A DNA stretch of 64,000 nt, taken from positions 1 to 64,000 of the forward strand of contig NZ_PVBR01000007.1 in NCBI RefSeq assembly GCF_002980495.1, written 5' to 3'. Positions 1 to 64,000 of this stretch are shown piece after piece. The translations under genes were made by a program, and so were the position numbers. Position 1 is the stretch's first letter. Every line of letters starts with the position of its first letter. The notes below the pieces were generated by a model that was not told where the DNA came from, ran no database searches, and saw nothing but the letters and a program-made list of their open reading frames with translations. Source of the DNA: Phyllobacterium phragmitis. Lineage in GTDB: Bacteria; Pseudomonadota; Alphaproteobacteria; Rhizobiales; Rhizobiaceae.

Positions 1-25
1 CGATGAACTTCAGCCGTTCATCCAT
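1..25 (-). CDS. IS481-family transposase, N-terminal fragment cut by window edge
   Basis: Eight codons are visible, starting at the ATG whose complement is at 23-25 and preceded by an AAGGAG ribosome binding site (complement at 35-40). They read MDERLKFI, the usual opening of IS481-type DDE transposases. Everything else lies left of the window, so the catalytic core cannot be checked. The call rests on this start plus the terminal-repeat-like words just upstream. Confidence 0.5.
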
Positions 26-120
26 AAGGCTACACTCCTTCCACGGCACTCCGCGATCCTCCGCAAAGCGCCAATTGTGTAACCTATGTGTCCGCAATGA
101 ACTGTGACCCATGTCTCGGG
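1..120 (-). mobile_element. IS481-type insertion sequence, one end only
   Basis: The left edge holds the first codons of a reverse-strand gene that reads like an IS481 transposase, followed outward by two imperfect direct copies of a TGT(A/G)ACC(T/C)ATGT-like word at 78-93 and 103-118, 25 bases apart. Such words are typical of IS481-family ends. The element lies about 55 bases beyond the end of the flavin oxidase gene. The outer boundary (about 120) is a guess because the target duplication and the other end are outside the window. Confidence 0.55.
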
Positions 121-173
121 TAGGTCAATTACGACATATCGACTGGGATTCCGACAAAGCGCGTGGCCGTGTT

Positions 174-1331
174 CTATTCCCGCCGCGTCTTCGCGAAGCG
201 GTCCATGGCGGCGAAGGAGAAGGCGCTGATCGGCAGGGGCGTTGCGCCCTCCAATACCAGATCGGCGAGGATTTCACCGACGACGCTGGTAAATTTGAAG
301 CCGTGCCCCGAACAGGGCGACGCCACCACGATGCGCGGGTCGGACGGCAGGAGGTCGATGAGGAAATCCTCACTCGGCAGCATCGTATAGCGGCAGGTGA
401 TGGCATTGACGCGCAGGCCTGCTGCATCAGGAACACGGCGGGCGATGAAATCATCGAGCAGCGCCAGATCGGTGTCGTTCACCGGCGGATTGGGGCTATC
501 AGGATCGATCTCCTCGCGGAAATGCGCGTGTTTTCCGATCTTGACGCCATCCGGCCCGATGACGGGAAAGCCGAAGAAGGAACCGGCATCGCCCTCATCG
601 CGGATGAAGGCCGGCATGCGGCCAAGTGCCGTGGAAAAACCGTCGCGCGGCTGATACCACGCCACGACCTGGCGGATCGGCACGGCGAGCCCGCGCAATT
701 GCGGCACCAGCTCGGCAATCCATGGCCCAGTGGCCACCACCACCTTGCCGGCGCGGTAGCGCGCCGTATCGGTGACGATCTCGACATCGCTATCGCCGGG
801 TTCGATCGCCGTCACCTTCTCGCCGAAATGCAGAACGGCGCCGTCCGCCGCCGCAAGTCTCAGATAGCCGAAGACCGCAGCCTCCGGCTTCAGGAACCCG
901 CCCTCGGGATCGAGAACCGCAATGTCATCGGCATCCAGCGCAAAGGCGGGAAAGCGCCTCAGCATCATTTCCCGGTCGAGCACCTCGGAGGCAAGCCCAT
1001 GCAGTTTCGCTGAGGCGCGCGTTCCCTTGACGATCTTGTCGTCGGGGCGGCCGATCTGCAGCACGCCTGATATCGTCAGCACCTGCTCGCGCAGCCGTTG
1101 CTCCATCGAGCGCCAATTGGCGTAGGCGCTCTGCAGAAGCGGCACATAGGACGGATCCTCGAAATAGCCGAGCCGGATCAGCCTGGAATCACCATGCGAG
1201 GAGCCCAGCGCATGAGCGGGAAACGCCGCCTCGATGCCGATCACTTTGACGCCGCGGGCGGCGAGATGCGCGACCGCCGCGCTGCCCATGGCGCCAAGAC
1301 CGATGACGGCGACATCATATTGCGTGGACAT
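174..1331 (-). CDS. SolA/MSOX-type FAD-dependent amine (N-methyl amino acid) oxidase
   Basis: The 385-residue product matches monomeric sarcosine oxidase and N-methyltryptophan oxidase in length. Residues 11-16 form the dinucleotide-binding GxGxxG (GLGAMG), followed by a GSSHGDSR segment. Cys313 in CRYTMLPSEDF is where the family attaches FAD covalently. Such enzymes oxidise a secondary amine to an imine, releasing H2O2. The ATG at 1331 is preferred over the one at 1337 because a GGGGG run then has a 6-base spacer. It is the last gene of a leftward group with a HAL-like protein and an amino-acid transporter, so it probably acts on the imported compound. The substrate cannot be read from sequence. 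Confidence 0.8.
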   Translation of the reverse strand: MSTQYDVAVIGLGAMGSAAVAHLAARGVKVIGIEAAFPAHALGSSHGDSRLIRLGYFEDPSYVPLLQSAYANWRSMEQRLREQVLTISGVLQIGRPDDKIVKGTRASAKLHGLASEVLDREMMLRRFPAFALDADDIAVLDPEGGFLKPEAAVFGYLRLAAADGAVLHFGEKVTAIEPGDSDVEIVTDTARYRAGKVVVATGPWIAELVPQLRGLAVPIRQVVAWYQPRDGFSTALGRMPAFIRDEGDAGSFFGFPVIGPDGVKIGKHAHFREEIDPDSPNPPVNDTDLALLDDFIARRVPDAAGLRVNAITCRYTMLPSEDFLIDLLPSDPRIVVASPCSGHGFKFTSVVGEILADLVLEGATPLPISAFSFAAMDRFAKTRRE

Positions 1332-1362
1332 GTTCATCCCCCAGTTTCGTCGGCTAAGGCAG

Positions 1363-2859
1363 TCAATCAATGCGGGGCGCCGTAGTACTGGCCAGAAGGC
1401 CACGCGCCGCCGCCATATCCTTAGCCAGGGGCCGATCATCGGCATAGCGGGGCAGGATGTCGCGCAATGCCCGATACACCACATCGGTCCCTTCAGCGCG
1501 GGCGGCTTTCGCGGATTGAATATCCAGCGCCTGCGCCGCCGCCAGAAGCTCGATCGCGAAGATCTGCTCGGCATTGTCGAGCACGGCCAGAAGCTTCATC
1601 GCCGCGGCCGTCGGATGCGCCAGGAAATCCTCCTGCAAGGCGGAGGTGACGTCGCCATCGAGACTGGCGGGCGCGCCAAGGCGGCGGTTTTCGTTGCTGA
1701 GTGCGGCGGCCGTATATTGCGCGATCATGAAACCGGAGCCCGCGCCTGGATCATCGGCGAGGAAGGCCGGCAGGCCGCTCACCAGCGGATTGACCAGACG
1801 GTCGATGCGGCGCTCGCTCATGGCAGCGATCTGCGCGATAGCGACCGCCAGCATGTCGAGCCCCTGCGCGAGGGCGGGCCCAACGGCGTGAGCCTCAGAC
1901 CAGACCAGCGGCTCCTCCGGCGAGCCTGAAACGGCTGGATTGTCGGTGACGGAGGCAAGCTCGCGATTGACGACATCGGCTACGAAATCGAAGCCGTCAC
2001 GTGCGGCGCCGTGGGCATGCGGAATGGCGCGCAGGCTCAATGCATCCTGCGTCCGCGCCCCGGCATTGGCTGATATGAGCCGGCTTCCTTCGAGCCTTTC
2101 CCGCAATGCGCGGCCGACGGTTTCGATGCCCTTCGAGCGCCGGAGTGCAAGCACGCTCTCATCGAATGCCTGCATCTGCGCGCCGAGCGCTTCAAGCGTC
2201 AGCGCGGCGATGGCATCGGCCCATTCGAGCAGACGCTCAACACGGTGAAGCGCGACACAGCCAAGGCCTGTGGAACAGGACGTGCCGTTGACAAGGCTCA
2301 AGCCTTCCTTCGCCTCCAGCACGACCGGCGCAATGCCGATCTGCGCCAGGGCTTCGGCGCCGGTCACCTTGCGGCCCGCCAGATGCACCGTCCCCTCGCC
2401 GATCAGCACCAGCGCGATATGCGCCATATGCGTGAGATAGCCGGCGGAGCCTTTCGAGGGGACATCGGGAATGCAATCATGGTCGAGCAGCGCCAGCATC
2501 GCTTGTACGATTTCGGGCCGGACGCCGGAATGGCCATGGGCGAAATTGTTGATCTGGGCGGCGATGATGGCGCGCACCTCGCGCGGCGCAAGAAGGGGAC
2601 CGACGCCGCAGGCATGGCTCATCAGGATATTGCGCGACAGGCGGCGCTGCGACGCGCGGTCGACGACCGTATCGGCAAGCGCGCCGACGCCTGTGGTTAT
2701 TCCATAGGCGCGGACGCCGCTATTCACCAGCGCGGCGACGATGCGCGCGGCGTGACCTATCCTGTTCCAGGCATTGTCGCCAAGCTCCAGCCGGGCACCC
2801 TCGGCGATGCCGGCGGCTGAATGCCAATCGAGCGTCGTTTCAAGCATTATGGTGCGCAC
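1363..2859 (-). CDS. HAL/PAL-family aromatic amino acid lyase homologue lacking the MIO triad
   Basis: The 498-residue product is clearly of the histidine/phenylalanine ammonia-lyase fold. It keeps YGITTGVG at 52-59 with the catalytic Tyr52, the NGTSCSTG segment, TQDALSLR and the late SNENR segment. The loop that normally reads GSVG-ASG-DLAP reads GSAG-YLTH here (GSAG is residues 137-140), so the Ala-Ser-Gly that cyclises to the electrophilic MIO group is absent. The flanks VPSKGSAG and HIALVLIGEG align without any other gap. The GTG start is 2 bases after the ATPase stop and has GGGAG upstream. It is co-transcribed with a HisJQMP-like importer. It may be a non-MIO enzyme or may build MIO from another tripeptide. 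The family is certain, the reaction unknown. Confidence 0.85.
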   Translation of the reverse strand: MRTIMLETTLDWHSAAGIAEGARLELGDNAWNRIGHAARIVAALVNSGVRAYGITTGVGALADTVVDRASQRRLSRNILMSHACGVGPLLAPREVRAIIAAQINNFAHGHSGVRPEIVQAMLALLDHDCIPDVPSKGSAGYLTHMAHIALVLIGEGTVHLAGRKVTGAEALAQIGIAPVVLEAKEGLSLVNGTSCSTGLGCVALHRVERLLEWADAIAALTLEALGAQMQAFDESVLALRRSKGIETVGRALRERLEGSRLISANAGARTQDALSLRAIPHAHGAARDGFDFVADVVNRELASVTDNPAVSGSPEEPLVWSEAHAVGPALAQGLDMLAVAIAQIAAMSERRIDRLVNPLVSGLPAFLADDPGAGSGFMIAQYTAAALSNENRRLGAPASLDGDVTSALQEDFLAHPTAAAMKLLAVLDNAEQIFAIELLAAAQALDIQSAKAARAEGTDVVYRALRDILPRYADDRPLAKDMAAARGLLASTTAPRID

Positions 2860-2861
2860 TG

Positions 2862-3665
2862 TCAGCTCCCGAACGTGCCGATGAATTGCCGGAAGGCGGG
2901 TGAACCGCCTTTACCGAAAAGCTCTTCCGGCGCGCCGTCGCTGTCGATCTCGCCGGAGCGCATGAAGATGACGCGGTTGGAGACATTGCGGGCAAAGCTC
3001 ATCTCATGCGTAACCACCAGCATCGTCATGCCCTCTTCCGCCAGACTGCGCATGACGCGCAGAACCTCGCCGACGAGCTCGGGATCGAGCGCGGAGGTCG
3101 GCTCGTCGAACAGCATCACCTTCGGTTTCATCGCCAGGGCGCGGGCAATCGCGGCGCGCTGCTGCTGGCCGCCGGAGAGGTGGGCTGGATAGGCATGGCG
3201 CTTTTCGGCGATCCCGACCTTTTCAAGAAGCGCTTCTGCTTCGGCGATGCACTCGGCGCGCGGCCTTTTCAGCACATGCACCGGACCTTCGATGGCATTG
3301 TCGAGGATGGTCATGTGGGACCAGAGATTGAAGGACTGGAAGACCATGCCGAGCTCGGCCCGGATGCGATCGATCTGCTTTCGGCTGACCGGCATGTTGC
3401 GGCCGTTGCGCACCGTCATCTCGATGCGCTCGCCGTCGACGACGATCTCGCCCTGATCGGCGGTTTCGAGAAGATTGATGCAGCGCAGGAATGTCGATTT
3501 TCCCGAACCGCTGGCGCCGAGCAGCGAAATGACGTCGCCATCATGGGCATCGAGCGAAATGCCGCGCAGAACCTCATGCGCGCCGAAGCTCTTGTGGATG
3601 TTGCGGACGGATAGCCGGGTGGCCGCAGCCATGTTCCCCTCCATTGTGGTTTCTGGCGTCGTCAT
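2862..3665 (-). CDS. Polar amino acid ABC transporter ATP-binding protein (HisP-like)
   Basis: This 267-residue ATPase powers uptake by the two permeases encoded just upstream. Walker A (GASGSGKST) is at 50-58, followed by a Q-loop (VFQSFN), the signature LSGGQQQR, Walker [13 protein letters not shown] and the switch histidine in VVTHEM. It has the insert between Walker A and the Q-loop that is typical of HisP/AotP/OccP proteins. Its ATG overlaps the permease stop by 4 bases (ATGA), which fixes the start, although an inner ATG begins at the MAAATRL segment. The HAL-like gene follows after 2 bases. Confidence 0.95.
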
Positions 3666-4390
3666 CGGGATACCGGAAGGCCGCCGGGGACCAGAGATAC
3701 CGCAGCACGCCGGTGCGGTGAAAGGCGATGTTCGATAAGTGCCATCGCCTGCAGGATCAGGAAATTGAGCACGAGATAGATGATCGCCGCGCAGAGAAAC
3801 ACCTCCATCGTACGGTAGGTCTGCGCGATCAGCCGCTGCGCAACGCCGGTCACCTCCCAGACAGTGACGAGGCTCGCCAGCGCCGTGGATTTGACCATCA
3901 TCACGATCTCCGTCGAATAAGCCGGCAGGGCATGGCGGAAGGCGATGGGGGCGATGATGCGGCGCACCAGGAGAAAGCCGGACATGCCGATGGCGCGCGC
4001 CGCCTCGATTTCGCGCGGCTGAACGGCGCGCAGGCCGAAGCGGAAGATCTCAGCCGTATATCCCGCCGTGCAGAGCGCCAGCGACAGGACGGCGCAGACG
4101 AAGGGCTCGCGCAACGCCGGCCAAACGAAAGAGTGGCGGATGAAGCCGAACTGGCCGAGGCCGTAGAAGACGAGAAACATCTGGATGAGCAGCGGCGAGC
4201 CGCGGAAGATGAAGATATAGCCCCGCGCAAACCGGCTGAGGACGGGATTGCCGCCGACCCGCATCCAGACGATCAACAGGGCGAGCAGACCGCCGAACAG
4301 CACCGAGAGGGAAAACAAGGCAAGCGTCATCGGCAAGGCGGCGAGCAGCGTCTTCATGGTCTGGAACAGGAAAGGGAAATCCATCGCCAT
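3662..4390 (-). CDS. Polar amino acid ABC transporter permease (HisM-like)
   Basis: The 242-residue inner-membrane protein belongs to the HEQRo permease family (histidine, glutamate, glutamine, arginine, opines). It has about five hydrophobic segments and the EAA loop around [20 protein letters not shown] that docks on the ATPase. The segment [18 protein letters not shown] is a family hallmark. It starts 6 bases after the stop of the partner permease and overlaps the ATPase gene by 4 bases. Confidence 0.93.
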
Positions 4391-4396
4391 TCCTCC

Positions 4397-5119
4397 TTAT
4401 ATCTGGCCGATGCCGGCCGGCATGCTGCGGCTGGCGCGCCTCTCGGCGCTGGCAAACAGGCGGTCGGACATGCTGGTCAGGACCAGATAGAGACAGCCGC
4501 CGACGATGAAGAACAGGAAATATTGCCGTGTCGAGCCGGCGGCGACCTGGCTGGTGCGCATCAGATCGGCGAGGCCTGTGACGGAGACGAGTGCGGAATC
4601 CTTGAGGCTCAGCTGCCAGACATTGCCGATGCCGGGAAGGGCGAAGCGCAGAACCTGCGGCGCGATGATGCGCCGGAACCGCAACAGACGGTTCATGCCG
4701 ATCGCCTCGGCGGCTTCGAGCTCGCCCCTGGGAATCGCCAGGAAGGCACCGCGATAGACCTCGGCCTGATAGGCGCCGCAGATCAGACCTACGGCAAGGG
4801 CGCCGGCGATGAAGGTCGGAAGCCCGAGAAACCCGTCATAGCCGAAATAAGCGCCGATCATGGTGACGGCGCTGGAGCCGCCGAAATAGACGAGATAGAT
4901 GATCAGAAGCTCAGGCACGCCGCGAAAGATGGTGGTGTAGACGCCGCCGGCGGTTCTGATCGCCCGGCTCTGCGAAAGCTTGGCCGCGGCGACGACAGCC
5001 CCGAGCACGGCGCCGATCAGGAGCGCCGTGAGGGTGACGCACAGCGTCATCAAGGCAGCCATGAGGAGCAGCCCGCCCCAGCCGGTCTGCCCGAAACCGA
5101 GTGTCTCCACTATCTGCAT
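4397..5119 (-). CDS. Polar amino acid ABC transporter permease (HisQ-like)
   Basis: The 240-residue permease partners the HisM-like protein. It has several membrane spans, the family segment IFRGVPELLIIYLVYFGG and the EAA loop at GELEAAEAIGMNRLLRFRRI. It is separated from the upstream binding-protein gene by 117 bases that hold a strong hairpin (5201-5227). This suggests that the permeases are made in smaller amounts than the binding protein. Confidence 0.93.
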   Translation of the reverse strand: MQIVETLGFGQTGWGGLLLMAALMTLCVTLTALLIGAVLGAVVAAAKLSQSRAIRTAGGVYTTIFRGVPELLIIYLVYFGGSSAVTMIGAYFGYDGFLGLPTFIAGALAVGLICGAYQAEVYRGAFLAIPRGELEAAEAIGMNRLLRFRRIIAPQVLRFALPGIGNVWQLSLKDSALVSVTGLADLMRTSQVAAGSTRQYFLFFIVGGCLYLVLTSMSDRLFASAERRASRSMPAGIGQI

Positions 5120-5200
5120 ATCAATGTTCCCACACTATCGATTGGGGCCGGTCTCAGCAGACCGGAGCGGGACGCGAAAATTCCGCACGTCGAAAACGCG

Positions 5201-5227
5201 CCTTGGAGCGGCAAAACCGCTCCAAGG
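5201..5227 (-). terminator. Intra-operon hairpin between binding-protein and permease genes
   Basis: An 11-base perfect stem (CCTTGGAGCGG and its complement) closes a 5-base loop, 10 bases after the binding-protein stop codon. There is no long U tract, so it may be a partial terminator or a 3'-end stabiliser. Hairpins at this place are common in binding-protein-dependent operons, where they raise the amount of the periplasmic protein over the permeases. Confidence 0.6.
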
Positions 5228-5236
5228 CAAATCCGG

Positions 5237-6079
5237 TCAAGGCGTAACGTCCGTCTTGAACCATTTCATCGACAGATCCTTGACGATTCCGTCGGCAAGT
5301 GCGGCCTTGATGGCATCGTCGAGCATCGCCTTGAGTTCGGGATCGGACTTGCGCACGCCCAGCCCCTCGCCGATGCCGAAAATGGTGCCGCCGATTTCGG
5401 GGCCGCTGAAGGCGAGTTCGCCATCGGCCTTTTCGAAGGCCGAATTCAGATAGACCGCGTCGTCGAAGGCGAGATCGATGCGTCCCGTTTCCAGATCGAG
5501 GTCGCGTTCGGCGCCGGTCTTGTATTCACGCACCGTGGCGATATCGCCGAAATTGTCATAGATGAACTTGGAATAGACAGTCGCCGCCTGGATGCCGATG
5601 GTGGCGCCCTTGAAGGCGGTGCGCATGGCTTCGACGGCATCCTTGCCGCCATTCAGATCCGGCTCCATCTTGACGACGCTGCCCGTGCCAGGCGCATTGG
5701 CGTAGGAGCTTTCCTTCGATGCGGCGAAGACCGCATGGGTATGGGCGTAAGGGACCGAGAAGTCGATGATCTGCTTGCGTTCCTCGGTGATCGACAGCGC
5801 GTCCATGATGACATCGAACTTGCCGGCGTTGAGGCTGGTGATCATGCCGTCCCAGTCGGAGGCGACCAGCTTGCATTCCACCTTCATGTGGTCGCAGAGA
5901 TATTTCGCCAGTTCCGGCTCGAAACCGCCGAGCGAGCCGTCCGGATTGGTCATGTTCCACGGGGCATAGGCGCCTTCCAGCGTGATCGTCACGCTCTTCC
6001 ATTCCTTGGCCTGAGCCGGAGACCATGCACCGGCAGCAAGCGCGACAGCGCCGGCCAGCAGAATCTTATAAGCTTTCAT
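5237..6079 (-). CDS. Periplasmic amino acid/opine-binding protein (HisJ/OccT-like)
   Basis: The 280-residue product begins with a signal peptide (MKAYKILLAGAVALAAGA, probable cleavage after AQA). A type 3 solute-binding fold follows, with PWNMTNPDGSLGGFEPEL, DWDGMITSLNAGKFD and SITEERKQIIDFSVPY, the usual ligand-loop regions. It captures an amino acid, or an imino acid or opine derivative, for the permeases encoded next. The ATG at 6079 is chosen because GGAGAATATCG precedes it and the signal peptide begins there. It is the first gene of the leftward operon and lies divergent to hutC. Confidence 0.92.
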   Translation of the reverse strand: MKAYKILLAGAVALAAGAWSPAQAKEWKSVTITLEGAYAPWNMTNPDGSLGGFEPELAKYLCDHMKVECKLVASDWDGMITSLNAGKFDVIMDALSITEERKQIIDFSVPYAHTHAVFAASKESSYANAPGTGSVVKMEPDLNGGKDAVEAMRTAFKGATIGIQAATVYSKFIYDNFGDIATVREYKTGAERDLDLETGRIDLAFDDAVYLNSAFEKADGELAFSGPEIGGTIFGIGEGLGVRKSDPELKAMLDDAIKAALADGIVKDLSMKWFKTDVTP

Positions 6080-6426
6080 CGATATTCTCCTCTGGTGGTG
6101 TCGGAAACTGTTATTGACGTGCCGATCTGTGTCGGCTTGGCGAGAGCATGGCATGGCCATGATTAACGCGGATCGATATCGGGCTGGATCGTGAGCTATC
6201 GGCTAGACCAAGAAGCCAAATCCGGATCATTTCCCTATTGATGTTGTATATGGGACCATATGTCAATTACTATGGCATGCAAGCATAAAGTGTCGATTAC
6301 GTGCAGTTCCTACCGCTGCTTAAAATTAAGGCGGAGAGGGCGGACGCACATTGTTCGGCTTCAAAGACTGCCGGGTAGCCAAGTGGTTTAGGCGATTTCA
6401 ATGCGATCAGGAGGAGGATATCTTCA
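6080..6426. promoter_or_regulatory. Divergent control region between transporter operon and hutC
   Basis: This 347-base gap has no gene and must hold both promoters. An interrupted palindrome lies at 6248-6261 (ATATG-GGAC-CATAT), and the word GTTGTATATG at 6243-6252 recurs downstream of hutC at 7176-7185. HutC-type GntR proteins usually bind TGTATA-rich palindromes, so this is the best operator candidate. The hutC start is preceded by AGGAGGAGG (about 6410-6418). Confidence 0.45.
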
Positions 6427-7161
6427 ATGTCAAATGAACGGGCAAGCGAAAGCGCCCCGCTTTATGCCGGCGTGAAACAGATGATCCTCGACCGCATTCA
6501 CAGCGGCGAATGGCCTCCGAAACATCGCGTCCCCTCGGAAAACGAGCTCGTCGCGGAGCTGGGCGTCAGCAAGATGACCGCCAACCGGGCGCTGCGCGAA
6601 CTGGCGAGCGAGGGCGAACTCGTGCGCATCCAGGGCGTCGGTTCGTTCGTTGCCGAGCGCAAGGGCACTTCGGCGCTTTTCGAGGTCAGGAATATTGCAG
6701 ACGAAATCGCGGAAAGAGGCCATATTCACCTGGCTTTGGTGGTTTTTCTCAGGGAAGAGGACGCCTCCCCTGCCATTGCGGACGCGCTGGATCTGCCGAT
6801 CGGCGCAAGGGTCTTTCACTCGCTGATCGTCCATAGCGAGAACGGCGTTCCCGTGCAGATCGAGGATCGCCACGTCAATCCCGCGGCCGCGCCTGCCTAT
6901 CTCGAACAGGATTTCACCACCATTACACCCAATGCCTATCTGACGCGCGAGGCACCCTTGAGCGGGTCGGAGCACATCGTCGAAGCCACCATGCCGGAAC
7001 CCTGGGAATGCAAGCTGCTGGTCATCCTGCGCAACGAGCCATGCCTGACGATCCGCCGGCGCACATGGTCTTCGAAACAGGTGGTTTCGTTCGCCCGCCT
7101 CATCTATCCCGGCAATCGCTATCGGCTGGAAACACGCAGCGGCAAGGCCGTGGAAGAGTGA
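6427..7161 (+). CDS. hutC: GntR/HutC-family transcriptional regulator
   Basis: The 244-residue protein has an N-terminal winged helix (about 10-75, with LYAGVKQMIL, PSENELVAELGVSKMTANRA and the wing VRIQGVGSFVA) and a UTRA ligand-binding domain (about 95-235). It resembles histidine-utilisation repressors, which are released by urocanate. No hutU, hutG or hutI is nearby, so its inducer may be another product of the adjacent HAL-like enzyme. It faces the transporter/lyase/oxidase operon across a 347-base gap, as expected for a local repressor. Confidence 0.9.
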   Translation: MSNERASESAPLYAGVKQMILDRIHSGEWPPKHRVPSENELVAELGVSKMTANRALRELASEGELVRIQGVGSFVAERKGTSALFEVRNIADEIAERGHIHLALVVFLREEDASPAIADALDLPIGARVFHSLIVHSENGVPVQIEDRHVNPAAAPAYLEQDFTTITPNAYLTREAPLSGSEHIVEATMPEPWECKLLVILRNEPCLTIRRRTWSSKQVVSFARLIYPGNRYRLETRSGKAVEE

Positions 7162-7494
7162 GCACGCGCTCCCAGGTTGTATATGTAACCCAGCATCGGG
7201 AACGACACCGCTGGGCATCCCTATTTTTTAGGAATCCTTTTTTAGGAAATGAAAAAAGCAATGCCCCGGCCATTTCTCCAGATGATTCGCCTCTATTTGC
7301 TTTCGAGAACGTCCGACGCCCTAGTTTAGGTTGATGCGACCACTATAGGAAATCTAGCTAACCAATTGAAAACTCGTGAGATTCTACGGAATACAAAAAC
7401 ACCGGTTGTCAAAAGTATTTTTTCAGTACAAAGATTCTGTATACGAACGATGACTTGAAGAATTGTTGATGCGAAACTTTCGAGGAGGCTGGAT
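7162..7494 (+). promoter_or_regulatory. Gene-free gap between hutC and gcd
   Basis: The 333 bases hold the word GTTGTATATG (7176-7185), the hutC terminator, and an AT-rich stretch from about 7300 that is the likely gcd promoter region. A TTGTCA hexamer near 7405 could be a -35 box, but no good -10 follows at 17 bases. AGGAGG at 7483-7488 is the gcd ribosome binding site. No coding capacity is seen. Confidence 0.5.
7189..7229 (+). terminator. Probable terminator of hutC
   Basis: A 6-base GC stem (CCCAGC at 7189-7194 and GCTGGG at 7210-7215) with a 15-base loop is followed within about 10 bases by a run of six T. The loop is large, so the structure is only moderately stable. Confidence 0.5.
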
Positions 7495-9807
7495 TTGCTG
7501 ATATCTATTACTGCGCTTCTGTTTGCAGCCATTGCAATCGCCCTCGGTGTCGGCGGTGCATGGCTCGCTGCGCTTGGCGGAAGCTGGTATTATATCATCG
7601 CGGCTCTCGGCTTTCTTCTGACTGCGATATTCCTCTTCAAGCGGCGCCCCGCCGCACTATGGATCTATGCCCTCGTCATCCTCGGCTCGCTTGGCTGGGC
7701 GGTTTATGAAATCGGCTTCGACTGGTGGCAGTTGGGGACGCGTGGCGGCGTCATCGTGCTTCTCGGCCTGTGGCTTCTGGCCCCGTGGATATCGAGGAGG
7801 ACGGGCGGCGCCTTGCCCCTTGCCGTCGCCGTGCTGGCCTCGCTGGCCGTTGCCGGATATTCCATGCTCCAGGACCCGCACGATATCGCCGGTTCACTCC
7901 CGACGGAACAGGTGACCGCAAACCCGGATCTGGGAGGCAATATGCCGCCCGGCGACTGGCGCCAATATGGCCGCACGCCATATGGCCAGCGCTATTCGCC
8001 GCTTGATCAGATCACGCCGGAGAATGTCGGCAGCCTGCGGGTGGCATGGACCTACCAGACCGGCGATATCAAGCAGCCGGAGGATATCGGCGAAACCACC
8101 TACCAGGTTACACCTCTCAAGGTGCACGACACGCTCTATCTCTGTACGCCGCACAATTGGGCGATCGCCGTCGATGCGACGACCGGCAAGGAGAAATGGA
8201 AATACGATCCGAATGTCGGCTTCAACCCGGACCGCCAGCACCAGACCTGCCGTGGCGTTTCCTATTACGCCGATCCGGCGGCGCCTCCCGGCCAGGCCTG
8301 CGCCGAGCGCGTCTATCTGCCGACTTCCGATGCGCGGCTGATCGCGCTCGATGCGGCGAACGGCCAGATCTGCTCATCCTTCGCCGACAATGGCACGCTG
8401 CATCTCGAACAGGGGATGCCGTACAATCCGGCGGGCTACTATTACTCGACCTCGCCGCCGGTGGTGGCAGAGGGCAAGATCATCGTTGGCGGAGCCGTCA
8501 ACGACAATTATTCCATTCATCAGCAATCCGGGGTCATCCGCGCTTTCGACATCCATACAGGCGCGCTGATCTGGAACTGGGATTCGGGCAATCCGGACGA
8601 GACGACGCCGCTTCCGGATGGCCAGAAATACACCGTCAACTCGCCCAACAGCTGGTCGGTCTCGAGCGTGGATGAAAATCTCGGGCTGATCTATGTGCCG
8701 CTCGGCAACAGGGTGCCCGACCAGCTTGGCATGGGCCGTAGCGAGCATGTCGAGAAATATTCCTCCTCCATCGTGGCGCTAGATCTCAATACCGGACAGG
8801 TGCGCTGGGTTCACCAGACGGTGCATCATGACCTCTGGGACATGGATGTTCCAGCGCAGCCGGTTCTCGTTGACATCACCAAGGAGGACGGCGCCGTTGT
8901 TCCAGCGCTGGTCGGCCCGACCAAGCAGGGCGACATCTATGTGCTCGACCGGCGAACCGGCGAACCGATTATCCCGGTCGAGGAGGTGCCGGCTCCCAGC
9001 GGAGCGATACCGGAGGATTTCACCTCTCCGACGCAGCCCACCTCCGGCCTGACCTTCTCGCCGCCGCCACTGACCGAAAAGGACATGTGGGGCGTTACCA
9101 TGTTCGACCAGCTGATATGCCGGATCGAATTCCACAAGCTGAAATATGAAGGCCGCTATACGCCGCCCTCGCTGCAGGGAACGATCGTCTATCCCGGCAA
9201 TTTCGGCACCTTCAACTGGGGCAGCGTTGCGGTCGATCCGGTGCGGCAGGTGATGTTCGCCATGCCGACCTATCTTGCCTTTACCTCCAAGCTGGTGCCG
9301 CGCGCCGAGGTTCCGCCTCCCGGCGAAGGCACGAAAGGAAGCGAACAGGGGCTGAACCGCAATGAAGGCGCGCCCTATGCCGTGCTCCTCAATCCCTTCC
9401 TGTCGCCGCTCGGCATTCCCTGCCAGGCGCCGCCGTGGGGCTACGTCGCCGGGGCGAATCTGCGGACGGGCAAGATCGTCTACAAGCACAAGAACGGCAC
9501 TATCCGGGATATATCCCCGATACCGTTGCCGTTCGAGGTCGGCGTGCCCGGCATCGGCGGTCCGATGATCACGGCAGGCGGCGTCGCCTTCCTGGGGGCT
9601 GCAGTGGACGATTACTTCCGCGCCTATGATCTGACGACCGGCAAACAGCTATGGGAAGCACGCCTGCCGGCAGGCGGACAGGCCACGCCAATGAGCTATA
9701 CAACGGAAGACGGTCGCCAATTCGTCCTCATCGTGGCAGGCGGCCATGGCTCCGTCGGCACCAAGCCGGGTGACTATGTCATCGCGTATACGTTGCCGGA
9801 CAGCTGA
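7495..9807 (+). CDS. gcd: Membrane-bound PQQ-dependent glucose (aldose) dehydrogenase
   Basis: The 770-residue quinoprotein has about five N-terminal membrane spans (residues 1-125) and then a periplasmic eight-bladed propeller starting at NMPPGDWRQYGRTPYGQRYS. It matches the usual length of Gcd (about 780-800). It oxidises glucose, and often xylose or arabinose, to the lactone outside the membrane and passes electrons to ubiquinone. The tryptophan-docking repeats VDATTGKEKWKYDPN and ALDLNTGQVRWVHQT and the end GHGSVGTKPGDYVIAYTLP are typical. The start is TTG with AGGAGG 6 bases before it. No PQQ synthesis genes are in the window, so the cofactor must come from elsewhere. Confidence 0.94.
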   Translation: MLISITALLFAAIAIALGVGGAWLAALGGSWYYIIAALGFLLTAIFLFKRRPAALWIYALVILGSLGWAVYEIGFDWWQLGTRGGVIVLLGLWLLAPWISRRTGGALPLAVAVLASLAVAGYSMLQDPHDIAGSLPTEQVTANPDLGGNMPPGDWRQYGRTPYGQRYSPLDQITPENVGSLRVAWTYQTGDIKQPEDIGETTYQVTPLKVHDTLYLCTPHNWAIAVDATTGKEKWKYDPNVGFNPDRQHQTCRGVSYYADPAAPPGQACAERVYLPTSDARLIALDAANGQICSSFADNGTLHLEQGMPYNPAGYYYSTSPPVVAEGKIIVGGAVNDNYSIHQQSGVIRAFDIHTGALIWNWDSGNPDETTPLPDGQKYTVNSPNSWSVSSVDENLGLIYVPLGNRVPDQLGMGRSEHVEKYSSSIVALDLNTGQVRWVHQTVHHDLWDMDVPAQPVLVDITKEDGAVVPALVGPTKQGDIYVLDRRTGEPIIPVEEVPAPSGAIPEDFTSPTQPTSGLTFSPPPLTEKDMWGVTMFDQLICRIEFHKLKYEGRYTPPSLQGTIVYPGNFGTFNWGSVAVDPVRQVMFAMPTYLAFTSKLVPRAEVPPPGEGTKGSEQGLNRNEGAPYAVLLNPFLSPLGIPCQAPPWGYVAGANLRTGKIVYKHKNGTIRDISPIPLPFEVGVPGIGGPMITAGGVAFLGAAVDDYFRAYDLTTGKQLWEARLPAGGQATPMSYTTEDGRQFVLIVAGGHGSVGTKPGDYVIAYTLPDS

Positions 9808-9812
9808 CAAGC

Positions 9813-9844
9813 CATGCCCTCGGAGGAAATCTTCCGGGGGCATG
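9813..9844. terminator. Hairpin between convergent gcd and the FAH-family gene
   Basis: Arms CATGCCCTCGGA (9813-9824) and TCCGGGGGCATG (9833-9844) pair with one mismatch around an 8-base loop just after the gcd stop. The following bases are T-rich but not a clean U tract. It could serve both convergent genes. Confidence 0.55.
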
Positions 9845-9891
9845 TGATTTATGCTTATGAAGCCTCGACGGCCACTGTTCTCAAGTCCGGT

Positions 9892-11052
9892 TTATAGCAG
9901 CCCACGCCTAGCAAGATTGCGCATCAGGGCGGCAGCGCCGAAAGTCCAGGGCGGGCATTGCGTCGAAAGCCGGACCGTATTGGTCAGACTGCCGAGCTTA
10001 GGATTGGAGATGGTGACGACATCGCCCATCTTGTGCGTAAAGCCTTCTCCCGGGGTGTCGCGGTCCTCGACCGGCGCGAACAGCGTTCCCATGAAAAGCA
10101 GGAATCCATCGGGGTATTGATGATGGGCGCCGACGGTCTGGGAAACGAGATCGAGTGGATCGCGGCTGATCTCCTTCATGGTGCTGTGCCCCTTGAGCAC
10201 GAAACCGTCCTCACCTTCGATCAGCAGATCGAGATCGGCGTTGCGCACATCATCGATGGAATAGGTCTCGTCGAACAGCCGGATGAAAGGACCGATGGCA
10301 GCGGAGGCGTTGTTGTCCTTCGCCTTGCCGAGGAGCAGGGCGGAACGGCCCTCGACATCGCGCAGATTGACGTCGTTGCCGAGCGTCGCGCCCTTCACAT
10401 GGCCTGTGCTGTCGACCGCCAGCACGATTTCCGGTTCGGGGTTGTTCCAGCTTGAGATCGGGTGCAGGCCGACCGACGCACCCCAGCCGACGGAAGAGAG
10501 AATTTGCGCCTTGGAGAAAACCTCGGCATCCGGCCCGATACCGACTTCGAGATATTGCGACCAGACATTTTCCTCGATCAGCGCGGCCTTGACCCTGGCC
10601 GCTTCCGGAGACCCGGCTTTCAGATTGCGCAAGCTGTTGCCGATGATCGCCGTTACCCGCTCGCGGATCTTCAGCGCCAGCGCCGGATTTCCGGCGGCCT
10701 TTTCCTCGATCACACGCTCGATCATCGAACGGGCGAAGGTGACGCCGCAGGCCTTGACCGCCTGCAGGTCGCAGGGCGCCAGGAAATGGACCTGAGTCAG
10801 GTCGCCCGCAGCCTCGACCGATTGCTCGGCGAGCTCTTGAAGCGGCAGGAGACGTTCGCCTTTCCGCGCACGGGCGAATGCTGCCGGGTCATCCCGCTCA
10901 AGGAGATCGCGCATGGTCGGCGCCGCTTTTGAGGTGATGTCGAAAAGCACGCCGTCGCGCAGCATGACGAGGGCCGGCCCCTCGACGTCCGGCCGCCAGA
11001 CGCGCCCGACAAAGGTTCCGCTCCTGAATGTTTCAAGCTCCTCGAATGCCAT
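9892..11052 (-). CDS. FAH-superfamily sugar-acid dehydratase (XylX-like)
   Basis: The 386-residue product has the fumarylacetoacetate hydrolase fold in its C-terminal two thirds. It closely resembles Caulobacter XylX, 2-keto-3-deoxy-D-xylonate dehydratase, in length and in segments such as LWSQYLEV-type ENVWSQYLEVGIGPDAE, NNPEPEIVLAVDS, LGNDVNLRDVEGRSALLL and KAKDNNASAAIGPFIRLFDE. XylX-type enzymes convert 2-keto-3-deoxy-pentonate to 2-ketoglutarate semialdehyde. Gcd next door can make pentonates outside the cell, and an aldehyde dehydrogenase of the ketoglutarate-semialdehyde kind lies at 26134-27567. Linking the three is inference. A different keto-acid substrate (arabinonate) is equally possible. 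Confidence 0.78.
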   Translation of the reverse strand: MAFEELETFRSGTFVGRVWRPDVEGPALVMLRDGVLFDITSKAAPTMRDLLERDDPAAFARARKGERLLPLQELAEQSVEAAGDLTQVHFLAPCDLQAVKACGVTFARSMIERVIEEKAAGNPALALKIRERVTAIIGNSLRNLKAGSPEAARVKAALIEENVWSQYLEVGIGPDAEVFSKAQILSSVGWGASVGLHPISSWNNPEPEIVLAVDSTGHVKGATLGNDVNLRDVEGRSALLLGKAKDNNASAAIGPFIRLFDETYSIDDVRNADLDLLIEGEDGFVLKGHSTMKEISRDPLDLVSQTVGAHHQYPDGFLLFMGTLFAPVEDRDTPGEGFTHKMGDVVTISNPKLGSLTNTVRLSTQCPPWTFGAAALMRNLARRGLL

Positions 11053-11082
11053 AGCCGATATCTCCTCCCGTAATCCTGGTGC

Positions 11083-13218
11083 TTAATTTCGGCCTGTCAT
11101 CGCAGAGGATGCCGGTTCATTCAATACCCGGCTGGAAGAAGCACTTTTGCTTGAGATGAATGTATCGATTTCGCTCGCCGGCATCGGCCTGCCGGTGAGA
11201 AAGCCCTGCACCTCACCGAATTGCTCGTGCCTCAGCCGGGTCAGTTGTTGCGCCGTTTCCACGCCTTCGGCCGTCGTAATTATGTTGAAGCCCGCGCCAA
11301 GGACCGCCACCGCCTGGATGATGGCGAGGTTCCTGGTGTCGACCTCTATGCCGGAGACGAAGCTGCGATCGATCTTGATCTTGTCGAAGGGAAAGGAGCT
11401 GAGATAGCTGAGCGAGGAATAGCCGGTGCCGAAATCGTCCATCGCTATGCGGACGCCAAGGTCGCGCAAGCCATAAAGCAGCTGGATGTTCTGCCGGCTG
11501 TTGGACAGGAAGATCGATTCGGTGATCTCCAGCTCCAGACGATGCGGCTCCAGGTCGGCCTCCTCAAGAGCCATGACCACGGTATCGAGCAATCCGGCCT
11601 GATCGAACTGCGCCGCTGAAAGATTGACCGAGATCTTGATCGATTTCGGCCAGCGCGCCGCAGTCATGCAAGCCTTGCGAAGCACCCACTGGCCGATACC
11701 GGAAATCAGCCCCGTTTCCTCCGCCACAGGGATGAATTCGGCGGGCGATACCATGCCGCGCTGCGGATGATGCCAGCGGATAAGCGCCTCGAAGCCCGAA
11801 ATGCTATCGTCGGCCAGCGTGAAGATCGGCTGGTAATAGAGTTCGAACTGGCCCTCGTTCAACGCCTGCCTCAGTTCGAGCGTCAGAAGATGGCGCTTTT
11901 CTGCTGCCAGCCGCATGGATTGCTCATAGAAGCGGAAGGTCGAGCGGCCATCGGCCTTTGCGGCGTGGAGCGCCAGATCGGCATTGCGCAAAAGCAGGTC
12001 GACCTCATCGCCATGTTTCGGCGCCAGCGCTATGCCGATGCTGCAGCAGACATATTCCTCATTGTGGTCCAGGCGGAAGGGCTCGGCGAAAGCGGCCATC
12101 AGCTTTTCGGCAAACAGGCTTATATCCCCGGTATCACCGCCCATGAATGCGAGGGCGAACTCATCGCCATCGATGCGTGCAATGAAATCATCAGGCGAGA
12201 CAAGCTTGCGCAGCCGCGATGCAACCTCGCGCAACAGCATATCTCCAGCCGGGTGCCCCATGCTGTCATTGACCTGCTTGAAATGATCGACATCGAGGTA
12301 GAGCAGAGCGAATGGCTCCGCTTCATGCTCGTTTTTCAAAAGCTTTCCAACATGGTCGGTGAAATAGGCGCGGTTGGGCAGGCCGGTGAGCGCGTCATGC
12401 ATGGCGACATGCTCGATCCGCGACAGGATTTCCCGCCTTTCCGTAACATCCTCCGCAAGCCCGATGAGATAGCGCGGGCGCGAACCGTCGCTGGCGGGAA
12501 TCCGGCGCTTGATGGTGCGCACGATGCGCACCTGACCATCGGGCCGCACCATGTTCTGTTCCAGGGACAGAACCTCGCTGCGGCGCATCGCCACCTTATC
12601 CTGCCGGCTGAGACGAATGACATCGCGGCGGGGATACAGGGCGCTGTCGGTTTTGCCCAGGACCTCCGCCGGCGTGCGGCCGCTGATCGAACCGGCCGCC
12701 TCGTTGAACAGCACGTAGCGCCCGTCACTCTCCATATCCTTGACGAAAACCCCCAAGGGGAGATTGCTCACCAGATTGTCGAGGAGCGACCGGGTGTGGT
12801 GCACCTGCTTGTAGGCCTGGTTGACCTCGGTGCGGTCCTGCACGATGGCCAAAACGGCATCGAGCCCCCTGAAGCGCACCTGCCGACCATAGGTCAGAAC
12901 CTCGATGATCTCGCCATCCGCCTTCAGATGCTGCCAGCGCTGGGGCCGGTCGAGATCGGTTCTCTCGCTTATCGCATCCAGCATGCGCTCGCGCTCAGCG
13001 GGAGGACGTATGTCGAGAACGGTCAGTTGCCGGAACTGTTCGCGATCATAGCCATAGAGTTCGACGGCGGCCTGATTGATGATGAGGAATTTCAGAGTTT
13101 GGGGATCATAGACCCACATGGGCGTCGGGTGGGTGGTAAAAAGGACGCGGAAATCCTCGTCGGTCTCCGCTGCTTCCGCCGGCCCGCCAACGATGCCTCG
13201 AGGCTCAGAATTCGCCAT
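11083..13218 (-). CDS. PAS-PAS-GGDEF-EAL cyclic-di-GMP turnover protein
   Basis: The 711-residue protein has two PAS domains (about 22-135 and 145-262), a GGDEF domain (about 265-435) and an EAL domain (about 445-700). The cyclase signature reads DGDEF at 350-354, a tolerated change at the first Gly, and no RxxD inhibitory site precedes it. The phosphodiesterase residues look complete: EAL at 477-479, ISVNLSAAQF, LELEITES and DDFGTGYSSL. No membrane span or signal peptide is seen, so it should sense an intracellular cue. It may degrade, make, or do both to c-di-GMP. It is transcribed alone, divergent from the thiamine operon. Confidence 0.93.
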   Translation of the reverse strand: MANSEPRGIVGGPAEAAETDEDFRVLFTTHPTPMWVYDPQTLKFLIINQAAVELYGYDREQFRQLTVLDIRPPAERERMLDAISERTDLDRPQRWQHLKADGEIIEVLTYGRQVRFRGLDAVLAIVQDRTEVNQAYKQVHHTRSLLDNLVSNLPLGVFVKDMESDGRYVLFNEAAGSISGRTPAEVLGKTDSALYPRRDVIRLSRQDKVAMRRSEVLSLEQNMVRPDGQVRIVRTIKRRIPASDGSRPRYLIGLAEDVTERREILSRIEHVAMHDALTGLPNRAYFTDHVGKLLKNEHEAEPFALLYLDVDHFKQVNDSMGHPAGDMLLREVASRLRKLVSPDDFIARIDGDEFALAFMGGDTGDISLFAEKLMAAFAEPFRLDHNEEYVCCSIGIALAPKHGDEVDLLLRNADLALHAAKADGRSTFRFYEQSMRLAAEKRHLLTLELRQALNEGQFELYYQPIFTLADDSISGFEALIRWHHPQRGMVSPAEFIPVAEETGLISGIGQWVLRKACMTAARWPKSIKISVNLSAAQFDQAGLLDTVVMALEEADLEPHRLELEITESIFLSNSRQNIQLLYGLRDLGVRIAMDDFGTGYSSLSYLSSFPFDKIKIDRSFVSGIEVDTRNLAIIQAVAVLGAGFNIITTAEGVETAQQLTRLRHEQFGEVQGFLTGRPMPASEIDTFISSKSASSSRVLNEPASSAMTGRN

Positions 13219-13514
13219 CAGATTGCGACCTCACATACATCCCCATTGTTGAAAACAACATCTACTGCCCCCTGCGATATGTGTCTGCGAAACCCCTGCC
13301 AAGCAAAGCATCAAATTCTAAATAAACAATGTTAAACTTTGATTTTGCTTATCTTTATGCATCGGTGGCATTTACTGGGCACGATGCAATCCTGAATTGC
13401 CGCAATGCCGGACCACACTCTTTTGGGCGGGTATCAGCGCATGGGTCGAGCGGCGGAAGCGCCTCCGGATAGCCTTGACGTTGGCCGATTTTGGGCCTAT
13501 CTCGACAGCAGCAA
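13219..13514. other. Gene-free gap between the GGDEF-EAL gene and the TPP riboswitch
   Basis: About 300 bases without a gene. The part near 13300-13360 is AT-rich and is the likely place for the two divergent promoters. No hexamer pair stands out. Short open frames here have no ribosome binding site or family resemblance. Confidence 0.6.
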
Positions 13515-13602
13515 AATTCGTTGGGGTGCCGAAAGGCTGAGAGGTGCTAACGCGCCAACCCATTGAACCTGATCCGGGATAATACCTGCGTAGGGAACGG
13601 AG
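13515..13602 (+). promoter_or_regulatory. TPP (thi-box) riboswitch
   Basis: The conserved TPP aptamer is directly visible: GGGGTGCC, then CTGAGAGG at 13538-13545, then CCATTGAACCTGATC and GGATAATACC-TGCGTAGGGAA up to about 13597. These are the pyrimidine-sensing and pyrophosphate-sensing helices of the thi-box class. It precedes a ten-gene thiamine operon, so binding of thiamine pyrophosphate should switch that operon off. Confidence 0.96.
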
Positions 13603-13620
13603 TTTGGCACGTCGCGGACC

Positions 13621-13639
13621 GGGGGTGATTCCCCTTTTT
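13621..13639 (+). terminator. Possible expression platform of the TPP riboswitch
   Basis: GGGG and CCCC close a short loop and are followed by five T, 20 bases after the aptamer and about 58 bases before thiD. The stem is short for a strong intrinsic terminator. It could act as a riboswitch-controlled terminator, or control may instead be by hiding the thiD ribosome binding site. Confidence 0.4.
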
Positions 13640-13696
13640 GGAAGCATATTCCATCCTGGTCGAGACGTTTCCAGTTCCGTTCGGAATGGAAACGTC

Positions 13697-14536
13697 ATGA
13701 CGAGAACACAGACCGCACGCTCCTTTTCCATATCGGCGATACCGATCTGCGTCACCATCGCCGGATCGGACAGCGGCGGCGGCGCCGGCATCCAGGCCGA
13801 CCTCAAGACCTTCTCCGCGCTCGGTGTCTATGGCGCGAGCATCATCACCGCGATCACCGCGCAGAACACGAAGGCGGTGACCGCCGTCCACGACATTCCG
13901 GCCGATATCGTCGCGGCGCAGATCGACGCCGTGTTCAACGATCTCGCCGTCGATGCCGTCAAGATCGGCATGCTCTCGATGCCGGAAACGATCGAGGCCG
14001 TGGCAGCCGGGCTTGCCGCCTTCGGCAAACCCATCGTGCTCGACCCTGTCATGGTGGCGAAATCCGGCGACAGGTTGCTCAGCCTGGATGCCGTATCCGC
14101 CTTGCGCGAAAAGCTTTTGCCCGGGGTGACGCTTCTGACGCCGAACCTGCCTGAAGCCGCCTCCCTGCTCGATAGCGATGTCGCGCGGACTGAAGCGCAA
14201 GCGGTGGAACAGGGCAAGGCGCTCCTGGCGCTGGGCGCCGGCGCGGTGCTGATGAAGGGCGGGCATGCAGATGGCGGGGAATGCGTCGATCTCCTGATCC
14301 GCGACGGCATGCCGCCGTTCAAGCTGACGGCGCCGCGCATCGCCACCCGCAACACGCATGGCACCGGCTGTACGCTTTCATCGGCCATTGCCGCCGGGCT
14401 GGCGAAAGGGCTGTCACTGGAGGAAGCCTTCGCCGCAGCCCATGCCTATCTACAGAGTGCGATCCTCGCCGCCGACCGTCTCAGCGTCGGATCGGGCAAT
14501 GGTCCCGTGCATCACTTTCACGCGATGTGGAGCTAG
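13697..14536 (+). CDS. thiD: Hydroxymethylpyrimidine (phosphate) kinase
   Basis: The 279-residue cytosolic kinase phosphorylates HMP and HMP-P to give HMP-PP, the pyrimidine half of thiamine. The N-terminal signature [19 protein letters not shown] and the ribokinase-type C-terminal motif [15 protein letters not shown] are present. The ATG at 13697 is chosen because the [14 protein letters not shown] core then lies near the N-terminus and a GGA sits upstream. It is the first gene after the TPP riboswitch. Length is close to the usual 266-280. Confidence 0.95.
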
Positions 14537-14541
14537 AGCCG

Positions 14542-15552
14542 ATGCGCATCACCATCATCGGCGCGGGCGTCGCGGGGCTGACATGCGCTATCGCATTTTC
14601 CGAACGAGGCTTCGACGTCACCGTCGTCGCGCGGAGCGAGCGCATCGGCGCCGACAGCTGCTCCTGGTATGCGGGCGGCATGCTGGCGCCGTGGTGCGAG
14701 GGCGAGAGCGCCGAGGAGCCGGTGGTTAGGCTCGGGCAACAGGCCCTCGACTGGTGGGAGAGCCATGTCGATTGCGTCGAGCGGGAGGGCACGCTCGTCC
14801 TCTCGCACACGCGCGACGCATCCGAGCTCATGCGCTTTTCCCGCCGCAGCAGCGCCTATGAAACCGTCGATGCCGGCCGGATCGAAGCGCTCGAACCCGA
14901 TTTGGCCGGCCGCTTCCGGCAAGGTCTTTTCTTTCCCGGCGAAGGCCATCTCGATCCGCGCAAGGCGCTTGAGCAGCTTGCCGAAACGCTTCGCCGCCGC
15001 GGCGTACGCCTGCAACTCGGCACGGACATGGACAAGGCAGCTATCCAGAGCGACTTCACCGTCGATTGCCGTGGCCGTGCAGCAAAGGATGCGCTCACCG
15101 ATTTGCGCGGCGTCAAGGGCGAGATGATTATCATTCGCTCGAACGAGGTGAACCTTAGTCGCCCGGTCCGCCTCCTGCATCCGCGCATCCCGCTCTATGT
15201 CGTGCCGCGCGGCGATGGCGTCTACATGGTCGGCGCGACGATGATCGAGAGCGATGCCGGCCGCCGCATCTCCGTGCGCTCGGTGCTGGAACTGCTGGGC
15301 GCGGCCTTTGCGCTCGATCCGGCCTTCGGCGAGGCGGAAATCCTGGAAACGGGCGTCGATGCCCGCCCGGCCTTTCCCGACAATCTGCCGCGCATCCGCA
15401 GGCGCGGCCAAACCCTCTATGTCAACGGGCTCTACCGTCACGGCTTCCTGCTTGCGCCAGCGCTCGCCCGCATGGCGATCGAAGCCGTGATCGATCCCAC
15501 CAAAACACCGGAGTTGATGGATGAAAATTATCCTGAACGGCAATCCGCATGA
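14542..15552 (+). CDS. thiO: Glycine oxidase ThiO
   Basis: The 336-residue FAD enzyme oxidises glycine to iminoglycine (dehydroglycine), which supplies C2 and N of the thiazole ring. An N-terminal dinucleotide motif (MRITIIGAGVAGLTCAIAF, GxGxxG at 7-12) and the C-terminal segment LYVNGLYRHGFLLAPALARM identify a DAAO-family ThiO. It starts 5 bases after the thiD stop, and its 3' end overlaps thiS by 32 bases, indicating translational coupling. Confidence 0.94.
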   Translation: MRITIIGAGVAGLTCAIAFSERGFDVTVVARSERIGADSCSWYAGGMLAPWCEGESAEEPVVRLGQQALDWWESHVDCVEREGTLVLSHTRDASELMRFSRRSSAYETVDAGRIEALEPDLAGRFRQGLFFPGEGHLDPRKALEQLAETLRRRGVRLQLGTDMDKAAIQSDFTVDCRGRAAKDALTDLRGVKGEMIIIRSNEVNLSRPVRLLHPRIPLYVVPRGDGVYMVGATMIESDAGRRISVRSVLELLGAAFALDPAFGEAEILETGVDARPAFPDNLPRIRRRGQTLYVNGLYRHGFLLAPALARMAIEAVIDPTKTPELMDENYPERQSA

Positions 15553-15718
15553 AACCCATGCCGCCACGCTCGCCGCAATTCTCGCCGAACTCGATTTCGC
15601 CGACGCCGTGATCGCCACCGCCGTCAACGGCACATTCGTGAGCGCACCTGAGCGCGCCGAAACCCCGCTTCGGGACGGCGATCAGGTGGAAATTCTCGCG
15701 CCCATGCAGGGAGGCTGA
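15521..15718 (+). CDS. thiS: Sulfur carrier protein ThiS
   Basis: The 65-residue ubiquitin-like protein ends in the required Gly-Gly (APMQGG). ThiF adenylates this end, which is then converted to the thiocarboxylate that donates sulfur to ThiG. It starts inside the thiO coding region (32-base overlap), and thiG begins 1 base after its stop. Confidence 0.95.
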
Positions 15719-15719
15719 C

Positions 15720-16490
15720 ATGCTGGAATTCTACAGCACGCCGATATCGAGCAGATTGCTGCTCGGTACCGCGCAATACCCCTCGCCCGCCATTCTTGCC
15801 GATGCGGTGCGCGCCTCCGGGACGGCGATCGTCACGGTATCGCTGCGGCGCGAATCCGGGCGGGATCGGGCGGGCCAGGATTTCTGGGCGCTGATCAAGG
15901 CGCTTGGGCTTCGCGTCCTGCCCAATACCGCCGGCTGCCATTCGGTGCGCGAGGCCGTCACCACGGCGCATATGGCGCGCGAAGTGTTCGGCACGCCGTG
16001 GATCAAGCTGGAGGTGATCGGCGAGCAGGACACACTACAGCCCGACATGTTCGGGCTGGTGGAGGCCGCGCGCATCCTCTCGAATGATGGTTTTGAGGTG
16101 TTTCCCTATATGACGGAGGATTTGGTCGTCGCCGAGCGGCTGGTCGAGGCAGGATGCAAGGTGCTGATGCCGTGGGGTGCGCCGATCGGCTCGGGCCGTG
16201 GGCTCAACAATGCCTATGGGCTGAAGACGCTTCGGGCGCATTTTCCCGACATTCCGCTGGTGATCGATGCGGGTATCGGCCTGCCATCCCATGCGGCGGA
16301 GGCGATGGAACTCGGCTATGACGCGGTGCTGCTCAACACGGGCGTCGCCAAGGCGGGTGATCCGGTAATGATGGCGCAGGCCTTTGCCAAGGCGGTGGAG
16401 GCCGGGCGCCTCGCATACGAGGCCGATCCGATCGAGGCGCGCGACATGGCCGCGCCATCGACGCCCCTCATGGGAAAGGCGTTTGTCTGA
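15720..16490 (+). CDS. thiG: Thiazole synthase ThiG
   Basis: The 256-residue TIM-barrel enzyme condenses deoxyxylulose phosphate, dehydroglycine and ThiS-thiocarboxylate to thiazole phosphate. The catalytic lysine lies in the segment WIKLEVIGE. The phosphate-binding loops [12 protein letters not shown] and [19 protein letters not shown] are intact. Its stop overlaps the ATG of thiE by 1 base. Length is the family's usual. Confidence 0.96.
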
Positions 16491-17098
16491 TGGCGCTCGA
16501 TCCGTTCTACCCGATCTTCGATTCCGCCGACTGGCTGGAACGGCTTCTGCCGCTTGGCATCAAGCTGGTGCAGCTGCGCATCAAGGACAGTGACGAGCAG
16601 GCGTTGCGCGCGGAAATCCGCCGCGCCCGCGATCTCTGCGCGCGGTATCGATGCCAGCTGATCGTCAACGACTATTGGCGGCTCGCCATCGAGGAAGGCT
16701 GCGACTTCATCCATCTCGGCCAGGAGGATCTGGACGTGGCCGATCTCAAAGCCATCGCCGAGGCGGGGTTGAAGCTCGGCATCAGCAGCCATGACGAAGC
16801 GGAACTCGACCGCGCCTTGGCCGCCAACCCTGATTATATCGCGCTCGGGCCGATCTATCCGACCATCCTCAAGAAGATGAAATGGGAGCAGCAGGGGCTG
16901 GAGCGGCTCACCGCATGGAAGGCGCGGATCGGCGACATCCCGCTCGTCGCGATCGGCGGAATGAGCGTCGAGCGTGCGCCCGGCGCGTTTGCTGCCGGCG
17001 CCGATATCGTTTCCGTGGTGACCGACATCACGCTCAACGCCGATCCGGAAGCCCGGGTGACGGAATGGATCGCGGCGACGCGAGGTCATATGCGATGA
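16490..17098 (+). CDS. thiE: Thiamine-phosphate synthase ThiE
   Basis: The 202-residue barrel enzyme joins HMP-PP to thiazole phosphate to make thiamine phosphate. The family stretches VQLRIKDSD, LIVNDYWRLA, FIHLGQEDL, YIALGPIYPT and the end VAIGGMSVERAPGAFAAGAD are visible. Thr residues common in the PTTTK-type loop are replaced here by PTILKKMKW, a variant seen in some Alphaproteobacteria. The stop overlaps the thiF ATG by 4 bases. Confidence 0.93.
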   Translation: MALDPFYPIFDSADWLERLLPLGIKLVQLRIKDSDEQALRAEIRRARDLCARYRCQLIVNDYWRLAIEEGCDFIHLGQEDLDVADLKAIAEAGLKLGISSHDEAELDRALAANPDYIALGPIYPTILKKMKWEQQGLERLTAWKARIGDIPLVAIGGMSVERAPGAFAAGADIVSVVTDITLNADPEARVTEWIAATRGHMR

Positions 17099-18072
17099 AC
17101 CGTTATGCGCGTCAGGAAATCCTTCCCGAAGTCGGCGGGCAGGGTCAGGAAAAGCTGCGGCGGGCGCATGTGCTCATCGTCGGCGCTGGCGGTCTCGGCT
17201 GTCCGGCGCTGCAATATCTGGTCGGCGCCGGCATCGGCAGGATCACGCTCATCGATCCTGACAGCGTCGATCGCAGCAATCTGCATCGCCAGCCGCTCTA
17301 TGGCGAAAGGAGCCTCGGCCAGCCGAAGGTGTTGGCCGCGCGCGATGCCTTGCGCGATCTCAATCCGGAAACGGAGATCATACCCGTCGTCGCCGCGCTC
17401 GATCCGGCCAATGCGACAACGCCGGTCGGGCAAGCCGATATTGCGATGGACTGCGCCGACAGCTTCGCCGCGAGCTATATCCTGTCCGATATCTGCCATG
17501 GGCTCGGCAAGCCTTTGATCTCGGCCTCGGCCCTCGGTCTTTCCGGCTATGTCGGCGGCTTTTGCGGCGGTGCGCCGTCGCTGCGGGCGGTCTTCCCGGA
17601 TTTGCCGAAGACGCTTGCCACCTGCGCGACCGCCGGGGTGCTCGGCCCTGTCGTTGGGACACTTGGCGTGTTGCAGGCGCAGATGGTGCTCGGTGTCCTA
17701 CTCGGCTTCGAGCCGTCGCCGCTCGGCAATATGGTGTCCGTCGATCTCAAGCGCTTTTCGTTCCGCAGCTTCCGCTTCGATCATGCGCCGGAGCCTGAGC
17801 GCATCCCCTTCCCGTTCATCGCGCCCGCCGGGCTTAGAGAGGATGATCTTCTGGTCGAGCTGCGCGGGGCCGACGAAGCGCCGCAAGCGCTTCGCACCGA
17901 CGCGATGCGCGCCATAGTCGATGAATTTCAGGCCGCAAGCATCGTCCCGCCCGAGGGCCGCCGCGTGGTGATGTGCTGCCGCAGCGGACTTCGCGCATGG
18001 CGGGCCGCCTCCGCCCTGCAACGCTACTGGCCGGGCGACATCGCCCTGATCGCCGCCGGCGATTCCAATTGA
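17095..18072 (+). CDS. thiF: ThiF/MoeB-family E1-like adenylyltransferase with C-terminal rhodanese-like tail
   Basis: The 325-residue protein adenylates the ThiS C-terminus. The nucleotide-binding GAGGLG is at 30-35, followed by DSVDRSNLHRQ. The first zinc CxxC of MoeB/ThiF is replaced by GAPSLRAVF, although CATAGVLGPVVGTLG is kept, so zinc binding is probably lost. The last 60 residues end in CCRSGLRAW (Cys295), the rhodanese active-site pattern, which suggests that sulfur carrying and adenylation are fused. The start overlaps thiE by ATGA. Confidence 0.9.
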   Translation: MNRYARQEILPEVGGQGQEKLRRAHVLIVGAGGLGCPALQYLVGAGIGRITLIDPDSVDRSNLHRQPLYGERSLGQPKVLAARDALRDLNPETEIIPVVAALDPANATTPVGQADIAMDCADSFAASYILSDICHGLGKPLISASALGLSGYVGGFCGGAPSLRAVFPDLPKTLATCATAGVLGPVVGTLGVLQAQMVLGVLLGFEPSPLGNMVSVDLKRFSFRSFRFDHAPEPERIPFPFIAPAGLREDDLLVELRGADEAPQALRTDAMRAIVDEFQAASIVPPEGRRVVMCCRSGLRAWRAASALQRYWPGDIALIAAGDSN

Positions 18073-18106
18073 CCATTTTCCTTTTTCCAACCGGAGGAGA
18101 TACCCC

Positions 18107-19069
18107 GTGAAATTCCGACGTTTCCTGCTCGCGCTCCTGGCGACCTTGCCATTGGCGGCAACACCGGCACTGGCCGCCGACAAGCTTTCGCTCATTCTCG
18201 ACTGGTATGTGAACCCGGACCACGGGCCGATCGTCATCGCCAAAGAGAAGGGCTTTTTCCGTGACGAAGGCCTTGACGTGGACATCATCGCGCCGGCCGA
18301 TCCTTCCGCGCCGCCGAAGCTTGTGGCGGCAGGACAGGCGGATATCGCCGTCTCCTATCAGCAGCAGATCCATCTTCAGGCGCATGAGGGCCTGCCCTTG
18401 CTGCGGGTCGGCACGCTGATCAGCTCGCCGCTCAACTGCCTGCTGACGCTTGCCGACGGGCCGGTGAAATCGATCGCCGACCTCAAGGGCAAGAAGGTCG
18501 GCTTTTCGGTCGCAGGCGTCGAGGAATCGATCCTCCAGACCATTCTCACCAAGAACGGCCTGAAGATGAGCGACGTGGAACTCATCAACGTCAACTGGTC
18601 GCTCGCGCCTTCGCTGATGTCGAAGCAGGTCGATGCCGTCATCGGCGCCTACCGCAATGTCGAACTGAACCAGATGGCGGTCGAGGGCGTGAAGGGCCGC
18701 TGCTTCTTCGTCGAGGAGGAAGGCGTGCCGCCCTATGACGAATTGATCTATGTCGCCAATGCCAAGACCATGGACAAGGGCAAGATCTCGCGCTTCCTCG
18801 CCGCCACGGAGAAGGCGACGCAGTTCATCCTGAACCATCCGCAGGAGAGCTACGAGATCTATGCCTCTACGGCCAAGGAGCTGCAGGACGAGGCCAACAA
18901 GCGCGCCTGGTTCGACACGCTGCCGCGCTTCGCGCTCAGGCCCGCCGCCCTCGATATCGGGCGCTACCGGCGCTACGAAGCCTTCCTTAGGGAACACGGT
19001 CTCGTGCCGGCCCTCCTGCCCGTCAACAAGATCGCCATCGACGTGAATGCAGAGGAGCCGGCACAATGA
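18107..19069 (+). CDS. thiY: Pyrimidine-precursor (FAMP/HMP) ABC transporter substrate-binding protein
   Basis: The 320-residue NMT1/THI5-like periplasmic protein has a signal peptide ending near ALAADK. It has the NMT1 core: LILDWYVNPDHGPIVIAKEKGFF, with VGTLISSPLNCLL and GVPPYDELIYVAN later on. ThiY binds formylaminopyrimidine, a thiamine breakdown product, for import. A 34-base gap with GGAGG separates it from thiF, and its last codons overlap tenA by 4 bases. Its place between biosynthesis and tenA supports a pyrimidine-salvage role. Confidence 0.93.
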   Translation: MKFRRFLLALLATLPLAATPALAADKLSLILDWYVNPDHGPIVIAKEKGFFRDEGLDVDIIAPADPSAPPKLVAAGQADIAVSYQQQIHLQAHEGLPLLRVGTLISSPLNCLLTLADGPVKSIADLKGKKVGFSVAGVEESILQTILTKNGLKMSDVELINVNWSLAPSLMSKQVDAVIGAYRNVELNQMAVEGVKGRCFFVEEEGVPPYDELIYVANAKTMDKGKISRFLAATEKATQFILNHPQESYEIYASTAKELQDEANKRAWFDTLPRFALRPAALDIGRYRRYEAFLREHGLVPALLPVNKIAIDVNAEEPAQ

Positions 19070-19770
19070 ACATGATATCCACCAGAACCGATTTCTCATC
19101 ACCTGTTTTTGCCGCCTGGCGCGATGCAGCGGGCGATGACTGGACGGCCTATATCGGCCACGAGTTCGTGAGAGGCATCGGCGACGGCTCGCTACCGCGC
19201 GCCTCATTCGTCCATTATCTCGTGCAGGATTATGTGTTCCTGCGCCATTTCGCCCGCGCCTGGGCTCTTGCCGTAGTCAAGGCCAACAGCCGCGAGGAAA
19301 TGCGCATCGCGGCCTTAACCGTCGATGCGCTGGTCAATCATGAACTGCCGTTGCATGTCGGCATATGCGCCGAAGAGGGCATATCGGAGGATGCGCTTTT
19401 TGCAGCCGAGGAAGCGCCGGAAAATCTCGCCTATACGCGCTTCGTGCTCGATGCCGGCCATTCCGGCGATTTCCTCGACCTGATGGCCGTGCTGTCGCCT
19501 TGCGTGATGGGCTATGGCGAAATCGGCACGCGGCTTGCCGCCACGGCGGCGGCCGATACGCCCTATCGCCCATGGATCGATACCTATGCCGGACAGCGCT
19601 ATCAGGATGTCTGCCACAGGGTGGGCAGGCTGATCGAACGAGCGGCGCGGGACCGGCTCGGCTCCGTGCCGCGAGAGACCGCACGCTGGCAGCATCTCGG
19701 CCGACAGTTCCGCACCGCCACCAGGCTTGAAGCCGCGTTCTGGCAGATGGGGCTGCGCGGACATGCATGA
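19066..19770 (+). CDS. tenA: TenA-family aminopyrimidine aminohydrolase
   Basis: The 234-residue helical enzyme hydrolyses 4-amino-5-aminomethyl-2-methylpyrimidine to HMP, completing salvage of the compound brought in by ThiXYZ. The catalytic Cys lies in LSPCVMGYGEIG, with a TenA-type acidic/aromatic setting (HYLVQDYVFLRHF near residue 45). Its first four bases overlap thiY, and it overlaps thiZ by 8 bases. Confidence 0.94.
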   Translation: MNMISTRTDFSSPVFAAWRDAAGDDWTAYIGHEFVRGIGDGSLPRASFVHYLVQDYVFLRHFARAWALAVVKANSREEMRIAALTVDALVNHELPLHVGICAEEGISEDALFAAEEAPENLAYTRFVLDAGHSGDFLDLMAVLSPCVMGYGEIGTRLAATAAADTPYRPWIDTYAGQRYQDVCHRVGRLIERAARDRLGSVPRETARWQHLGRQFRTATRLEAAFWQMGLRGHA

Positions 19771-20494
19771 AGCACCGCCCGGACTTCTGTTGCAGGGCGA
19801 TTTCCACCATGCCGGCCAACCGCTTTTTGACGGTATCCGGCTCGGCATCGAGGCCGGTAAATGGACCTGCCTCGTCGGCCCGTCGGGCGTCGGCAAATCG
19901 ACGCTTTTACGGCTGATCGCCGATCTCGATACCGGCGGGGAATTTTCGGGCACGATAGTCGCAGGCGACGAAAGGCCGGTTACGGCGCGCGTCGCCTATA
20001 TGGCGCAGACGGATCTCCTGGCGCCATGGCTCGATGTCTATGAGAATGTCGTCCTCGGCGCGAGGCTGCGCGGCGAGACGCCGGACCGGGCGCGTGCCGA
20101 GCGGCTCATTGCCCGTGTCGGCCTCGAGCCGCACCGGCACAAGCGCCCGGCGAGCCTTTCCGGCGGTATGCGGCAGCGCGCAGCACTCGCCCGCATGCTG
20201 ATGGAGGACCGCCCGTTAGCGCTGCTCGACGAGCCTTTCGCGGCGCTCGACGCCCGCACCCGCAGCGAAATGCAGGAACTCGCCCATGAAATGCTTGGAG
20301 GGCGCACCGTCGTGCTGGTGACGCACGATCCGGCGGAAGCGGTGCGGCTTGCCGATGAGATCATCATCGTCAGCGCCGCCGGGCTCAGCCGCTATGAAAA
20401 TCTGGAGGGCCAGCCGATCCGCGCTGCCGAGGCGGCTGAAACGCTTGCCATGCAATCCGATCTCTTACGCCGGCTGCGGGAGTTACCTCAGTGA
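19763..20494 (+). CDS. thiZ: Pyrimidine-precursor ABC transporter ATP-binding protein
   Basis: The 243-residue ATPase belongs to the nitrate/taurine/thiamine-precursor group. Walker A is GPSGVGKST, the signature LSGGMRQR, and Walker B is LALLDEPFAALD. The ATG at 19763, overlapping the tenA stop, is preferred to an in-frame one at 19727. It energises the ThiX permease encoded immediately after. Confidence 0.93.
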   Translation: MHEAPPGLLLQGDFHHAGQPLFDGIRLGIEAGKWTCLVGPSGVGKSTLLRLIADLDTGGEFSGTIVAGDERPVTARVAYMAQTDLLAPWLDVYENVVLGARLRGETPDRARAERLIARVGLEPHRHKRPASLSGGMRQRAALARMLMEDRPLALLDEPFAALDARTRSEMQELAHEMLGGRTVVLVTHDPAEAVRLADEIIIVSAAGLSRYENLEGQPIRAAEAAETLAMQSDLLRRLRELPQ

Positions 20495-21252
20495 AAAGCC
20501 GCTTCATCGATGGGCTTCTTTCCGCATGCGCGGCGCTGGCGCTATGGCAGGCCATCGTCTGGCTGACCGGCGTTCCGCCCTTCATCCTGCCCGGTCCGGG
20601 TGGCGTGCTGCGCGCGCTCATCGATAATCGCGCGCTGATCGCGGAGAACGCCGGGACGACCATCATCGAGGTGCTGATCGGCCTCGTTCTCGGCGCGGCC
20701 ATAGGCGGCGCGACGGCGCTGCATCTGATGATTTCGCCAATGGCGCGGCGGCTGCTTTTACCGCTGATGGTATTCAGCCAGGCGATCCCGATCTTCGCGC
20801 TTGCGCCAATCCTGACGCTGTGGCTCGGCTACGGCATAATATCGAAGATCGCGGTGACTGTTCTGATGATCTTCTTTCCCGTGGTTTCCACCTTCTATGA
20901 CGGCCTGCGGCGCACCGATCCGGGGCTGCTCGATCTGGCCAGGACCATGGGGGCAACGCCGATGAGCACGCTTCTGCGGCTGCGCCTTCCGGCAGCCCTC
21001 CCCGCCTTCGGCTCCGGCCTCAGGCTTGCCGCCGTCTATGCACCGATCGGCGCCGTTATCGGCGAATGGGTCGGCGCATCGAAAGGGCTCGGCTATCTCA
21101 TGCTTCTCGCCAACGGCCGGTCGAAGGTCGATCTGATGTTCGCCGCGCTCTTCGTGCTGGCGGCCTTCACCGTCATCCTGCACGCCGTCATCTCAATCGC
21201 CGCACGGCGCATGGCGGACTGGTCGAAAGAGACGGATGGGAGCGGCGTTTAG
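20491..21252 (+). CDS. thiX: Pyrimidine-precursor ABC transporter permease
   Basis: The 253-residue inner-membrane protein has about six spans and the BPD-transport segment DLARTMGATPMSTLLRLRLP (EAA loop). A GTG start overlaps the thiZ stop by 4 bases. It completes the ThiXYZ importer and is the last gene of the riboswitch-controlled operon. A paired-palindrome repeat follows. Confidence 0.92.
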   Translation: MKSRFIDGLLSACAALALWQAIVWLTGVPPFILPGPGGVLRALIDNRALIAENAGTTIIEVLIGLVLGAAIGGATALHLMISPMARRLLLPLMVFSQAIPIFALAPILTLWLGYGIISKIAVTVLMIFFPVVSTFYDGLRRTDPGLLDLARTMGATPMSTLLRLRLPAALPAFGSGLRLAAVYAPIGAVIGEWVGASKGLGYLMLLANGRSKVDLMFAALFVLAAFTVILHAVISIAARRMADWSKETDGSGV

Positions 21253-21280
21253 GCAGATCTGACGGGTTGGCGTTCCGTCA

Positions 21281-21441
21281 CACCCCCCTCTGGCCTGCCG
21301 GCCATCTCCCCCACAAGGAGGGAGATTAGCTGACATAGGCGGCAGTATTTATTCTTCACCGTAAATGGTTAGTGGCCAACTTCAATGACAGCCAATCTCC
21401 ACCCTTGTGGGGGAGATGGCCGGCAGGCCAGAGGGGGGGTG
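21281..21441. repeat. Paired-palindrome intergenic repeat, class A (copy 1)
   Basis: Two 49-50 base arms (21281-21329 and 21392-21441) are near-perfect inverted copies, each starting or ending with CACCCCCCTCTGGCCTGCCGG-like sequence and containing CTCCCCCACAAGG. They flank about 62 unrelated bases. A second copy is at 49109-49269, and a collapsed copy of only the outer arms is at 25993-26036. Confidence 0.85.
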
Positions 21442-21657
21442 TTCCAGCGGATCGCTCCACCTGAACTGAACTGCACTCCATTTTCAATCCGCATCATTCT
21501 ATTTCCCCCCTGACAAGCTGACGCGCCCTCAAATCCACCCCGCGGTCTTGACAAGCCATGGTCTCAGGCATTCTATAGGTAATCCGGTATTAAAGACCGA
21601 TGTCCTGTATATTGGATTACAAAAAGGGAACATTCGCTAAGCGAAAGGGATGATGTC
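21442..21657 (+). promoter_or_regulatory. Promoter/operator region of the second amino-acid ABC cassette
   Basis: An interrupted palindrome is formed by TAATCCGGTAT (21580-21590) and ATATTGGATTA (21609-21619), which match at 9 of 11 positions. A TTGACA hexamer at 21548-21553 could be a -35 box, although the -10 at the expected distance is poor. The palindrome lies about 40 bases before the binding-protein gene and is the best operator for the IclR-family regulator at 25100-25963. Confidence 0.5.
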
Positions 21658-22491
21658 ATGACCAGCAAACTATTCATTGCGGCGATGATCGCCGTGCTGC
21701 CGATGACGGCCGAGGCTCAGGAAACCAGAAGCAAGATCGACGAGGTACTCGCACGCGGACATCTCATCATGGGGACCGGCAGCACCAATGCGCCGTGGCA
21801 TTTCAAGAGCGTGGACGACAAGCTGCAGGGCTTCGACGTCGATATGGGCCGCATCGTCGCCAAGGCGCTTTTCAGCGACCCTGACAAGATCGAATTCGTC
21901 AACCAGTCCTCGGACGCCCGCATTCCAAACATCACCACCAACAAGGTGGACATCACCTGCCAGTTCATGACGGTGACCGGCGAGCGCGCGCAGCAGATCG
22001 CCTTCACCATCCCCTATTACCGCGAAGGCGTCGGGCTGATGCTGAAGGCGGACAGCCAATATGCCGATTATGCCGCGCTGAAGGACGCCGGTTCGTCCGT
22101 GACCATCTCGGTCCTGCAGAACGTCTATGCCGAGGATATGGTGCATGCCGCCCTGCCCGACGCCAAGGTCGACCAGTATGACTCGGTCGACCTGATCTAT
22201 CAGGCGCTGGAGTCGGGCCGCTCCGATGCGGCGGCGACCGACCAGTCGTCGCTCGCCTGGTACATGACGCAGAACCCAGATCGCTACAAGGATGCAGGCT
22301 ATGGCTGGAACCCGCAGACCTATGCCTGCGGCGTCAAGCGCGGCGACCAGGATTGGCTGAACTTCGTCAACACCGCCCTGCATGAGGCGATGACCGGCGT
22401 GGAGTTCGATTTCTACGCCAAATCGTTCAAGACCTGGTTCGGCAAGGATCTGACGCCGCCGCAGATCGGCTTCCCGGTGGAATACAAGTAA
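21658..22491 (+). CDS. Amino acid ABC transporter substrate-binding protein
   Basis: The 277-residue exported protein has a signal peptide ending near AEAQE and a type 3 binding fold. Ligand-loop segments are GTGSTNAPWHFKSVDDKLQGFDVDMG, TNKVDITCQFMTVTGERAQQIAFTIPYY and ALESGRSDAAATDQSS. Two cysteines (in DITCQF and YACGVKRG) could form a disulfide. It is the first gene of a binding protein-permease-permease-ATPase-RidA-IclR series. The ligand is unknown. Confidence 0.9.
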   Translation: MTSKLFIAAMIAVLPMTAEAQETRSKIDEVLARGHLIMGTGSTNAPWHFKSVDDKLQGFDVDMGRIVAKALFSDPDKIEFVNQSSDARIPNITTNKVDITCQFMTVTGERAQQIAFTIPYYREGVGLMLKADSQYADYAALKDAGSSVTISVLQNVYAEDMVHAALPDAKVDQYDSVDLIYQALESGRSDAAATDQSSLAWYMTQNPDRYKDAGYGWNPQTYACGVKRGDQDWLNFVNTALHEAMTGVEFDFYAKSFKTWFGKDLTPPQIGFPVEYK

Positions 22492-22572
22492 GCCGGCTCA
22501 CGCGGTTCCGGGGATGCCCGGAGCCGCCTTCTCCCTATCCTGCGCGTGGCGGTGAACCATGAGCTATCGACC

Positions 22573-23235
22573 ATGAACTATACGCTGAATTTCTCGGCGG
22601 TCTGGCGCAGCTTCGATCTGCTGCTGGAGGGGCTGGCGCTCAGTCTTGCGCTTGCCTTCGGCGCGATCCTGATCGGCTGCGTGATCGGCCTTTGCACGGC
22701 CTTCGGACTGATCTCCAAAAGCGGCTTCCTCAGGCGCCCCGCCGGCATCTACGTCACGATCATCCGCAACACGCCGATCCTCGTCCTCATCCTCTTCACC
22801 TATTTCGCGCTCCCGCAGCTGGGCGTGCGGCTCGGCAAGATCGAAAGCTTCGTCTTCACGCTTGCCATCTATTCCGGCGCCTATCTCGCCGAGGTCTTCC
22901 GCGGCGGATTGCTCGCCATTCCGCCGGGGCTGCGCGAGGCCGGTCTCGCCATCGGCCTGACGAACATGCAGATCCGCACGTCGATCATCACGCCGCTGAT
23001 GCTGCGCAACGTCCTGCCGTCGCTCGGCAGCACCATCATCTCGCTCTTCAAGGACACATCGCTCGCCGCGGCGATCGCCGTGCCCGAACTCACCTTCGAA
23101 GCGCGCAAGATCAATGTCGAGACGTTCCGCGTCATCGAGACATGGATGGTCGCCAGCTGTCTTTATGTCGCCACCTGCTCGATCCTCGCCGCCCTGATGC
23201 GCGCGGTCGAGCGCCGTCTGGCCATAGCGAGGTAG
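22573..23235 (+). CDS. Amino acid ABC transporter permease (HisQ/HisM family)
   Basis: The 220-residue permease has several spans and the family segments TIIRNTPILVLILFTYF and GLREAGLAIGLTNMQIRTS. The ATG at 22573 gives the usual N-terminus MNYTLNFSAVW. In-frame GTG codons lie at 22546 and 22552. It stops 4 bases before the partner permease. Confidence 0.9.
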   Translation: MNYTLNFSAVWRSFDLLLEGLALSLALAFGAILIGCVIGLCTAFGLISKSGFLRRPAGIYVTIIRNTPILVLILFTYFALPQLGVRLGKIESFVFTLAIYSGAYLAEVFRGGLLAIPPGLREAGLAIGLTNMQIRTSIITPLMLRNVLPSLGSTIISLFKDTSLAAAIAVPELTFEARKINVETFRVIETWMVASCLYVATCSILAALMRAVERRLAIAR

Positions 23236-23239
23236 TCCC

Positions 23240-23902
23240 ATGGATATCATGCATTTCCTCGATGTGGTGTGGCTGGCGCGGATGCCGATCCTCAAGGGCC
23301 TCGGCGTCACCATTTCGATTTCGTTTCTGGCGATCTGCGCCGGTACGGTCCTCGGCGTGTTCGTCGGGCTGGCGCTCACCTATGGTGTGCGGCCGCTGCG
23401 CTGGATCGTGCGCGGCTATACGGATTTCATCCGCGGCACGCCGGTCCTCGTGCTGGTGCTGGCGAGCTATTACGTGCTGAGCACGGTGGGGCTCGATCTC
23501 GGGCCGTTCCAGGCCGGCGTCCTGGCGCTTGCCGTCTTCTGCTCGTCGCATGTCGGCGAGATCGTGCGCGGCGCGCTGCAATCGATCCCCAGGGGGCAAA
23601 CGGAAGCCGCCAAGGCGATCGGCCTCACCTTCCCGCAGACATTCGCCTATGTGCTGGGGCCGCAGGCGCTGCGCCAGGTGCTGCCGGCCTGGGTCAACAC
23701 GGCGGCGGAAATGGTCAAGGCGTCGACGCTGCTTTCGATCATCGGCGTCGCGGAACTGCTGCTGCGCACGCAGGAACTCATCTCGCGCAGCTTCATGAGC
23801 CTCGAATTCTATTTCTTCGCGGGCTTCCTCTATTTCACCATCAATTACGCCATCGAGCGTTTCGGCCGCTATGTCGAACGCAAGACCGCCGTTCCAACAT
23901 AA
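23240..23902 (+). CDS. Amino acid ABC transporter permease (HisQ/HisM family)
   Basis: The 220-residue second permease has the family segments DFIRGTPVLVLVLASYY and GQTEAAKAIGLTFPQTFAYV and ends with a basic tail (RYVERKTAVPT). It pairs with the preceding permease and lies 12 bases before the ATPase gene. Confidence 0.9.
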   Translation: MDIMHFLDVVWLARMPILKGLGVTISISFLAICAGTVLGVFVGLALTYGVRPLRWIVRGYTDFIRGTPVLVLVLASYYVLSTVGLDLGPFQAGVLALAVFCSSHVGEIVRGALQSIPRGQTEAAKAIGLTFPQTFAYVLGPQALRQVLPAWVNTAAEMVKASTLLSIIGVAELLLRTQELISRSFMSLEFYFFAGFLYFTINYAIERFGRYVERKTAVPT

Positions 23903-23914
23903 AAGGCTCTGGGG

Positions 23915-24685
23915 ATGACGAACAATCTTCTCGAAATCCGCGACCTGCACAAAAGCTATGGCGCGGTCGAGGTGCTCAAGGGCGTCGACTGCACCATGCG
24001 GCAGGGCGATGTCGTCAGTATCATCGGCTCCAGCGGCTCCGGCAAGACGACGATGCTGCGCTGCATCAACATGCTGGAGGAATTCGAAGGCGGCACGATC
24101 AGCATCGACGGCCAGGCGATCGGCTATGAGATCGTCAACGGCCAGCGCCGCCGCAAGAGCGAAAGGGAAATTGCCCGGCAGCGGGCGCTGACCGGCATGG
24201 CGTTCCAGCAATTCAATCTGTTTCCGCATATGTCGGCGGTCGGCAATGTCATGCTGGGGCTCGTCAAGGTGAAGAAGATCGGCCGCGACGAGGCACGCGC
24301 AGTCGCCGAGACATGGCTCGACCGTGTCGGCTTGCGCGAGCGGGCCGAACATTATCCGGGCCAGCTTTCCGGCGGGCAGCAGCAGCGCGTCGCCATCGCC
24401 AGGGCCATCGCCATGAACCCGAAGCTGATGCTGTTCGACGAGGTGACGTCGGCGCTCGATCCCGAACTCGTCAACGAGGTGCTGCAGGTCATCAAGAACC
24501 TGGCGCAGGACGGCATGAGCATGCTGCTCGTCACGCATGAGATGCGGTTCGCCTATGAGGTTTCGAACCGTGTGATCTTCATGAACCAGGGACGCATCGG
24601 CGAGGAAGGCAATCCACGCGAAATGTTCCACAAACCCGGGACGGAACGCCTCGCGGAATTCCTCAAATCATCCACTTTCAACTGA
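23915..24685 (+). CDS. Amino acid ABC transporter ATP-binding protein
   Basis: The 256-residue ATPase has Walker [10 protein letters not shown] (about 36-44), a Q-loop AFQQFN, the signature LSGGQQQR and Walker [13 protein letters not shown]. The usual Pro of DEPTSALD is Val here, a common variant in this transporter group. The switch His is in VTHEM. It ends 19 bases before the RidA gene. Confidence 0.94.
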
Positions 24686-24704
24686 AAAATCGGAGAATGA
24701 TATC

Positions 24705-25088
24705 GTGACCATCAAGCGTTATGGCGCCGGCGAGACCGGAGCAGGTAAGCAGGCTCTCCCCTTTGCCCGCGCGGTCGAGGCCAATGGCTGGCTCTATGTT
24801 TCGGGCCAGGTCGCCATGGAGAACGGCGAAATCGTCGGCGGCGGCATCATCGCCGAGACCCGCAAGGCCATCGAAAACATGATCGCCATTCTTCATGAGG
24901 CCGGATATGGAGTCGAAGATGTGGTAAGGATCGGCGTCTGGCTCGATGATCCGCGCGACTTCTGGACATTCAACGGCGTCTATGCGGAATATTTCGGCGA
25001 GAACCCGCCGGCGCGCGCTTGTGTCCAGTCGCGGATGATGGTCGATTGCAAGGTGGAAGTGGATTGCGTGGCCTATAAGGCCGGATAA
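24705..25088 (+). CDS. RidA-family (YjgF/YER057c/UK114) enamine/imine deaminase
   Basis: The 127-residue product is a typical trimeric RidA subunit with LYVSGQVAM, the internal GVEDVVRIGVWL and the C-terminal PARACVQSRMMV. The Arg in PAR is the one that archetypal RidA needs for hydrolysing reactive enamines and imines. The start is GTG with GGAGAATGATATC upstream. It is encoded inside an amino-acid uptake and regulation group, which suggests that it clears or processes an imine made from the imported compound. Confidence 0.9.
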   Translation: MTIKRYGAGETGAGKQALPFARAVEANGWLYVSGQVAMENGEIVGGGIIAETRKAIENMIAILHEAGYGVEDVVRIGVWLDDPRDFWTFNGVYAEYFGENPPARACVQSRMMVDCKVEVDCVAYKAG

Positions 25089-25099
25089 AGGCCCAGGTA

Positions 25100-25963
25100 A
25101 TGGACGAATGGAGGCGGGACGAAACCCGCCTCGCATCGGGAAAGACTGATATGGACGATATGACGGTGGACACGATCAATCGCAGGGCAAGAGGGCTCGA
25201 CCGTGCGTTCGAGATCCTCGATTTCCTGCGGCATCGCCGTCAGCCGATGCGACCCAACGAGATCGCGCAGCATATCGGCGCGCCGCGCTCGTCGGTCTAT
25301 GAGCTGGTCAATCTCCTGATGCGGCAGGGCGTGCTCGAATATCAAGGTGAGGACGGCCGGGTGTTTCTCGGCCGCAAGCTCTATTTCCTCGGGACCGCCT
25401 ATGCGGAACAGTTCGACCTGATGCGCGAATGCGACCGGCTCCTCACCAAGATCACCGAGGAGACCCGCGAAACCGCGCAGATGTGTATGCTCGAAGGCAA
25501 CAAATATACCGTGGCGCTGATGCGCGAGGGTATAAGGCCGTTCCGCATCTCATCGAGCATCGGCGAGCCGGTGCCGATACCGTGGACGGCGTCGGGGCGT
25601 CTCCTGGTTTCGCATATGAGCGACGCGGAAATCCTGGACTTCATCCCGCAGGAGGATTTCCGCCTGCCTGATGGCGCCCGGCTCGATCCCGCCCAATTCA
25701 TCGCACAGGTGAGAGAGGCGGCGCGGGTCGGCTATTTCACCTTCAACAGCACAATCGAGACCTTCACCCATTGCTTTGCCGTGCCGGTCTACCAGAGCGG
25801 CAAGATCTGCGTCGCCACGCTCTGCCTGGTGGCGCCGAAGGAAGACGGGCTGAAGAACCATGCGGATTACCTGAAGAGCCTCACGGCGGCGGCCGAGGAT
25901 CTGTCCGCCACGCTCGGCTTTGCCGGCACCGAGGGTATGGAACGCGCCCGCAAGCGGCTTTAG
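25100..25963 (+). CDS. IclR-family transcriptional regulator
   Basis: The 287-residue protein has an N-terminal winged helix (about 30-95, with LDRAFEILDFL and MRPNEIAQHIGAPRSSVYELVNLL) and an IclR effector domain (about 110-280). It probably controls the transporter-RidA genes it follows, through the interrupted palindrome at 21580-21619. The start is uncertain: ATG at 25100 has a weak site, and ATG at 25151 would give a more usual N-terminus. Its TAG stop is the first three bases of a dispersed repeat (TAGAGC). Confidence 0.88.
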   Translation: MDEWRRDETRLASGKTDMDDMTVDTINRRARGLDRAFEILDFLRHRRQPMRPNEIAQHIGAPRSSVYELVNLLMRQGVLEYQGEDGRVFLGRKLYFLGTAYAEQFDLMRECDRLLTKITEETRETAQMCMLEGNKYTVALMREGIRPFRISSSIGEPVPIPWTASGRLLVSHMSDAEILDFIPQEDFRLPDGARLDPAQFIAQVREAARVGYFTFNSTIETFTHCFAVPVYQSGKICVATLCLVAPKEDGLKNHADYLKSLTAAAEDLSATLGFAGTEGMERARKRL

Positions 25964-26075
25964 AGCGTTTCACTTTCAGATGGAAGCGCGCTGCGATCTC
26001 ACCCCCCTCTGGCAAGCCAGAGGGGGGTGAGATCGCAAACGATTCCGTCAAAACAAGAACCGCTTTAGCGCAGTC
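25961..26075. repeat. TAGAGC-class repeat with an embedded perfect 21-base palindrome
   Basis: TAGAGCGTTTC begins at the IclR stop codon. Inside lies a perfect hairpin of 21 base pairs (25993-26013 and 26016-26036) separated by only AA, made from the outer part of repeat class A (CACCCCCCTCTGGC). A second half at about 26040-26070 resembles the other end of the TAGAGC element (GATTCCGTCAAAACA, CGCTTTAGCG). It looks like one repeat inserted in another. Confidence 0.7.
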
Positions 26076-26082
26076 TACGAAA

Positions 26083-26108
26083 AAAGGGTCCGGAAAACCG
26101 GACCCCTT
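26083..26108 (-). terminator. Terminator of the aldehyde dehydrogenase gene
   Basis: A stem of about 10 base pairs (AAGGGTCCGG with CCGGACCCCTT, one bulge) closes a loop of four A. On the reverse strand it is followed by six T, as an intrinsic terminator should be. It may also work for the forward strand. Confidence 0.8.
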
Positions 26109-26133
26109 CGGAAATTACCGCAATCGCTGGAGA

Positions 26134-27567
26134 TCAAGCCAGCGTATAGGCCGTTTTGACGGTGGTGTAGAACTCGGCGGCATATGTGCCCTGTTCCTTG
26201 GGGCCGTATGAAGAGCCCTTGCAGCCGCCGAACGGGACGTGGAAATCGACGCCGGCGGTCGGCAGATTGACCATCACCATGCCGGCTTCGGCGTTACGCT
26301 TGAAATGCGTGGCGTGCTTCAGGCTCGTCGTGGCGATGCCCGACGACAGGCCGAACGGCGTATCGTTGGCGACATCAAGCGCTTCCTCGTAATCCTTGAC
26401 GCGGATGACCGACGCCACCGGGCCGAAGATCTCCTCGCGGCTGATGCGCATGTCGTTGGTCGCCTCGGTGAAGAGCGCCGGCTGCAGGTAGAAGCCCGGC
26501 GTCTCGCGGTTGAGCCGTTCGCCGCCGAAGGCGAGCTTGGCGCCCTCGCTCCTGCCGATCTCGATATAGTCGATATCCTGCTTCAACTGCGTCTCGTCGA
26601 CCACCGGGCCGATATGGGTGCCGGGGTTGAGCGCATTGTCGACGACGAGACTCTTCAGCCGCTCCGTCGTGGCGGCGACGAATTTGTCGTGGATGCCCTC
26701 GGTGACGATGATGCGCGAGGAGGCCGTGCAGCGCTGGCCGGTCGAGAAGAAGGCCGAATTGACGGCGGCTTCGACGGCGACCGAGAGATCGGCGTCATCG
26801 AGCACGACGAAGGGGTTCTTGCCGCCCATCTCGAGCTGGAACTTGCGGCCATGCTCGACCGAAGCCGTCGCGACCCGCTTGCCCGTCGCCACCGACCCGG
26901 TAAAGGTGATGGCATCGATATCGGGACTGTCGAGCATCGCCTGGCCGACCACCGAGCCCTTGCCCATGACGAGGTTGAGCACGCCCTTCGGCAGGCCGGC
27001 GCGATAGAGAATATCGACGATCGCCCATGAGCAGCCCGGCACCAGTTCGGCCGGCTTGAACACAATGGTGTTGCCGTAGCAGAGCGCCGGCGCGATCTTC
27101 CAGGCGGGGATGGCGATGGGGAAATTCCACGGCGTGATGATGCCGACGACGCCGACCGGCTCGCGGGTGATCTCGACACCGATGCCCGGACGCACCGAAG
27201 GGATGACCTCGCCTGCAAGGCGCAGCGCCTCGCCGGCGAAGAAATCGAAGATCTGGCCGGCGCGGATGGTCTCGCCGATGCCCTCGGCAAGCGTCTTGCC
27301 TTCCTCACGCGACAGGAGCCTGCCCAGTTCCTCCTTGCGCGCCATGATCTCGTCCGCCGTCTTGCGCAGGATGGTGTGGCGCTCCAGGATGCCCGAACGC
27401 GACCACGCGGGAGCCGCAGCCTTGGCGGCCGCGATGGCGGACTTGGCCTCTTCTAGGCCGGCACGCGCATATTCGCCGACGACATCGTTGGTATCGGACG
27501 GATTGATGTTGGGCACGCCGCTCTCACCGATCCATTCTCCGCCAATCAGGTTCTTGTGAAGTGTCAT
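26134..27567 (-). CDS. Aldehyde dehydrogenase, alpha-ketoglutaric semialdehyde dehydrogenase type
   Basis: The 477-residue NAD(P)+-dependent enzyme has the catalytic Asn in PWNFPIAIPAWK, the general-base Glu in LEMGGKNP and the nucleophile Cys in GQRCTASS. The ending GGCKGSSYGPKEQGTYAAEF resembles ketoglutarate semialdehyde dehydrogenases of sugar-acid and hydroxyproline pathways. Such an enzyme would turn the product of the XylX-like protein (9892-11052) into 2-ketoglutarate. The ATG at 27567 is chosen because the TLHKNLIGGEWIG opening fits the family. It is convergent with the IclR gene. Confidence 0.85.
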   Translation of the reverse strand: MTLHKNLIGGEWIGESGVPNINPSDTNDVVGEYARAGLEEAKSAIAAAKAAAPAWSRSGILERHTILRKTADEIMARKEELGRLLSREEGKTLAEGIGETIRAGQIFDFFAGEALRLAGEVIPSVRPGIGVEITREPVGVVGIITPWNFPIAIPAWKIAPALCYGNTIVFKPAELVPGCSWAIVDILYRAGLPKGVLNLVMGKGSVVGQAMLDSPDIDAITFTGSVATGKRVATASVEHGRKFQLEMGGKNPFVVLDDADLSVAVEAAVNSAFFSTGQRCTASSRIIVTEGIHDKFVAATTERLKSLVVDNALNPGTHIGPVVDETQLKQDIDYIEIGRSEGAKLAFGGERLNRETPGFYLQPALFTEATNDMRISREEIFGPVASVIRVKDYEEALDVANDTPFGLSSGIATTSLKHATHFKRNAEAGMVMVNLPTAGVDFHVPFGGCKGSSYGPKEQGTYAAEFYTTVKTAYTLA

Positions 27568-27749
27568 ATCCCTATCCTTCCGTTCACGGCCGATTCCCGT
27601 AATGGGCGGCCCATGCAAATTGCTGCTGTTTCCTACGCGCAGGCAGGCGTCCTTTCAAGACCATAGGGCAGAATAGAAGAAAGCATGCGGCAGCGCTCCA
27701 TCGGCGTTCAGAGCGCACTTCACGTTTTGATGATATAAGAGAGCTGCTT

Positions 27750-28631
27750 CTATTCTGTCTGCATCGACACGGCAGGGGCGCCGTCCGGCGCCTGCCCCGC
27801 CAGCCACCGGCTGACGATGCGCACGTCCTCGTCGCCGAGAAGATGCCCGGTCTCGACGGTGCGAGCGTCGACGCGCGCGCCATTTGAACGCAGTATCGCC
27901 GAAAGCGCCGGCGCATAGGGCGCGTAGAGTTCATCCTGTGCACCGGCGACCGTCAGCACATTGGCCTTCAAATTGGCGGCCGGCGTTTCGTCGAGCACGG
28001 GCATTGGGCGCATCAGCACCGCGCGCTTGACCAGATCCGGGTGCAACAGCATGGTCGCGGCGAGAAGGTTGGCGCCGTTGGAATAACCGACGAAGGTGGC
28101 GCGGCTCAGGTCGAGATCATGGCTATTCGCCAGTCTCGTCAGGAAGCCGACGAAGGCATTGGCCTCGGCGCGCACATCCTTCTGATCGAATTTGACGGGC
28201 GTGATGCTGCGGTACCAACGCGTGCGGCCCTCCTGAAGCACCCGCCCACGCACGCCGAGCAGCACGGCATTCGGCCATATCTTCGAGGCAAGCGGCACGA
28301 GGCTCGCTTCATCGCCGCCCGAGCCGTGCAGGAGAACCACCGTCTTGCCGCTCGGGTTTTCGGTGCGATAGAAGCGATAGAGGAATTGCGGATTTCGAAT
28401 GACCTTGTGGCCGGCATCCGGCTCAGCCGCTTCGTTCTTCTTTCTCATCGTCACACCTTTGCCGAGCCTGACGCCGGCAAGACTCTTCTTCATGTCGGAA
28501 TTAATACCGGAAATTTCATTAGCGGCCACCTCTATCGGCGCAGGCTTCGTGGACTCGAACGCGACAGCAGGCAGCGCGGCGGCCAGAAAAACAAGGGCAG
28601 ACAATACGCCGGTAAGATAGTTCTTCACCAT
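27750..28631 (-). CDS. Exported alpha/beta-hydrolase (phospholipase/carboxylesterase type)
   Basis: The 293-residue product has a signal peptide (VKNYLTGVLSALVFLAAALP, cleavage near AVA-FES) and a serine-hydrolase fold from about residue 85. The oxyanion region is VVLLHGSGGDE, the nucleophile elbow GYSNGAN, a likely acid Asp in AGAQDELYAPY, and a His in ETGHLLG. It resembles YpfH/carboxylesterase-2 proteins but is exported. The ATG at 28631 has AGGA 7 bases upstream. An ATG at 28637 is possible. The substrate is unknown. Confidence 0.82.
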   Translation of the reverse strand: MVKNYLTGVLSALVFLAAALPAVAFESTKPAPIEVAANEISGINSDMKKSLAGVRLGKGVTMRKKNEAAEPDAGHKVIRNPQFLYRFYRTENPSGKTVVLLHGSGGDEASLVPLASKIWPNAVLLGVRGRVLQEGRTRWYRSITPVKFDQKDVRAEANAFVGFLTRLANSHDLDLSRATFVGYSNGANLLAATMLLHPDLVKRAVLMRPMPVLDETPAANLKANVLTVAGAQDELYAPYAPALSAILRSNGARVDARTVETGHLLGDEDVRIVSRWLAGQAPDGAPAVSMQTE

Positions 28632-29026
28632 GAGCATATCCTGACAGTGAGAGGTTAACTAAGCTTTAGGACCTTGTGCCCAGCCACTTTCCAAATCCGT
28701 ATTCCCAAGCCCCACCCCCCCGGGGCCCATGCCAAGCCTTTGTTCGTTGGCCCGTCTGCGAAATTCTCATCACGGAATATAATCTAGTGTAACACATCGT
28801 GTATCTCCAGCGCGCATGCTTCAGCGATGCCTTTTGAAAGAGAACTGATGCATCTCGGCCACAACGGGACTATGCTCCACCGGATATTCGCAGCGCCGCG
28901 CGTCCGTCAGGACGCGTTTTCACAGGCTTCACAGTTTCGTGAAATTGAAACTCTTTGGCGCGGTCGTTTCGTTCCTATGCAGGATACCGGTTTCCATGCA
29001 GAAACGGCGAATTGGAGAAAAACGTC
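28632..29026. promoter_or_regulatory. Divergent gap between esterase and msrP with leader structures
   Basis: The 395 bases have no convincing gene. A hairpin CGCGTCC-GTCA-GGACGCG (28899-28916) is followed by TTTT, like a small terminator. A perfect inverted repeat AGTTTC-N8-GAAACT lies at 28933-28952, about 75 bases before the msrP start. Both may control msrPQ. Confidence 0.45.
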
Positions 29027-29974
29027 ATGACCAGCTACCGCACCCCATTCGTTCCGGCTTCGGAGATCACGCCAAAGGGCGTCTATCTGCGCCGCCGGGA
29101 GTTTCTTACCGGCGCGGTCGCGGCGGGCCTGATCGGCGTTTCAGAAACCGCGGCACAAGCGGAGCCTCTCAAGGCAAAGCCGGGCCCATACGCCACGGAC
29201 GAGGAACTGACGCCGCTCAAGGATGTGACGACCTACAATAATTTTTATGAATTCGGCACCGACAAGGCCGATCCGGCCGCCAATTCCGGCAATTTCAAGC
29301 CCAAGCCCTGGGTTGTGAAAGTGGACGGCCTCGTTTCGAAACCGGCCGAGTTCGATATCGACGATCTGATCGCAACGATGCCGCTGGAAGAACGGATCTA
29401 CCGGATGCGCTGCGTCGAGGCCTGGTCGATGGTCATCCCGTGGACCGGCTTCCAGCTTTCCGAGCTTCTGAAAAAGGTCGAACCGCTTTCATCGGCAAAA
29501 TATGTCGCCTTCGAAACCGTCACGCGGCCGGACGAAATGCCGGGGCAGCAGGGCTTGTTCCAGCCGCTGGACTGGCCCTATGTCGAGGGGCTGCGCCTCG
29601 ACGAGGCGATGCATCCGCTGACCATCCTGGCGGTCGGGCTTTACGGCGAGACGCTGCCAAACCAGAACGGCGCGCCGATCCGGCTGGTCGTGCCGTGGAA
29701 ATACGGCTTCAAGGGGATCAAGTCGATCGTGCGCATCAGCCTTGTCGACAAGCAGCCGCCGACTTCGTGGAACCTGCAGAACGCGCGGGAATATGGCTTC
29801 TACGCCAACGTCAATCCGGAGGTCGATCATCCACGCTGGAGCCAGGCGACGGAACGCCGGATCGGCGAAGACGGCTTTTTCGGCTCCGGGCGGCGCAAGA
29901 CCCTGCCCTTCAACGGCTATGGCGAACAGGTGGCATCGCTCTATAAAGATATGGATCTGAAGGTCTATTACTGA
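29027..29974 (+). CDS. msrP: Periplasmic methionine sulfoxide reductase, molybdopterin subunit
   Basis: The 315-residue protein begins with a twin-arginine signal ([18 protein letters not shown]), so it is exported folded with its molybdopterin cofactor. The cofactor-binding Cys is in [15 protein letters not shown], and segments such as [14 protein letters not shown] and the end [10 protein letters not shown] are typical of MsrP (YedY). It repairs oxidised methionines in the cell envelope, using electrons from MsrQ encoded 1 base after it. Length is close to E. coli MsrP (334 with signal). Confidence 0.96.
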
Positions 29975-29975
29975 C

Positions 29976-30653
29976 ATGGCCGTCATCGATATTGCGCGGC
30001 GCGTCAAACGGCGCAGCGATGCACTGATATGGGCGCTTTATGGTGTGGGGCTTCTGCCGGCGCTATGGAGCTTCTATCTCGGCAGCACCGGCGGGCTCGG
30101 CGCCGACCCGGTCAAGGAATTCGAGCATCGTCTCGGGCTATGGACGCTGCGTTTCCTGATCCTGACACTTATGGTTTCGCCGCTGCGCGAGATCTTCTCG
30201 ATCAATCTGCTGCGCTACCGCAGAGCGCTCGGCTTGCTCGCCTTCTACTATGGCCTGATGCATTTCAGCGTCTATATGATCCTCGACCAGGCGCTCGATC
30301 TCAACACCGTCATCGCCGATATCATCAAACGGCCATTCATCACCATCGGGATGGCGAGCCTCCTCATTCTGGTTCCGCTCGCCGTCACCTCCAATTCCTG
30401 GTCGATCCGGCGCTTAGGCGCCAACTGGACCAAGCTGCATCGCCTGATCTATGTGGCGGCCGCCGGCGGCGCGATCCATTTCATCTTGTCGGTGAAAAGC
30501 TGGCCAGCCGAACCGATCATCTATGCCTCGATCGTGGCCGTCCTCCTTGCATGGAGGGTCGTGCGCCCGTTCTTCCTCAGATGGCGCCGGTCGACACGAA
30601 CGAACGCCCCCCGCCCAGCCGGCAGCGCTTCGTCAAGTCGATCTTTGTTTTGA
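29976..30653 (+). CDS. msrQ: Heme-containing membrane subunit of the MsrPQ system
   Basis: The 225-residue inner-membrane b-type cytochrome has about six spans and histidines in ALGLLAFYYGLMHFSVYMI, WTKLHRLIY and GAIHFILSVK that would ligate heme. It passes quinol electrons to periplasmic MsrP. It starts right after msrP and ends at an inverted-repeat terminator. Confidence 0.95.
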   Translation: MAVIDIARRVKRRSDALIWALYGVGLLPALWSFYLGSTGGLGADPVKEFEHRLGLWTLRFLILTLMVSPLREIFSINLLRYRRALGLLAFYYGLMHFSVYMILDQALDLNTVIADIIKRPFITIGMASLLILVPLAVTSNSWSIRRLGANWTKLHRLIYVAAAGGAIHFILSVKSWPAEPIIYASIVAVLLAWRVVRPFFLRWRRSTRTNAPRPAGSASSSRSLF

Positions 30654-30728
30654 CGCAAGTCCGATGAAAAAAGCAGTTCCTGCTTTTTCCCGGGAAAACC
30701 GGCTCCCACTTTTCCTGGACTTGCTCTA
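30650..30728 (-). repeat. Dispersed TAGAGC-class repeat at the 3' end of a small gene
   Basis: Read on the reverse strand from 30728 the sequence begins TAGAGCAAGTCCAGGAAAAG and continues to a GGTTTTCCCGGG stretch. It closely matches the units of the tandem repeat at 45308-45459. The first TAG is the stop codon of the small gene at 30726-30947. Confidence 0.75.
30668..30688 (+). terminator. Terminator after msrPQ
   Basis: AAAAAGCAG (30668-30676) and CTGCTTTTT (30680-30688) pair perfectly around a TTC loop. The T-rich arm doubles as a U tract. It lies 15 bases after the msrQ stop. Confidence 0.65.
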
Positions 30729-30947
30729 GCTGTCGAAGTGAATGCTGAAGCCCTGTTCGACCGCTTCGCGGCCGATCACTTCGGCCAGTCCTGAATCCGA
30801 CAGGCCGCAATGCGGGAATTTCTTTCGCAAGCGCGACCGAACCGCCGATGTGGAAACGACATCCTGCTCGGGACTTATCGCCTTGAGGTAGTCCTTGACC
30901 TCGTTGACTATCGCTTTCGAGGCATGCGTATGAACCATAGCGGTCAT
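30726..30947 (-). CDS. Small conserved-looking hypothetical protein (73 aa)
   Basis: I do not recognise this protein. It is 73 residues, begins MTAMVHTHASKAIVNEVKDY and looks helical, with charged segments (RSRLRKKFPHCGLSDSG) and no signal or membrane span. The ATG at 30947 has AAAGGAGG 9 bases upstream. The ATG at 30956 would touch that site, and 30938 is another option. The end (SIHFDS) stops at a TAG belonging to a repeat, so the natural C-terminus may have been altered. The strong ribosome binding site supports expression. Confidence 0.6.
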   Translation of the reverse strand: MTAMVHTHASKAIVNEVKDYLKAISPEQDVVSTSAVRSRLRKKFPHCGLSDSGLAEVIGREAVEQGFSIHFDS

Positions 30948-31064
30948 CGGCGTCATCCTCCTTTGAAATGAAATCTTCGCACCTTTTGAGGTAGGAGTCC
31001 AATAATGCATTTGCAACCGAAACGGGGCCATCGGCTCGTCAAGAGGGGATAATACCGGAGAACC

Positions 31065-32057
31065 ATGACGACCATATTCGCCTCGGCGCTGCGCCTTGCC
31101 GGCCGCGCCCTCCTCTTTCTGCTGATCGCCTGCTGCTTTCTCTGGGGTGGCTTCGCCCTGTGGTATCAATTGCCGTTCGGCGAAAGCGGGCGCATCGCCG
31201 CGCTTATCGTCTGGGGTGGATTGTCGCTGGTCATCCTGGCGGCGCAATTCACGTCGAGGCGGCGGCTGTCGCTGTTTGCGGTCGGCCTGGCGATGCTAAC
31301 CCTGTTCGGCTGGTGGTCGACAATCAAGCCATCGCTGACGCGCGACTGGGCGCCGGATGTGGAACACACGGTGACGGGCACAGTCGACGGCAATCGCGCC
31401 ACACTCCATAATGTACGGCATTTCGACTGGCGCACAGCCAGCGATTTCACGCCGCGTTGGGAAACCGATACCTACGATCTCGATACAATCGAAACGGTCG
31501 ATCTTTTCCTGTCCTATTGGGCGGGCCCGGCCATCGCCCATACGCTCGTCAGCTTCGGCTTTGCCGATGGGCGGCACCTCGTCTTCTCGGCTGAAATCCG
31601 CAAGACGCGCAATGAGGCATTTTCGGAGATCGGCGGCTTTTTCAAGGAATTCGAACTGGCGATGATCGCCGCCGATGAAAGCGACATCATCCGTGTGCGC
31701 AGCAATATCCGCGGGGAGCACGTCTACCGCTATCCGATCAAGATCGATGCCGCCCCGCGCAGGCAACTTTTCCTGCTTTATCTCGACACCGCCAACAGAC
31801 TGGCGAAAAAACCCGCCTTCTACAACACCATCACCGCCAATTGCACCACGGTCGTGTTCGACATGGCGCGCACGATCAATCCAGGCTTTCCCCTGGATTA
31901 CCGTGTCCTGCTATCGGGTTATCTGCCGGGATATCTCTATGATGAAGGGCTGATCGCCAATGGCTCGCCGCTTGCCGAGGTGGAAAGGCAAGCGGCCATC
32001 GGCGCCCGGGCGCTTGGCGGCGCGGACGGTTATTCCGCACGCATCCGCGGCCGGTGA
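31065..32057 (+). CDS. DUF4105-family membrane-anchored protein
   Basis: The 330-residue product has two or three N-terminal membrane spans (about 10-95) and an extracytoplasmic DUF4105 domain. The domain carries a conserved acidic/aromatic start (DTYDLDTIETVDLFLSYW), HTLVSFGFADGRHLVFSAEIR, and the NCTT motif in ITANCTTVVFD, a candidate nucleophile Cys. Function is unknown; the fold has been likened to papain-like or NlpC-type hydrolases, but nothing here proves activity. It is transcribed alone. Confidence 0.85.
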   Translation: MTTIFASALRLAGRALLFLLIACCFLWGGFALWYQLPFGESGRIAALIVWGGLSLVILAAQFTSRRRLSLFAVGLAMLTLFGWWSTIKPSLTRDWAPDVEHTVTGTVDGNRATLHNVRHFDWRTASDFTPRWETDTYDLDTIETVDLFLSYWAGPAIAHTLVSFGFADGRHLVFSAEIRKTRNEAFSEIGGFFKEFELAMIAADESDIIRVRSNIRGEHVYRYPIKIDAAPRRQLFLLYLDTANRLAKKPAFYNTITANCTTVVFDMARTINPGFPLDYRVLLSGYLPGYLYDEGLIANGSPLAEVERQAAIGARALGGADGYSARIRGR

Positions 32058-32066
32058 GGCATTCGA

Positions 32067-32414
32067 TCAATCAAGAGCGGCGGTGACGATGATCTCCACC
32101 TTGTATTCCGGGCCGGCGAGCTTGGCTTCACCGGCGGCGCGCGCAGGCGTGTTCGCCGGATCGACCCATGCGTCCCAGACGGAATTCATCTCGGCGAAAT
32201 CAGCCATGTCGTCGAGCCAGATGATCACCTGGAGCAGCTTCGACTTGCTGCTGCCGACATCCTGCAAGAGCTTGTCGACGGAAGCCAGAATGGCTTTCGT
32301 CTGAGCGGCGACGCTTTCGCCCGGCGCACCGACCTGTCCGGCGAGATAAACGGTATTGCCGTGAATGACGGCCTGGCTCATGCGCGGGCCCGGTTCGATG
32401 CGGCGGATGGTCAT
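32067..32414 (-). CDS. RidA-family protein (second paralogue)
   Basis: The 115-residue product has VYLAGQVGA, LLQVIIWLDDMADF and PARAAGEAKLAGPEYKVEI. The Arg of the PAR motif is kept, but the residues after it differ from the copy at 24705-25088, so it is another RidA subgroup. Start ATG at 32414 with GAGGAATTCGCC upstream. It ends 9 bases from the convergent DUF4105 stop. Confidence 0.88.
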   Translation of the reverse strand: MTIRRIEPGPRMSQAVIHGNTVYLAGQVGAPGESVAAQTKAILASVDKLLQDVGSSKSKLLQVIIWLDDMADFAEMNSVWDAWVDPANTPARAAGEAKLAGPEYKVEIIVTAALD

Positions 32415-32589
32415 TGGCGAATTCCTCTTCCTGGTTTGGCCCGATCGGATCGACCGGCGGCTCCTTAATAGCCCGACGCCGGACGATGACAATGGCCGTG
32501 CCAAAATTTGAGAGGATATATCCACGGGAAGTGCGCGCGAGCCGTATGAACGAGATGCCCATTTCCGCATCCGCGCATCGTGCCGTGTG

Positions 32590-32775
32590 TCAGAACCACC
32601 AGACCAACGCGAGAACGACAAGCCCCAGTTCGACCAGCACGAGAGCCGGAAGCTCTCTCCCGCGCGAAGATTTTTTCGTGCAGACGCCAGCAACGGCGTT
32701 GGATGCAATTCCATGATTGTCGTTGCCCGGCTGCCGGGTCCACGTGATGGACTGAAAAGGCATTCCGTCCTTCAT
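32590..32775 (-). CDS. Possible small tail-anchored membrane protein (61 aa)
   Basis: I do not recognise it. The ATG at 32775 has GGGAGA 6 bases upstream. The first 40 residues are polar (including KKSSRGRE), and the last 18 (LVLVELGLVVLALVWWF) form a single hydrophobic span, a layout expected of a tail-anchored or small membrane peptide. It lies in a long stretch without other genes. No homologue is known to me, so it may be a chance frame. Confidence 0.4.
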   Translation of the reverse strand: MKDGMPFQSITWTRQPGNDNHGIASNAVAGVCTKKSSRGRELPALVLVELGLVVLALVWWF

Positions 32776-33218
32776 CCGATTTCTCCCAAAGCTCGTTGGA
32801 TAGAAACTGACCTGAGACGCTTGACTGAATGACAAAACAACAAAGATCCCAAGGATCATTTATGCCCCCACGGCCTGGCTCCGCAGAGCCAGGCCGTGGC
32901 AAGCGTTGCAGAAAACACCATGCCGCATGGAGGGATGGGTTAACCACACGGGGACGAGTGCCCTGCAAGCTCTATCTGTCTGTTCGGACCACTCCTCCGG
33001 CATGGGAGGTCCTTCGGAATTGGCCAAACATTCAAAGGCGGTTCCTCAGTGACTGGCAGACGAATCAACCTTTGATTGGTCAATTAACTCATTCTTAAAC
33101 ATGGTTGTAAAGTCTAAATACACAACTATAGAGAGAGGAATACAATCATATCGTGTTAAACCGATCATTCGTATTTTTTCGAAATCGCCATTCTGCGCGG
33201 TTTTCGGGTGCATCGGAA
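32776..33218. other. Gene-poor stretch upstream of rpmH
   Basis: No convincing gene. A perfect 14-base-pair hairpin lies at 32868-32881 and 32886-32899 (arm CCACGGCCTGGCTC) with a CGCA loop and no U tract. A weaker GGACC...GGTCC inverted repeat lies near 32984-33012. A possible promoter is TTGTAA at 33105-33110 with TATAGA at 33127-33132. A small RNA is conceivable but nothing matches a known family. Confidence 0.5.
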
Positions 33219-33247
33219 TTGACTTATTCGAGGGTTGCATCTATAAG
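33219..33247 (+). promoter_or_regulatory. Strong sigma-70-type promoter for rpmH-rnpA-yidC
   Basis: TTGACT (33219-33224) and TATAAG (33242-33247) are separated by exactly 17 bases, giving an expected transcript start near 33254 and a leader of about 112 bases before rpmH. This is the best promoter match in the window and fits the high demand for L34. Confidence 0.8.
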
Positions 33248-33365
33248 CCGCCCCACGTTCGGACCCTATTGGTCAGACGGCAGTTTGCGTTGCCTGAAAG
33301 CCAGCCGAACCAGCTCCTGTCAAAAGCAGAATTAAGAAGGGCCGCACGCCGCGGTATTTAAAAAA

Positions 33366-33500
33366 ATGAAGCGCACCTATCAGCCGTCCAAGCTTGTCCG
33401 CAAGCGCCGCCACGGTTTCCGCTCCCGCATGGCGACGCCAGGCGGACGCAAAGTCATCGCAGCACGCCGCGCACGCGGCCGCAAGCGGCTTTCCGCTTAA
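33366..33500 (+). CDS. rpmH: 50S ribosomal protein L34
   Basis: The 44-residue basic protein ([20 protein letters not shown] to RGRKRLSA) is the full family length. L34 is part of the large ribosomal subunit. It precedes rnpA by 37 bases, the near-universal bacterial order. The stop is TAA at 33498-33500. Confidence 0.98.
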
Positions 33501-33537
33501 GCTGGCTCCGCGCGATCGGCGCGGTGACAAAGATACG

Positions 33538-33909
33538 ATGAATGATCAAAAGCCACTCCGCCTTCGCAAGAGAGCGGAGTTTTTGACTGTGCGGACAGGA
33601 GAAAAGCGGCGCGGGCCGTTCTTCCTGCTTGAAGTCAAGACGCGCAGTGAGGCGGGATTCGCCGCGGCCAAGGCCGGCAACAGGCCGCGCGTCGGCATCA
33701 CCGTCACCAAGAAGAACGGCAATGCCGTCATCCGCAACCGCATCCGCAGACGCCTGCGCGAAGCGGTGCGCACCCACGCCGCAGGTGACATGGCGGACGG
33801 GACCGACTATGTGATCGTTGCACGACGTGACGCGCTGGACGCGCCGTTTACCGAACTTGGTAGAGAACTCGCGAAGCGGGTTGCCAAAAAAGCTGAACTG
33901 AAACGTTGA
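33538..33909 (+). CDS. rnpA: Ribonuclease P protein component
   Basis: The 123-residue protein partners the RNase P RNA in tRNA 5' processing. The RNR signature is present in [18 protein letters not shown], preceded by VGITVTKK. The ATG at 33538 is 37 bases after rpmH. yidC follows after 28 bases. Confidence 0.96.
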
Positions 33910-33937
33910 TCCGGTCTGACCGGACCTGGGACCGTCA

Positions 33938-35827
33938 ATGGAAAACAACCGTAATTTCTTCATCACCATTGCCCTGTCCATTCTGATCCTGACGCTCTGG
34001 CAGGTGTTCTACATGAACCCCAAGGTCGAAGCGCAAAAGGAACAGGCTCGGATCGAGGCGCAACGCCAGGGGCAAAGCCAGCAACAGACGCAGGCTCCAG
34101 CCGGACAAGGCCAAGCTACGGGCCAGGCTACGGGTCAGTCCCAGACCGCGCCGAGCGGCGAAGGCCATGCGGACAATATCCCCTCGCCCGGCACCACCGG
34201 ACAGGACGGCATCCCCGGCCAGACGGCGGCCAGCCCGGCAAACGGCACGCTGACACGGGAGGCAGCACTTGCGCAGTCCGGCCGTATCAAGATCGACACG
34301 CCGAGTCTCAGGGGCTCGATCAACCTGACCGGCGCGCGGCTCGACGATCTCTATCTCAAGGATTATCACGAGACGGTCGACGACAGCTCGCCCAGCATCG
34401 AGCTTCTGGCGCCGTCCCAGCTCAAGCAGGGCTATTTCGTCGAGCTCGGCTTCACCGGCAACGCCCAGACGGGCGCGGTGCCCGGTCCCTCGACGGTGTG
34501 GACGGTCGAGGGCAATGACACATTGACGCCCTCGACACCGGTGACGCTGACCTACACCAACGAGAAGGGCCTCACCTTCAAGCGCGTCATTTCCGTCGAC
34601 AACGACTATATGTTCAAGGTCGACGACACGGTGACCAACACCACCGGAGCGCCGATCTCGCTTGCCTCCTATGGCCGCGTGACACGCTTTTCGCCGCCGG
34701 AACATCCGAGTGCGACCTATGTCCTGCATGAAGGCCTGATCGGCGTCATCGGCGACGATGGCCTGCAGGAGATCAAATATTCCACGATTGAGGATGACAA
34801 GGAAATCGCGCCGCCGAAATCGACGGGCGGCTGGCTCGGCATCACCGACAAATATTGGGCGGCGACGCTGATCCCTCCGCAGAACGAGACCTATCAGGCG
34901 CGCTTCTCCTATTTCACCGACAACCGTACCCGCTTCCAGTCCGATTTCCTCGCTGATCCGGTGACCATTGCGCCTGGCCAGTCGACCACGATCGAGAACC
35001 ATATCTTCGCCGGCGCCAAGGAAGTGGCCAAGATCAACGCCTATGAAAAGGATCTCGGCATCCGCCAGTTCGAGCTTCTGATCGACTGGGGCTGGTTCTA
35101 TTTCATCACCAAGCCGATGTTCTACGTCATCGACTGGCTCTACAAATTCTCCGGCAATTTCGGCGTGGCGATCCTGCTCGTCACCGTCCTCCTGAAGGGG
35201 CTGTTCTTCCCGCTCGCCAACAAGTCCTACGCCTCCATGGCGCGGATGAAGATGGTGCAGCCGAAGATGCTGGAAATCCGCGAGAAATTTGCGGATGACA
35301 AGGTCAAGCAGCAACAGGCGATGATGGAGTTGTACAAGACCGAGAAGATCAACCCGCTCGCGGGCTGCTGGCCGGTGCTGGTGCAGATTCCGGTGTTCTT
35401 CGCGCTCTACAAGGTACTCTACGTCACCATTGAAATGCGCCATGCGCCATTCTTCGGCTGGATTCACGATCTTGCCGCGCCGGATCCGACATCGCTGTTC
35501 AACCTGTTCGGGCTCCTGCCCTATGCGGTGCCGCCATTCCTGATGATCGGTGTATGGCCGATCATCATGGGCATCACCATGTTCCTGCAGATGCGCATGA
35601 ACCCGACGCCGCCCGATCCGACGCAGGCCATGATCTTCACCTGGATGCCCATCATCTTCACCTTCATGCTGGCGACATTCCCGGCCGGTCTCGTCATCTA
35701 CTGGGCCTGGAACAACACGCTTTCGATCATCCAGCAGGGCGTCATCATGAAGCGGCAGGGCGCCAAGGTCGAGCTTTGGGACAATCTGAGGGGGCTCTTC
35801 AAGTCGAAACCCAAACCGGCGAAATAG
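33938..35827 (+). CDS. yidC: Membrane protein insertase YidC
   Basis: The 629-residue insertase has an N-terminal span (residues 5-24), a Gln/Gly/Thr-rich linker (about 38-105), a large periplasmic beta domain and the conserved C-terminal five-span core that begins near GWFYFITKPMFYVIDWL. The family Arg-containing cavity and PLAGCWPVLVQIPVFFALYKVL are present. It inserts inner-membrane proteins with or without SecYEG. Length is as usual for Hyphomicrobiales. A strong terminator follows. Confidence 0.97.
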   Translation: MENNRNFFITIALSILILTLWQVFYMNPKVEAQKEQARIEAQRQGQSQQQTQAPAGQGQATGQATGQSQTAPSGEGHADNIPSPGTTGQDGIPGQTAASPANGTLTREAALAQSGRIKIDTPSLRGSINLTGARLDDLYLKDYHETVDDSSPSIELLAPSQLKQGYFVELGFTGNAQTGAVPGPSTVWTVEGNDTLTPSTPVTLTYTNEKGLTFKRVISVDNDYMFKVDDTVTNTTGAPISLASYGRVTRFSPPEHPSATYVLHEGLIGVIGDDGLQEIKYSTIEDDKEIAPPKSTGGWLGITDKYWAATLIPPQNETYQARFSYFTDNRTRFQSDFLADPVTIAPGQSTTIENHIFAGAKEVAKINAYEKDLGIRQFELLIDWGWFYFITKPMFYVIDWLYKFSGNFGVAILLVTVLLKGLFFPLANKSYASMARMKMVQPKMLEIREKFADDKVKQQQAMMELYKTEKINPLAGCWPVLVQIPVFFALYKVLYVTIEMRHAPFFGWIHDLAAPDPTSLFNLFGLLPYAVPPFLMIGVWPIIMGITMFLQMRMNPTPPDPTQAMIFTWMPIIFTFMLATFPAGLVIYWAWNNTLSIIQQGVIMKRQGAKVELWDNLRGLFKSKPKPAK

Positions 35828-35847
35828 GCCTGCCTGTCTGATCTGAA

Positions 35848-35886
35848 AGCCCCCGTCAGTTCACACACTGGCGGGGGCTTTTTTTA
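35848..35886 (+). terminator. Intrinsic terminator after yidC
   Basis: A GC-rich stem (AGCCCCCGTCAGT with ACTGGCGGGGGCT, one mismatch) and a TCACAC loop are followed by a run of nine T, 20 bases after the yidC stop. Confidence 0.95.
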
Positions 35887-36029
35887 TGCGCGCAAGCACG
35901 CTAAAAGGCCTCTTTGAAACGGGAGAACTCCAATGCGCAAGTAAGCCGGTCCGCAACGTCATGTCCCGATGACGAACAGACCGCTTTCCGCTTCATCCGA
36001 AAGCCGCTTCAAACTTGCCGGAGCCCCTC

Positions 36030-36245
36030 ATGCACGCCCCAGATCCCGATGCCATCCATCCGATGCCCGGCCATACGCGCTGCGCCTTCATCAAGAACAT
36101 CGTGACGCGGCCGACGATCATCGTCGGCGATTACAGCTATTATGACGACCCGGAAGGCCCGGAGCGTTTCGAGGAGCATTGCGTCCCTTATCACTATGAC
36201 TTCATCGGCGGAGCCGACATAACAAGACTGGAACAGGCGACGTGA
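36030..36245 (+). pseudogene. Truncated Vat/CatB-type xenobiotic acetyltransferase remnant
   Basis: The 71-residue frame has the N-terminal 60 residues of streptogramin/chloramphenicol-type hexapeptide acetyltransferases: DAIHPMPGHTRCAFIKNIVT, IIVGDYSYYDDPEGPERFEE and [10 protein letters not shown]. The left-handed helix and the catalytic His, which make up the remaining 140-150 residues, are missing. The frame instead runs into unrelated codons and stops by overlapping the engB start (GTGA). No ribosome binding site is obvious. It is best read as a deletion remnant, although a short peptide could still be made. Confidence 0.75.
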
Positions 36246-36913
36246 GCAAAGCGGACGAGAAGCAGGCGGAACTGATCGAGGCGGGGCGGATGCTGTTCGC
36301 CAAGGGCTGGATATTCATTCGCGGCGTGCCGGCGATGAAATTCCTGCCGCCGGAGGGCCCGCCGGAAATCGCTTTCGCGGGGCGTTCCAATGTCGGCAAG
36401 TCATCGCTGATCAATGCGATCGTCGGGCAGAAGGCCTTAGCGCGCACCTCGAACACGCCGGGCCGCACGCAGGAGCTGAATTATTTCGTGCCCGAGGGCT
36501 ATTCCGGCGAAAAGGGCGACCTGCCGCCGCTGGCGCTGGTGGATATGCCGGGCTACGGCTTCGCGGAAGCGCCGAAAGCCCAGGTCGACGCGTGGACCAG
36601 GCTCGTCTTCGATTATCTGCGCGGCCGCTCGACGCTGAAACGCGTCTACGTGCTGATCGATGCGCGCCACGGCATCAAGAAGAACGACGCCGAGGTTCTG
36701 GACCTTCTCGACAAGGCCGCCGTCTCCTACCAGATCGTGCTGACCAAGATCGACAAGATCAAGGCCGCCGGCGTGCCGCGCCTGATGGAGGAGACCGCCA
36801 AGGCGATCGCCAAGCGGGCCGCCGCCTTCCCTGTGATTATGGCGACCTCGTCGGAAAAAGGCGTCGGGCTTGACGAGTTGCGTGCGGCGATCGTGCTTCT
36901 GACGCGGGAGTGA
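36242..36913 (+). CDS. engB: Ribosome-assembly GTPase EngB (YsxC/YihA)
   Basis: The 223-residue GTPase has G1 [10 protein letters not shown]3 DMPGYG, G4 TKID and the EngB-type [12 protein letters not shown] stretch. It acts in late maturation of the large ribosomal subunit. The start is GTG at 36242, overlapping the end of the acetyltransferase remnant by 4 bases, so translation may now depend on that upstream frame. The usual order in related genomes is yidC-engB-argB. Confidence 0.95.
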
Positions 36914-36984
36914 GGGTGGGAGGGCGGTGCCAGAGCAGTTCCATTTCAGGTGAAGAAGCGCCAATCCGTCAAATGGAAACCGCG
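36914..36984. repeat. Short AGAGCAGTTCC-type repeat
   Basis: AGAGCAGTTCCATTT begins near 36931 and its mirror AAATGGAAACCGCGCTAAAT closes near 36990, forming an imperfect palindrome between engB and the convergent anti-sigma gene. It belongs to the dispersed TAGAGC-class repeats seen at five other places in the window. Confidence 0.55.
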
Positions 36985-37701
36985 CTAAATCGCCCGCACG
37001 ACGCCTGAGGCGATGACCGGGCCGGTCGCCTTGCCGGTCGGCGAGCCGCCCATCGGCTCGGCGGTGATGGCGAGGCGGATGCCGTCGCGTATCCTGGTGG
37101 CCATGGCGGGCTTCACCGGCATCTCGGTCGGACCATCCCGCTTCATCAGCCCGAGCGAAACCGGTTCGCCATTGTCGGCGATCAGCCAGATCTCCATCGA
37201 ATGATCAGTGGGCATGTCACCCTCCATCATCTTCAGCCGCAACATGTCGGTGCTGGGATCGAAAACGGCCATGGTCTTGTACGGACTGCCCGCGGCTTCC
37301 ATCGACGCCACCATCTGGCCGGATGATGATTGCGGCGAAAGGGGAATGAATTCGCGCCCAATTGCGATCGCCGCTAGAAGAACCGAGGCTGCGGCCAATC
37401 CACGCCAGAAGCCGAGGCTCGACCACAGCGATAGCATGGATACCGCCCGAGCTTCGCCGAACAAGCGCCGGTCGATAGCCGATTTCAGCGCTACCGGCGG
37501 TTCGACGGCCTGATAATCGTCGGACAGGCAATCGAAATGCTCCTGCCATCGGGCCACCTGAACGGCGAAAGCCTTCTCGGTCTCGATCCGGTTGCCGGCC
37601 AGCAGACGTTCGCGATGCGCCAGAACGCCGAGCACATATTCGGCGGCGACGAGATCGTCGCCTTCCGGCATGCCTTCCTGTCCTTCTGGTTTCGTCGTCA
37701 T
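36985..37701 (-). CDS. Anti-sigma factor, RskA family
   Basis: The 238-residue protein has an N-terminal cytoplasmic zinc-less anti-sigma domain (VAAEYVLGVLAHRERLL), one membrane span around residues 100-118 (GLAAASVLLAAIAIG) and a periplasmic RskA domain with EIWLIADNGEPVSLG. It should hold the ECF sigma factor encoded upstream inactive until an envelope or redox signal. The ATG overlaps the sigma stop as ATGA (37701), though an ATG at 37713 is also in frame. Confidence 0.92.
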   Translation of the reverse strand: MTTKPEGQEGMPEGDDLVAAEYVLGVLAHRERLLAGNRIETEKAFAVQVARWQEHFDCLSDDYQAVEPPVALKSAIDRRLFGEARAVSMLSLWSSLGFWRGLAAASVLLAAIAIGREFIPLSPQSSSGQMVASMEAAGSPYKTMAVFDPSTDMLRLKMMEGDMPTDHSMEIWLIADNGEPVSLGLMKRDGPTEMPVKPAMATRIRDGIRLAITAEPMGGSPTGKATGPVIASGVVRAI

Positions 37702-38198
37702 CTCTGCAGGCATTCTCTCAGTTTGATGAGGCTGCGGCGCAGCCAGGTGCGCATGGTATTGAGCGGCACGCCATGCCGTTTCGCCAGTTCCTCGTAAGTT
37801 TCTCCATTCATATAGGCACCGCGCACCGCATCCGCCCGTGGCGGATCGAGTTCTCCCAGGCAGCGATCGATCTGGCGGGCTTCGCTCGCCGCCACCGCAT
37901 TGCGTTCCGGCCCAGGCGACGGCTCGGCTATCTCACCGGCCGTCTCGAGATCACCCACCGGGCGCCGGGCGCGCAACAGGTCGATCGCATGGTTCCTGGC
38001 GATCGCCACCAGCCATGAAATCGGGCTCGAATCCGTGATCGCGAAACGGTCGGCCCTGTTCCAGATCTTCACATAGATATCCTGAAGCGCATCTTCCGCC
38101 TCACCGCGATCCTTCAAGACACGCAGGCAGACGCCAAAAAGTTTCGCGCTCGTGGCACGATAAAGTGCATCGAAAGCCGCCCGGTCGCGCATGGCCAC
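37698..38198 (-). CDS. ECF RNA polymerase sigma factor (SigK-like)
   Basis: Sigma region 2 (FDALYRATSAKLFGVCLRVL, EAEDALQDIYVKIW) and region 4 (GETYEELAKRHGVPLNTMRT) are clear. The GTG at 38198 gives 166 residues but has no ribosome binding site. A GGAGG at 38248-38252 lies 7 bases before an in-frame CTG at 38240, which would add LERTPEDLSKLISR, a sequence that looks like a normal sigma N-terminus. Initiation at CTG, giving 180 residues, is therefore likely. It is co-transcribed with its anti-sigma gene. Confidence 0.92.
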   Translation of the reverse strand: MAMRDRAAFDALYRATSAKLFGVCLRVLKDRGEAEDALQDIYVKIWNRADRFAITDSSPISWLVAIARNHAIDLLRARRPVGDLETAGEIAEPSPGPERNAVAASEARQIDRCLGELDPPRADAVRGAYMNGETYEELAKRHGVPLNTMRTWLRRSLIKLRECLQR

Positions 38199-38430
38199 AC
38201 GGGAAATCAGCTTGGACAGGTCTTCTGGCGTCCTCTCCAGGATTTTGCCTCCCTAGATTCGTGCATCACGATATCGCGCATCGAGCGGAGTACAACTCCC
38301 CTCCGGAATTTAAAATATTTGCAATTGCCTACCGGGGGTTCAATCAGATGTTTCCCCCGGCGGCAACATGCGCTATGAGACCGCGCAACTCCATACTCGC
38401 CCCTCTCTTCCTGCGGAGCCCGCGATCACC

Positions 38431-39324
38431 ATGGCCAACGCTTCCGAAACTGCGGAAATCCAGGCGCAACTGCTTTCCGCCGCTCTGCCTTTCATGCAGC
38501 GCTACGAGAACAAGACGGTCGTGGTGAAATATGGCGGCCACGCGATGGGCAATCCGGAACTCGGGAAAGCCTTTGCCAGGGATATCGCGCTCCTGAAGCA
38601 ATCCGGCATCAACCCGATCGTCGTGCATGGCGGCGGACCGCAGATCGCGGCCATGCTCGCCAAGCTCGGTATCGAATCCCGTTTCGAGGGCGGCTTGCGC
38701 GTCACCGATGAAAAGACGGTGGAAGTGGTCGAGATGGTGCTGGCCGGTTCGATCAACAAGGAGATCGTAGCCCTCATCAATGCCGAGGGCGAATGGGCCA
38801 TCGGCCTTTGCGGCAAGGACGGCAACATGGTGTTTGCCGAAAAGGCCAAAAAGACGATCATCGATCCCGATTCCAATATCGAGAAAGTGCTTGATCTGGG
38901 CTTCGTCGGCGAGCCGGTCGAGGTGGACCGCACGCTGCTCGACCTTCTGGCGCGTTCCGAGATGATCCCGGTCATCGCACCCGTGGCGCCGGGCCGCGAC
39001 GGGCATACCTACAACATCAACGCCGATACCTTCGCCGGCGCGATCGCCGGCGCACTCGCCGCCTCGCGCCTGCTCTTCCTGACCGATGTGCCCGGCGTGC
39101 TCGACAAGAACAAGCAACTGATCAAGAAATTGTCGGTTACCGATGCGCAGGCGCTGATCCGCGACGGCACGATTTCAGGCGGCATGATCCCCAAGGTCGA
39201 AACCTGCATCGACGCCATCAAACGCGGCGTCGAGGGCGTGGTCATCCTCAACGGCAAGACCCCGCACGCGGTGCTGCTCGAACTCTTCACCGAGCATGGC
39301 GCGGGTACGCTGATCGTGCCTTAA
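38431..39324 (+). CDS. argB: Acetylglutamate kinase
   Basis: The 297-residue cytosolic kinase phosphorylates N-acetylglutamate, the second step of arginine synthesis. Phosphate-binding [10 protein letters not shown] and [13 protein letters not shown], the substrate segment and TDVPGVLDK are visible. The ATG at 38431 gives the family-like N-terminus. It is divergent from the sigma gene, which separates it from engB. Confidence 0.96.
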
Positions 39325-39334
39325 CTTCCCCGGT

Positions 39335-39442
39335 CGTCATTCTCGGGCTTGTCCCGAGAATCTGCCATAAGAAGAAGATTAGGTGATTACCGTTCTGACA
39401 GACCATGCGTCGTAGATTCTCGGGACAAGCCCGAGAATGACG
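39335..39442. repeat. Paired-palindrome intergenic repeat, class B (copy 1)
   Basis: The 108 bases begin and end with inverted copies of CGTCATTCTCGGGCTTGTCC. Each end is itself a palindrome (CTCGGG-CTTGT-CCCGAG). The interior reads TGCCATAAGAAGAAG...CGTAGATT. The copy at 48151-48260 carries the same interior in reverse orientation. Size and build resemble the two-palindrome intergenic mosaic elements of rhizobia. Confidence 0.85.
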
Positions 39443-39478
39443 GCCAGGGGACGTTGTTTCAAGTTAGTTCTGACACTG

Positions 39479-40384
39479 CTAATACCACATCAATAGCAGC
39501 AGGATGCCTGTGACGATCAGCAGGCAACCGGCCATCTCCATGCGGTTGATGCGCTCGTGGAAGAAGAACACCGACGCCATGAAGGTGAAAACCAGCTCGA
39601 TCTGGCCAAGCCCGCGCACATAGGCGACCGGCTGGAGCGTCATGGCGGTGAACCAGCAGGCGGAACCGAGCACGCCGGCAAGCCCGACCAGCGACGACGA
39701 GCGCCATGAACGGATGACGCGGCCGATTTCCGCCGGATCCTTGACGGCCATCCAGATCAGCATGAACACCGTCTGGAACACCGTGACGAAGGCAAGCGTC
39801 GCCGCCGCCTGCATGACCGGATGCGGGCTGTCGAGAGCAAGGGATGCGGTGCGGTAGGCGACGGCGGAAATGCCGAAGATCGCGCCTGACGCGATGCCGA
39901 TCAGCGCTGTCCGGCTGACCAACGCCGCACCGAGATTATGCCAGGAGAGCGGCACGCGCGCCACGGATATCATCATTACACCCGTAATGCCGACGATGAT
40001 GGCCGCGACGGCGCCTGCCGTGATCCGCTCACCGAGAATGATCAGCCCGAACACCGCCGCCTGTACCGGTTCGGTCTTGGAATAGGCCGTGCCGACCGCG
40101 AAATTGCGCAGCGAGAAGAGGTGGACGAGCAGGATCGTCGCGAAGATCTGCGCCAGCCCGCCGATCACCGACCAGATGAGGAATGTCCGGTTGAACGAGG
40201 GAAAGGCGTAGCCTGCGAAATGATTGAGCGCGAAGACATAGGCGAGCGCCACAGGAAAGCCGTAACCGAAGCGCACGAAACTCGCGCCTGTGAGCCCAAG
40301 CGAGGTGCGCAGGTGCTTTTGCAGGGCGGAGCGCAGATTTTGCAGAAAAGCCGCCGCGATGGTGACGGGAATCCAGAGTTCCAT
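39479..40384 (-). CDS. EamA/RhaT-type drug/metabolite (DMT) transporter
   Basis: The 301-residue integral membrane protein has about ten spans arranged as two EamA repeats (AVGTAYSKTEPVQAAVFGLI and YVRGLGQIELVFTFMASVFF are the corresponding late segments). It probably exports a small metabolite. The ATG at 40384 is taken because the hydrophobic N-terminus starts there. It is divergent from the HAD nucleotidase gene. The substrate is unknown. Confidence 0.87.
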   Translation of the reverse strand: MELWIPVTIAAAFLQNLRSALQKHLRTSLGLTGASFVRFGYGFPVALAYVFALNHFAGYAFPSFNRTFLIWSVIGGLAQIFATILLVHLFSLRNFAVGTAYSKTEPVQAAVFGLIILGERITAGAVAAIIVGITGVMMISVARVPLSWHNLGAALVSRTALIGIASGAIFGISAVAYRTASLALDSPHPVMQAAATLAFVTVFQTVFMLIWMAVKDPAEIGRVIRSWRSSSLVGLAGVLGSACWFTAMTLQPVAYVRGLGQIELVFTFMASVFFFHERINRMEMAGCLLIVTGILLLLMWY

Positions 40385-40498
40385 GGGATTTACAGTCGAA
40401 AGAATGGAGGGAAAAGCCGCCACCTTGTGCACCCCCACGCCGGCGAAGGCAAGAGTGGGACGGCTGGCATTTCCAGCGATTCATGGCATAAGGATATC

Positions 40499-41209
40499 AT
40501 GATCAACACACCCGATGCCCACACATTCGCCCACATCACAGACTGGGTTTTCGATCTCGACAATACGCTTTATCCGCACGCCTCGAACCTGTTCTCGCAG
40601 ATCGACGTGAAGATGACGAGCTATGTCGCGCAGCTTCTGCAATTGCCGCGCGAGGAAGCGCGCATGGTGCAGAAGCAGTTCTATCATGAGTATGGCACGA
40701 CACTGAAAGGCCTGATGGAGCGCTACGAAATCGATACGGACGATTTCCTGGAGAAGGTGCACGATATCGATTATTCCTGGCTTGCGCCCGACCCGGCGCT
40801 GGGTGCTGCGATCCGGCAACTCCCCGGCCGCAAATTCATCTTCACCAACGGCAATCGCGGGCACGCCGAACGCTCGGCGCGGCAATTGGGCATCCTCGAC
40901 GATTTCGACGATATTTTCGATATCGTCGCGGCGGACCTGACGCCGAAGCCGGCACGCGAGACCTATGACAAGTTCCTCGGCCTGCACCGTGTCGACAGCC
41001 GCCACGCGGTGATGTTCGAAGACCTCGCGCGCAACCTCGTCGTGCCGAAGGCGCTCGGTATGAAGACCGTGCTGATCGTGCCGAAGAATTTCGAGCCGAC
41101 CTTCTCGGAAATATGGGAAAGCGACCCTGAATATACCGACCAGGTGGACTACGTCACAGACAGTCTGGCGGAATTCCTGGAAAACATCCTGTCGGAAAAG
41201 GCGGCGTAA
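40499..41209 (+). CDS. HAD-superfamily pyrimidine 5'-nucleotidase
   Basis: The 236-residue enzyme has HAD motif I in VFDLDNTLYP (nucleophile first Asp), motif II in IFTNGNRGHAE, and late motifs around LTPKPARETYD and VMFEDLARN. It matches the SDT1/PHM8-type pyrimidine nucleotidases that are common in Alphaproteobacteria. Start ATG after AAGGATATC. It is followed without a gap by the DUF817 gene. Confidence 0.92.
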   Translation: MINTPDAHTFAHITDWVFDLDNTLYPHASNLFSQIDVKMTSYVAQLLQLPREEARMVQKQFYHEYGTTLKGLMERYEIDTDDFLEKVHDIDYSWLAPDPALGAAIRQLPGRKFIFTNGNRGHAERSARQLGILDDFDDIFDIVAADLTPKPARETYDKFLGLHRVDSRHAVMFEDLARNLVVPKALGMKTVLIVPKNFEPTFSEIWESDPEYTDQVDYVTDSLAEFLENILSEKAA

Positions 41210-42133
41210 TTGCAGGCCGCAAAACGGTTTACATCGGTCGAAGCGCGCATCGATGCGGCGGCGCACCTATTGCTCGACCGGATGCCGCGCCACGGGATTT
41301 CCGGGGCGCTGGTCGAGTTTCTGGTGTTCGGGCTCAAGCAGGCATGGGCATGCCTCTTCGGCGGCGCGATGCTGGGCCTCATCATCGCGACGAAATTCAT
41401 CTGGAGCGATGCCGACAATATGCTTCTGTCGCGCTACGACTTCCTGTTCATCGCGGCACTGGTCATCCAGCTCGGCATGCTGATCTTCAAGCTCGAAACG
41501 ATCGGGGAAGCCAAGGTCATCCTGATCTTCCATGTCGTCGGCACCATCATGGAAATCTTCAAGACCCATGCCGGATCATGGGTCTATCCCGAGCACAATC
41601 TGTTGCGCATAGGCGGGGTGCCGCTGTTTTCAGGCTTCATGTATGCGGCGATCGGCTCCTATATGGCGCGGATCAACCGCATCTTCGACATCCGCCTCAA
41701 CCGCTATCCGCCCTTCGCGGCGACCGCGCTCCTCGCCGTAGCGATCTACGTCAATTTCTTTGCGCATCACTATCTGCCGGATGTGCGGCTGGCGCTGTTC
41801 GCCTTCACCGCGCTGCTCTATTGGCCGACGGTGATGCACTACCGCGTCTTCCGCTTCCGCCACCGCATGCCGCTGCTGCTGGCGTTCCTGCTGGTGGCGC
41901 TGTTCATCTGGTTTGCCGAGAATATCGGCACCTGGTCCCAGGCCTGGCTCTATCCCGGACAGAAGGCGCAATGGGTGCCGGTCTCGCTGTCGAAACTCGG
42001 CTCCTGGTATCTCCTGATGATCATCTCCGTCGTGCTGGTGACATGGGTGCACCCGCCGCGTCCGCTCGAAGACGAGGCCGGCGCGGATATCCGGCCCAGG
42101 GCGGGAAAGGTCAAAGTTCGTAAAACGTCTTGA
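41210..42133 (+). CDS. DUF817-family integral membrane protein
   Basis: The 307-residue protein has about eight membrane spans and the DUF817 segments FEVVGTIMEIFKTHAGSW-like HVVGTIMEIFKTHAGSWVYP and GVPLFSGFMYAAIGSYM. Function is unknown. The start is TTG, immediately after the TAA of the nucleotidase gene, so it is probably translated by coupling. It overlaps the convergent LOG-fold gene by 23 bases. Confidence 0.87.
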   Translation: MQAAKRFTSVEARIDAAAHLLLDRMPRHGISGALVEFLVFGLKQAWACLFGGAMLGLIIATKFIWSDADNMLLSRYDFLFIAALVIQLGMLIFKLETIGEAKVILIFHVVGTIMEIFKTHAGSWVYPEHNLLRIGGVPLFSGFMYAAIGSYMARINRIFDIRLNRYPPFAATALLAVAIYVNFFAHHYLPDVRLALFAFTALLYWPTVMHYRVFRFRHRMPLLLAFLLVALFIWFAENIGTWSQAWLYPGQKAQWVPVSLSKLGSWYLLMIISVVLVTWVHPPRPLEDEAGADIRPRAGKVKVRKTS

Positions 42134-42950
42134 TCTTGCCCCATGCCTCTTCGGCGGTATCGACAAAGGTGAGCAGCTCGACATCGGCGGGCGAGATCGT
42201 GCCCTGCTCGGCCAGATATTCGATATTGATCGCCTTCGACCAGAATTCCTTGCCGAAAAGCAGGAGCGGCACGCGCTCCATGCGGCCGGTCTGGATCAGC
42301 GTCATCGTTTCGAAGAGTTCGTCCATGGTGCCGAAGCCGCCGGGGAAAACCGCGAAAGCCTTGGCACGCATCAGGAAATGCATCTTGCGGATGGCGAAAT
42401 AGTGGAAGTTGAAACAGAGATCCGGCGTCACATATTGGTTGGGCGCCTGCTCATGCGGCAGGACGATGTTGAGGCCGATGGTCGGCGCGCCGACATCCGT
42501 CGCGCCACGGTTTCCCGCCTCCATGACGCCCGGACCACCGCCAGTGACGATGACGAATTCGCGATAATAGGTCGAGGCTGAATATTGCGAGCACAGGCGC
42601 GCGAAGCTGCGCGCTTCCTCGTAATAGCGTGAATTGGCCTCGAGATTCTTCTTCTGCGTCTCGTTCTTGGCGGCCCATGCCTCGCCGCCCGGCTCCGGGA
42701 TGCGGGCGCCGCCGAAGAGCACGACGGTCGATTTGATGCCGCGCTCCTCGAAGATCATCTCCGGCTTCAGAAGCTCGAGCTGCAGCCGCACCGGGCGCAG
42801 TTCGCGGCGGGTGAGAAAATCCTGGTCGGCATAGGCAAGCTTGTAGGCGGGCGCACGGGTCTGCGGCGTATCGGGCACCGTCTCGGCATGTCGGACGTCA
42901 TCGCCTGAATGCGTGAATGGCGTCCAGCCGTTCTTTTCCATCGGATTCAT
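42111..42950 (-). CDS. LOG-family (TIGR00730) Rossmann-fold protein
   Basis: The 279-residue cytosolic protein carries the LOG signatures [16 protein letters not shown] and [16 protein letters not shown] proteins hydrolyse nucleoside monophosphates to base plus ribose phosphate, and plant-associated members make cytokinins. This longer form with an N-terminal extension of about 80 residues is widespread in Alphaproteobacteria and its substrate is unproven. The ATG at 42950 is 157 bases from the divergent dapD start. Confidence 0.9.
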
Positions 42951-43107
42951 GCTTTTTCTTTCTCCATTGCAATCGCTCCGGCGATTGACCCCCATGCCGC
43001 CTTCGCTTATCAGCCTTAAGCTATTTTCTGCGAAAGCCCGGCTGCCGGCCCAAGATACGGAGCCTAGCCCGCGGATCGTCAACAGTCCGTTTAGGAGCGA
43101 CTTCCCA

Positions 43108-43962
43108 ATGTCCAAGCCAGACCTTGCCAGCCTTGAAAAGATCATCGACAAGGCCTTCGAAGAACGCGACGGTATCAACACCCATACCCGCGGCGAAGTC
43201 CGCGATGCCGTCGAACATGCGTTGACCGCACTCGACCGCGGCGAAGCCCGTGTTGCAGAAAAAGGCGCGGACGGTAACTGGCACGTCCAGCAATGGCTGA
43301 AGAAGGCCGTGCTCCTCTCCTTCCGCCTCAATCCGATGGAGATCATCGGAGGTGGTCCGGGTCAATCCGTATGGTGGGACAAGGTTCCCTCGAAATTCGA
43401 CGGCTGGAGCGCGCATGAATTCGAAAAGGCCGGCTTCCGCGCCGTGCCCAGTTGCGTGGTGCGCCGCTCGGCCTATATCGCCCCCTCCGCCATCCTGATG
43501 CCCTCTTTCGTCAATCTCGGCGCCTATGTCGGAGAAGGCACCATGGTCGACACCTGGGCAACCGTCGGCTCCTGCGCCCAGATCGGCAAGCATGTGCATC
43601 TCTCCGGCGGCGTCGGCATCGGCGGTGTGCTGGAGCCGATGCAGGCCGGACCGACGATCATCGAGGACAATTGCTTCATCGGCGCGCGTTCGGAAGTGGT
43701 CGAGGGCTGCATCGTGCGCGAAGGCGCCGTCCTCGGCATGGGCGTGTTCATCGGCAAATCGACCAAGATCGTCGACCGCGCCACGGGTGAAATCTTCTAT
43801 GGCGAGGTGCCGCCCTATTCCGTCGTCGTCGCAGGCACGATGCCCGGCAAGAACCTGCCGAATGGCGAGCCGGGCCCGAGCCTCTATTGCGCCGTCATCG
43901 TCAAGCGCGTCGATCAAAAGACCCGCTCCAAGACTTCGATCAACGAATTGCTGCGGGACTGA
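43108..43962 (+). CDS. dapD: Tetrahydrodipicolinate N-succinyltransferase
   Basis: The 284-residue enzyme uses succinyl-CoA in the succinylase branch of lysine and diaminopimelate synthesis. It has the left-handed parallel beta-helix of hexapeptide repeats (from about residue 120, [20 protein letters not shown]) and the conserved [20 protein letters not shown]. The ATG at 43108 is preceded by AGGAG. DapE of the same pathway is 2.3 kb away. Confidence 0.96.
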
Positions 43963-44269
43963 TTTAGAGCAGTTCCTGTTTTGATGGAATCGGGTCGCTT
44001 TAGATAGCAATGGCATTAGTGTCTGACCGCTGGCGGGATGGCGATGTTCCGGAATGGGTCCTCGGGTCAAGCCCGAGGATGACGAACCGGAGAGGTTTCC
44101 GCCTGTCTCCAACGTTGGCGATTGGCGGAAAACATCCCTGCAATCGTCATCCTCGGGCTTGACCCGAGGACCATTCCGGAACGATCCAAACTCTAGGCTC
44201 CCGACAAAAACAAAGCGGCGAAGCCAGGCTTCGCCGCTTTTCAATACCAGCCCCAAGACGGTTATCAGG
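43963..44269. repeat. TAGAGC-class and paired-palindrome class C repeats after dapD
   Basis: After the dapD stop comes TTTAGAGCAGTTCCTG (TAGAGC class). At 44046-44182 a paired palindrome begins GTTCCGGAATG-GGTCCTCGG and ends with its inverse. Each end contains CTCGGG-TCAAG-CCCGAG, related to class B but with TCAAG or CTTGA loops. No gene lies here. Confidence 0.75.
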
Positions 44270-44309
44270 CAGCCGGACTGGAGGACGACATGCCTACCGT
44301 CTCAGTTCC

Positions 44310-44552
44310 TTATTCACCGACTGCGGGAGACGCGTCGCTGAAACGGTTGGCTGCGGGATTGGTCGCGTTGACCGTGGTCTCCGGAGCCTTCCTGTGGATG
44401 CTCGCGGTCGGCGTGTAGTCGACGCGGCTATGCGCTGACGGCGTATGGTCATTGGCATAGAGGTCGGCAGGGATGCCGAAATTCGGGTTTTCTGCAAAAG
44501 CTGCACCGGCGCTCAGAGCGAGGGCGGCAGCGGCAAGAACGATCTTCTTCAT
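44310..44552 (-). CDS. Small exported protein, DUF680-like (copy 1)
   Basis: The 80-residue product has a signal peptide (MKKIVLAAAALALSAGAAFA) and a short polar mature part with ADLYANDHTPSAHSRVDYT and NATNPAANRFSDASPA. It is a paralogue of the next gene upstream on the same strand. DUF680 proteins are small periplasmic proteins of unknown role in Hyphomicrobiales. Confidence 0.8.
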   Translation of the reverse strand: MKKIVLAAAALALSAGAAFAENPNFGIPADLYANDHTPSAHSRVDYTPTASIHRKAPETTVNATNPAANRFSDASPAVGE

Positions 44553-44666
44553 TTTAGTCTTCCTTTCGACGTATCGCCCCATTGGATGGCGGGCCGCATC
44601 CAGGCAAACCTGACGCGCCGGAGGCGTTACCCGCCATCCGCCGGGGAGATCGGTTATCGGTGTGGA

Positions 44667-44897
44667 TTACTGCTGGTTGGCAGGGGACGCATCGCCGAAA
44701 CGATTTGCGGCCGGATTGGTCTGATCGACGACGGACTTGCCGATCGAAGCCGGAGCGGCATAATCGACCTTCTGCGTAACGGCAGGCGTGCTGTCATTGG
44801 CATAGAGATCGGCAGGCGTGCTGACGGCAGGATTTTCGGCAAAGGCGGCGCCGGCGCTCAGAACGAGGGCAGCAGCAGCAAAAGCAATCTTCTTCAT
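44667..44897 (-). CDS. Small exported protein, DUF680-like (copy 2)
   Basis: The 76-residue product shares the signal peptide (MKKIAFAAAALVLSAGAAFA) and the mature-part words PADLYANDSTPAV and QTNPAANRFGDASPA with the copy 114 bases downstream. The two arose by tandem duplication. A GGAGATAGAAT site precedes the ATG. The role is unknown. Confidence 0.82.
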   Translation of the reverse strand: MKKIAFAAAALVLSAGAAFAENPAVSTPADLYANDSTPAVTQKVDYAAPASIGKSVVDQTNPAANRFGDASPANQQ

Positions 44898-45307
44898 ATT
44901 CTATCTCCATTGAACTTTTCTCGAAAACGGCTGCGTTGGGGAGGACGCCGTTCCGATAAAGCGCAGATGGGAGACAATGGTTGGGAATTCCAATAACGAA
45001 AATGTTCAATCGCTCACGCTTTTGTGCGCTTGAAATTCCGCTACCGGCTTACTAATCATAAATTTTCATGTATGAAATCAATTAGTTACTGAATAGTTCA
45101 GCTCTCACAGGATCGTTACTCGGCTATCATTGTTCAGATGTTCTGAACAGTGTGTTCTAATGGAGCGTTCAATAATCGAGAACGATCGCCTTGCGCTGGG
45201 CGAATCCAGTTGGAAACGATGCGCCGACATGCCCCATTTCCATGACAGCAGCATGACAATTGTAGTGGCAGCGGCAGCGCTGAGGCATGGATCCTGTGAC
45301 AAGCAAC
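44898..45307. other. Gene-free, AT-richer gap
   Basis: About 410 bases with no supported gene. The part 45040-45140 is clearly AT-richer than its surroundings and probably carries the promoter of the DUF680-like pair. A TGTTCAGATGTTCTGAACA inverted repeat (TGTTCAGA/TCTGAACA) lies at about 45130-45148 and could bind a regulator. Confidence 0.45.
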
Positions 45308-45459
45308 GGAAAACCGCTTTGCACTTTTCCTGGACTTGACCTTTTTGCCGACGCAAGGTCCGGACGGAAAACCGCTTTGCACTTTTCCTGGACTTGACCT
45401 TTTTGCCGACGCAAGGTCCGGACGGAAAACCGCTTTGCACTTTTCCTGGACTTGCTTTA
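45308..45459. repeat. 58-base tandem repeat, about 2.6 copies
   Basis: GGAAAACCGCTTTGCACTTT starts at 45308, 45366 and 45424, exactly 58 bases apart and with no change between copies. Each unit has the inverted pair GGAAAA-N11-TTTTCC, then GACTTGACC and a GCAAGGTCCGGAC linker. On the reverse strand the last unit begins TAAAGCAAGTCCAGG, and its TAA is the stop of the gene at 45457-46041. A diverged single unit lies at 30690-30728. Confidence 0.9.
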
Positions 45460-46041
45460 GTTCGACGCGATCTTGGCGGCGCGGCCTGATATGGCGACCC
45501 ACCGGCCGGAATTGTTCTCCGCCTGCATCTTCACATAGTGATAGCCGGTCTTCTCGACCGGGAGGATTTCATTGCGCAAATTGTCGAGGATGAAATCGCC
45601 ATTGGCCGTCCTGACGGTGAGGACGATATGGGCCTCGCCACCGTTTCGGACCATGGTGATCAGCAATTGCGATGCGCTAAAGCCGGAGGCCAGCAGCTTC
45701 GCCCGCTTCAGCAACACATAATCCTCGCAATCACCCATTCCTTTGGTCGGCAGCGTCCAGTAATCGCGTTTTCCGTAGATGTCGAAATCCGATTTCGGCT
45801 TGATTGCGGCATTGACCGACCGGTTGACCCGCTGAAGCTTCTTCCAGCGCGCGCTCGTCATCGCGACGGGGTGCAGAACGCGGTGCGCTCCGCACTGGCC
45901 GGGGTTGCGCTGACAGAACTCCATATGACCGTAGGGGATGCTGGTCGCGCCGCCGGCGGAAAGCCGCTGTGCCGCTTCGACAATTCCCACTGAACCGGCA
46001 AGCATTGCTGCCGTACACACCACGACCGCATATTTGCGCAT
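45457..46041 (-). CDS. Exported transglutaminase-like cysteine peptidase (BTLCP, DUF920)
   Basis: The 194-residue product has a signal peptide (MRKYAVVVCTAAMLAGSVGI, cleavage near VEA) and a bacterial transglutaminase-like cysteine protease domain. The likely triad is Cys in GMGDCEDYVLL, His in GGEAHIVLTV and Asp in DFILDNLRNE. In other bacteria relatives sit with c-di-GMP or adhesin systems; no such partner is next to it here. The stop codon belongs to a repeat unit. Confidence 0.9.
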   Translation of the reverse strand: MRKYAVVVCTAAMLAGSVGIVEAAQRLSAGGATSIPYGHMEFCQRNPGQCGAHRVLHPVAMTSARWKKLQRVNRSVNAAIKPKSDFDIYGKRDYWTLPTKGMGDCEDYVLLKRAKLLASGFSASQLLITMVRNGGEAHIVLTVRTANGDFILDNLRNEILPVEKTGYHYVKMQAENNSGRWVAISGRAAKIASN

Positions 46042-46272
46042 CGATCGTTCCCCTTTTATCGTCGTTACAACGTGGCCCGTTTGCCGGGCTTCTTTGGTAA
46101 AGTTCCGTTAACTAACGATGGCTGTCACAGTGAGGTCAAGTTAAATTTATATGTCAGTTCATATCATAATGGCCCATACAACCCGGCAAACGGCCTATCG
46201 AGCGGCAATGGCGCGGCCCGATGAAAATAGCTGGTGCAGCCTTGCCACGACTCCTGTAATGACAATCGGACC

Positions 46273-47484
46273 ATGACATTGCCTGTTGATCCCGTCGAAA
46301 ACCTCGCGGTCCTCATCCGCTGTCCCTCGGTAACGCCAGCCGAAGGCGGCGCGCTGACTGCGCTCGCCAACATGCTGAAACCGCTCGGCTTTTCCATAGA
46401 CCAACCGGTGTTCTCGGAAAGCGGCACGCCTGATATCGACAATCTCTATGCCCGGCTTTCCGGCGATGGGGCCGGTGACGGGCCCGGCAATGGGCCGCAT
46501 CTAATGTTTGCCGGCCATACGGATGTCGTGCCTCCGGGCGACGAGAGCGCCTGGAAGCATCCGCCTTTCTCGGCGGCGATCGACAATGGCGAAATCTACG
46601 GGCGCGGCGCCGTCGACATGAAGGGCGGCATCGCCTGCTTTGCCGCGGCCGTCGCCCGCCATGTGGAGGAAAACGGCCCGTTGAAGGGCAGCATCTCCTT
46701 CCTCATCACCGGCGACGAGGAAGGCCCGGCGATCAACGGGACGGCGAAACTGCTCGATTGGGCCAAGGCCAGGGGCGAGCGCTGGGATGCCGCTGTTGTC
46801 GGCGAGCCGACCAATCCGGACCGACTGGGCGACATGATCAAGATCGGCCGGCGCGGCTCGGTCTCCGGCACCATCGTCGTCCGAGGGGTGCAGGGGCACG
46901 CCGCCTATCCGCATCTCGCCGAAAATCCGGTGCGCGGCCTCGTCACTTTGGTCGAAGCATTGCTCGATCCGGTTCTGGACGAAGGCACCCGGGATTTCCA
47001 GCCGAGCAATCTCGAGGTCACGACCATCGATGTCGGCAATCCGGCGACCAATGTCATTCCAGGGAAGGCGACGGCGTCGTTCAACATCCGCTTCAACGAC
47101 AGTTGGACGGGGGAGACGATCATGGCCGAGATCCATAACCGTCTCGATCACGCGGCGGCGAGCAACAGGCTGCGGCCCGGACGCGAAACGCCGATCGCCT
47201 ACGAGCTTTTATGGCGCGACCGGCCGAGCCCGGTGTTTCTGACACGCGACGACAGGCTGATCGGCACCCTCAGCGCGTCGATCGAGGCCGTTACCGGGCG
47301 CAAGCCGCAGCTTTCCACCTCCGGCGGTACATCCGACGCCCGCTTCATCAAGAATTACTGTCCGGTCGTGGAATTCGGCCTGGTCGGACAGACCATGCAC
47401 ATGATCGACGAACGTGCTGCATTGTCCGATCTGGAAATGCTGACCAGAATCTATCAACGTTTCCTAGCGGATTTCTTTGCGTGA
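46273..47484 (+). CDS. dapE: Succinyl-diaminopimelate desuccinylase
   Basis: The 403-residue M20 metallopeptidase removes succinate from N-succinyl-L,L-diaminopimelate. The zinc ligands are in FAGHTDVVPPGD, YGRGAVDMKGGIA and ITGDEEGPAING, and the end carries QTMHMIDERA. The ATG at 46273 fits family length. It overlaps the next gene if that gene uses its GTG start. Confidence 0.96.
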   Translation: MTLPVDPVENLAVLIRCPSVTPAEGGALTALANMLKPLGFSIDQPVFSESGTPDIDNLYARLSGDGAGDGPGNGPHLMFAGHTDVVPPGDESAWKHPPFSAAIDNGEIYGRGAVDMKGGIACFAAAVARHVEENGPLKGSISFLITGDEEGPAINGTAKLLDWAKARGERWDAAVVGEPTNPDRLGDMIKIGRRGSVSGTIVVRGVQGHAAYPHLAENPVRGLVTLVEALLDPVLDEGTRDFQPSNLEVTTIDVGNPATNVIPGKATASFNIRFNDSWTGETIMAEIHNRLDHAAASNRLRPGRETPIAYELLWRDRPSPVFLTRDDRLIGTLSASIEAVTGRKPQLSTSGGTSDARFIKNYCPVVEFGLVGQTMHMIDERAALSDLEMLTRIYQRFLADFFA

Positions 47485-48113
47485 GCCATTCCATGCCGAC
47501 GCTCGACGATATCCATCGCTATCTCTACGGAAGCTGGCGCATGATGCGCGGCCGGCCGGATGGTCTTGTCCATCTCGACATATCGGCGGAGGGATTCTGG
47601 CAGTCCTTTTATGCGATGCTGGTCGCGGTACCGCCGCTTTTCGCCGGATGGGTCGCCTATGCCGCCGATCTCGCCAGGGGCGATGACGAGGCCGCCCTGC
47701 GGCTCAGCATCGTGCTGCGCACCGCGACCGTCGATATGATCTCCTGGGTGCTGCCGATCGTGGCGATCGGCCTTCTCGCCAAGCGCATCGGCATCTCGCG
47801 GCGCTTCGCGCCCTACGTCATCGCGTCCAACTGGGGAACGGCACTGATCGCCTGGCTGTTCGTTCCCGTGACGCTGCTGCGGCTGTTCTTCCCGATGTCG
47901 AACGAAATCATGGCGCTGATCTCGATCATGCTGTTCGGCGTGTCGATCGTTTTTTCCTACCGCCTGACGCAGGTGGCACTGCAAAGGCCGCATGCCTTCG
48001 CGCTGCCCTTCTATGCCGTGCTTTTCATCGGATCGATCTTCATCACCATCATGCTCCAGCACCTGCTCGGCATCGATTATCCCGCCGCCGCCGACAGTAC
48101 ATTGTTGCATTAG
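47481..48113 (+). CDS. Uncharacterised multi-span membrane protein downstream of dapE
   Basis: The 210-residue product has about five membrane spans (for instance YAMLVAVPPLFAGWVAYA, VLPIVAIGLLAKRIGI and YAVLFIGSIFITIMLQHL). I do not recognise a family beyond a general resemblance to YIP1-like or transporter-component proteins. A GTG at 47481 overlaps the dapE stop (GTGA). ATG at 47493 gives 206 residues. Its coupling to dapE does not reveal its role. Confidence 0.75.
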   Translation: MSHSMPTLDDIHRYLYGSWRMMRGRPDGLVHLDISAEGFWQSFYAMLVAVPPLFAGWVAYAADLARGDDEAALRLSIVLRTATVDMISWVLPIVAIGLLAKRIGISRRFAPYVIASNWGTALIAWLFVPVTLLRLFFPMSNEIMALISIMLFGVSIVFSYRLTQVALQRPHAFALPFYAVLFIGSIFITIMLQHLLGIDYPAAADSTLLH

Positions 48114-48150
48114 TCTGTCAGGGCTAGCTTGAAAATAGCCTCCCCCTCGC

Positions 48151-48260
48151 CGTCATTCTCGGGCTTGTCCCGAGAATCTACGACCTATGGCCTGTCAGGA
48201 CGGTAATCACTTTTCTTCTTCTTCTTATGGCAGATTCTCGGGACAAGCCCGAGAATGACG
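48151..48260. repeat. Paired-palindrome intergenic repeat, class B (copy 2, inverted)
   Basis: The 110 bases have the same ends as the copy at 39335-39442 (CGTCATTCTCGGGCTTGTCC and its inverse). The interior is the reverse complement of that copy (CTACGACC...CTTCTTATGGCAGATT), so the element is in opposite orientation relative to the map. Confidence 0.85.
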
Positions 48261-48316
48261 GCAGAACAAGGGGCCCTATCCTGCCAGTGTTTCAATTTAA
48301 ACCATGACACCCTCTA

Positions 48317-49069
48317 TCAGACCCGTTCGTAATCGACCTTGATAAGATAGAGCCCATAAGGCGGCGCGACCTGTCCGCAGGCGCTGCGGTCGCGCGCTTC
48401 GAGCGCTGCGACCAGATCATCGTCCGTCCAGCGGCCGACGCCGACCTCCATCAGGCTGCCGGCGAGCGAGCGCACCTGATTGTGCAAGAAGGAACGGGCC
48501 GAAGCGCGAATTTCGATAAGTTCGCCCCTGCGCACGACATCCAGCCGGTCGAGCGTCTTGACCGGGCTCTTCGCCTGGCATTGCGCGGCGCGGAAGGTGG
48601 TGAAATCATGATTGCCGAGAAGACGCTGGGCGGCCCTATGCATCGCATCGGCATCGAGCGGCTTCGACACCCACCAGGCGCGATTGACCTCGACGGCAAT
48701 GGGCGGGCGGCGATTGACGATGCGGTAGAGGTAATGACGGGCAGTGGCCGAGAACCGCGCGTCGAAACTCTCCGGCACACGCTCGACATTCAAGATGACG
48801 ACGCGCTCGTCGGCTGCTACCAGATGCGCATTCAGCGCATCGCGCACCTTCGCCGCGCCCCAATCCTTGCTCAGGTCGGCATGCGCCACCTGCGCTAAGG
48901 CATGCACGCCGGCGTCCGTCCGCCCGGCGGCGCCGAGCGTCACGGCCTCGCCGCAGAATTTGGCCGTAGCCTGTTCGATCGCGGCCTGAACCGCGTGGCC
49001 GTTCTCCTGCCGCTGCCAGCCGGCATAGGGCGTTCCGTCATATTCGATGGTGAGCTTGTAGCGCGGCAT
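48317..49069 (-). CDS. truA: tRNA pseudouridine(38-40) synthase
   Basis: The 250-residue enzyme has the catalytic Asp in [15 protein letters not shown] and the TruA segments [14 protein letters not shown] and [18 protein letters not shown]. It modifies anticodon-stem uridines. It follows def and fmt on the same strand but is separated from them by a class A repeat, which may split the operon. Confidence 0.96.
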
Positions 49070-49108
49070 GTTAAAGCCGTCCCGGTTTTAACGGGAACGC
49101 CGCGCTCA

Positions 49109-49269
49109 CACCCCCCTCTGGCCTGCCGGCCATCTCCCCCACAAGGGGGGAGATTGGCTGACATGGTGCACGGCGCTCGTTCTGCAACGTCGGCGATTGG
49201 TGCCGAACGCCCATGAAGGTGTAATCTCCCCCCTTGTGGGGGAGATGCCCGGCAGGGCAGAGGGGGGTG
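49109..49269. repeat. Paired-palindrome intergenic repeat, class A (copy 2)
   Basis: Arms at 49109-49157 and 49222-49269 are inverted copies of about 48 bases starting CACCCCCCTCTGGCCTGCCG, the same as in the copy at 21281-21441. The spacer of about 64 bases differs in sequence from the first copy but has a similar length. Confidence 0.85.
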
Positions 49270-49291
49270 ACACGTCGGAAAGCCGCGAGCA

Positions 49292-50263
49292 TCAGAAAAC
49301 CCGCGTGATCGGCGCTCCGCGCAGGAACTCCGCGGCGCCAAGCGGCTTGCCGCCAGCCTTTTGCAAGAGCGTGAGCCGCACCGCGCCTTCGCCGCAGGCG
49401 ATCGTCAGCCCGTCGCTGGGGAGGATCGTGCCCGGTGCACTATTTCCTTCCGCCAGCATCGATTTCAGCAGCTTGACCCGCTCCGGTTTGTCTGCCCCGC
49501 CCTTAAGCTCTCTTCGGTCGCTGGCGGGGACCCCACCGATCTCCATTTCGCACCATGCGCCCGGGAAAGGCGAAAGGCCGCGAATGCGATTGTGAATGTC
49601 GCGCGCATCATGCGACCAGTCGATGCGGGTTTCCGCCTTGTCGATCTTGGCGGCATAGGTGACGCCCTCTTCCGCCTGGGGCTTCAGCGTCAGGCTGTCA
49701 CGCTCAAGTGCGGCCACAGCCCGGACCATCAGGTCGGCGCCGATCATGCTCAGGCGGTCATGCAATTCGCCCGACGTCATGTCAGGCGTGATCGCCACTT
49801 TCTCGACCATGGCGACCGGCCCGGTATCGAGCCCCTCGTCCATCTTCATGATCATCATGCCGGTTTCGCGGTCGCCGGCCATGATCGCGCGCTGGATCGG
49901 GGCGGCGCCGCGCCAGCGCGGCAGAAGCGATGCGTGGCCATTATAACAGCCGAGCCTGGTGCCTTCGAGGATCGGTCGCGGCAACAGCAGGCCATAGGCA
50001 ACCACCACCGCCACATCGGCTTCAAGCGCGCGGAACCTCTCCTGCTCCTCAGCACTTTTCAGGCTTTTCGGCGTGCGCACCTCGAAGCCGAACTGCTCGG
50101 CCTTCTCATGTACCGGCGATTTCGTCAGTTCCAGCCCGCGACGTCCGGCGGGGCGCGGCGGCTGGCTATAGACCGCGGCGATCTCGTGGCCCTGGCCGAT
50201 CAATGCAGTCAGCACCGGAACGGAGAATTCCGGGGTGCCCATGAAAATGATGCGAAGCGACAT
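49292..50263 (-). CDS. fmt: Methionyl-tRNA formyltransferase
   Basis: The 323-residue enzyme formylates initiator Met-tRNA. The catalytic [20 protein letters not shown] stretch (Asn-His and the later Asp in [10 protein letters not shown]) is complete, and the C-terminal OB-like domain is present. It starts 3 bases after the def stop. Confidence 0.97.
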
Positions 50264-50266
50264 GGC

Positions 50267-50797
50267 TCAGACCGCAAGCCGGCTTGGCGGACGGTCCCTG
50301 GCGAGCTTCTTGAACCGCTTCACCACCATGTCGCGCTTGAGCTTGGAGATGTGGTCGATGAAGAGCACACCGTTCAGATGATCGATCTCGTGCTGCAGGC
50401 AGGTCGCCATCAATCCCTCCGCGGCGATTTCCTGGTGCTTGCCTTCGCGGTCGAGATAAGTCACGCGCGCGCTCGCCGGCCGTTCGACCTCGGCATAATA
50501 ATCGGGGATCGACAGGCAGCCTTCCTCATAGACGCTACGCTCGTCGGCGGACGAGACGATCTCGGGATTGATGAAGACATGCGGCGCCTTTTCCTCATCT
50601 TCCTTCGACAGGTCGATGACGAGCATGCGCAAGGGCTCGCCCACCTGGATGGCGGCAAGGCCGATGCCCGGCGCGTCATACATCGTTTCCAGCATGTCGT
50701 CGGCAAGTGAGCGCAACTGGTCGTCGATGCGCTCCACAGGCTTCGACACCTGGCGCAGGATGGGATCGGGAAGGATGACAAGCGGCTTTATAGACAT
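50267..50797 (-). CDS. def: Peptide deformylase
   Basis: The 176-residue metalloenzyme removes the formyl group from new proteins. All three motifs are present: [18 protein letters not shown] (metal Cys) and HEIDHLNG (two metal His and Glu). ATG at 50797 has AGGTGA 6 bases upstream. The operon partner is fmt. Confidence 0.97.
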
Positions 50798-50837
50798 GGT
50801 TTTCACCTAATCGCTCGGATGGCGGGCGTCAATGGAA

Positions 50838-50945
50838 GAGAGGGGAGTAAGGGATAGGGGAGTAGGGCAGAAGAAAAATACAGTCCATCCAGTCTGGCCG
50901 GTTTCCATCCCTATTCCCCTATTCCCCTACTGCCCTATTCCCATA
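50838..50945. repeat. Purine/pyrimidine-biased inverted repeat between def and rmuC
   Basis: A run of GGGAGTAAGGGATAGGGGAG-type units is followed, after about 40 bases, by complementary CCCTATTCCCCTATTCCCCT-type units with low-order internal repetition. It can fold into a long imperfect hairpin. It lies in the divergent gap that must hold both promoters. Confidence 0.65.
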
Positions 50946-51000
50946 TTCCCGTTCTCCTTTTGATCTCACATCTCCCACGCGAATCGGCTAGGCTCCGGCC

Positions 51001-52245
51001 ATGGACACCGCCAATCTTCTTGCAGCGCCGCTGTTCCAGCTCGGCGTACATGTGATTTCCGTCGGCGAAGCGCTGCTTTCCGGCTTGGGCGTCGTCGTGT
51101 TCTTCGCGCTGTTCTTTCTCATCGCGGCATGGCGCTCGGCGCGTTCGCGCGCCATTGCCGAGGCGCAGGCGGCGGAGCGCGCCCGCGACGCGGAGATGCG
51201 GATGGCGGAAATTCTCAAGAGCCAGGCCGAGATGCAGGGCCGGATGCAGACCATGGCCGAGGTTTTCGGCGCCAGGCAGGCCGAACTCAACCAGTCGATC
51301 CGCGAGCGCCTCGACGGCATGACCAGCCGCATCGGCCAGACGATGACCGAGCAGAGCAAATCCACCCACGAGAACCTCGCCAGGCTGCAGGAGCGGCTGG
51401 CGGTGATCGATACGGCGCAGAACAACATCCAGGCGCTGGCCGGCCAGGTGGTGCAGTTGCAGGCGATCCTTGCCAACAAGCAGACGCGCGGCGCCTTCGG
51501 CCAGTCGCGCATGGAAGCGATCATTGCCGACGGCCTGCCGCAGGGCGCTTATGAATTCCAGGCGACGCTTTCCAACGGCAACCGGCCCGACTGCGTGGTG
51601 CGGATGCCCAACGGCATGCCGTCGCTGGTCGTCGACGCCAAGTTTCCGCTCGAAGCCTGGAGCGCGATCCGCGACGCGGAAACGCCGGAGGCGAAAAAGC
51701 TCGCCATCGCCCAGTTCCGCCGGGATATCGAGGTGCATATCCGCGACATATCGGAGAAATATCTGATCCAGGGCGAAACGCAGGAGACCGCCTTCCTGTT
51801 CGTGCCGTCGGAATCGATCTTCGCCGAGATCCACGAGAATTTCGAGGGGCTGGTGCAAAAGGCGCACCGCGCGCGCATCGTCATCGTCTCGCCGTCGCTC
51901 CTGATGCTGTCGATCCAGGTGATCCAGGCGGTGCTGAAGGATGCGCGGATGCGCGAGCAGGCGCATCTGATCCAGGGCGAGGTGATCCGGCTGATGGAGG
52001 ACGTCTCGCGCCTCGACGAGCGGGTGCGCAAACTGCAGGGCCATTTCCTGCAGGCCAACAAGGATATCGACGACATTCTCGTCTCGTCGAACAAGGTGAC
52101 CAAGCGCGGCGAGAAGATCGAGGCGCTGGAATTCGGCGAAAAGCCGGAAGAGGATGCACCGCACGCACCGGCCAAACCCGCCGATGGCACGCCGGCCAGC
52201 AGCGCAACCGGACAATTGCGGCTGCGCGTCGTCGAGGACGAGTAG
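51001..52245 (+). CDS. rmuC: DNA recombination protein RmuC
   Basis: The 414-residue protein has one N-terminal membrane span (about 22-42), a long Ala/Glu/Gln/Arg coiled coil (about 48-155) and a PD-(D/E)xK-like nuclease core with VVRMPNGMPSLVVDAKFPLE. The Asp and Lys of VDAKF are the conserved catalytic pair. RmuC limits inversions between short inverted repeats, which is of note in a genome so rich in such repeats. Confidence 0.93.
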   Translation: MDTANLLAAPLFQLGVHVISVGEALLSGLGVVVFFALFFLIAAWRSARSRAIAEAQAAERARDAEMRMAEILKSQAEMQGRMQTMAEVFGARQAELNQSIRERLDGMTSRIGQTMTEQSKSTHENLARLQERLAVIDTAQNNIQALAGQVVQLQAILANKQTRGAFGQSRMEAIIADGLPQGAYEFQATLSNGNRPDCVVRMPNGMPSLVVDAKFPLEAWSAIRDAETPEAKKLAIAQFRRDIEVHIRDISEKYLIQGETQETAFLFVPSESIFAEIHENFEGLVQKAHRARIVIVSPSLLMLSIQVIQAVLKDARMREQAHLIQGEVIRLMEDVSRLDERVRKLQGHFLQANKDIDDILVSSNKVTKRGEKIEALEFGEKPEEDAPHAPAKPADGTPASSATGQLRLRVVEDE

Positions 52246-52278
52246 ACAGGTGAATGGAAACAGAGGCACGGTCCTTCC

Positions 52279-52405
52279 CCCTCGTGGTTCGAGGCTCGCT
52301 CCGCTCGCACCTCACCATGAGGGTGAAGGGTCGGTAATGCTGCAATAGCCCTCATCCTGAGGTGCGGAGTAGAGCGAAGCGGAACGAAGCCTCGAAGGAC
52401 GAGGG
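52279..52405. repeat. Paired-palindrome intergenic repeat, class D
   Basis: The left arm (52279-52326, CCCTCGTGGTTCGAGGCTCG start) and right arm (52349-52405, ending CGAAGCCTCGAAGGACGAGGG-like) are imperfect inverted copies separated by about 22 bases. They contain the words CACCTCACCATGAGGGTGA and CCCTCATCCTGAGGTG. No copy with the same interior occurs elsewhere in the window. Confidence 0.75.
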
Positions 52406-52438
52406 CGCTTGGCGAATCCCATCCAGCAAAGAACGGTT

Positions 52439-52738
52439 TTAGTCGTCCTTCTTCCGGTCGGAATGGCCGAGATCGCGCTCCGGCCAGACGATATTGCGCA
52501 CCAGCTGCTTCAAGACCTTCGCCTCGGGAAAGCCGCCGTCGCGCTTGCGTTCCCAGATCAGCTCTTCGCCGACGCGTATCTCGAATATCCCGCCGGTACC
52601 GGGGATGAGCGCCACTTCGCCGATATCCTGGCCGAAGGTCGAGAGCAGCTCCTGCGCCATCCATGCGGCACGCAGAAGCCAGCTGCATTGGGTGCAATAG
52701 GTGATGGTGATGCGGGGTTTGTCGGTCATATCGATCAT
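52439..52738 (-). CDS. SelT/SelW/SelH (Rdx)-family protein
   Basis: The 99-residue thioredoxin-like protein has the redox CxxC in ITYCTQCSWLLRA near residue 15 and the FEIRVGEELIWERKRDGGFP segment that marks the Rdx family. It is a Cys homologue of the selenoproteins and probably a thiol oxidoreductase. The ATG at 52738 has AGGTGG upstream, and ATG at 52729 is also possible. Confidence 0.92.
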   Translation of the reverse strand: MIDMTDKPRITITYCTQCSWLLRAAWMAQELLSTFGQDIGEVALIPGTGGIFEIRVGEELIWERKRDGGFPEAKVLKQLVRNIVWPERDLGHSDRKKDD

Positions 52739-53166
52739 GCGCCACCTGATATCACATCCTTATCGCAATGGAAGGTGGTTGCCACGCCCGCTTGTCGCGT
52801 CTGGCCATTGAGAAAGAACGCCCCGATCCGGGAGTGGGAAGACGGGCGGTCTTGCGAACGCTCGTATGAAATAATTTGACTGCGATCACAAGACCGCCCG
52901 TCCGGCGATTTCTGTCTCCGTCCGTTGCCTTAAGTGCTCTTTCGGCACATACCGAGCGTAGTCTCGGCAGGGTGAACCAGGACGCGAGCCTCCCCGGGCC
53001 CGCCGCTACGTCAGCGGCGAGGCGGAGGCGCCGGTTCCTCCCGCGAGACCCGCCGTCGCGAGCCGCGTTCCCGCCAGGAAGAACTGTCGATCAGAGTAAT
53101 GGCAGAGTGGAGATGGGGGATAAGTTTCTGGAGTGAGCCGTAGAGACTGCCTCCGCTGCCTGCTGC
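52739..53166. other. Structured GC-rich gap with a long-range inverted repeat
   Basis: A perfect 14-base inverted repeat (GACGGGCGGTCTTG at 52841-52854 and its complement at 52889-52902) encloses 34 bases. A very GC-rich stretch follows (52970-53080) with local hairpins such as GCCGC-TACGTCA-GCGGC. No gene is supported. A dispersed repeat or a structured RNA is possible, but it matches no RNA family that I recognise. Confidence 0.5.
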
Positions 53167-53322
53167 CTATTGCGCGATCTGCTCTTCCTGCTCCTGCGTC
53201 AAAGGTTTGATCTCAGGCGGCAATGGTTCTGCGACTGGATATGGGGCGGTAGGCTTCACCGGCCGAGATAACGCACAGGCGGAGAGAAGGGAGACAAGAA
53301 TCAGCGTGGAGAGGAGTTTCAT
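53167..53322 (-). CDS. Small lipoprotein (51 aa)
   Basis: The product starts MKLLSTLILVSLLSACALSR, a lipoprotein signal with the lipobox LLSAC at 12-16. The mature part is short and Pro/Glu-rich (TAPYPVAEPLPPEIKPLTQE). No family is recognised. The ribosome binding site is weak, and a longer in-frame start at 53439 overlaps the Fic gene. It resembles the small entericidin-like or LPS-associated lipoproteins only in general layout. Confidence 0.6.
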   Translation of the reverse strand: MKLLSTLILVSLLSACALSRPVKPTAPYPVAEPLPPEIKPLTQEQEEQIAQ

Positions 53323-53413
53323 CACCGGGGCGACAGGAAGACGATGTGGCACAATCGCGGCAATAGAAAAGAGTATGCCGGCCACGCGGGCATCCAGGCC
53401 ATATCGGGGTCGG

Positions 53414-54070
53414 CTATAATCTGCCTCCCGCCTTTTCATAAGCGTTTCGAAGCTGGACAGCCAGCATACCGGAAAGCAACTCTTCCATTACTGACAAATC
53501 AATCTTTCCGTTGGCGAATGCGGCATCGGCTGCATCCAATGCGGCAAAATAAGGATTTCTATTTTCAACGATTTGTTCCGGAATTGCGGGCGTTCCCGGT
53601 AGAATACTCCCTGTCTTTATGCACAAAACCACATAAGACAAGATTCGGGAGGTTCGACCATTCCCATCCGAGAAGGGGTGAATCCAATTCAGTCGCCACA
53701 TTATGTATGATGCTAAATGAATTGCTGTGGCATCACTCCAGTTGTCGTTGACGTAATCACACATCTCCTCAACGCGTTCAGCGACAAGATGTGCCTCAAC
53801 CGGCTTATGTTTGCTTCCTAATATTTCAACACCAGCGGGCCTGAAATTTCCCGCATATGCGCTTATGCCTGCCAAGGCTTCCCGCTGTAACGCCAAGACG
53901 ACCGAGACTCGTAGCTTGAATGTGCCACGATCCAAAGCCTGCTGAACGACCTGCATCCCATAGTCATACTGCTTGAGACCATTTCTCGCCTCAGCCTCTG
54001 CTTTTTTCAGCGGATCTTTAATGATCTCGGCTTCAAATGCTACGCTATGGCGCTGTGCTTCGTCCGTCAT
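53414..54070 (-). CDS. Fic-domain protein (AMPylator)
   Basis: The 218-residue protein has the complete Fic active site HPFSDGNGRTSR (catalytic His, the phosphate-binding loop and the second Arg). Fic enzymes move AMP, or less often another nucleotide, to Tyr/Thr/Ser of target proteins. The segment before it (EAHLVAERVEEMCDYVNDNW) is the usual flap. The last helix has SVMEELL, similar in position to the S-x-x-x-E inhibitory helix of class III Fic proteins but lacking the Gly/Asn after Glu. It follows a 59-residue gene by 19 bases. Confidence 0.9.
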   Translation of the reverse strand: MTDEAQRHSVAFEAEIIKDPLKKAEAEARNGLKQYDYGMQVVQQALDRGTFKLRVSVVLALQREALAGISAYAGNFRPAGVEILGSKHKPVEAHLVAERVEEMCDYVNDNWSDATAIHLASYIMWRLNWIHPFSDGNGRTSRILSYVVLCIKTGSILPGTPAIPEQIVENRNPYFAALDAADAAFANGKIDLSVMEELLSGMLAVQLRNAYEKAGGRL

Positions 54071-54089
54071 AGCACTTTCTCTAACGAAT

Positions 54090-54269
54090 TTACTTCAGAT
54101 TCACTGACCGCAGCTTCTCCGCCTGATCATCAATCATTGCGCGAGTGATCATTTCATTTTCGAATTTGGTATTCCCATACGCAAAGCTACGGCGCTGCTG
54201 CTCCAAATCCTGCTTCGTCTGCTCAATCGTTTTGGCAGCCTCTATCAGCTGTTTCAAAGCGTCGGTCAT
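54090..54269 (-). CDS. Small protein upstream of Fic, candidate antitoxin (59 aa)
   Basis: The 59-residue helical protein starts MTDALKQLIEAAKTIEQTKQ after a perfect AGGAGGTGATT site. The later part has RSFAYGNTKFENEMITRAM, a stretch often seen joined to Fic domains. The strict inhibitory pattern (Ser/Thr-x-x-x-Glu-Gly/Asn) is not found; TKFEN is one residue short. Size, order and spacing suit an antitoxin, or the N-terminal half of a split Fic protein. Confidence 0.7.
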   Translation of the reverse strand: MTDALKQLIEAAKTIEQTKQDLEQQRRSFAYGNTKFENEMITRAMIDDQAEKLRSVNLK

Positions 54270-54400
54270 AATCACCTCCTGCATGTCTTTGCGACAGCAT
54301 CTGCATCCCGCCCCCAAATCACACCCTATATATAGATGGGCGAAAAAGGCGTTAAATTCCACTCATAAGTTCGAGGACCGCGCTCGCTGATTGCGCGCCC

Positions 54401-56209
<1,809 letters not shown>

Positions 56210-56458
56210 GCGCGCGATTTAGCAGGCGGACGCGAAAACGCAAAGAGGTAATACGCCAGAAGATTGGGGAACGCGGCGGCAAAAGCGCCTGTTTTGCGCC
56301 TGCATCATCATGCCCCCTTTGCGCCCGCGAAAAAACCCATTACACCACCGCTGAAAAGGGCGGTGTCGAAGTGCTGGCGCCGCCGGACTTTATTTTAGCC
56401 GCATTATGCGATGCCAAGTGATTGCGCTTGGCGGCAGATGCTCTTGCAGGAGATTGCC

Positions 56459-57445
56459 ATGGCCGTCGAGAAAACGGGTATTCTCAACAAACCGAAGCTC
56501 GTCACCGTCTTCGGCGGTTCGGGTTTCGTCGGCCGCCATGTGGTGGCGGCGCTGGCGCAGCGCGGATACCGGGTGCGCGTCGCGGTGCGCCGTCCGACAC
56601 TCGCGCCCTATCTGCAGCCACTCGGCAATATGGGCCAGATCCAGGCCGTCCAGGCCAATCTGCGCTATCGCTGGTCGATCGACCGGGCGGTCAGGGGCGC
56701 CGATCATGTGATCAATCTGGTCGGCATCCTCGCCGAGGGCGGGAGCCAGCGTTTCAACGCCATCCAGGCCTCAGGCGCACGCGCGCTCGCGGAAGCCGCA
56801 CGGGCGGAGGGCATTCCGCTTACCCATATCTCGGCCATCGGCGCCGACCCGCAATCGGCTTCCGCCTATGGCCGCACCAAGGCCGAGGGCGAGAAGGCCG
56901 TGCGCGAGACGCTGCCCGACGCCATCATCCTGCGCCCTTCGATCATCTTCGGGCCGGAGGACAGCTTCTTCAACAAATTCGCCAATATGGCGCGCTTCTC
57001 GCCGTTCCTGCCGCTGATCGGCGGCGGCAAGACCAAGTTCCAGCCGGTCTATGTCGGCGACGTGGCGGAAGTCGTGGCGCGCACCGTGGACGGCACGCTC
57101 GAACGGGGCAAGATTTATGAGCTCGGCGGCCCTGAAGTGATGAGCTTCCGGCGCTGCATGGAGGAAATGCTTGAGGTGATCGACCGCAAGCGCGTTCTCC
57201 TGCCCATTCCGTGGTCCGCGGCGAAAATCATCGGCTCGGTGGCGGGGCTGCTGCCCAAGCCGCCGCTGACCCGCGACCAGGTATTGCTGCTGCAGCACGA
57301 CAATGTGGTTTCATCAGAAGCTGCAAGCGAAGGCCGCACATTCGAGGGCATCGGCATCCGCCCGACGGGGACCGATGTGGTGCTGCCGACCTATCTCTGG
57401 CGCTTCCGCGAACAGGGGCAGTTCACCAAGAAGGGCATGGCGTGA
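56459..57445 (+). CDS. NDUFA9-like NAD(P)-binding SDR protein (complex I-associated type)
   Basis: The 328-residue atypical short-chain dehydrogenase has the TVFGGSGFVGRHVVAAL dinucleotide fold, and segments HISAIGADPQSASAYGRTKA and QPVYVGDVAEVVA. It matches the alphaproteobacterial homologues of mitochondrial NDUFA9. It may support quinone or respiratory-complex biology but no enzymatic reaction is proven. ATG at 56459 has AGGAG upstream. Confidence 0.9.
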   Translation: MAVEKTGILNKPKLVTVFGGSGFVGRHVVAALAQRGYRVRVAVRRPTLAPYLQPLGNMGQIQAVQANLRYRWSIDRAVRGADHVINLVGILAEGGSQRFNAIQASGARALAEAARAEGIPLTHISAIGADPQSASAYGRTKAEGEKAVRETLPDAIILRPSIIFGPEDSFFNKFANMARFSPFLPLIGGGKTKFQPVYVGDVAEVVARTVDGTLERGKIYELGGPEVMSFRRCMEEMLEVIDRKRVLLPIPWSAAKIIGSVAGLLPKPPLTRDQVLLLQHDNVVSSEAASEGRTFEGIGIRPTGTDVVLPTYLWRFREQGQFTKKGMA

Positions 57446-57452
57446 GGCCTCG

Positions 57453-57622
57453 CCCTTCCTTCTCCCCTTGTGGGAGAAGGTGCCTGAGCGAAGCGAAGGC
57501 GGATGAGGGGTGGCGAGAGCAAGCCGCCTCGATGGCGGGCGTAGCGCGCATATATATAAGGCGGTGAATACCCCTCATCCGACCCTTCGGGCCACCTTCT
57601 CCCACAAGGGGAGAAGGAAGGG
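57453..57622. repeat. Paired-palindrome intergenic repeat, class E
   Basis: Ends CCCTTCCTTCTCCCCTTGTG and the inverse at 57603-57622 enclose about 130 bases. Inner words GCGGATGAGGGGT and ACCCCTCATCCG are also inverted. It fills the gap between two convergent genes. The centre has an ATATATATA run at about 57548-57556. Confidence 0.8.
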
Positions 57623-57629
57623 AAAAAGA

Positions 57630-58436
57630 TCAGCCCCAGATGAGCAGTGCCGCGAGCCCGACCGCCCCGACGATCAGCCGCCACCAGGCGAAAAGCGCGA
57701 AACCGTGGCGCGAGACGTAATCGAGGAGATGGCGCACGACGAAGACGCCTGAGATGAAGGCCATGACGAAGCCGACGCCGATGATCGCCGCATCGTCCAT
57801 GCTCAGGATATTGCGGTTCTTGAAGAGATCGTAGACGAAGGCGCCGGCCATGGTGGGCATGGCGAGGAAGAAGGAGAATTCGGCCGCCGAACGCTTGTCG
57901 GTGCCCATCATCAGCGCGCCAACGATGGTGGCGCCCGAACGCGACGTGCCGGGGATCATCGCAAGGCACTGGAAAAAGCCGATCTTCAGGCAGAGCGACA
58001 GCGGATAGTCCATCACGTCGTGATAGCGCGGCTTGAGATCGAGGCGGTCGACATAGAGAAGGACGAAACCGCCCAGGATCAGCATGATGCAGACGAGCAT
58101 CGGCGTTTCGAAGAGTACCGTCTTGATGAAATCATGCGCGAATGCACCGATGACGGCAGCGGGCAGGAAGGCGATGAGGATGCCGAGGACGAAACGCCTG
58201 GTACGCGGATCGTGCGGCAGGCTGACCAGCATCTTCCATAATCTGCCGAAATAGACGCTGAGGATGGCGAGGATGGCACCCAGCTGGATCAGCACCTCGA
58301 AGGTCTTTCCCGTCGATTGAAATCCGAGGAAATGGCCCGCCAGCAACAGATGCCCCGTCGAGGAAACGGGGATGAACTCGGTCAAGCCTTCGAGCAGGCC
58401 CAGAAACAGGGCATCAAAGAGGGTCTTTATATCCAT
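57630..58436 (-). CDS. uppP: Undecaprenyl-diphosphatase
   Basis: The 268-residue membrane enzyme recycles undecaprenyl pyrophosphate for peptidoglycan and other wall polymers, and gives bacitracin resistance. The active-site motifs [14 protein letters not shown] and [11 protein letters not shown] are intact, with about eight spans. The start is the ATG at 58436. The gene is alone. Confidence 0.97.
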
Positions 58437-58701
58437 GCGGGGGAACCTTCGCTTGAAACTGGGTGGTGATGGGAATGTGCCAGATTGACAGCGGCAGAAT
58501 TAGGACAGCCAGGGATCGCTTGTTTCCCGCATCCGTTACCCCTATAGGTTTGGCCGATAAGGACTGGCCGGGAATCAGACAGCGGAAGAAATACGCCGCT
58601 GACCGATGAAATGCCAGCCCGGCAGGGCATAGATCGCGAGAAGCAGCGATTCCGCCCGATTTTGGTAATACTTCACCTTGGAAGATATTTCACGCGCAAC
58701 C

Positions 58702-59374
58702 ATGCTGACGCTTTTTCATCATCCCATGTCCACCGGCTCGCGCTATGCGCGGCTGATCCTCAACGAATACGGCGTCGAGGCCGAACTGATCGAGGAAAAG
58801 CCATGGGCGCGGCGCAAGGAATTCCTGGCGCTCAATCCGGCGGGCACGCTGCCGGTGCTGCTGGCGGAAAACGACGTGCCGATCGTCGGGCCGACGGTGA
58901 TCGCCGAATATCTCGACGAGACCCGGGGGGCGCTGAAACGCAGCCGCCGGCTCCTGCCCGAAAGCCCGATCGAACGCGCCGAAGTGCGCCGCTTGGTCGA
59001 CTGGTTCCTCGGCAAGCTCGACAATGAGGTGACGCGTCATATCGCGCGCGAACGCATCTTCAAATTGCAGATGTCGGCGGAATCGGGCGGCAGCTCACCG
59101 GATTCGGCGGCGATCCGCGCCGCGCGGAGCAATATCCGCCAGCACATGAAATATGTCGATTATCTGGCGGCGACGCGCGACTGGCTGGGCGGCACGCTGC
59201 CGAGCTATGCCGATATGGCCGCGGCGTCCGCCATTTCCATTCTCGATTATCTGGGCGAAATCGAATGGCCGGACCACCCGGCAGCGCGCGACTGGTATAC
59301 GCGCATGAAATCACGCCCGTCCTTCCGCCCGCTGCTCACGGACCGGGTGCGCGGGCTTTCTCCGGTCGCACATT

Positions 59375-59394
<20 letters not shown>
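58702..59394 (+). CDS. fzlA: FzlA-like glutathione S-transferase-fold protein
   Basis: The 230-residue protein has an N-terminal thioredoxin fold ([20 protein letters not shown]) and a C-terminal helical GST domain. The opening, the segment [17 protein letters not shown] and the tail [13 protein letters not shown] resemble Caulobacter FzlA, which binds FtsZ and is required for division. FzlA proteins lack glutathione chemistry. The coupling to queG (20-base overlap) is shared with related genomes as far as I recall. A normal GST is the alternative. Confidence 0.78.
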
Positions 59395-60541
<1,147 letters not shown>

Positions 60542-60542
60542 A

Positions 60543-61415
60543 ATGCATATATTCATTTTCGGCGCGGGCTATTGCGGACAAGCCTTTGCGCGCGAAATCG
60601 GCGAAACCGCCGAACGAATCGCCGGCACGACGCGGGCGGCAGATAATTTTACCGCCCTCGAACAGGCGGGTATCGTTCCCTTTCTCTTCGACGGCACATC
60701 GGCTCCCGCCGAGATCGTCGAGGAGCTCGCCGGCACGACGCATCTCGTCGTTTCCATCTCGCCCGCCAGGACGGGCGATCCGGTTCTCTCGCTGTTCGGC
60801 GAGATGTTGCGGGACGCCTCGCCCGCGCTCGAATGGATCGGCTATCTCTCGACAGTCGGCGTCTATGGCGATCATGACGGCGCGTGGGTGAGCGAGGAAA
60901 CGCCGCCCAAGCCAATCTCGGCGCGTTCCGTCGAGCGTCTCACGGCGGAACGGAGATGGCAGGAATTGGCCGATACGCATGGCGTGCCGCTGGCCGTGCT
61001 GCGGCTTTCCGGCATTTACGGGCCGGGACGCAACCCTTTCGTCAATATCGAGAACGGTACGGCGCGGCGGCTGGTCAAGCCGGGGCAGGTGTTCAACCGC
61101 GTCCATGTCGACGATATCGCCGGAAGCCTGGCGCTTCTCGCCTCACGCAGCGCGGAAGGCATCTACAACATCACCGATGGTGAACCCGCGCCGCCGCAGG
61201 ACGTGGTAGCCAGCGCGGCGGAGATGATGGGCGTCGAACCGCCGCCGGAGATCGTTTTCGAGACGGCGGATCTTTCGCCGATGACGCGCTCCTTCTACGG
61301 CGAGAACAAGCGGGTCTCCAACGCCAGGATCAAGAAGCTCGGCTACCGCTTCCGCCATCCGGACTACCGGCAGGGCCTGACCGCGCTGTGGCGGGAAGGC
61401 AACTGGAAAGGCTGA
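60543..61415 (+). CDS. NAD-dependent epimerase/SDR-family protein (YeeZ-like)
   Basis: The 290-residue protein has the nucleotide-binding MHIFIFGAGYCGQAFAREI at its N-terminus and an extended-SDR body with YLSTVGVYGDHDGAWV, LRLSGIYGPGRNPFV and RVHVDDIAGSLALLA. The usual YxxxK active site is replaced by SARSVERLTAERRW, so it may bind nucleotide without the standard chemistry. It is the third gene of an fzlA-queG group. The substrate is unknown. Confidence 0.87.
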   Translation: MHIFIFGAGYCGQAFAREIGETAERIAGTTRAADNFTALEQAGIVPFLFDGTSAPAEIVEELAGTTHLVVSISPARTGDPVLSLFGEMLRDASPALEWIGYLSTVGVYGDHDGAWVSEETPPKPISARSVERLTAERRWQELADTHGVPLAVLRLSGIYGPGRNPFVNIENGTARRLVKPGQVFNRVHVDDIAGSLALLASRSAEGIYNITDGEPAPPQDVVASAAEMMGVEPPPEIVFETADLSPMTRSFYGENKRVSNARIKKLGYRFRHPDYRQGLTALWREGNWKG

Positions 61416-61549
61416 ATACCACGCCTTTCCGTTTTTCCGCATTTCCAAAGCATTGCCGCAGGAGTCCGCTGCCATCATAATGCCACTGACATGAGGGCAA
61501 GCTTGCCGAATCACTTCATTCTCGACGAGGTCCAATTGGGGGACTCCCG

Positions 61550-62596
61550 ATGTCTGCGACTTTCCTCACCCGCATCGGGCTAACCGCCCTTCTCTGCGCG
61601 GCAACGGCGCTGGAGATGATCGGTGCGACAAATGCGTTTGCCGATCAGCCGGCGAAGCAGGCATTCGGCGGCCAGAAACTGCCTGCCGTGGCCAAGCCGG
61701 AATCGGTCGGCTTCTATTCCAAGGGCTGTCTTGCCGGCGGCATCGCCATTCCCGTGGACGGGCCGAACTGGCAGGTGATGCGCCTGTCACGCAACCGGCG
61801 CTGGGGTCATCCGCGCATGATCGCGCTGCTCGAAAGGCTTTCGCGCGAGGCGGCGCAGGACGGCTGGCCGGGCCTGCTCGTCGGCGATATCTCGCAGCCG
61901 CGCGGCGGGCCGATGCTGAGCGGGCACGCCTCGCACCAGATCGGTCTCGACGCCGATGTCTGGCTGACGCCGATGCCGAAACGCCGCCTCAGCGACGCGG
62001 AACGCGAGAATGTCAGCGCCATCTCGGTACTGAAGGGGGATACGCTCTATGTCGACCCCAAAATCTGGTCCCCGGCCCATGCCGCGCTCCTGAAGCGGGC
62101 GGCGAGCTATCCGGAAGTGGAACGCATCTTCGTCCATCCCGGCATCAAGAAGAAGCTCTGCGACACCGTGACCGGCGACCGCAGCTGGATGGCCAAGATC
62201 CGCCCCTATTGGGGCCACCACTATCATTTCCACATACGCATGTCGTGCCAGCCCGGCTCGCCCGGCTGCAAACCGCAAGCGCCGACAGGCAGGGATGACG
62301 GCTGCGGCAAATCACTCGCCTGGTGGTTCACGGACGAGCCGTGGAAGCCGGCCAAGCCTTCCACGCCGAAAAAACCTAAAAAGCCGGCGATGCTATCGGA
62401 CCTGCCATCTGCCTGTGCACGCATATTGAACGAGCCCGCGCCCGCTTCCATCGCGGATGTGACGTTTGGTCTCGGCAGCGGTGGCGGCGCCGCCACGGAT
62501 GCCACTCCCGGTTCTCCACCAGTCCCGGCAGCGGCTTTTGCCGCGCCGCCGGCCGCGACAAGCATCCCGCTGCCGATCCCACGGCCGGGGAACTGA
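61550..62596 (+). CDS. mepA: Penicillin-insensitive murein endopeptidase
   Basis: The 348-residue exported LAS-family (M74) metallopeptidase cuts D-Ala-mDAP cross-links. It has a signal peptide (cleavage near AFA-DQP). The zinc ligands are His in LSGHASHQIGLDADVW (His and Asp) and the late HHYHFHIRM. The C-terminal tail of about 70 residues is Pro/Ala-rich and probably unstructured. The gene is preceded by GGGGGA. Confidence 0.95.
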   Translation: MSATFLTRIGLTALLCAATALEMIGATNAFADQPAKQAFGGQKLPAVAKPESVGFYSKGCLAGGIAIPVDGPNWQVMRLSRNRRWGHPRMIALLERLSREAAQDGWPGLLVGDISQPRGGPMLSGHASHQIGLDADVWLTPMPKRRLSDAERENVSAISVLKGDTLYVDPKIWSPAHAALLKRAASYPEVERIFVHPGIKKKLCDTVTGDRSWMAKIRPYWGHHYHFHIRMSCQPGSPGCKPQAPTGRDDGCGKSLAWWFTDEPWKPAKPSTPKKPKKPAMLSDLPSACARILNEPAPASIADVTFGLGSGGGAATDATPGSPPVPAAAFAAPPAATSIPLPIPRPGN

Positions 62597-62706
62597 CAGA
62601 TTCATGGACGCACCCACCAGGCAAAGAGCAATCGGCCCTTTTCAGGCGGGGATGGTTTCGTTATAGATTTCAACCGATTTAGCACTGTTCCCAATATGGA
62701 TTTCTC

Positions 62707-63093
62707 GTGTCGAAGCCATTACGTCTAGCGCTGATCGCGCATGACCAGAAGAAGGACGACATGGTCGCCTTTGTCCGCGCCCATGAAAGCCGGCTTTCGC
62801 GGTTCGAGATCGTCTCGACCGGCACCACCGGCGGGTTGGTGCAGGAGGCGTGTCCTTCGCTTGTCGTGCACCGGGTCAAGAGCGGACCGCTCGGAGGCGA
62901 TCAGCAGATCGGCGCAATGATCGCCGAGGGCGTGGTCCAGGCGATGATCTTCTTCATCGATCCGCTATCGCCGATGCCGCACGATGTCGACGTCAAGGCG
63001 CTGACGCGGCTCGGCAGCGTCTACGACATACCGATGGCATTGAACCGTGCCACGGCGGAAATGCTGGTGGAAAAGCTGGCGCATGCGAAATAG
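62707..63093 (+). CDS. mgsA: Methylglyoxal synthase
   Basis: The 128-residue enzyme turns dihydroxyacetone phosphate into methylglyoxal. The catalytic Asp region [15 protein letters not shown], the phosphate loop TGTTGGLVQ and [13 protein letters not shown] are complete. The start is GTG. The TAG stop is the first three bases of a TAGAGC-class repeat, and glk starts 52 bases later. Confidence 0.96.
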
Positions 63094-63130
63094 AGCAGTT
63101 CCGTCAAAGACGGAGGCTGGCTCCGAAGCA
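63091..63130. repeat. Short TAGAGC-class repeat between mgsA and glk
   Basis: TAGAGCAGTTCCGTCAAAGA begins exactly at the mgsA stop codon and contains a CCGTC-AAA-GACGG hairpin (63102-63114). It is a short member of the family seen after the IclR gene, engB, dapD and two small reverse-strand genes. Confidence 0.65.
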
Positions 63131-63145
63131 GAACGGGAAGATAAA

Positions 63146-64000
63146 ATGATCTCCAACATCGACACCGACAGCATACTGCATTTCCCGGTTCTTGTCGGCG
63201 ATATCGGCGGCACCAACGCGCGGTTTGCCATCCTCGTCGATTCCTATGCCGAGCCGAAGCAGTTCCCGACCCTGCAGACGGCGGATTACGAAACGATCGA
63301 CGATGCGATCCAGAGCGCCGTCCTCGACCACACATCGATCCAGCCACGCTCGGCGGTGCTGGCCATTGCCGGACCGGTCGAGGGCGACGAGATCGATCTG
63401 ACCAACTGCCCCTGGGTGGTGAAGCCCAAGCAGATGATGGAGACGCTCGGGCTGGAGGACATCATCGTCGTCAATGATTTCGAGGCGCAGGCGCTGGCCG
63501 TCGCCTCGCTGGAGAGCGAGTATCTGGAAAAGATCGGCGGCGGCGAGGGTGAGCCGAACGGCAGCCGTGTCGTGCTCGGCCCCGGCACGGGCCTTGGCGT
63601 GGCGGGACTGATCCGCACCCGGCAGACATGGGTGCCGGTTCCCGGCGAAGGCGGCCATGTCGATTTCGGACCGCGCAGCGAACGCGATTTCGAGATATTC
63701 CCGCATCTCGAGCGCATCGAGGGGCGCATCTCGGCCGAACAGCTTTTGTGCGGACGCGGGCTGCAGAACATCTACCACGCCGTCTGCAAGGCGAATGGCG
63801 TCGCGCCGGCACTCGCAACGCCGGCCGAGATCACCGGTGCCGCGCTGGACGACTCGTCCAAGGAAGCCAGGGAGACGCTGCAGCTCTTCGTCGTCTATCT
63901 CGGACGGCTTTCGGGCGATTTCGCGCTCACCTTCATGGCGCTGGGCGGGATCTATCTGGCGGGCGGCATCGTGCAGCGTATCATCCCGGCGCTGAAAGAC
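63146..64000 (+). CDS. glk: Glucokinase, cut by the right window edge
   Basis: The first 285 codons are present; the family is usually about 330-345 residues, so about 50-60 are missing. The N-terminal ATP-binding [15 protein letters not shown], the sugar-binding [11 protein letters not shown] (catalytic Asp) and the [11 protein letters not shown] and [11 protein letters not shown] stretches are clear. It phosphorylates glucose in the cytosol. ATG at 63146 follows GGGAAGATAAA. Confidence 0.96.

Follow-up and report, generated by a model that had tools for sequence, protein, structure and literature searches.

The window analysed here, a 64,000-nucleotide stretch of Phyllobacterium phragmitis DNA, carries an operon-borne lyase of the histidine ammonia-lyase (HAL) fold that lacks the Ala-Ser-Gly triad of MIO enzymes, and we propose with moderate confidence that this protein is a MIO-free, hut-linked trimethylamine lyase, whose likeliest substrate is hercynine (histidine betaine) and whose product would be urocanate. 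The loss of the triad is well supported by the sequence, and from it we infer that the folded protein contains no MIO. We likewise infer what the lyase acts on, which reaction it catalyses and how the importer and the oxidase encoded alongside contribute.

The match of the lyase to the aromatic amino acid lyase superfamily (PF00221, gathering score 27.3) spans profile positions 5–465 of 466 and places the protein in this superfamily (Table 1). It falls below the cut-off of the HutH equivalog family TIGR01225, against which the canonical HutH of the same genome (L081), serving as control, scores 732.7 bits. L081 is the second HAL of this genome; its cofactor site reads GSVGASGD, and it shares 38% identity with the window protein. 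As judged from its sequence, the lyase gene is under purifying selection and is neither the product of a base error nor a decaying gene. Specifically, dN/dS against three relatives is about 0.15–0.19, namely 0.15 (L001, 0.083/0.555), 0.19 (L002, 0.085/0.453) and 0.17 (L003, 0.200/1.189).

Table 1. Features of the lyase operon and its surroundings in the window, with strand and basis of assignment.
Feature	Position	Strand	Basis
FAD amine oxidase, SoxA / N-methyltryptophan oxidase type	174..1331	-	PRK11259 415.7 bits > cut-off 257
MIO-less HAL-family lyase, 498 aa, GTG start	1363..2859	-	PF00221 494.4 bits, residues 14-466; TIGR01225 hutH 470.8 bits, cut-off 539.15
Gly137-Ser138-Ala139-Gly140 of shortened MIO segment; three canonical residues missing alongside	2440..2451	-	alignment
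ABC importer ATPase, HisP-like; ends 2 bases before lyase start	2862..3665	-	profile matches
ABC permease, ArtM/HisM-like	3662..4390	-	profile matches
ABC permease, HisQ-like	4397..5119	-	profile matches
Solute-binding protein, SBP_bac_3 family	5237..6160	-	PF00497; TIGR01096 218.1 bits, under cut-off 256.35
Imperfect dyad between hutC and operon, possible operator (weak)	6243..6266	.	pattern scan
HutC-type repressor, divergent from operon	6427..7161	+	TIGR02018 300.8 bits > cut-off 220

The initial annotation had described a clean three-residue loss of the MIO triad at 2440–2451, and this description is exact: in place of the canonical HAL segment KGSVGASGDLAP, the protein has KGSAG---YLTH, and the three residues missing at the MIO site are the sole gap in the alignment with P. 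putida HAL within residues 20–257. Directly after Gly140, the chain continues with Tyr141-Leu-Thr-His-Met-Ala-His. The same shape, Gly-Ser-(Ala or Val)-Gly-Tyr with three residues missing and without ASG, is found in 80/80 relatives (Ala in 72, Val in 8), which were taken from among the matches listed (61–86% identity; more exist) and comprise 76 Rhizobiales, two Thalassospira, one Azospirillum and one Nitrospirillum. Neither the window protein nor any listed relative thus carries, at this site, the triad that marks MIO enzymes (HAL, PAL, TAL and aminomutases); known variants of the triad occur at its first residue. A standard Ala-Ser-Gly elsewhere in the chain, which would have undermined the initial description, was searched for by sequence across the whole window protein and is not present. 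The letters ASG do occur in 10 of the 80 listed relatives, scattered over seven different places and never at the MIO site, and a displaced triad is rejected as a source of MIO. Ser-Gly pairs are conserved in the clade at residues 111–112 (80/80 listed relatives) and 375–376 (78/80), and P. putida HAL has Ser-Gly at the matching places as well. Because the deletion is common to all 80 listed relatives and dN/dS is low, a sequencing error in the nine bases concerned, also raised initially, and a pseudogene are both ruled out.

Seven active-site residues are retained throughout. Residues are numbered here as in P. putida HAL, and their roles are partly general background and partly taken from PMC11432326; the motif-column alignment covers frames of at least 380 aa. 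Tyr53, His83, Asn195, Gln277, Arg283, Met382 and Glu414 are kept in 80/80 listed relatives, and the YGITTG loop occupies residues 52–57 of the window protein, bearing out the earlier statement that this loop and other active-site stretches remain. Tyr280, present in all 45 MIO-type proteins compared (rows of which two are gapped at positions 53 and 83 and one, L091, has Gln at 414), is replaced by Leu in 80/80 listed relatives, Phe329 is replaced by Ala (75) or Pro (5), and Asp145 is lost. At the Phe329 and His330 positions the clade is unlike both HAL and ergothionase, and at position 386 it has Tyr (80/80 listed relatives) where ergothionase has Lys; both points count against the proposed reading. 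Histidine recognition has been ascribed to an SH motif and a conserved Met (PMC11432326, section 3.1), the latter presumably P. putida Met382, and the Ser-His pair is invariant in the 27-row alignment A2.

Leu280 is not confined to the window clade. It is also present in the ergothionase of T. denticola (6S7J), in 11/11 MIO-less proteins of annotated plasmid records (the clade member L083, L084–L090, L092, L094 and L095), in L098, L099, L156, L159 and L165, and, by direct reading, in L097, whose site is GSVGYLTH and which has QDPLS. The MIO-less Leu280 proteins show at least four site shapes (Y---, AA-D or QA-D, E-GD and DN---), so a single deletion does not account for Leu280 going together with MIO loss. 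Between the options left by the initial annotation, the Tyr280-to-Leu replacement shared with MIO-less ergothionase speaks for cofactor-free chemistry, and the formation of MIO from residues shifted by three is disfavoured, as discussed below.

The window protein as modelled with AlphaFold2 (27 rows; mean pLDDT 82.9) has a pLDDT below 50 at residues 51–60, 356–375 and 399–413, including the Tyr53 loop, and the active-site loop is judged from sequence and secondary structure only; in the predicted model, a helix begins at residue 141. HAL 1B8F is the best Foldseek match of the model, and 6S7J is matched with a TM-score of 0.86 at 29% identity. Additionally, VIA-align superposes the model on 6S7J with a Z of 38.8 (rmsd 3.0 over 482 residues) and on Thermoplasma HAL with a Z of 40.8 (rmsd 2.6 over 470 residues).

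In one of the two mechanisms considered for this family, the primary amine of the substrate adds to MIO and thereby becomes a good leaving group. A Friedel-Crafts mechanism is given as the alternative in PMC11432326. For a quaternary ammonium substrate, MIO would be unnecessary, because the nitrogen of such a substrate, lacking a lone pair, cannot add to MIO and leaves readily without such help. We propose that the lyase builds no MIO and would eliminate a tertiary amine from such a substrate by plain acid/base catalysis, converting hercynine (N-alpha-trimethyl-histidine) into trimethylamine and urocanate, which would pass into the Hut pathway. Specifically, the shortened loop, together with the replacement of Tyr280 by Leu and of Phe329 by Ala, may free space for the methyl groups at the former MIO position, whereas Tyr53 would take the beta proton, Arg283 would hold the carboxylate, and His83, Met382 and Glu414 would hold the unmodified imidazole. 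An unmodified imidazole is expected because the imidazole-side residues are those of HAL, unlike those of ergothionase at 382 and 386. Methylated histidines would enter through the importer, HutC would regulate the operon, and histidines with fewer N-methyl groups could be demethylated by the SoxA-like oxidase. A literature search of partial coverage, and hence weak as evidence of absence, found neither a hercynine lyase nor the window clade described, and the passages on ergothionase in one review mention no hercynine lyase.

The placement of the lyase between an ABC importer (2862–6160) and a DAO/SoxA-type flavin oxidase (about 174–1331), as stated initially, is borne out, and the operon runs in the order binding protein, two permeases, ATPase, lyase and SoxA-type oxidase. 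The start of the oxidase is placed at MSTQYDVAVIG, within an open frame that runs to 1574. Three HutC-type repressors exceed the TIGR02018 cut-off in this genome (C7, C11 and C15), the one of the window included; that on C15 lies at 47545–48219. The dyad between hutC and the operon is found with a strict pattern in the window and in one of the 80 listed loci (L001), and with a looser pattern in the window, L001 and L002, being absent from 10 other loci inspected. A scan of the window for a HutC-like operator core gave 19 matches, with 12.6 expected by chance; the stretch from hutC to the operon holds none of them. The gene adjoining hutC (7495–9807) is PQQ-dependent dehydrogenase-like, and thiamine synthesis/salvage-like genes, encoding a DAO-family oxidase, ThiF and an NMT1/THI5-like protein, lie at 14281–19066.

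Across the clade, the neighbourhood was surveyed in 80 listed loci with 8 kb flanks where the contig allows, nine of which end at a contig edge. HutC-like genes are found at 68 loci, SBP_bac_3 at 54, SoxA-type oxidases at 35, HutI at 24, HutF at 23, HutU at 22, HutG at 14 and OpuAC (betaine-type) at 8. The corresponding counts around canonical HutH in 20 of these genomes, picked where HutH lies away from the lyase, are HutI 20, HutU 17, HutF 17, HutC 17, HutG 15, SBP_bac_3 4, SoxA 1 and OpuAC 0, and in 20 other genomes of the class they are HutU 17, HutI 14, HutC 11, HutF 11, HutG 7, OpuAC 1, SBP_bac_3 0 and SoxA 0. Five of these 40 control stretches end at a contig edge, and the search models were built from MIO-less loci and may favour matches there. 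Two features of the survey count against the hercynine reading: none of the sought neighbours is found at 11 of the 80 listed loci (Mesorhizobium, Aminobacter and one Rhizobiales), and the window, like the 54 loci with SBP_bac_3, has a polar amino-acid type importer, against 8 of 80 loci with OpuAC.

On the other hand, OpuAC proteins are present at six of the seven more distant MIO-less loci scanned for a binding protein (L084, L085, L087, L088, L092 and L094), and one lies near the clade member L016. In S. meliloti Ak57 (L087), hutC, hutF and an importer of glycine-betaine type (OpuAC 210.2 bits) precede the lyase, and in Aureimonas AU20 (L088), the lyase lies among hutC, hutF, hutI, hutG, hutU and hutD, adjoined by an OpuAC importer. 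The exceptions, SBP_bac_3 at L086 and MFS transporters at L090, speak against a link with betaine import. Because OpuAC-type histidine transporters exist, the OpuAC link is not specific to betaines and constitutes support rather than proof. A betaine transporter is therefore not accepted as proof of the substrate, given OpuAC near only 8 of the 80 listed loci and an importer of amino-acid type in the window.

The same MIO-free mechanism could instead serve a different substrate, a possibility that we regard as tentative; candidates are ergothioneine, its sulfonate, N,N-dimethylhistidine or some other betaine or histidine derivative. This possibility draws on the A. tumefaciens lyase L084 (54% identity), which has Gln instead of Met at position 382 and comes after a betaine-type importer. 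Genes for a molybdopterin S/N-oxide reductase and a urocanate hydratase stand upstream, and the set could be an ergothioneine-sulfonate cluster. In the window clade, however, the Met382 of HAL and the Tyr at the place of the ergothionase Lys386 are each kept in 80/80 listed relatives, and profile searches detect neither a molybdopterin reductase nor a urocanate hydratase in the window operon.

In a further, unlikely reading, ammonia or a simple methylamine would leave a protonated-amine substrate without help from an electrophilic cofactor, the MIO chemistry being replaced by acid/base catalysis of the fumarase/aspartase type; Tyr141 and His144, both invariant and now located where MIO used to be, would participate. 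The related idea that ammonia is removed without MIO from free or ring-methylated histidine, as aspartase does with aspartate, is quite improbable. The residues on the imidazole and carboxylate sides are indeed those of HAL, the fumarase/aspartase chains align with the model at Z 12–14, a level of which about 13 can be reached by helical bundles without kinship, and at L088 a MIO-less gene occupies the hutH position of a hut gene set. On the other hand, a Ser-to-Ala change that removes MIO from a PAL causes a practically total loss of activity (PMC3903478), and all 40 genomes examined already hold a HutH-like match.

Specifically, a HutH-like match other than the clade member is present in 40/40 genomes, those of 40 loci hand-picked from the 80 listed, with 53–93% identity to the HutH of the window genome. 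ASG is present in 20/20 of the matches fetched (of 40); the match in G147 covers residues 149–485 only, and those of G144, G151, G168, G173 and G178 have stop codons in the aligned stretch. Additionally, another, HutH-type frame lies within the flank at 23 of the 80 listed loci. Given this coexistence in the 40 genomes, replacement of HutH by the lyase is rejected, and the lyase seems to open a further route into the hut pathway instead of substituting for HutH.

The same coexistence, including the HutH-type frames in the flanks, would also be expected of a catalytically dead paralogue that senses a ligand or partners canonical HutH as a subunit, a reading to which we give little credence. Against it stand the seven active-site residues invariant in 80/80 listed relatives, the purifying selection on the lyase, the presence at most loci of an own importer and a HutC-like gene, and the catabolic look of the window operon. 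Least probable is a MIO still formed from Gly-Ser-Ala shifted by three residues: Ser138 (139 in P. putida numbering) is invariant in 80/80 listed relatives, but Gly138-Ser139 (P. putida) lies upstream of ASG in 45/45 MIO-type proteins and Ser139 is also present in 6S7J, which marks the pair as scaffold, the third residue is Ala or Val where 45/45 MIO-type proteins have Gly, Asp145 is absent and Phe329 replaced in 80/80 listed relatives, and the alternative frame Ser-Ala-Gly has no central Ser.

A careful tree of 42 rows, with the MIO columns and site 280 left out and L091 not included, groups the ergothionase family (6S7J, L089, L095, L156, L159 and L165) at 100/100 support, on a branch separate from that of the window clade, which the MIO-less Priestia and Klebsiella/Rhizobium types join at 87/70 only. 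On this tree the MIO label has to change twice (a single change suffices in 2% of 200 bootstrap trees), whereas a quick tree of 66 rows requires one change. Haloarcula L092, Pseudoalteromonas L091, 6S7J and L095 form long branches whose placement is unsure.

Further MIO-less types were observed alongside. Rhizobia carry a second MIO-less HAL family (L089, 5917–7422; L156, 2942–4819; L159, 477–2027; L165, 8656–10302) with GS(I/V)GAA-DLAP and the ergothionase-type Lys at 386; L089 has ergothionase 6S7J as its best match among solved structures and ABC genes annotated glycine/betaine nearby. The proteins of a Klebsiella plasmid hut cluster (L085, 7932–9464) and of a Rhizobium plasmid (L094, 4923–6473) read GSVGY---LIAT, and OpuAC binding proteins adjoin both. 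On a Haloarcula plasmid, L092 (3998–5479; GSADN---ACELA), a further type with a very long branch in the careful tree, lies beside hutU with an OpuAC protein near, and on a Priestia plasmid, L090 (5920–7458; GSLGY---LNHQA), annotated hutH, lies in the same gene run as hutU and hutI. The hut locus L204 encodes, within the same 17 kb, a canonical HutH as well as another HAL-family frame, which lacks ASG and has QDPLS.

If the proposal of a MIO-free trimethylamine lyase is true, it extends MIO-free catalysis in the HAL fold beyond ergothionase, adds a new entry into histidine utilisation, from histidine betaine to urocanate and trimethylamine, and yields a sequence rule for misnamed HutH proteins, namely no ASG together with Leu at HAL position 280. 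The clade is large and cannot consist of normal MIO enzymes, and it is named hutH or histidine ammonia-lyase in the annotated plasmid records inspected. Because the same genomes hold both a MIO-type enzyme and a MIO-free paralogue, when the HAL fold needs MIO is directly testable.

Loss of MIO in the HAL fold is already known from ergothionase, which, according to PMC13405746 (citing Maurer et al. 2019), is structurally similar to HAL, PAL and TAL, lacks the MIO cofactor and converts ergothioneine into trimethylamine and thiourocanic acid. The window protein resembles the Treponema denticola enzyme (6S7J/6S7Q) in its HAL fold, as seen in the model, in the predicted absence of MIO, as suggested by the missing triad and as reported for ergothionase, in Leu at the place of Tyr280, and in Tyr53, His83, Gln277, Arg283 and Glu414, which are kept in both. 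It differs in that the MIO segment of ergothionase (RSSIGEGDITTLSH, with RSSIGEGDIT) is one residue shorter than the canonical segment rather than three, in the Gly at 382 and Ser at 195 of ergothionase, and in the separate tree branch described above. Additionally, ergothionase has at aligned position 386 a Lys, which we take to be catalytic and which is shared by 6S7J, L089, L156, L159 and L165 (Ala in L095). Closer to the window protein, the A. tumefaciens plasmid lyase L084 has the same three-residue deletion (GSVGY---LTH), Leu280 and Ala329, but Gln382 and Leu386, and its cluster differs in the betaine-type importer and in extra oxidoreductase and hydrolase genes. Canonical HutH (P. putida 1B8F and L081 of the same genome) shares with the window protein the fold, a similar length, the link to hut genes and the residues on the imidazole and carboxylate sides, whereas the window protein is distinguished by the lack of ASG and Asp145 and by the replacement of Tyr280 by Leu and of Phe329 by Ala.
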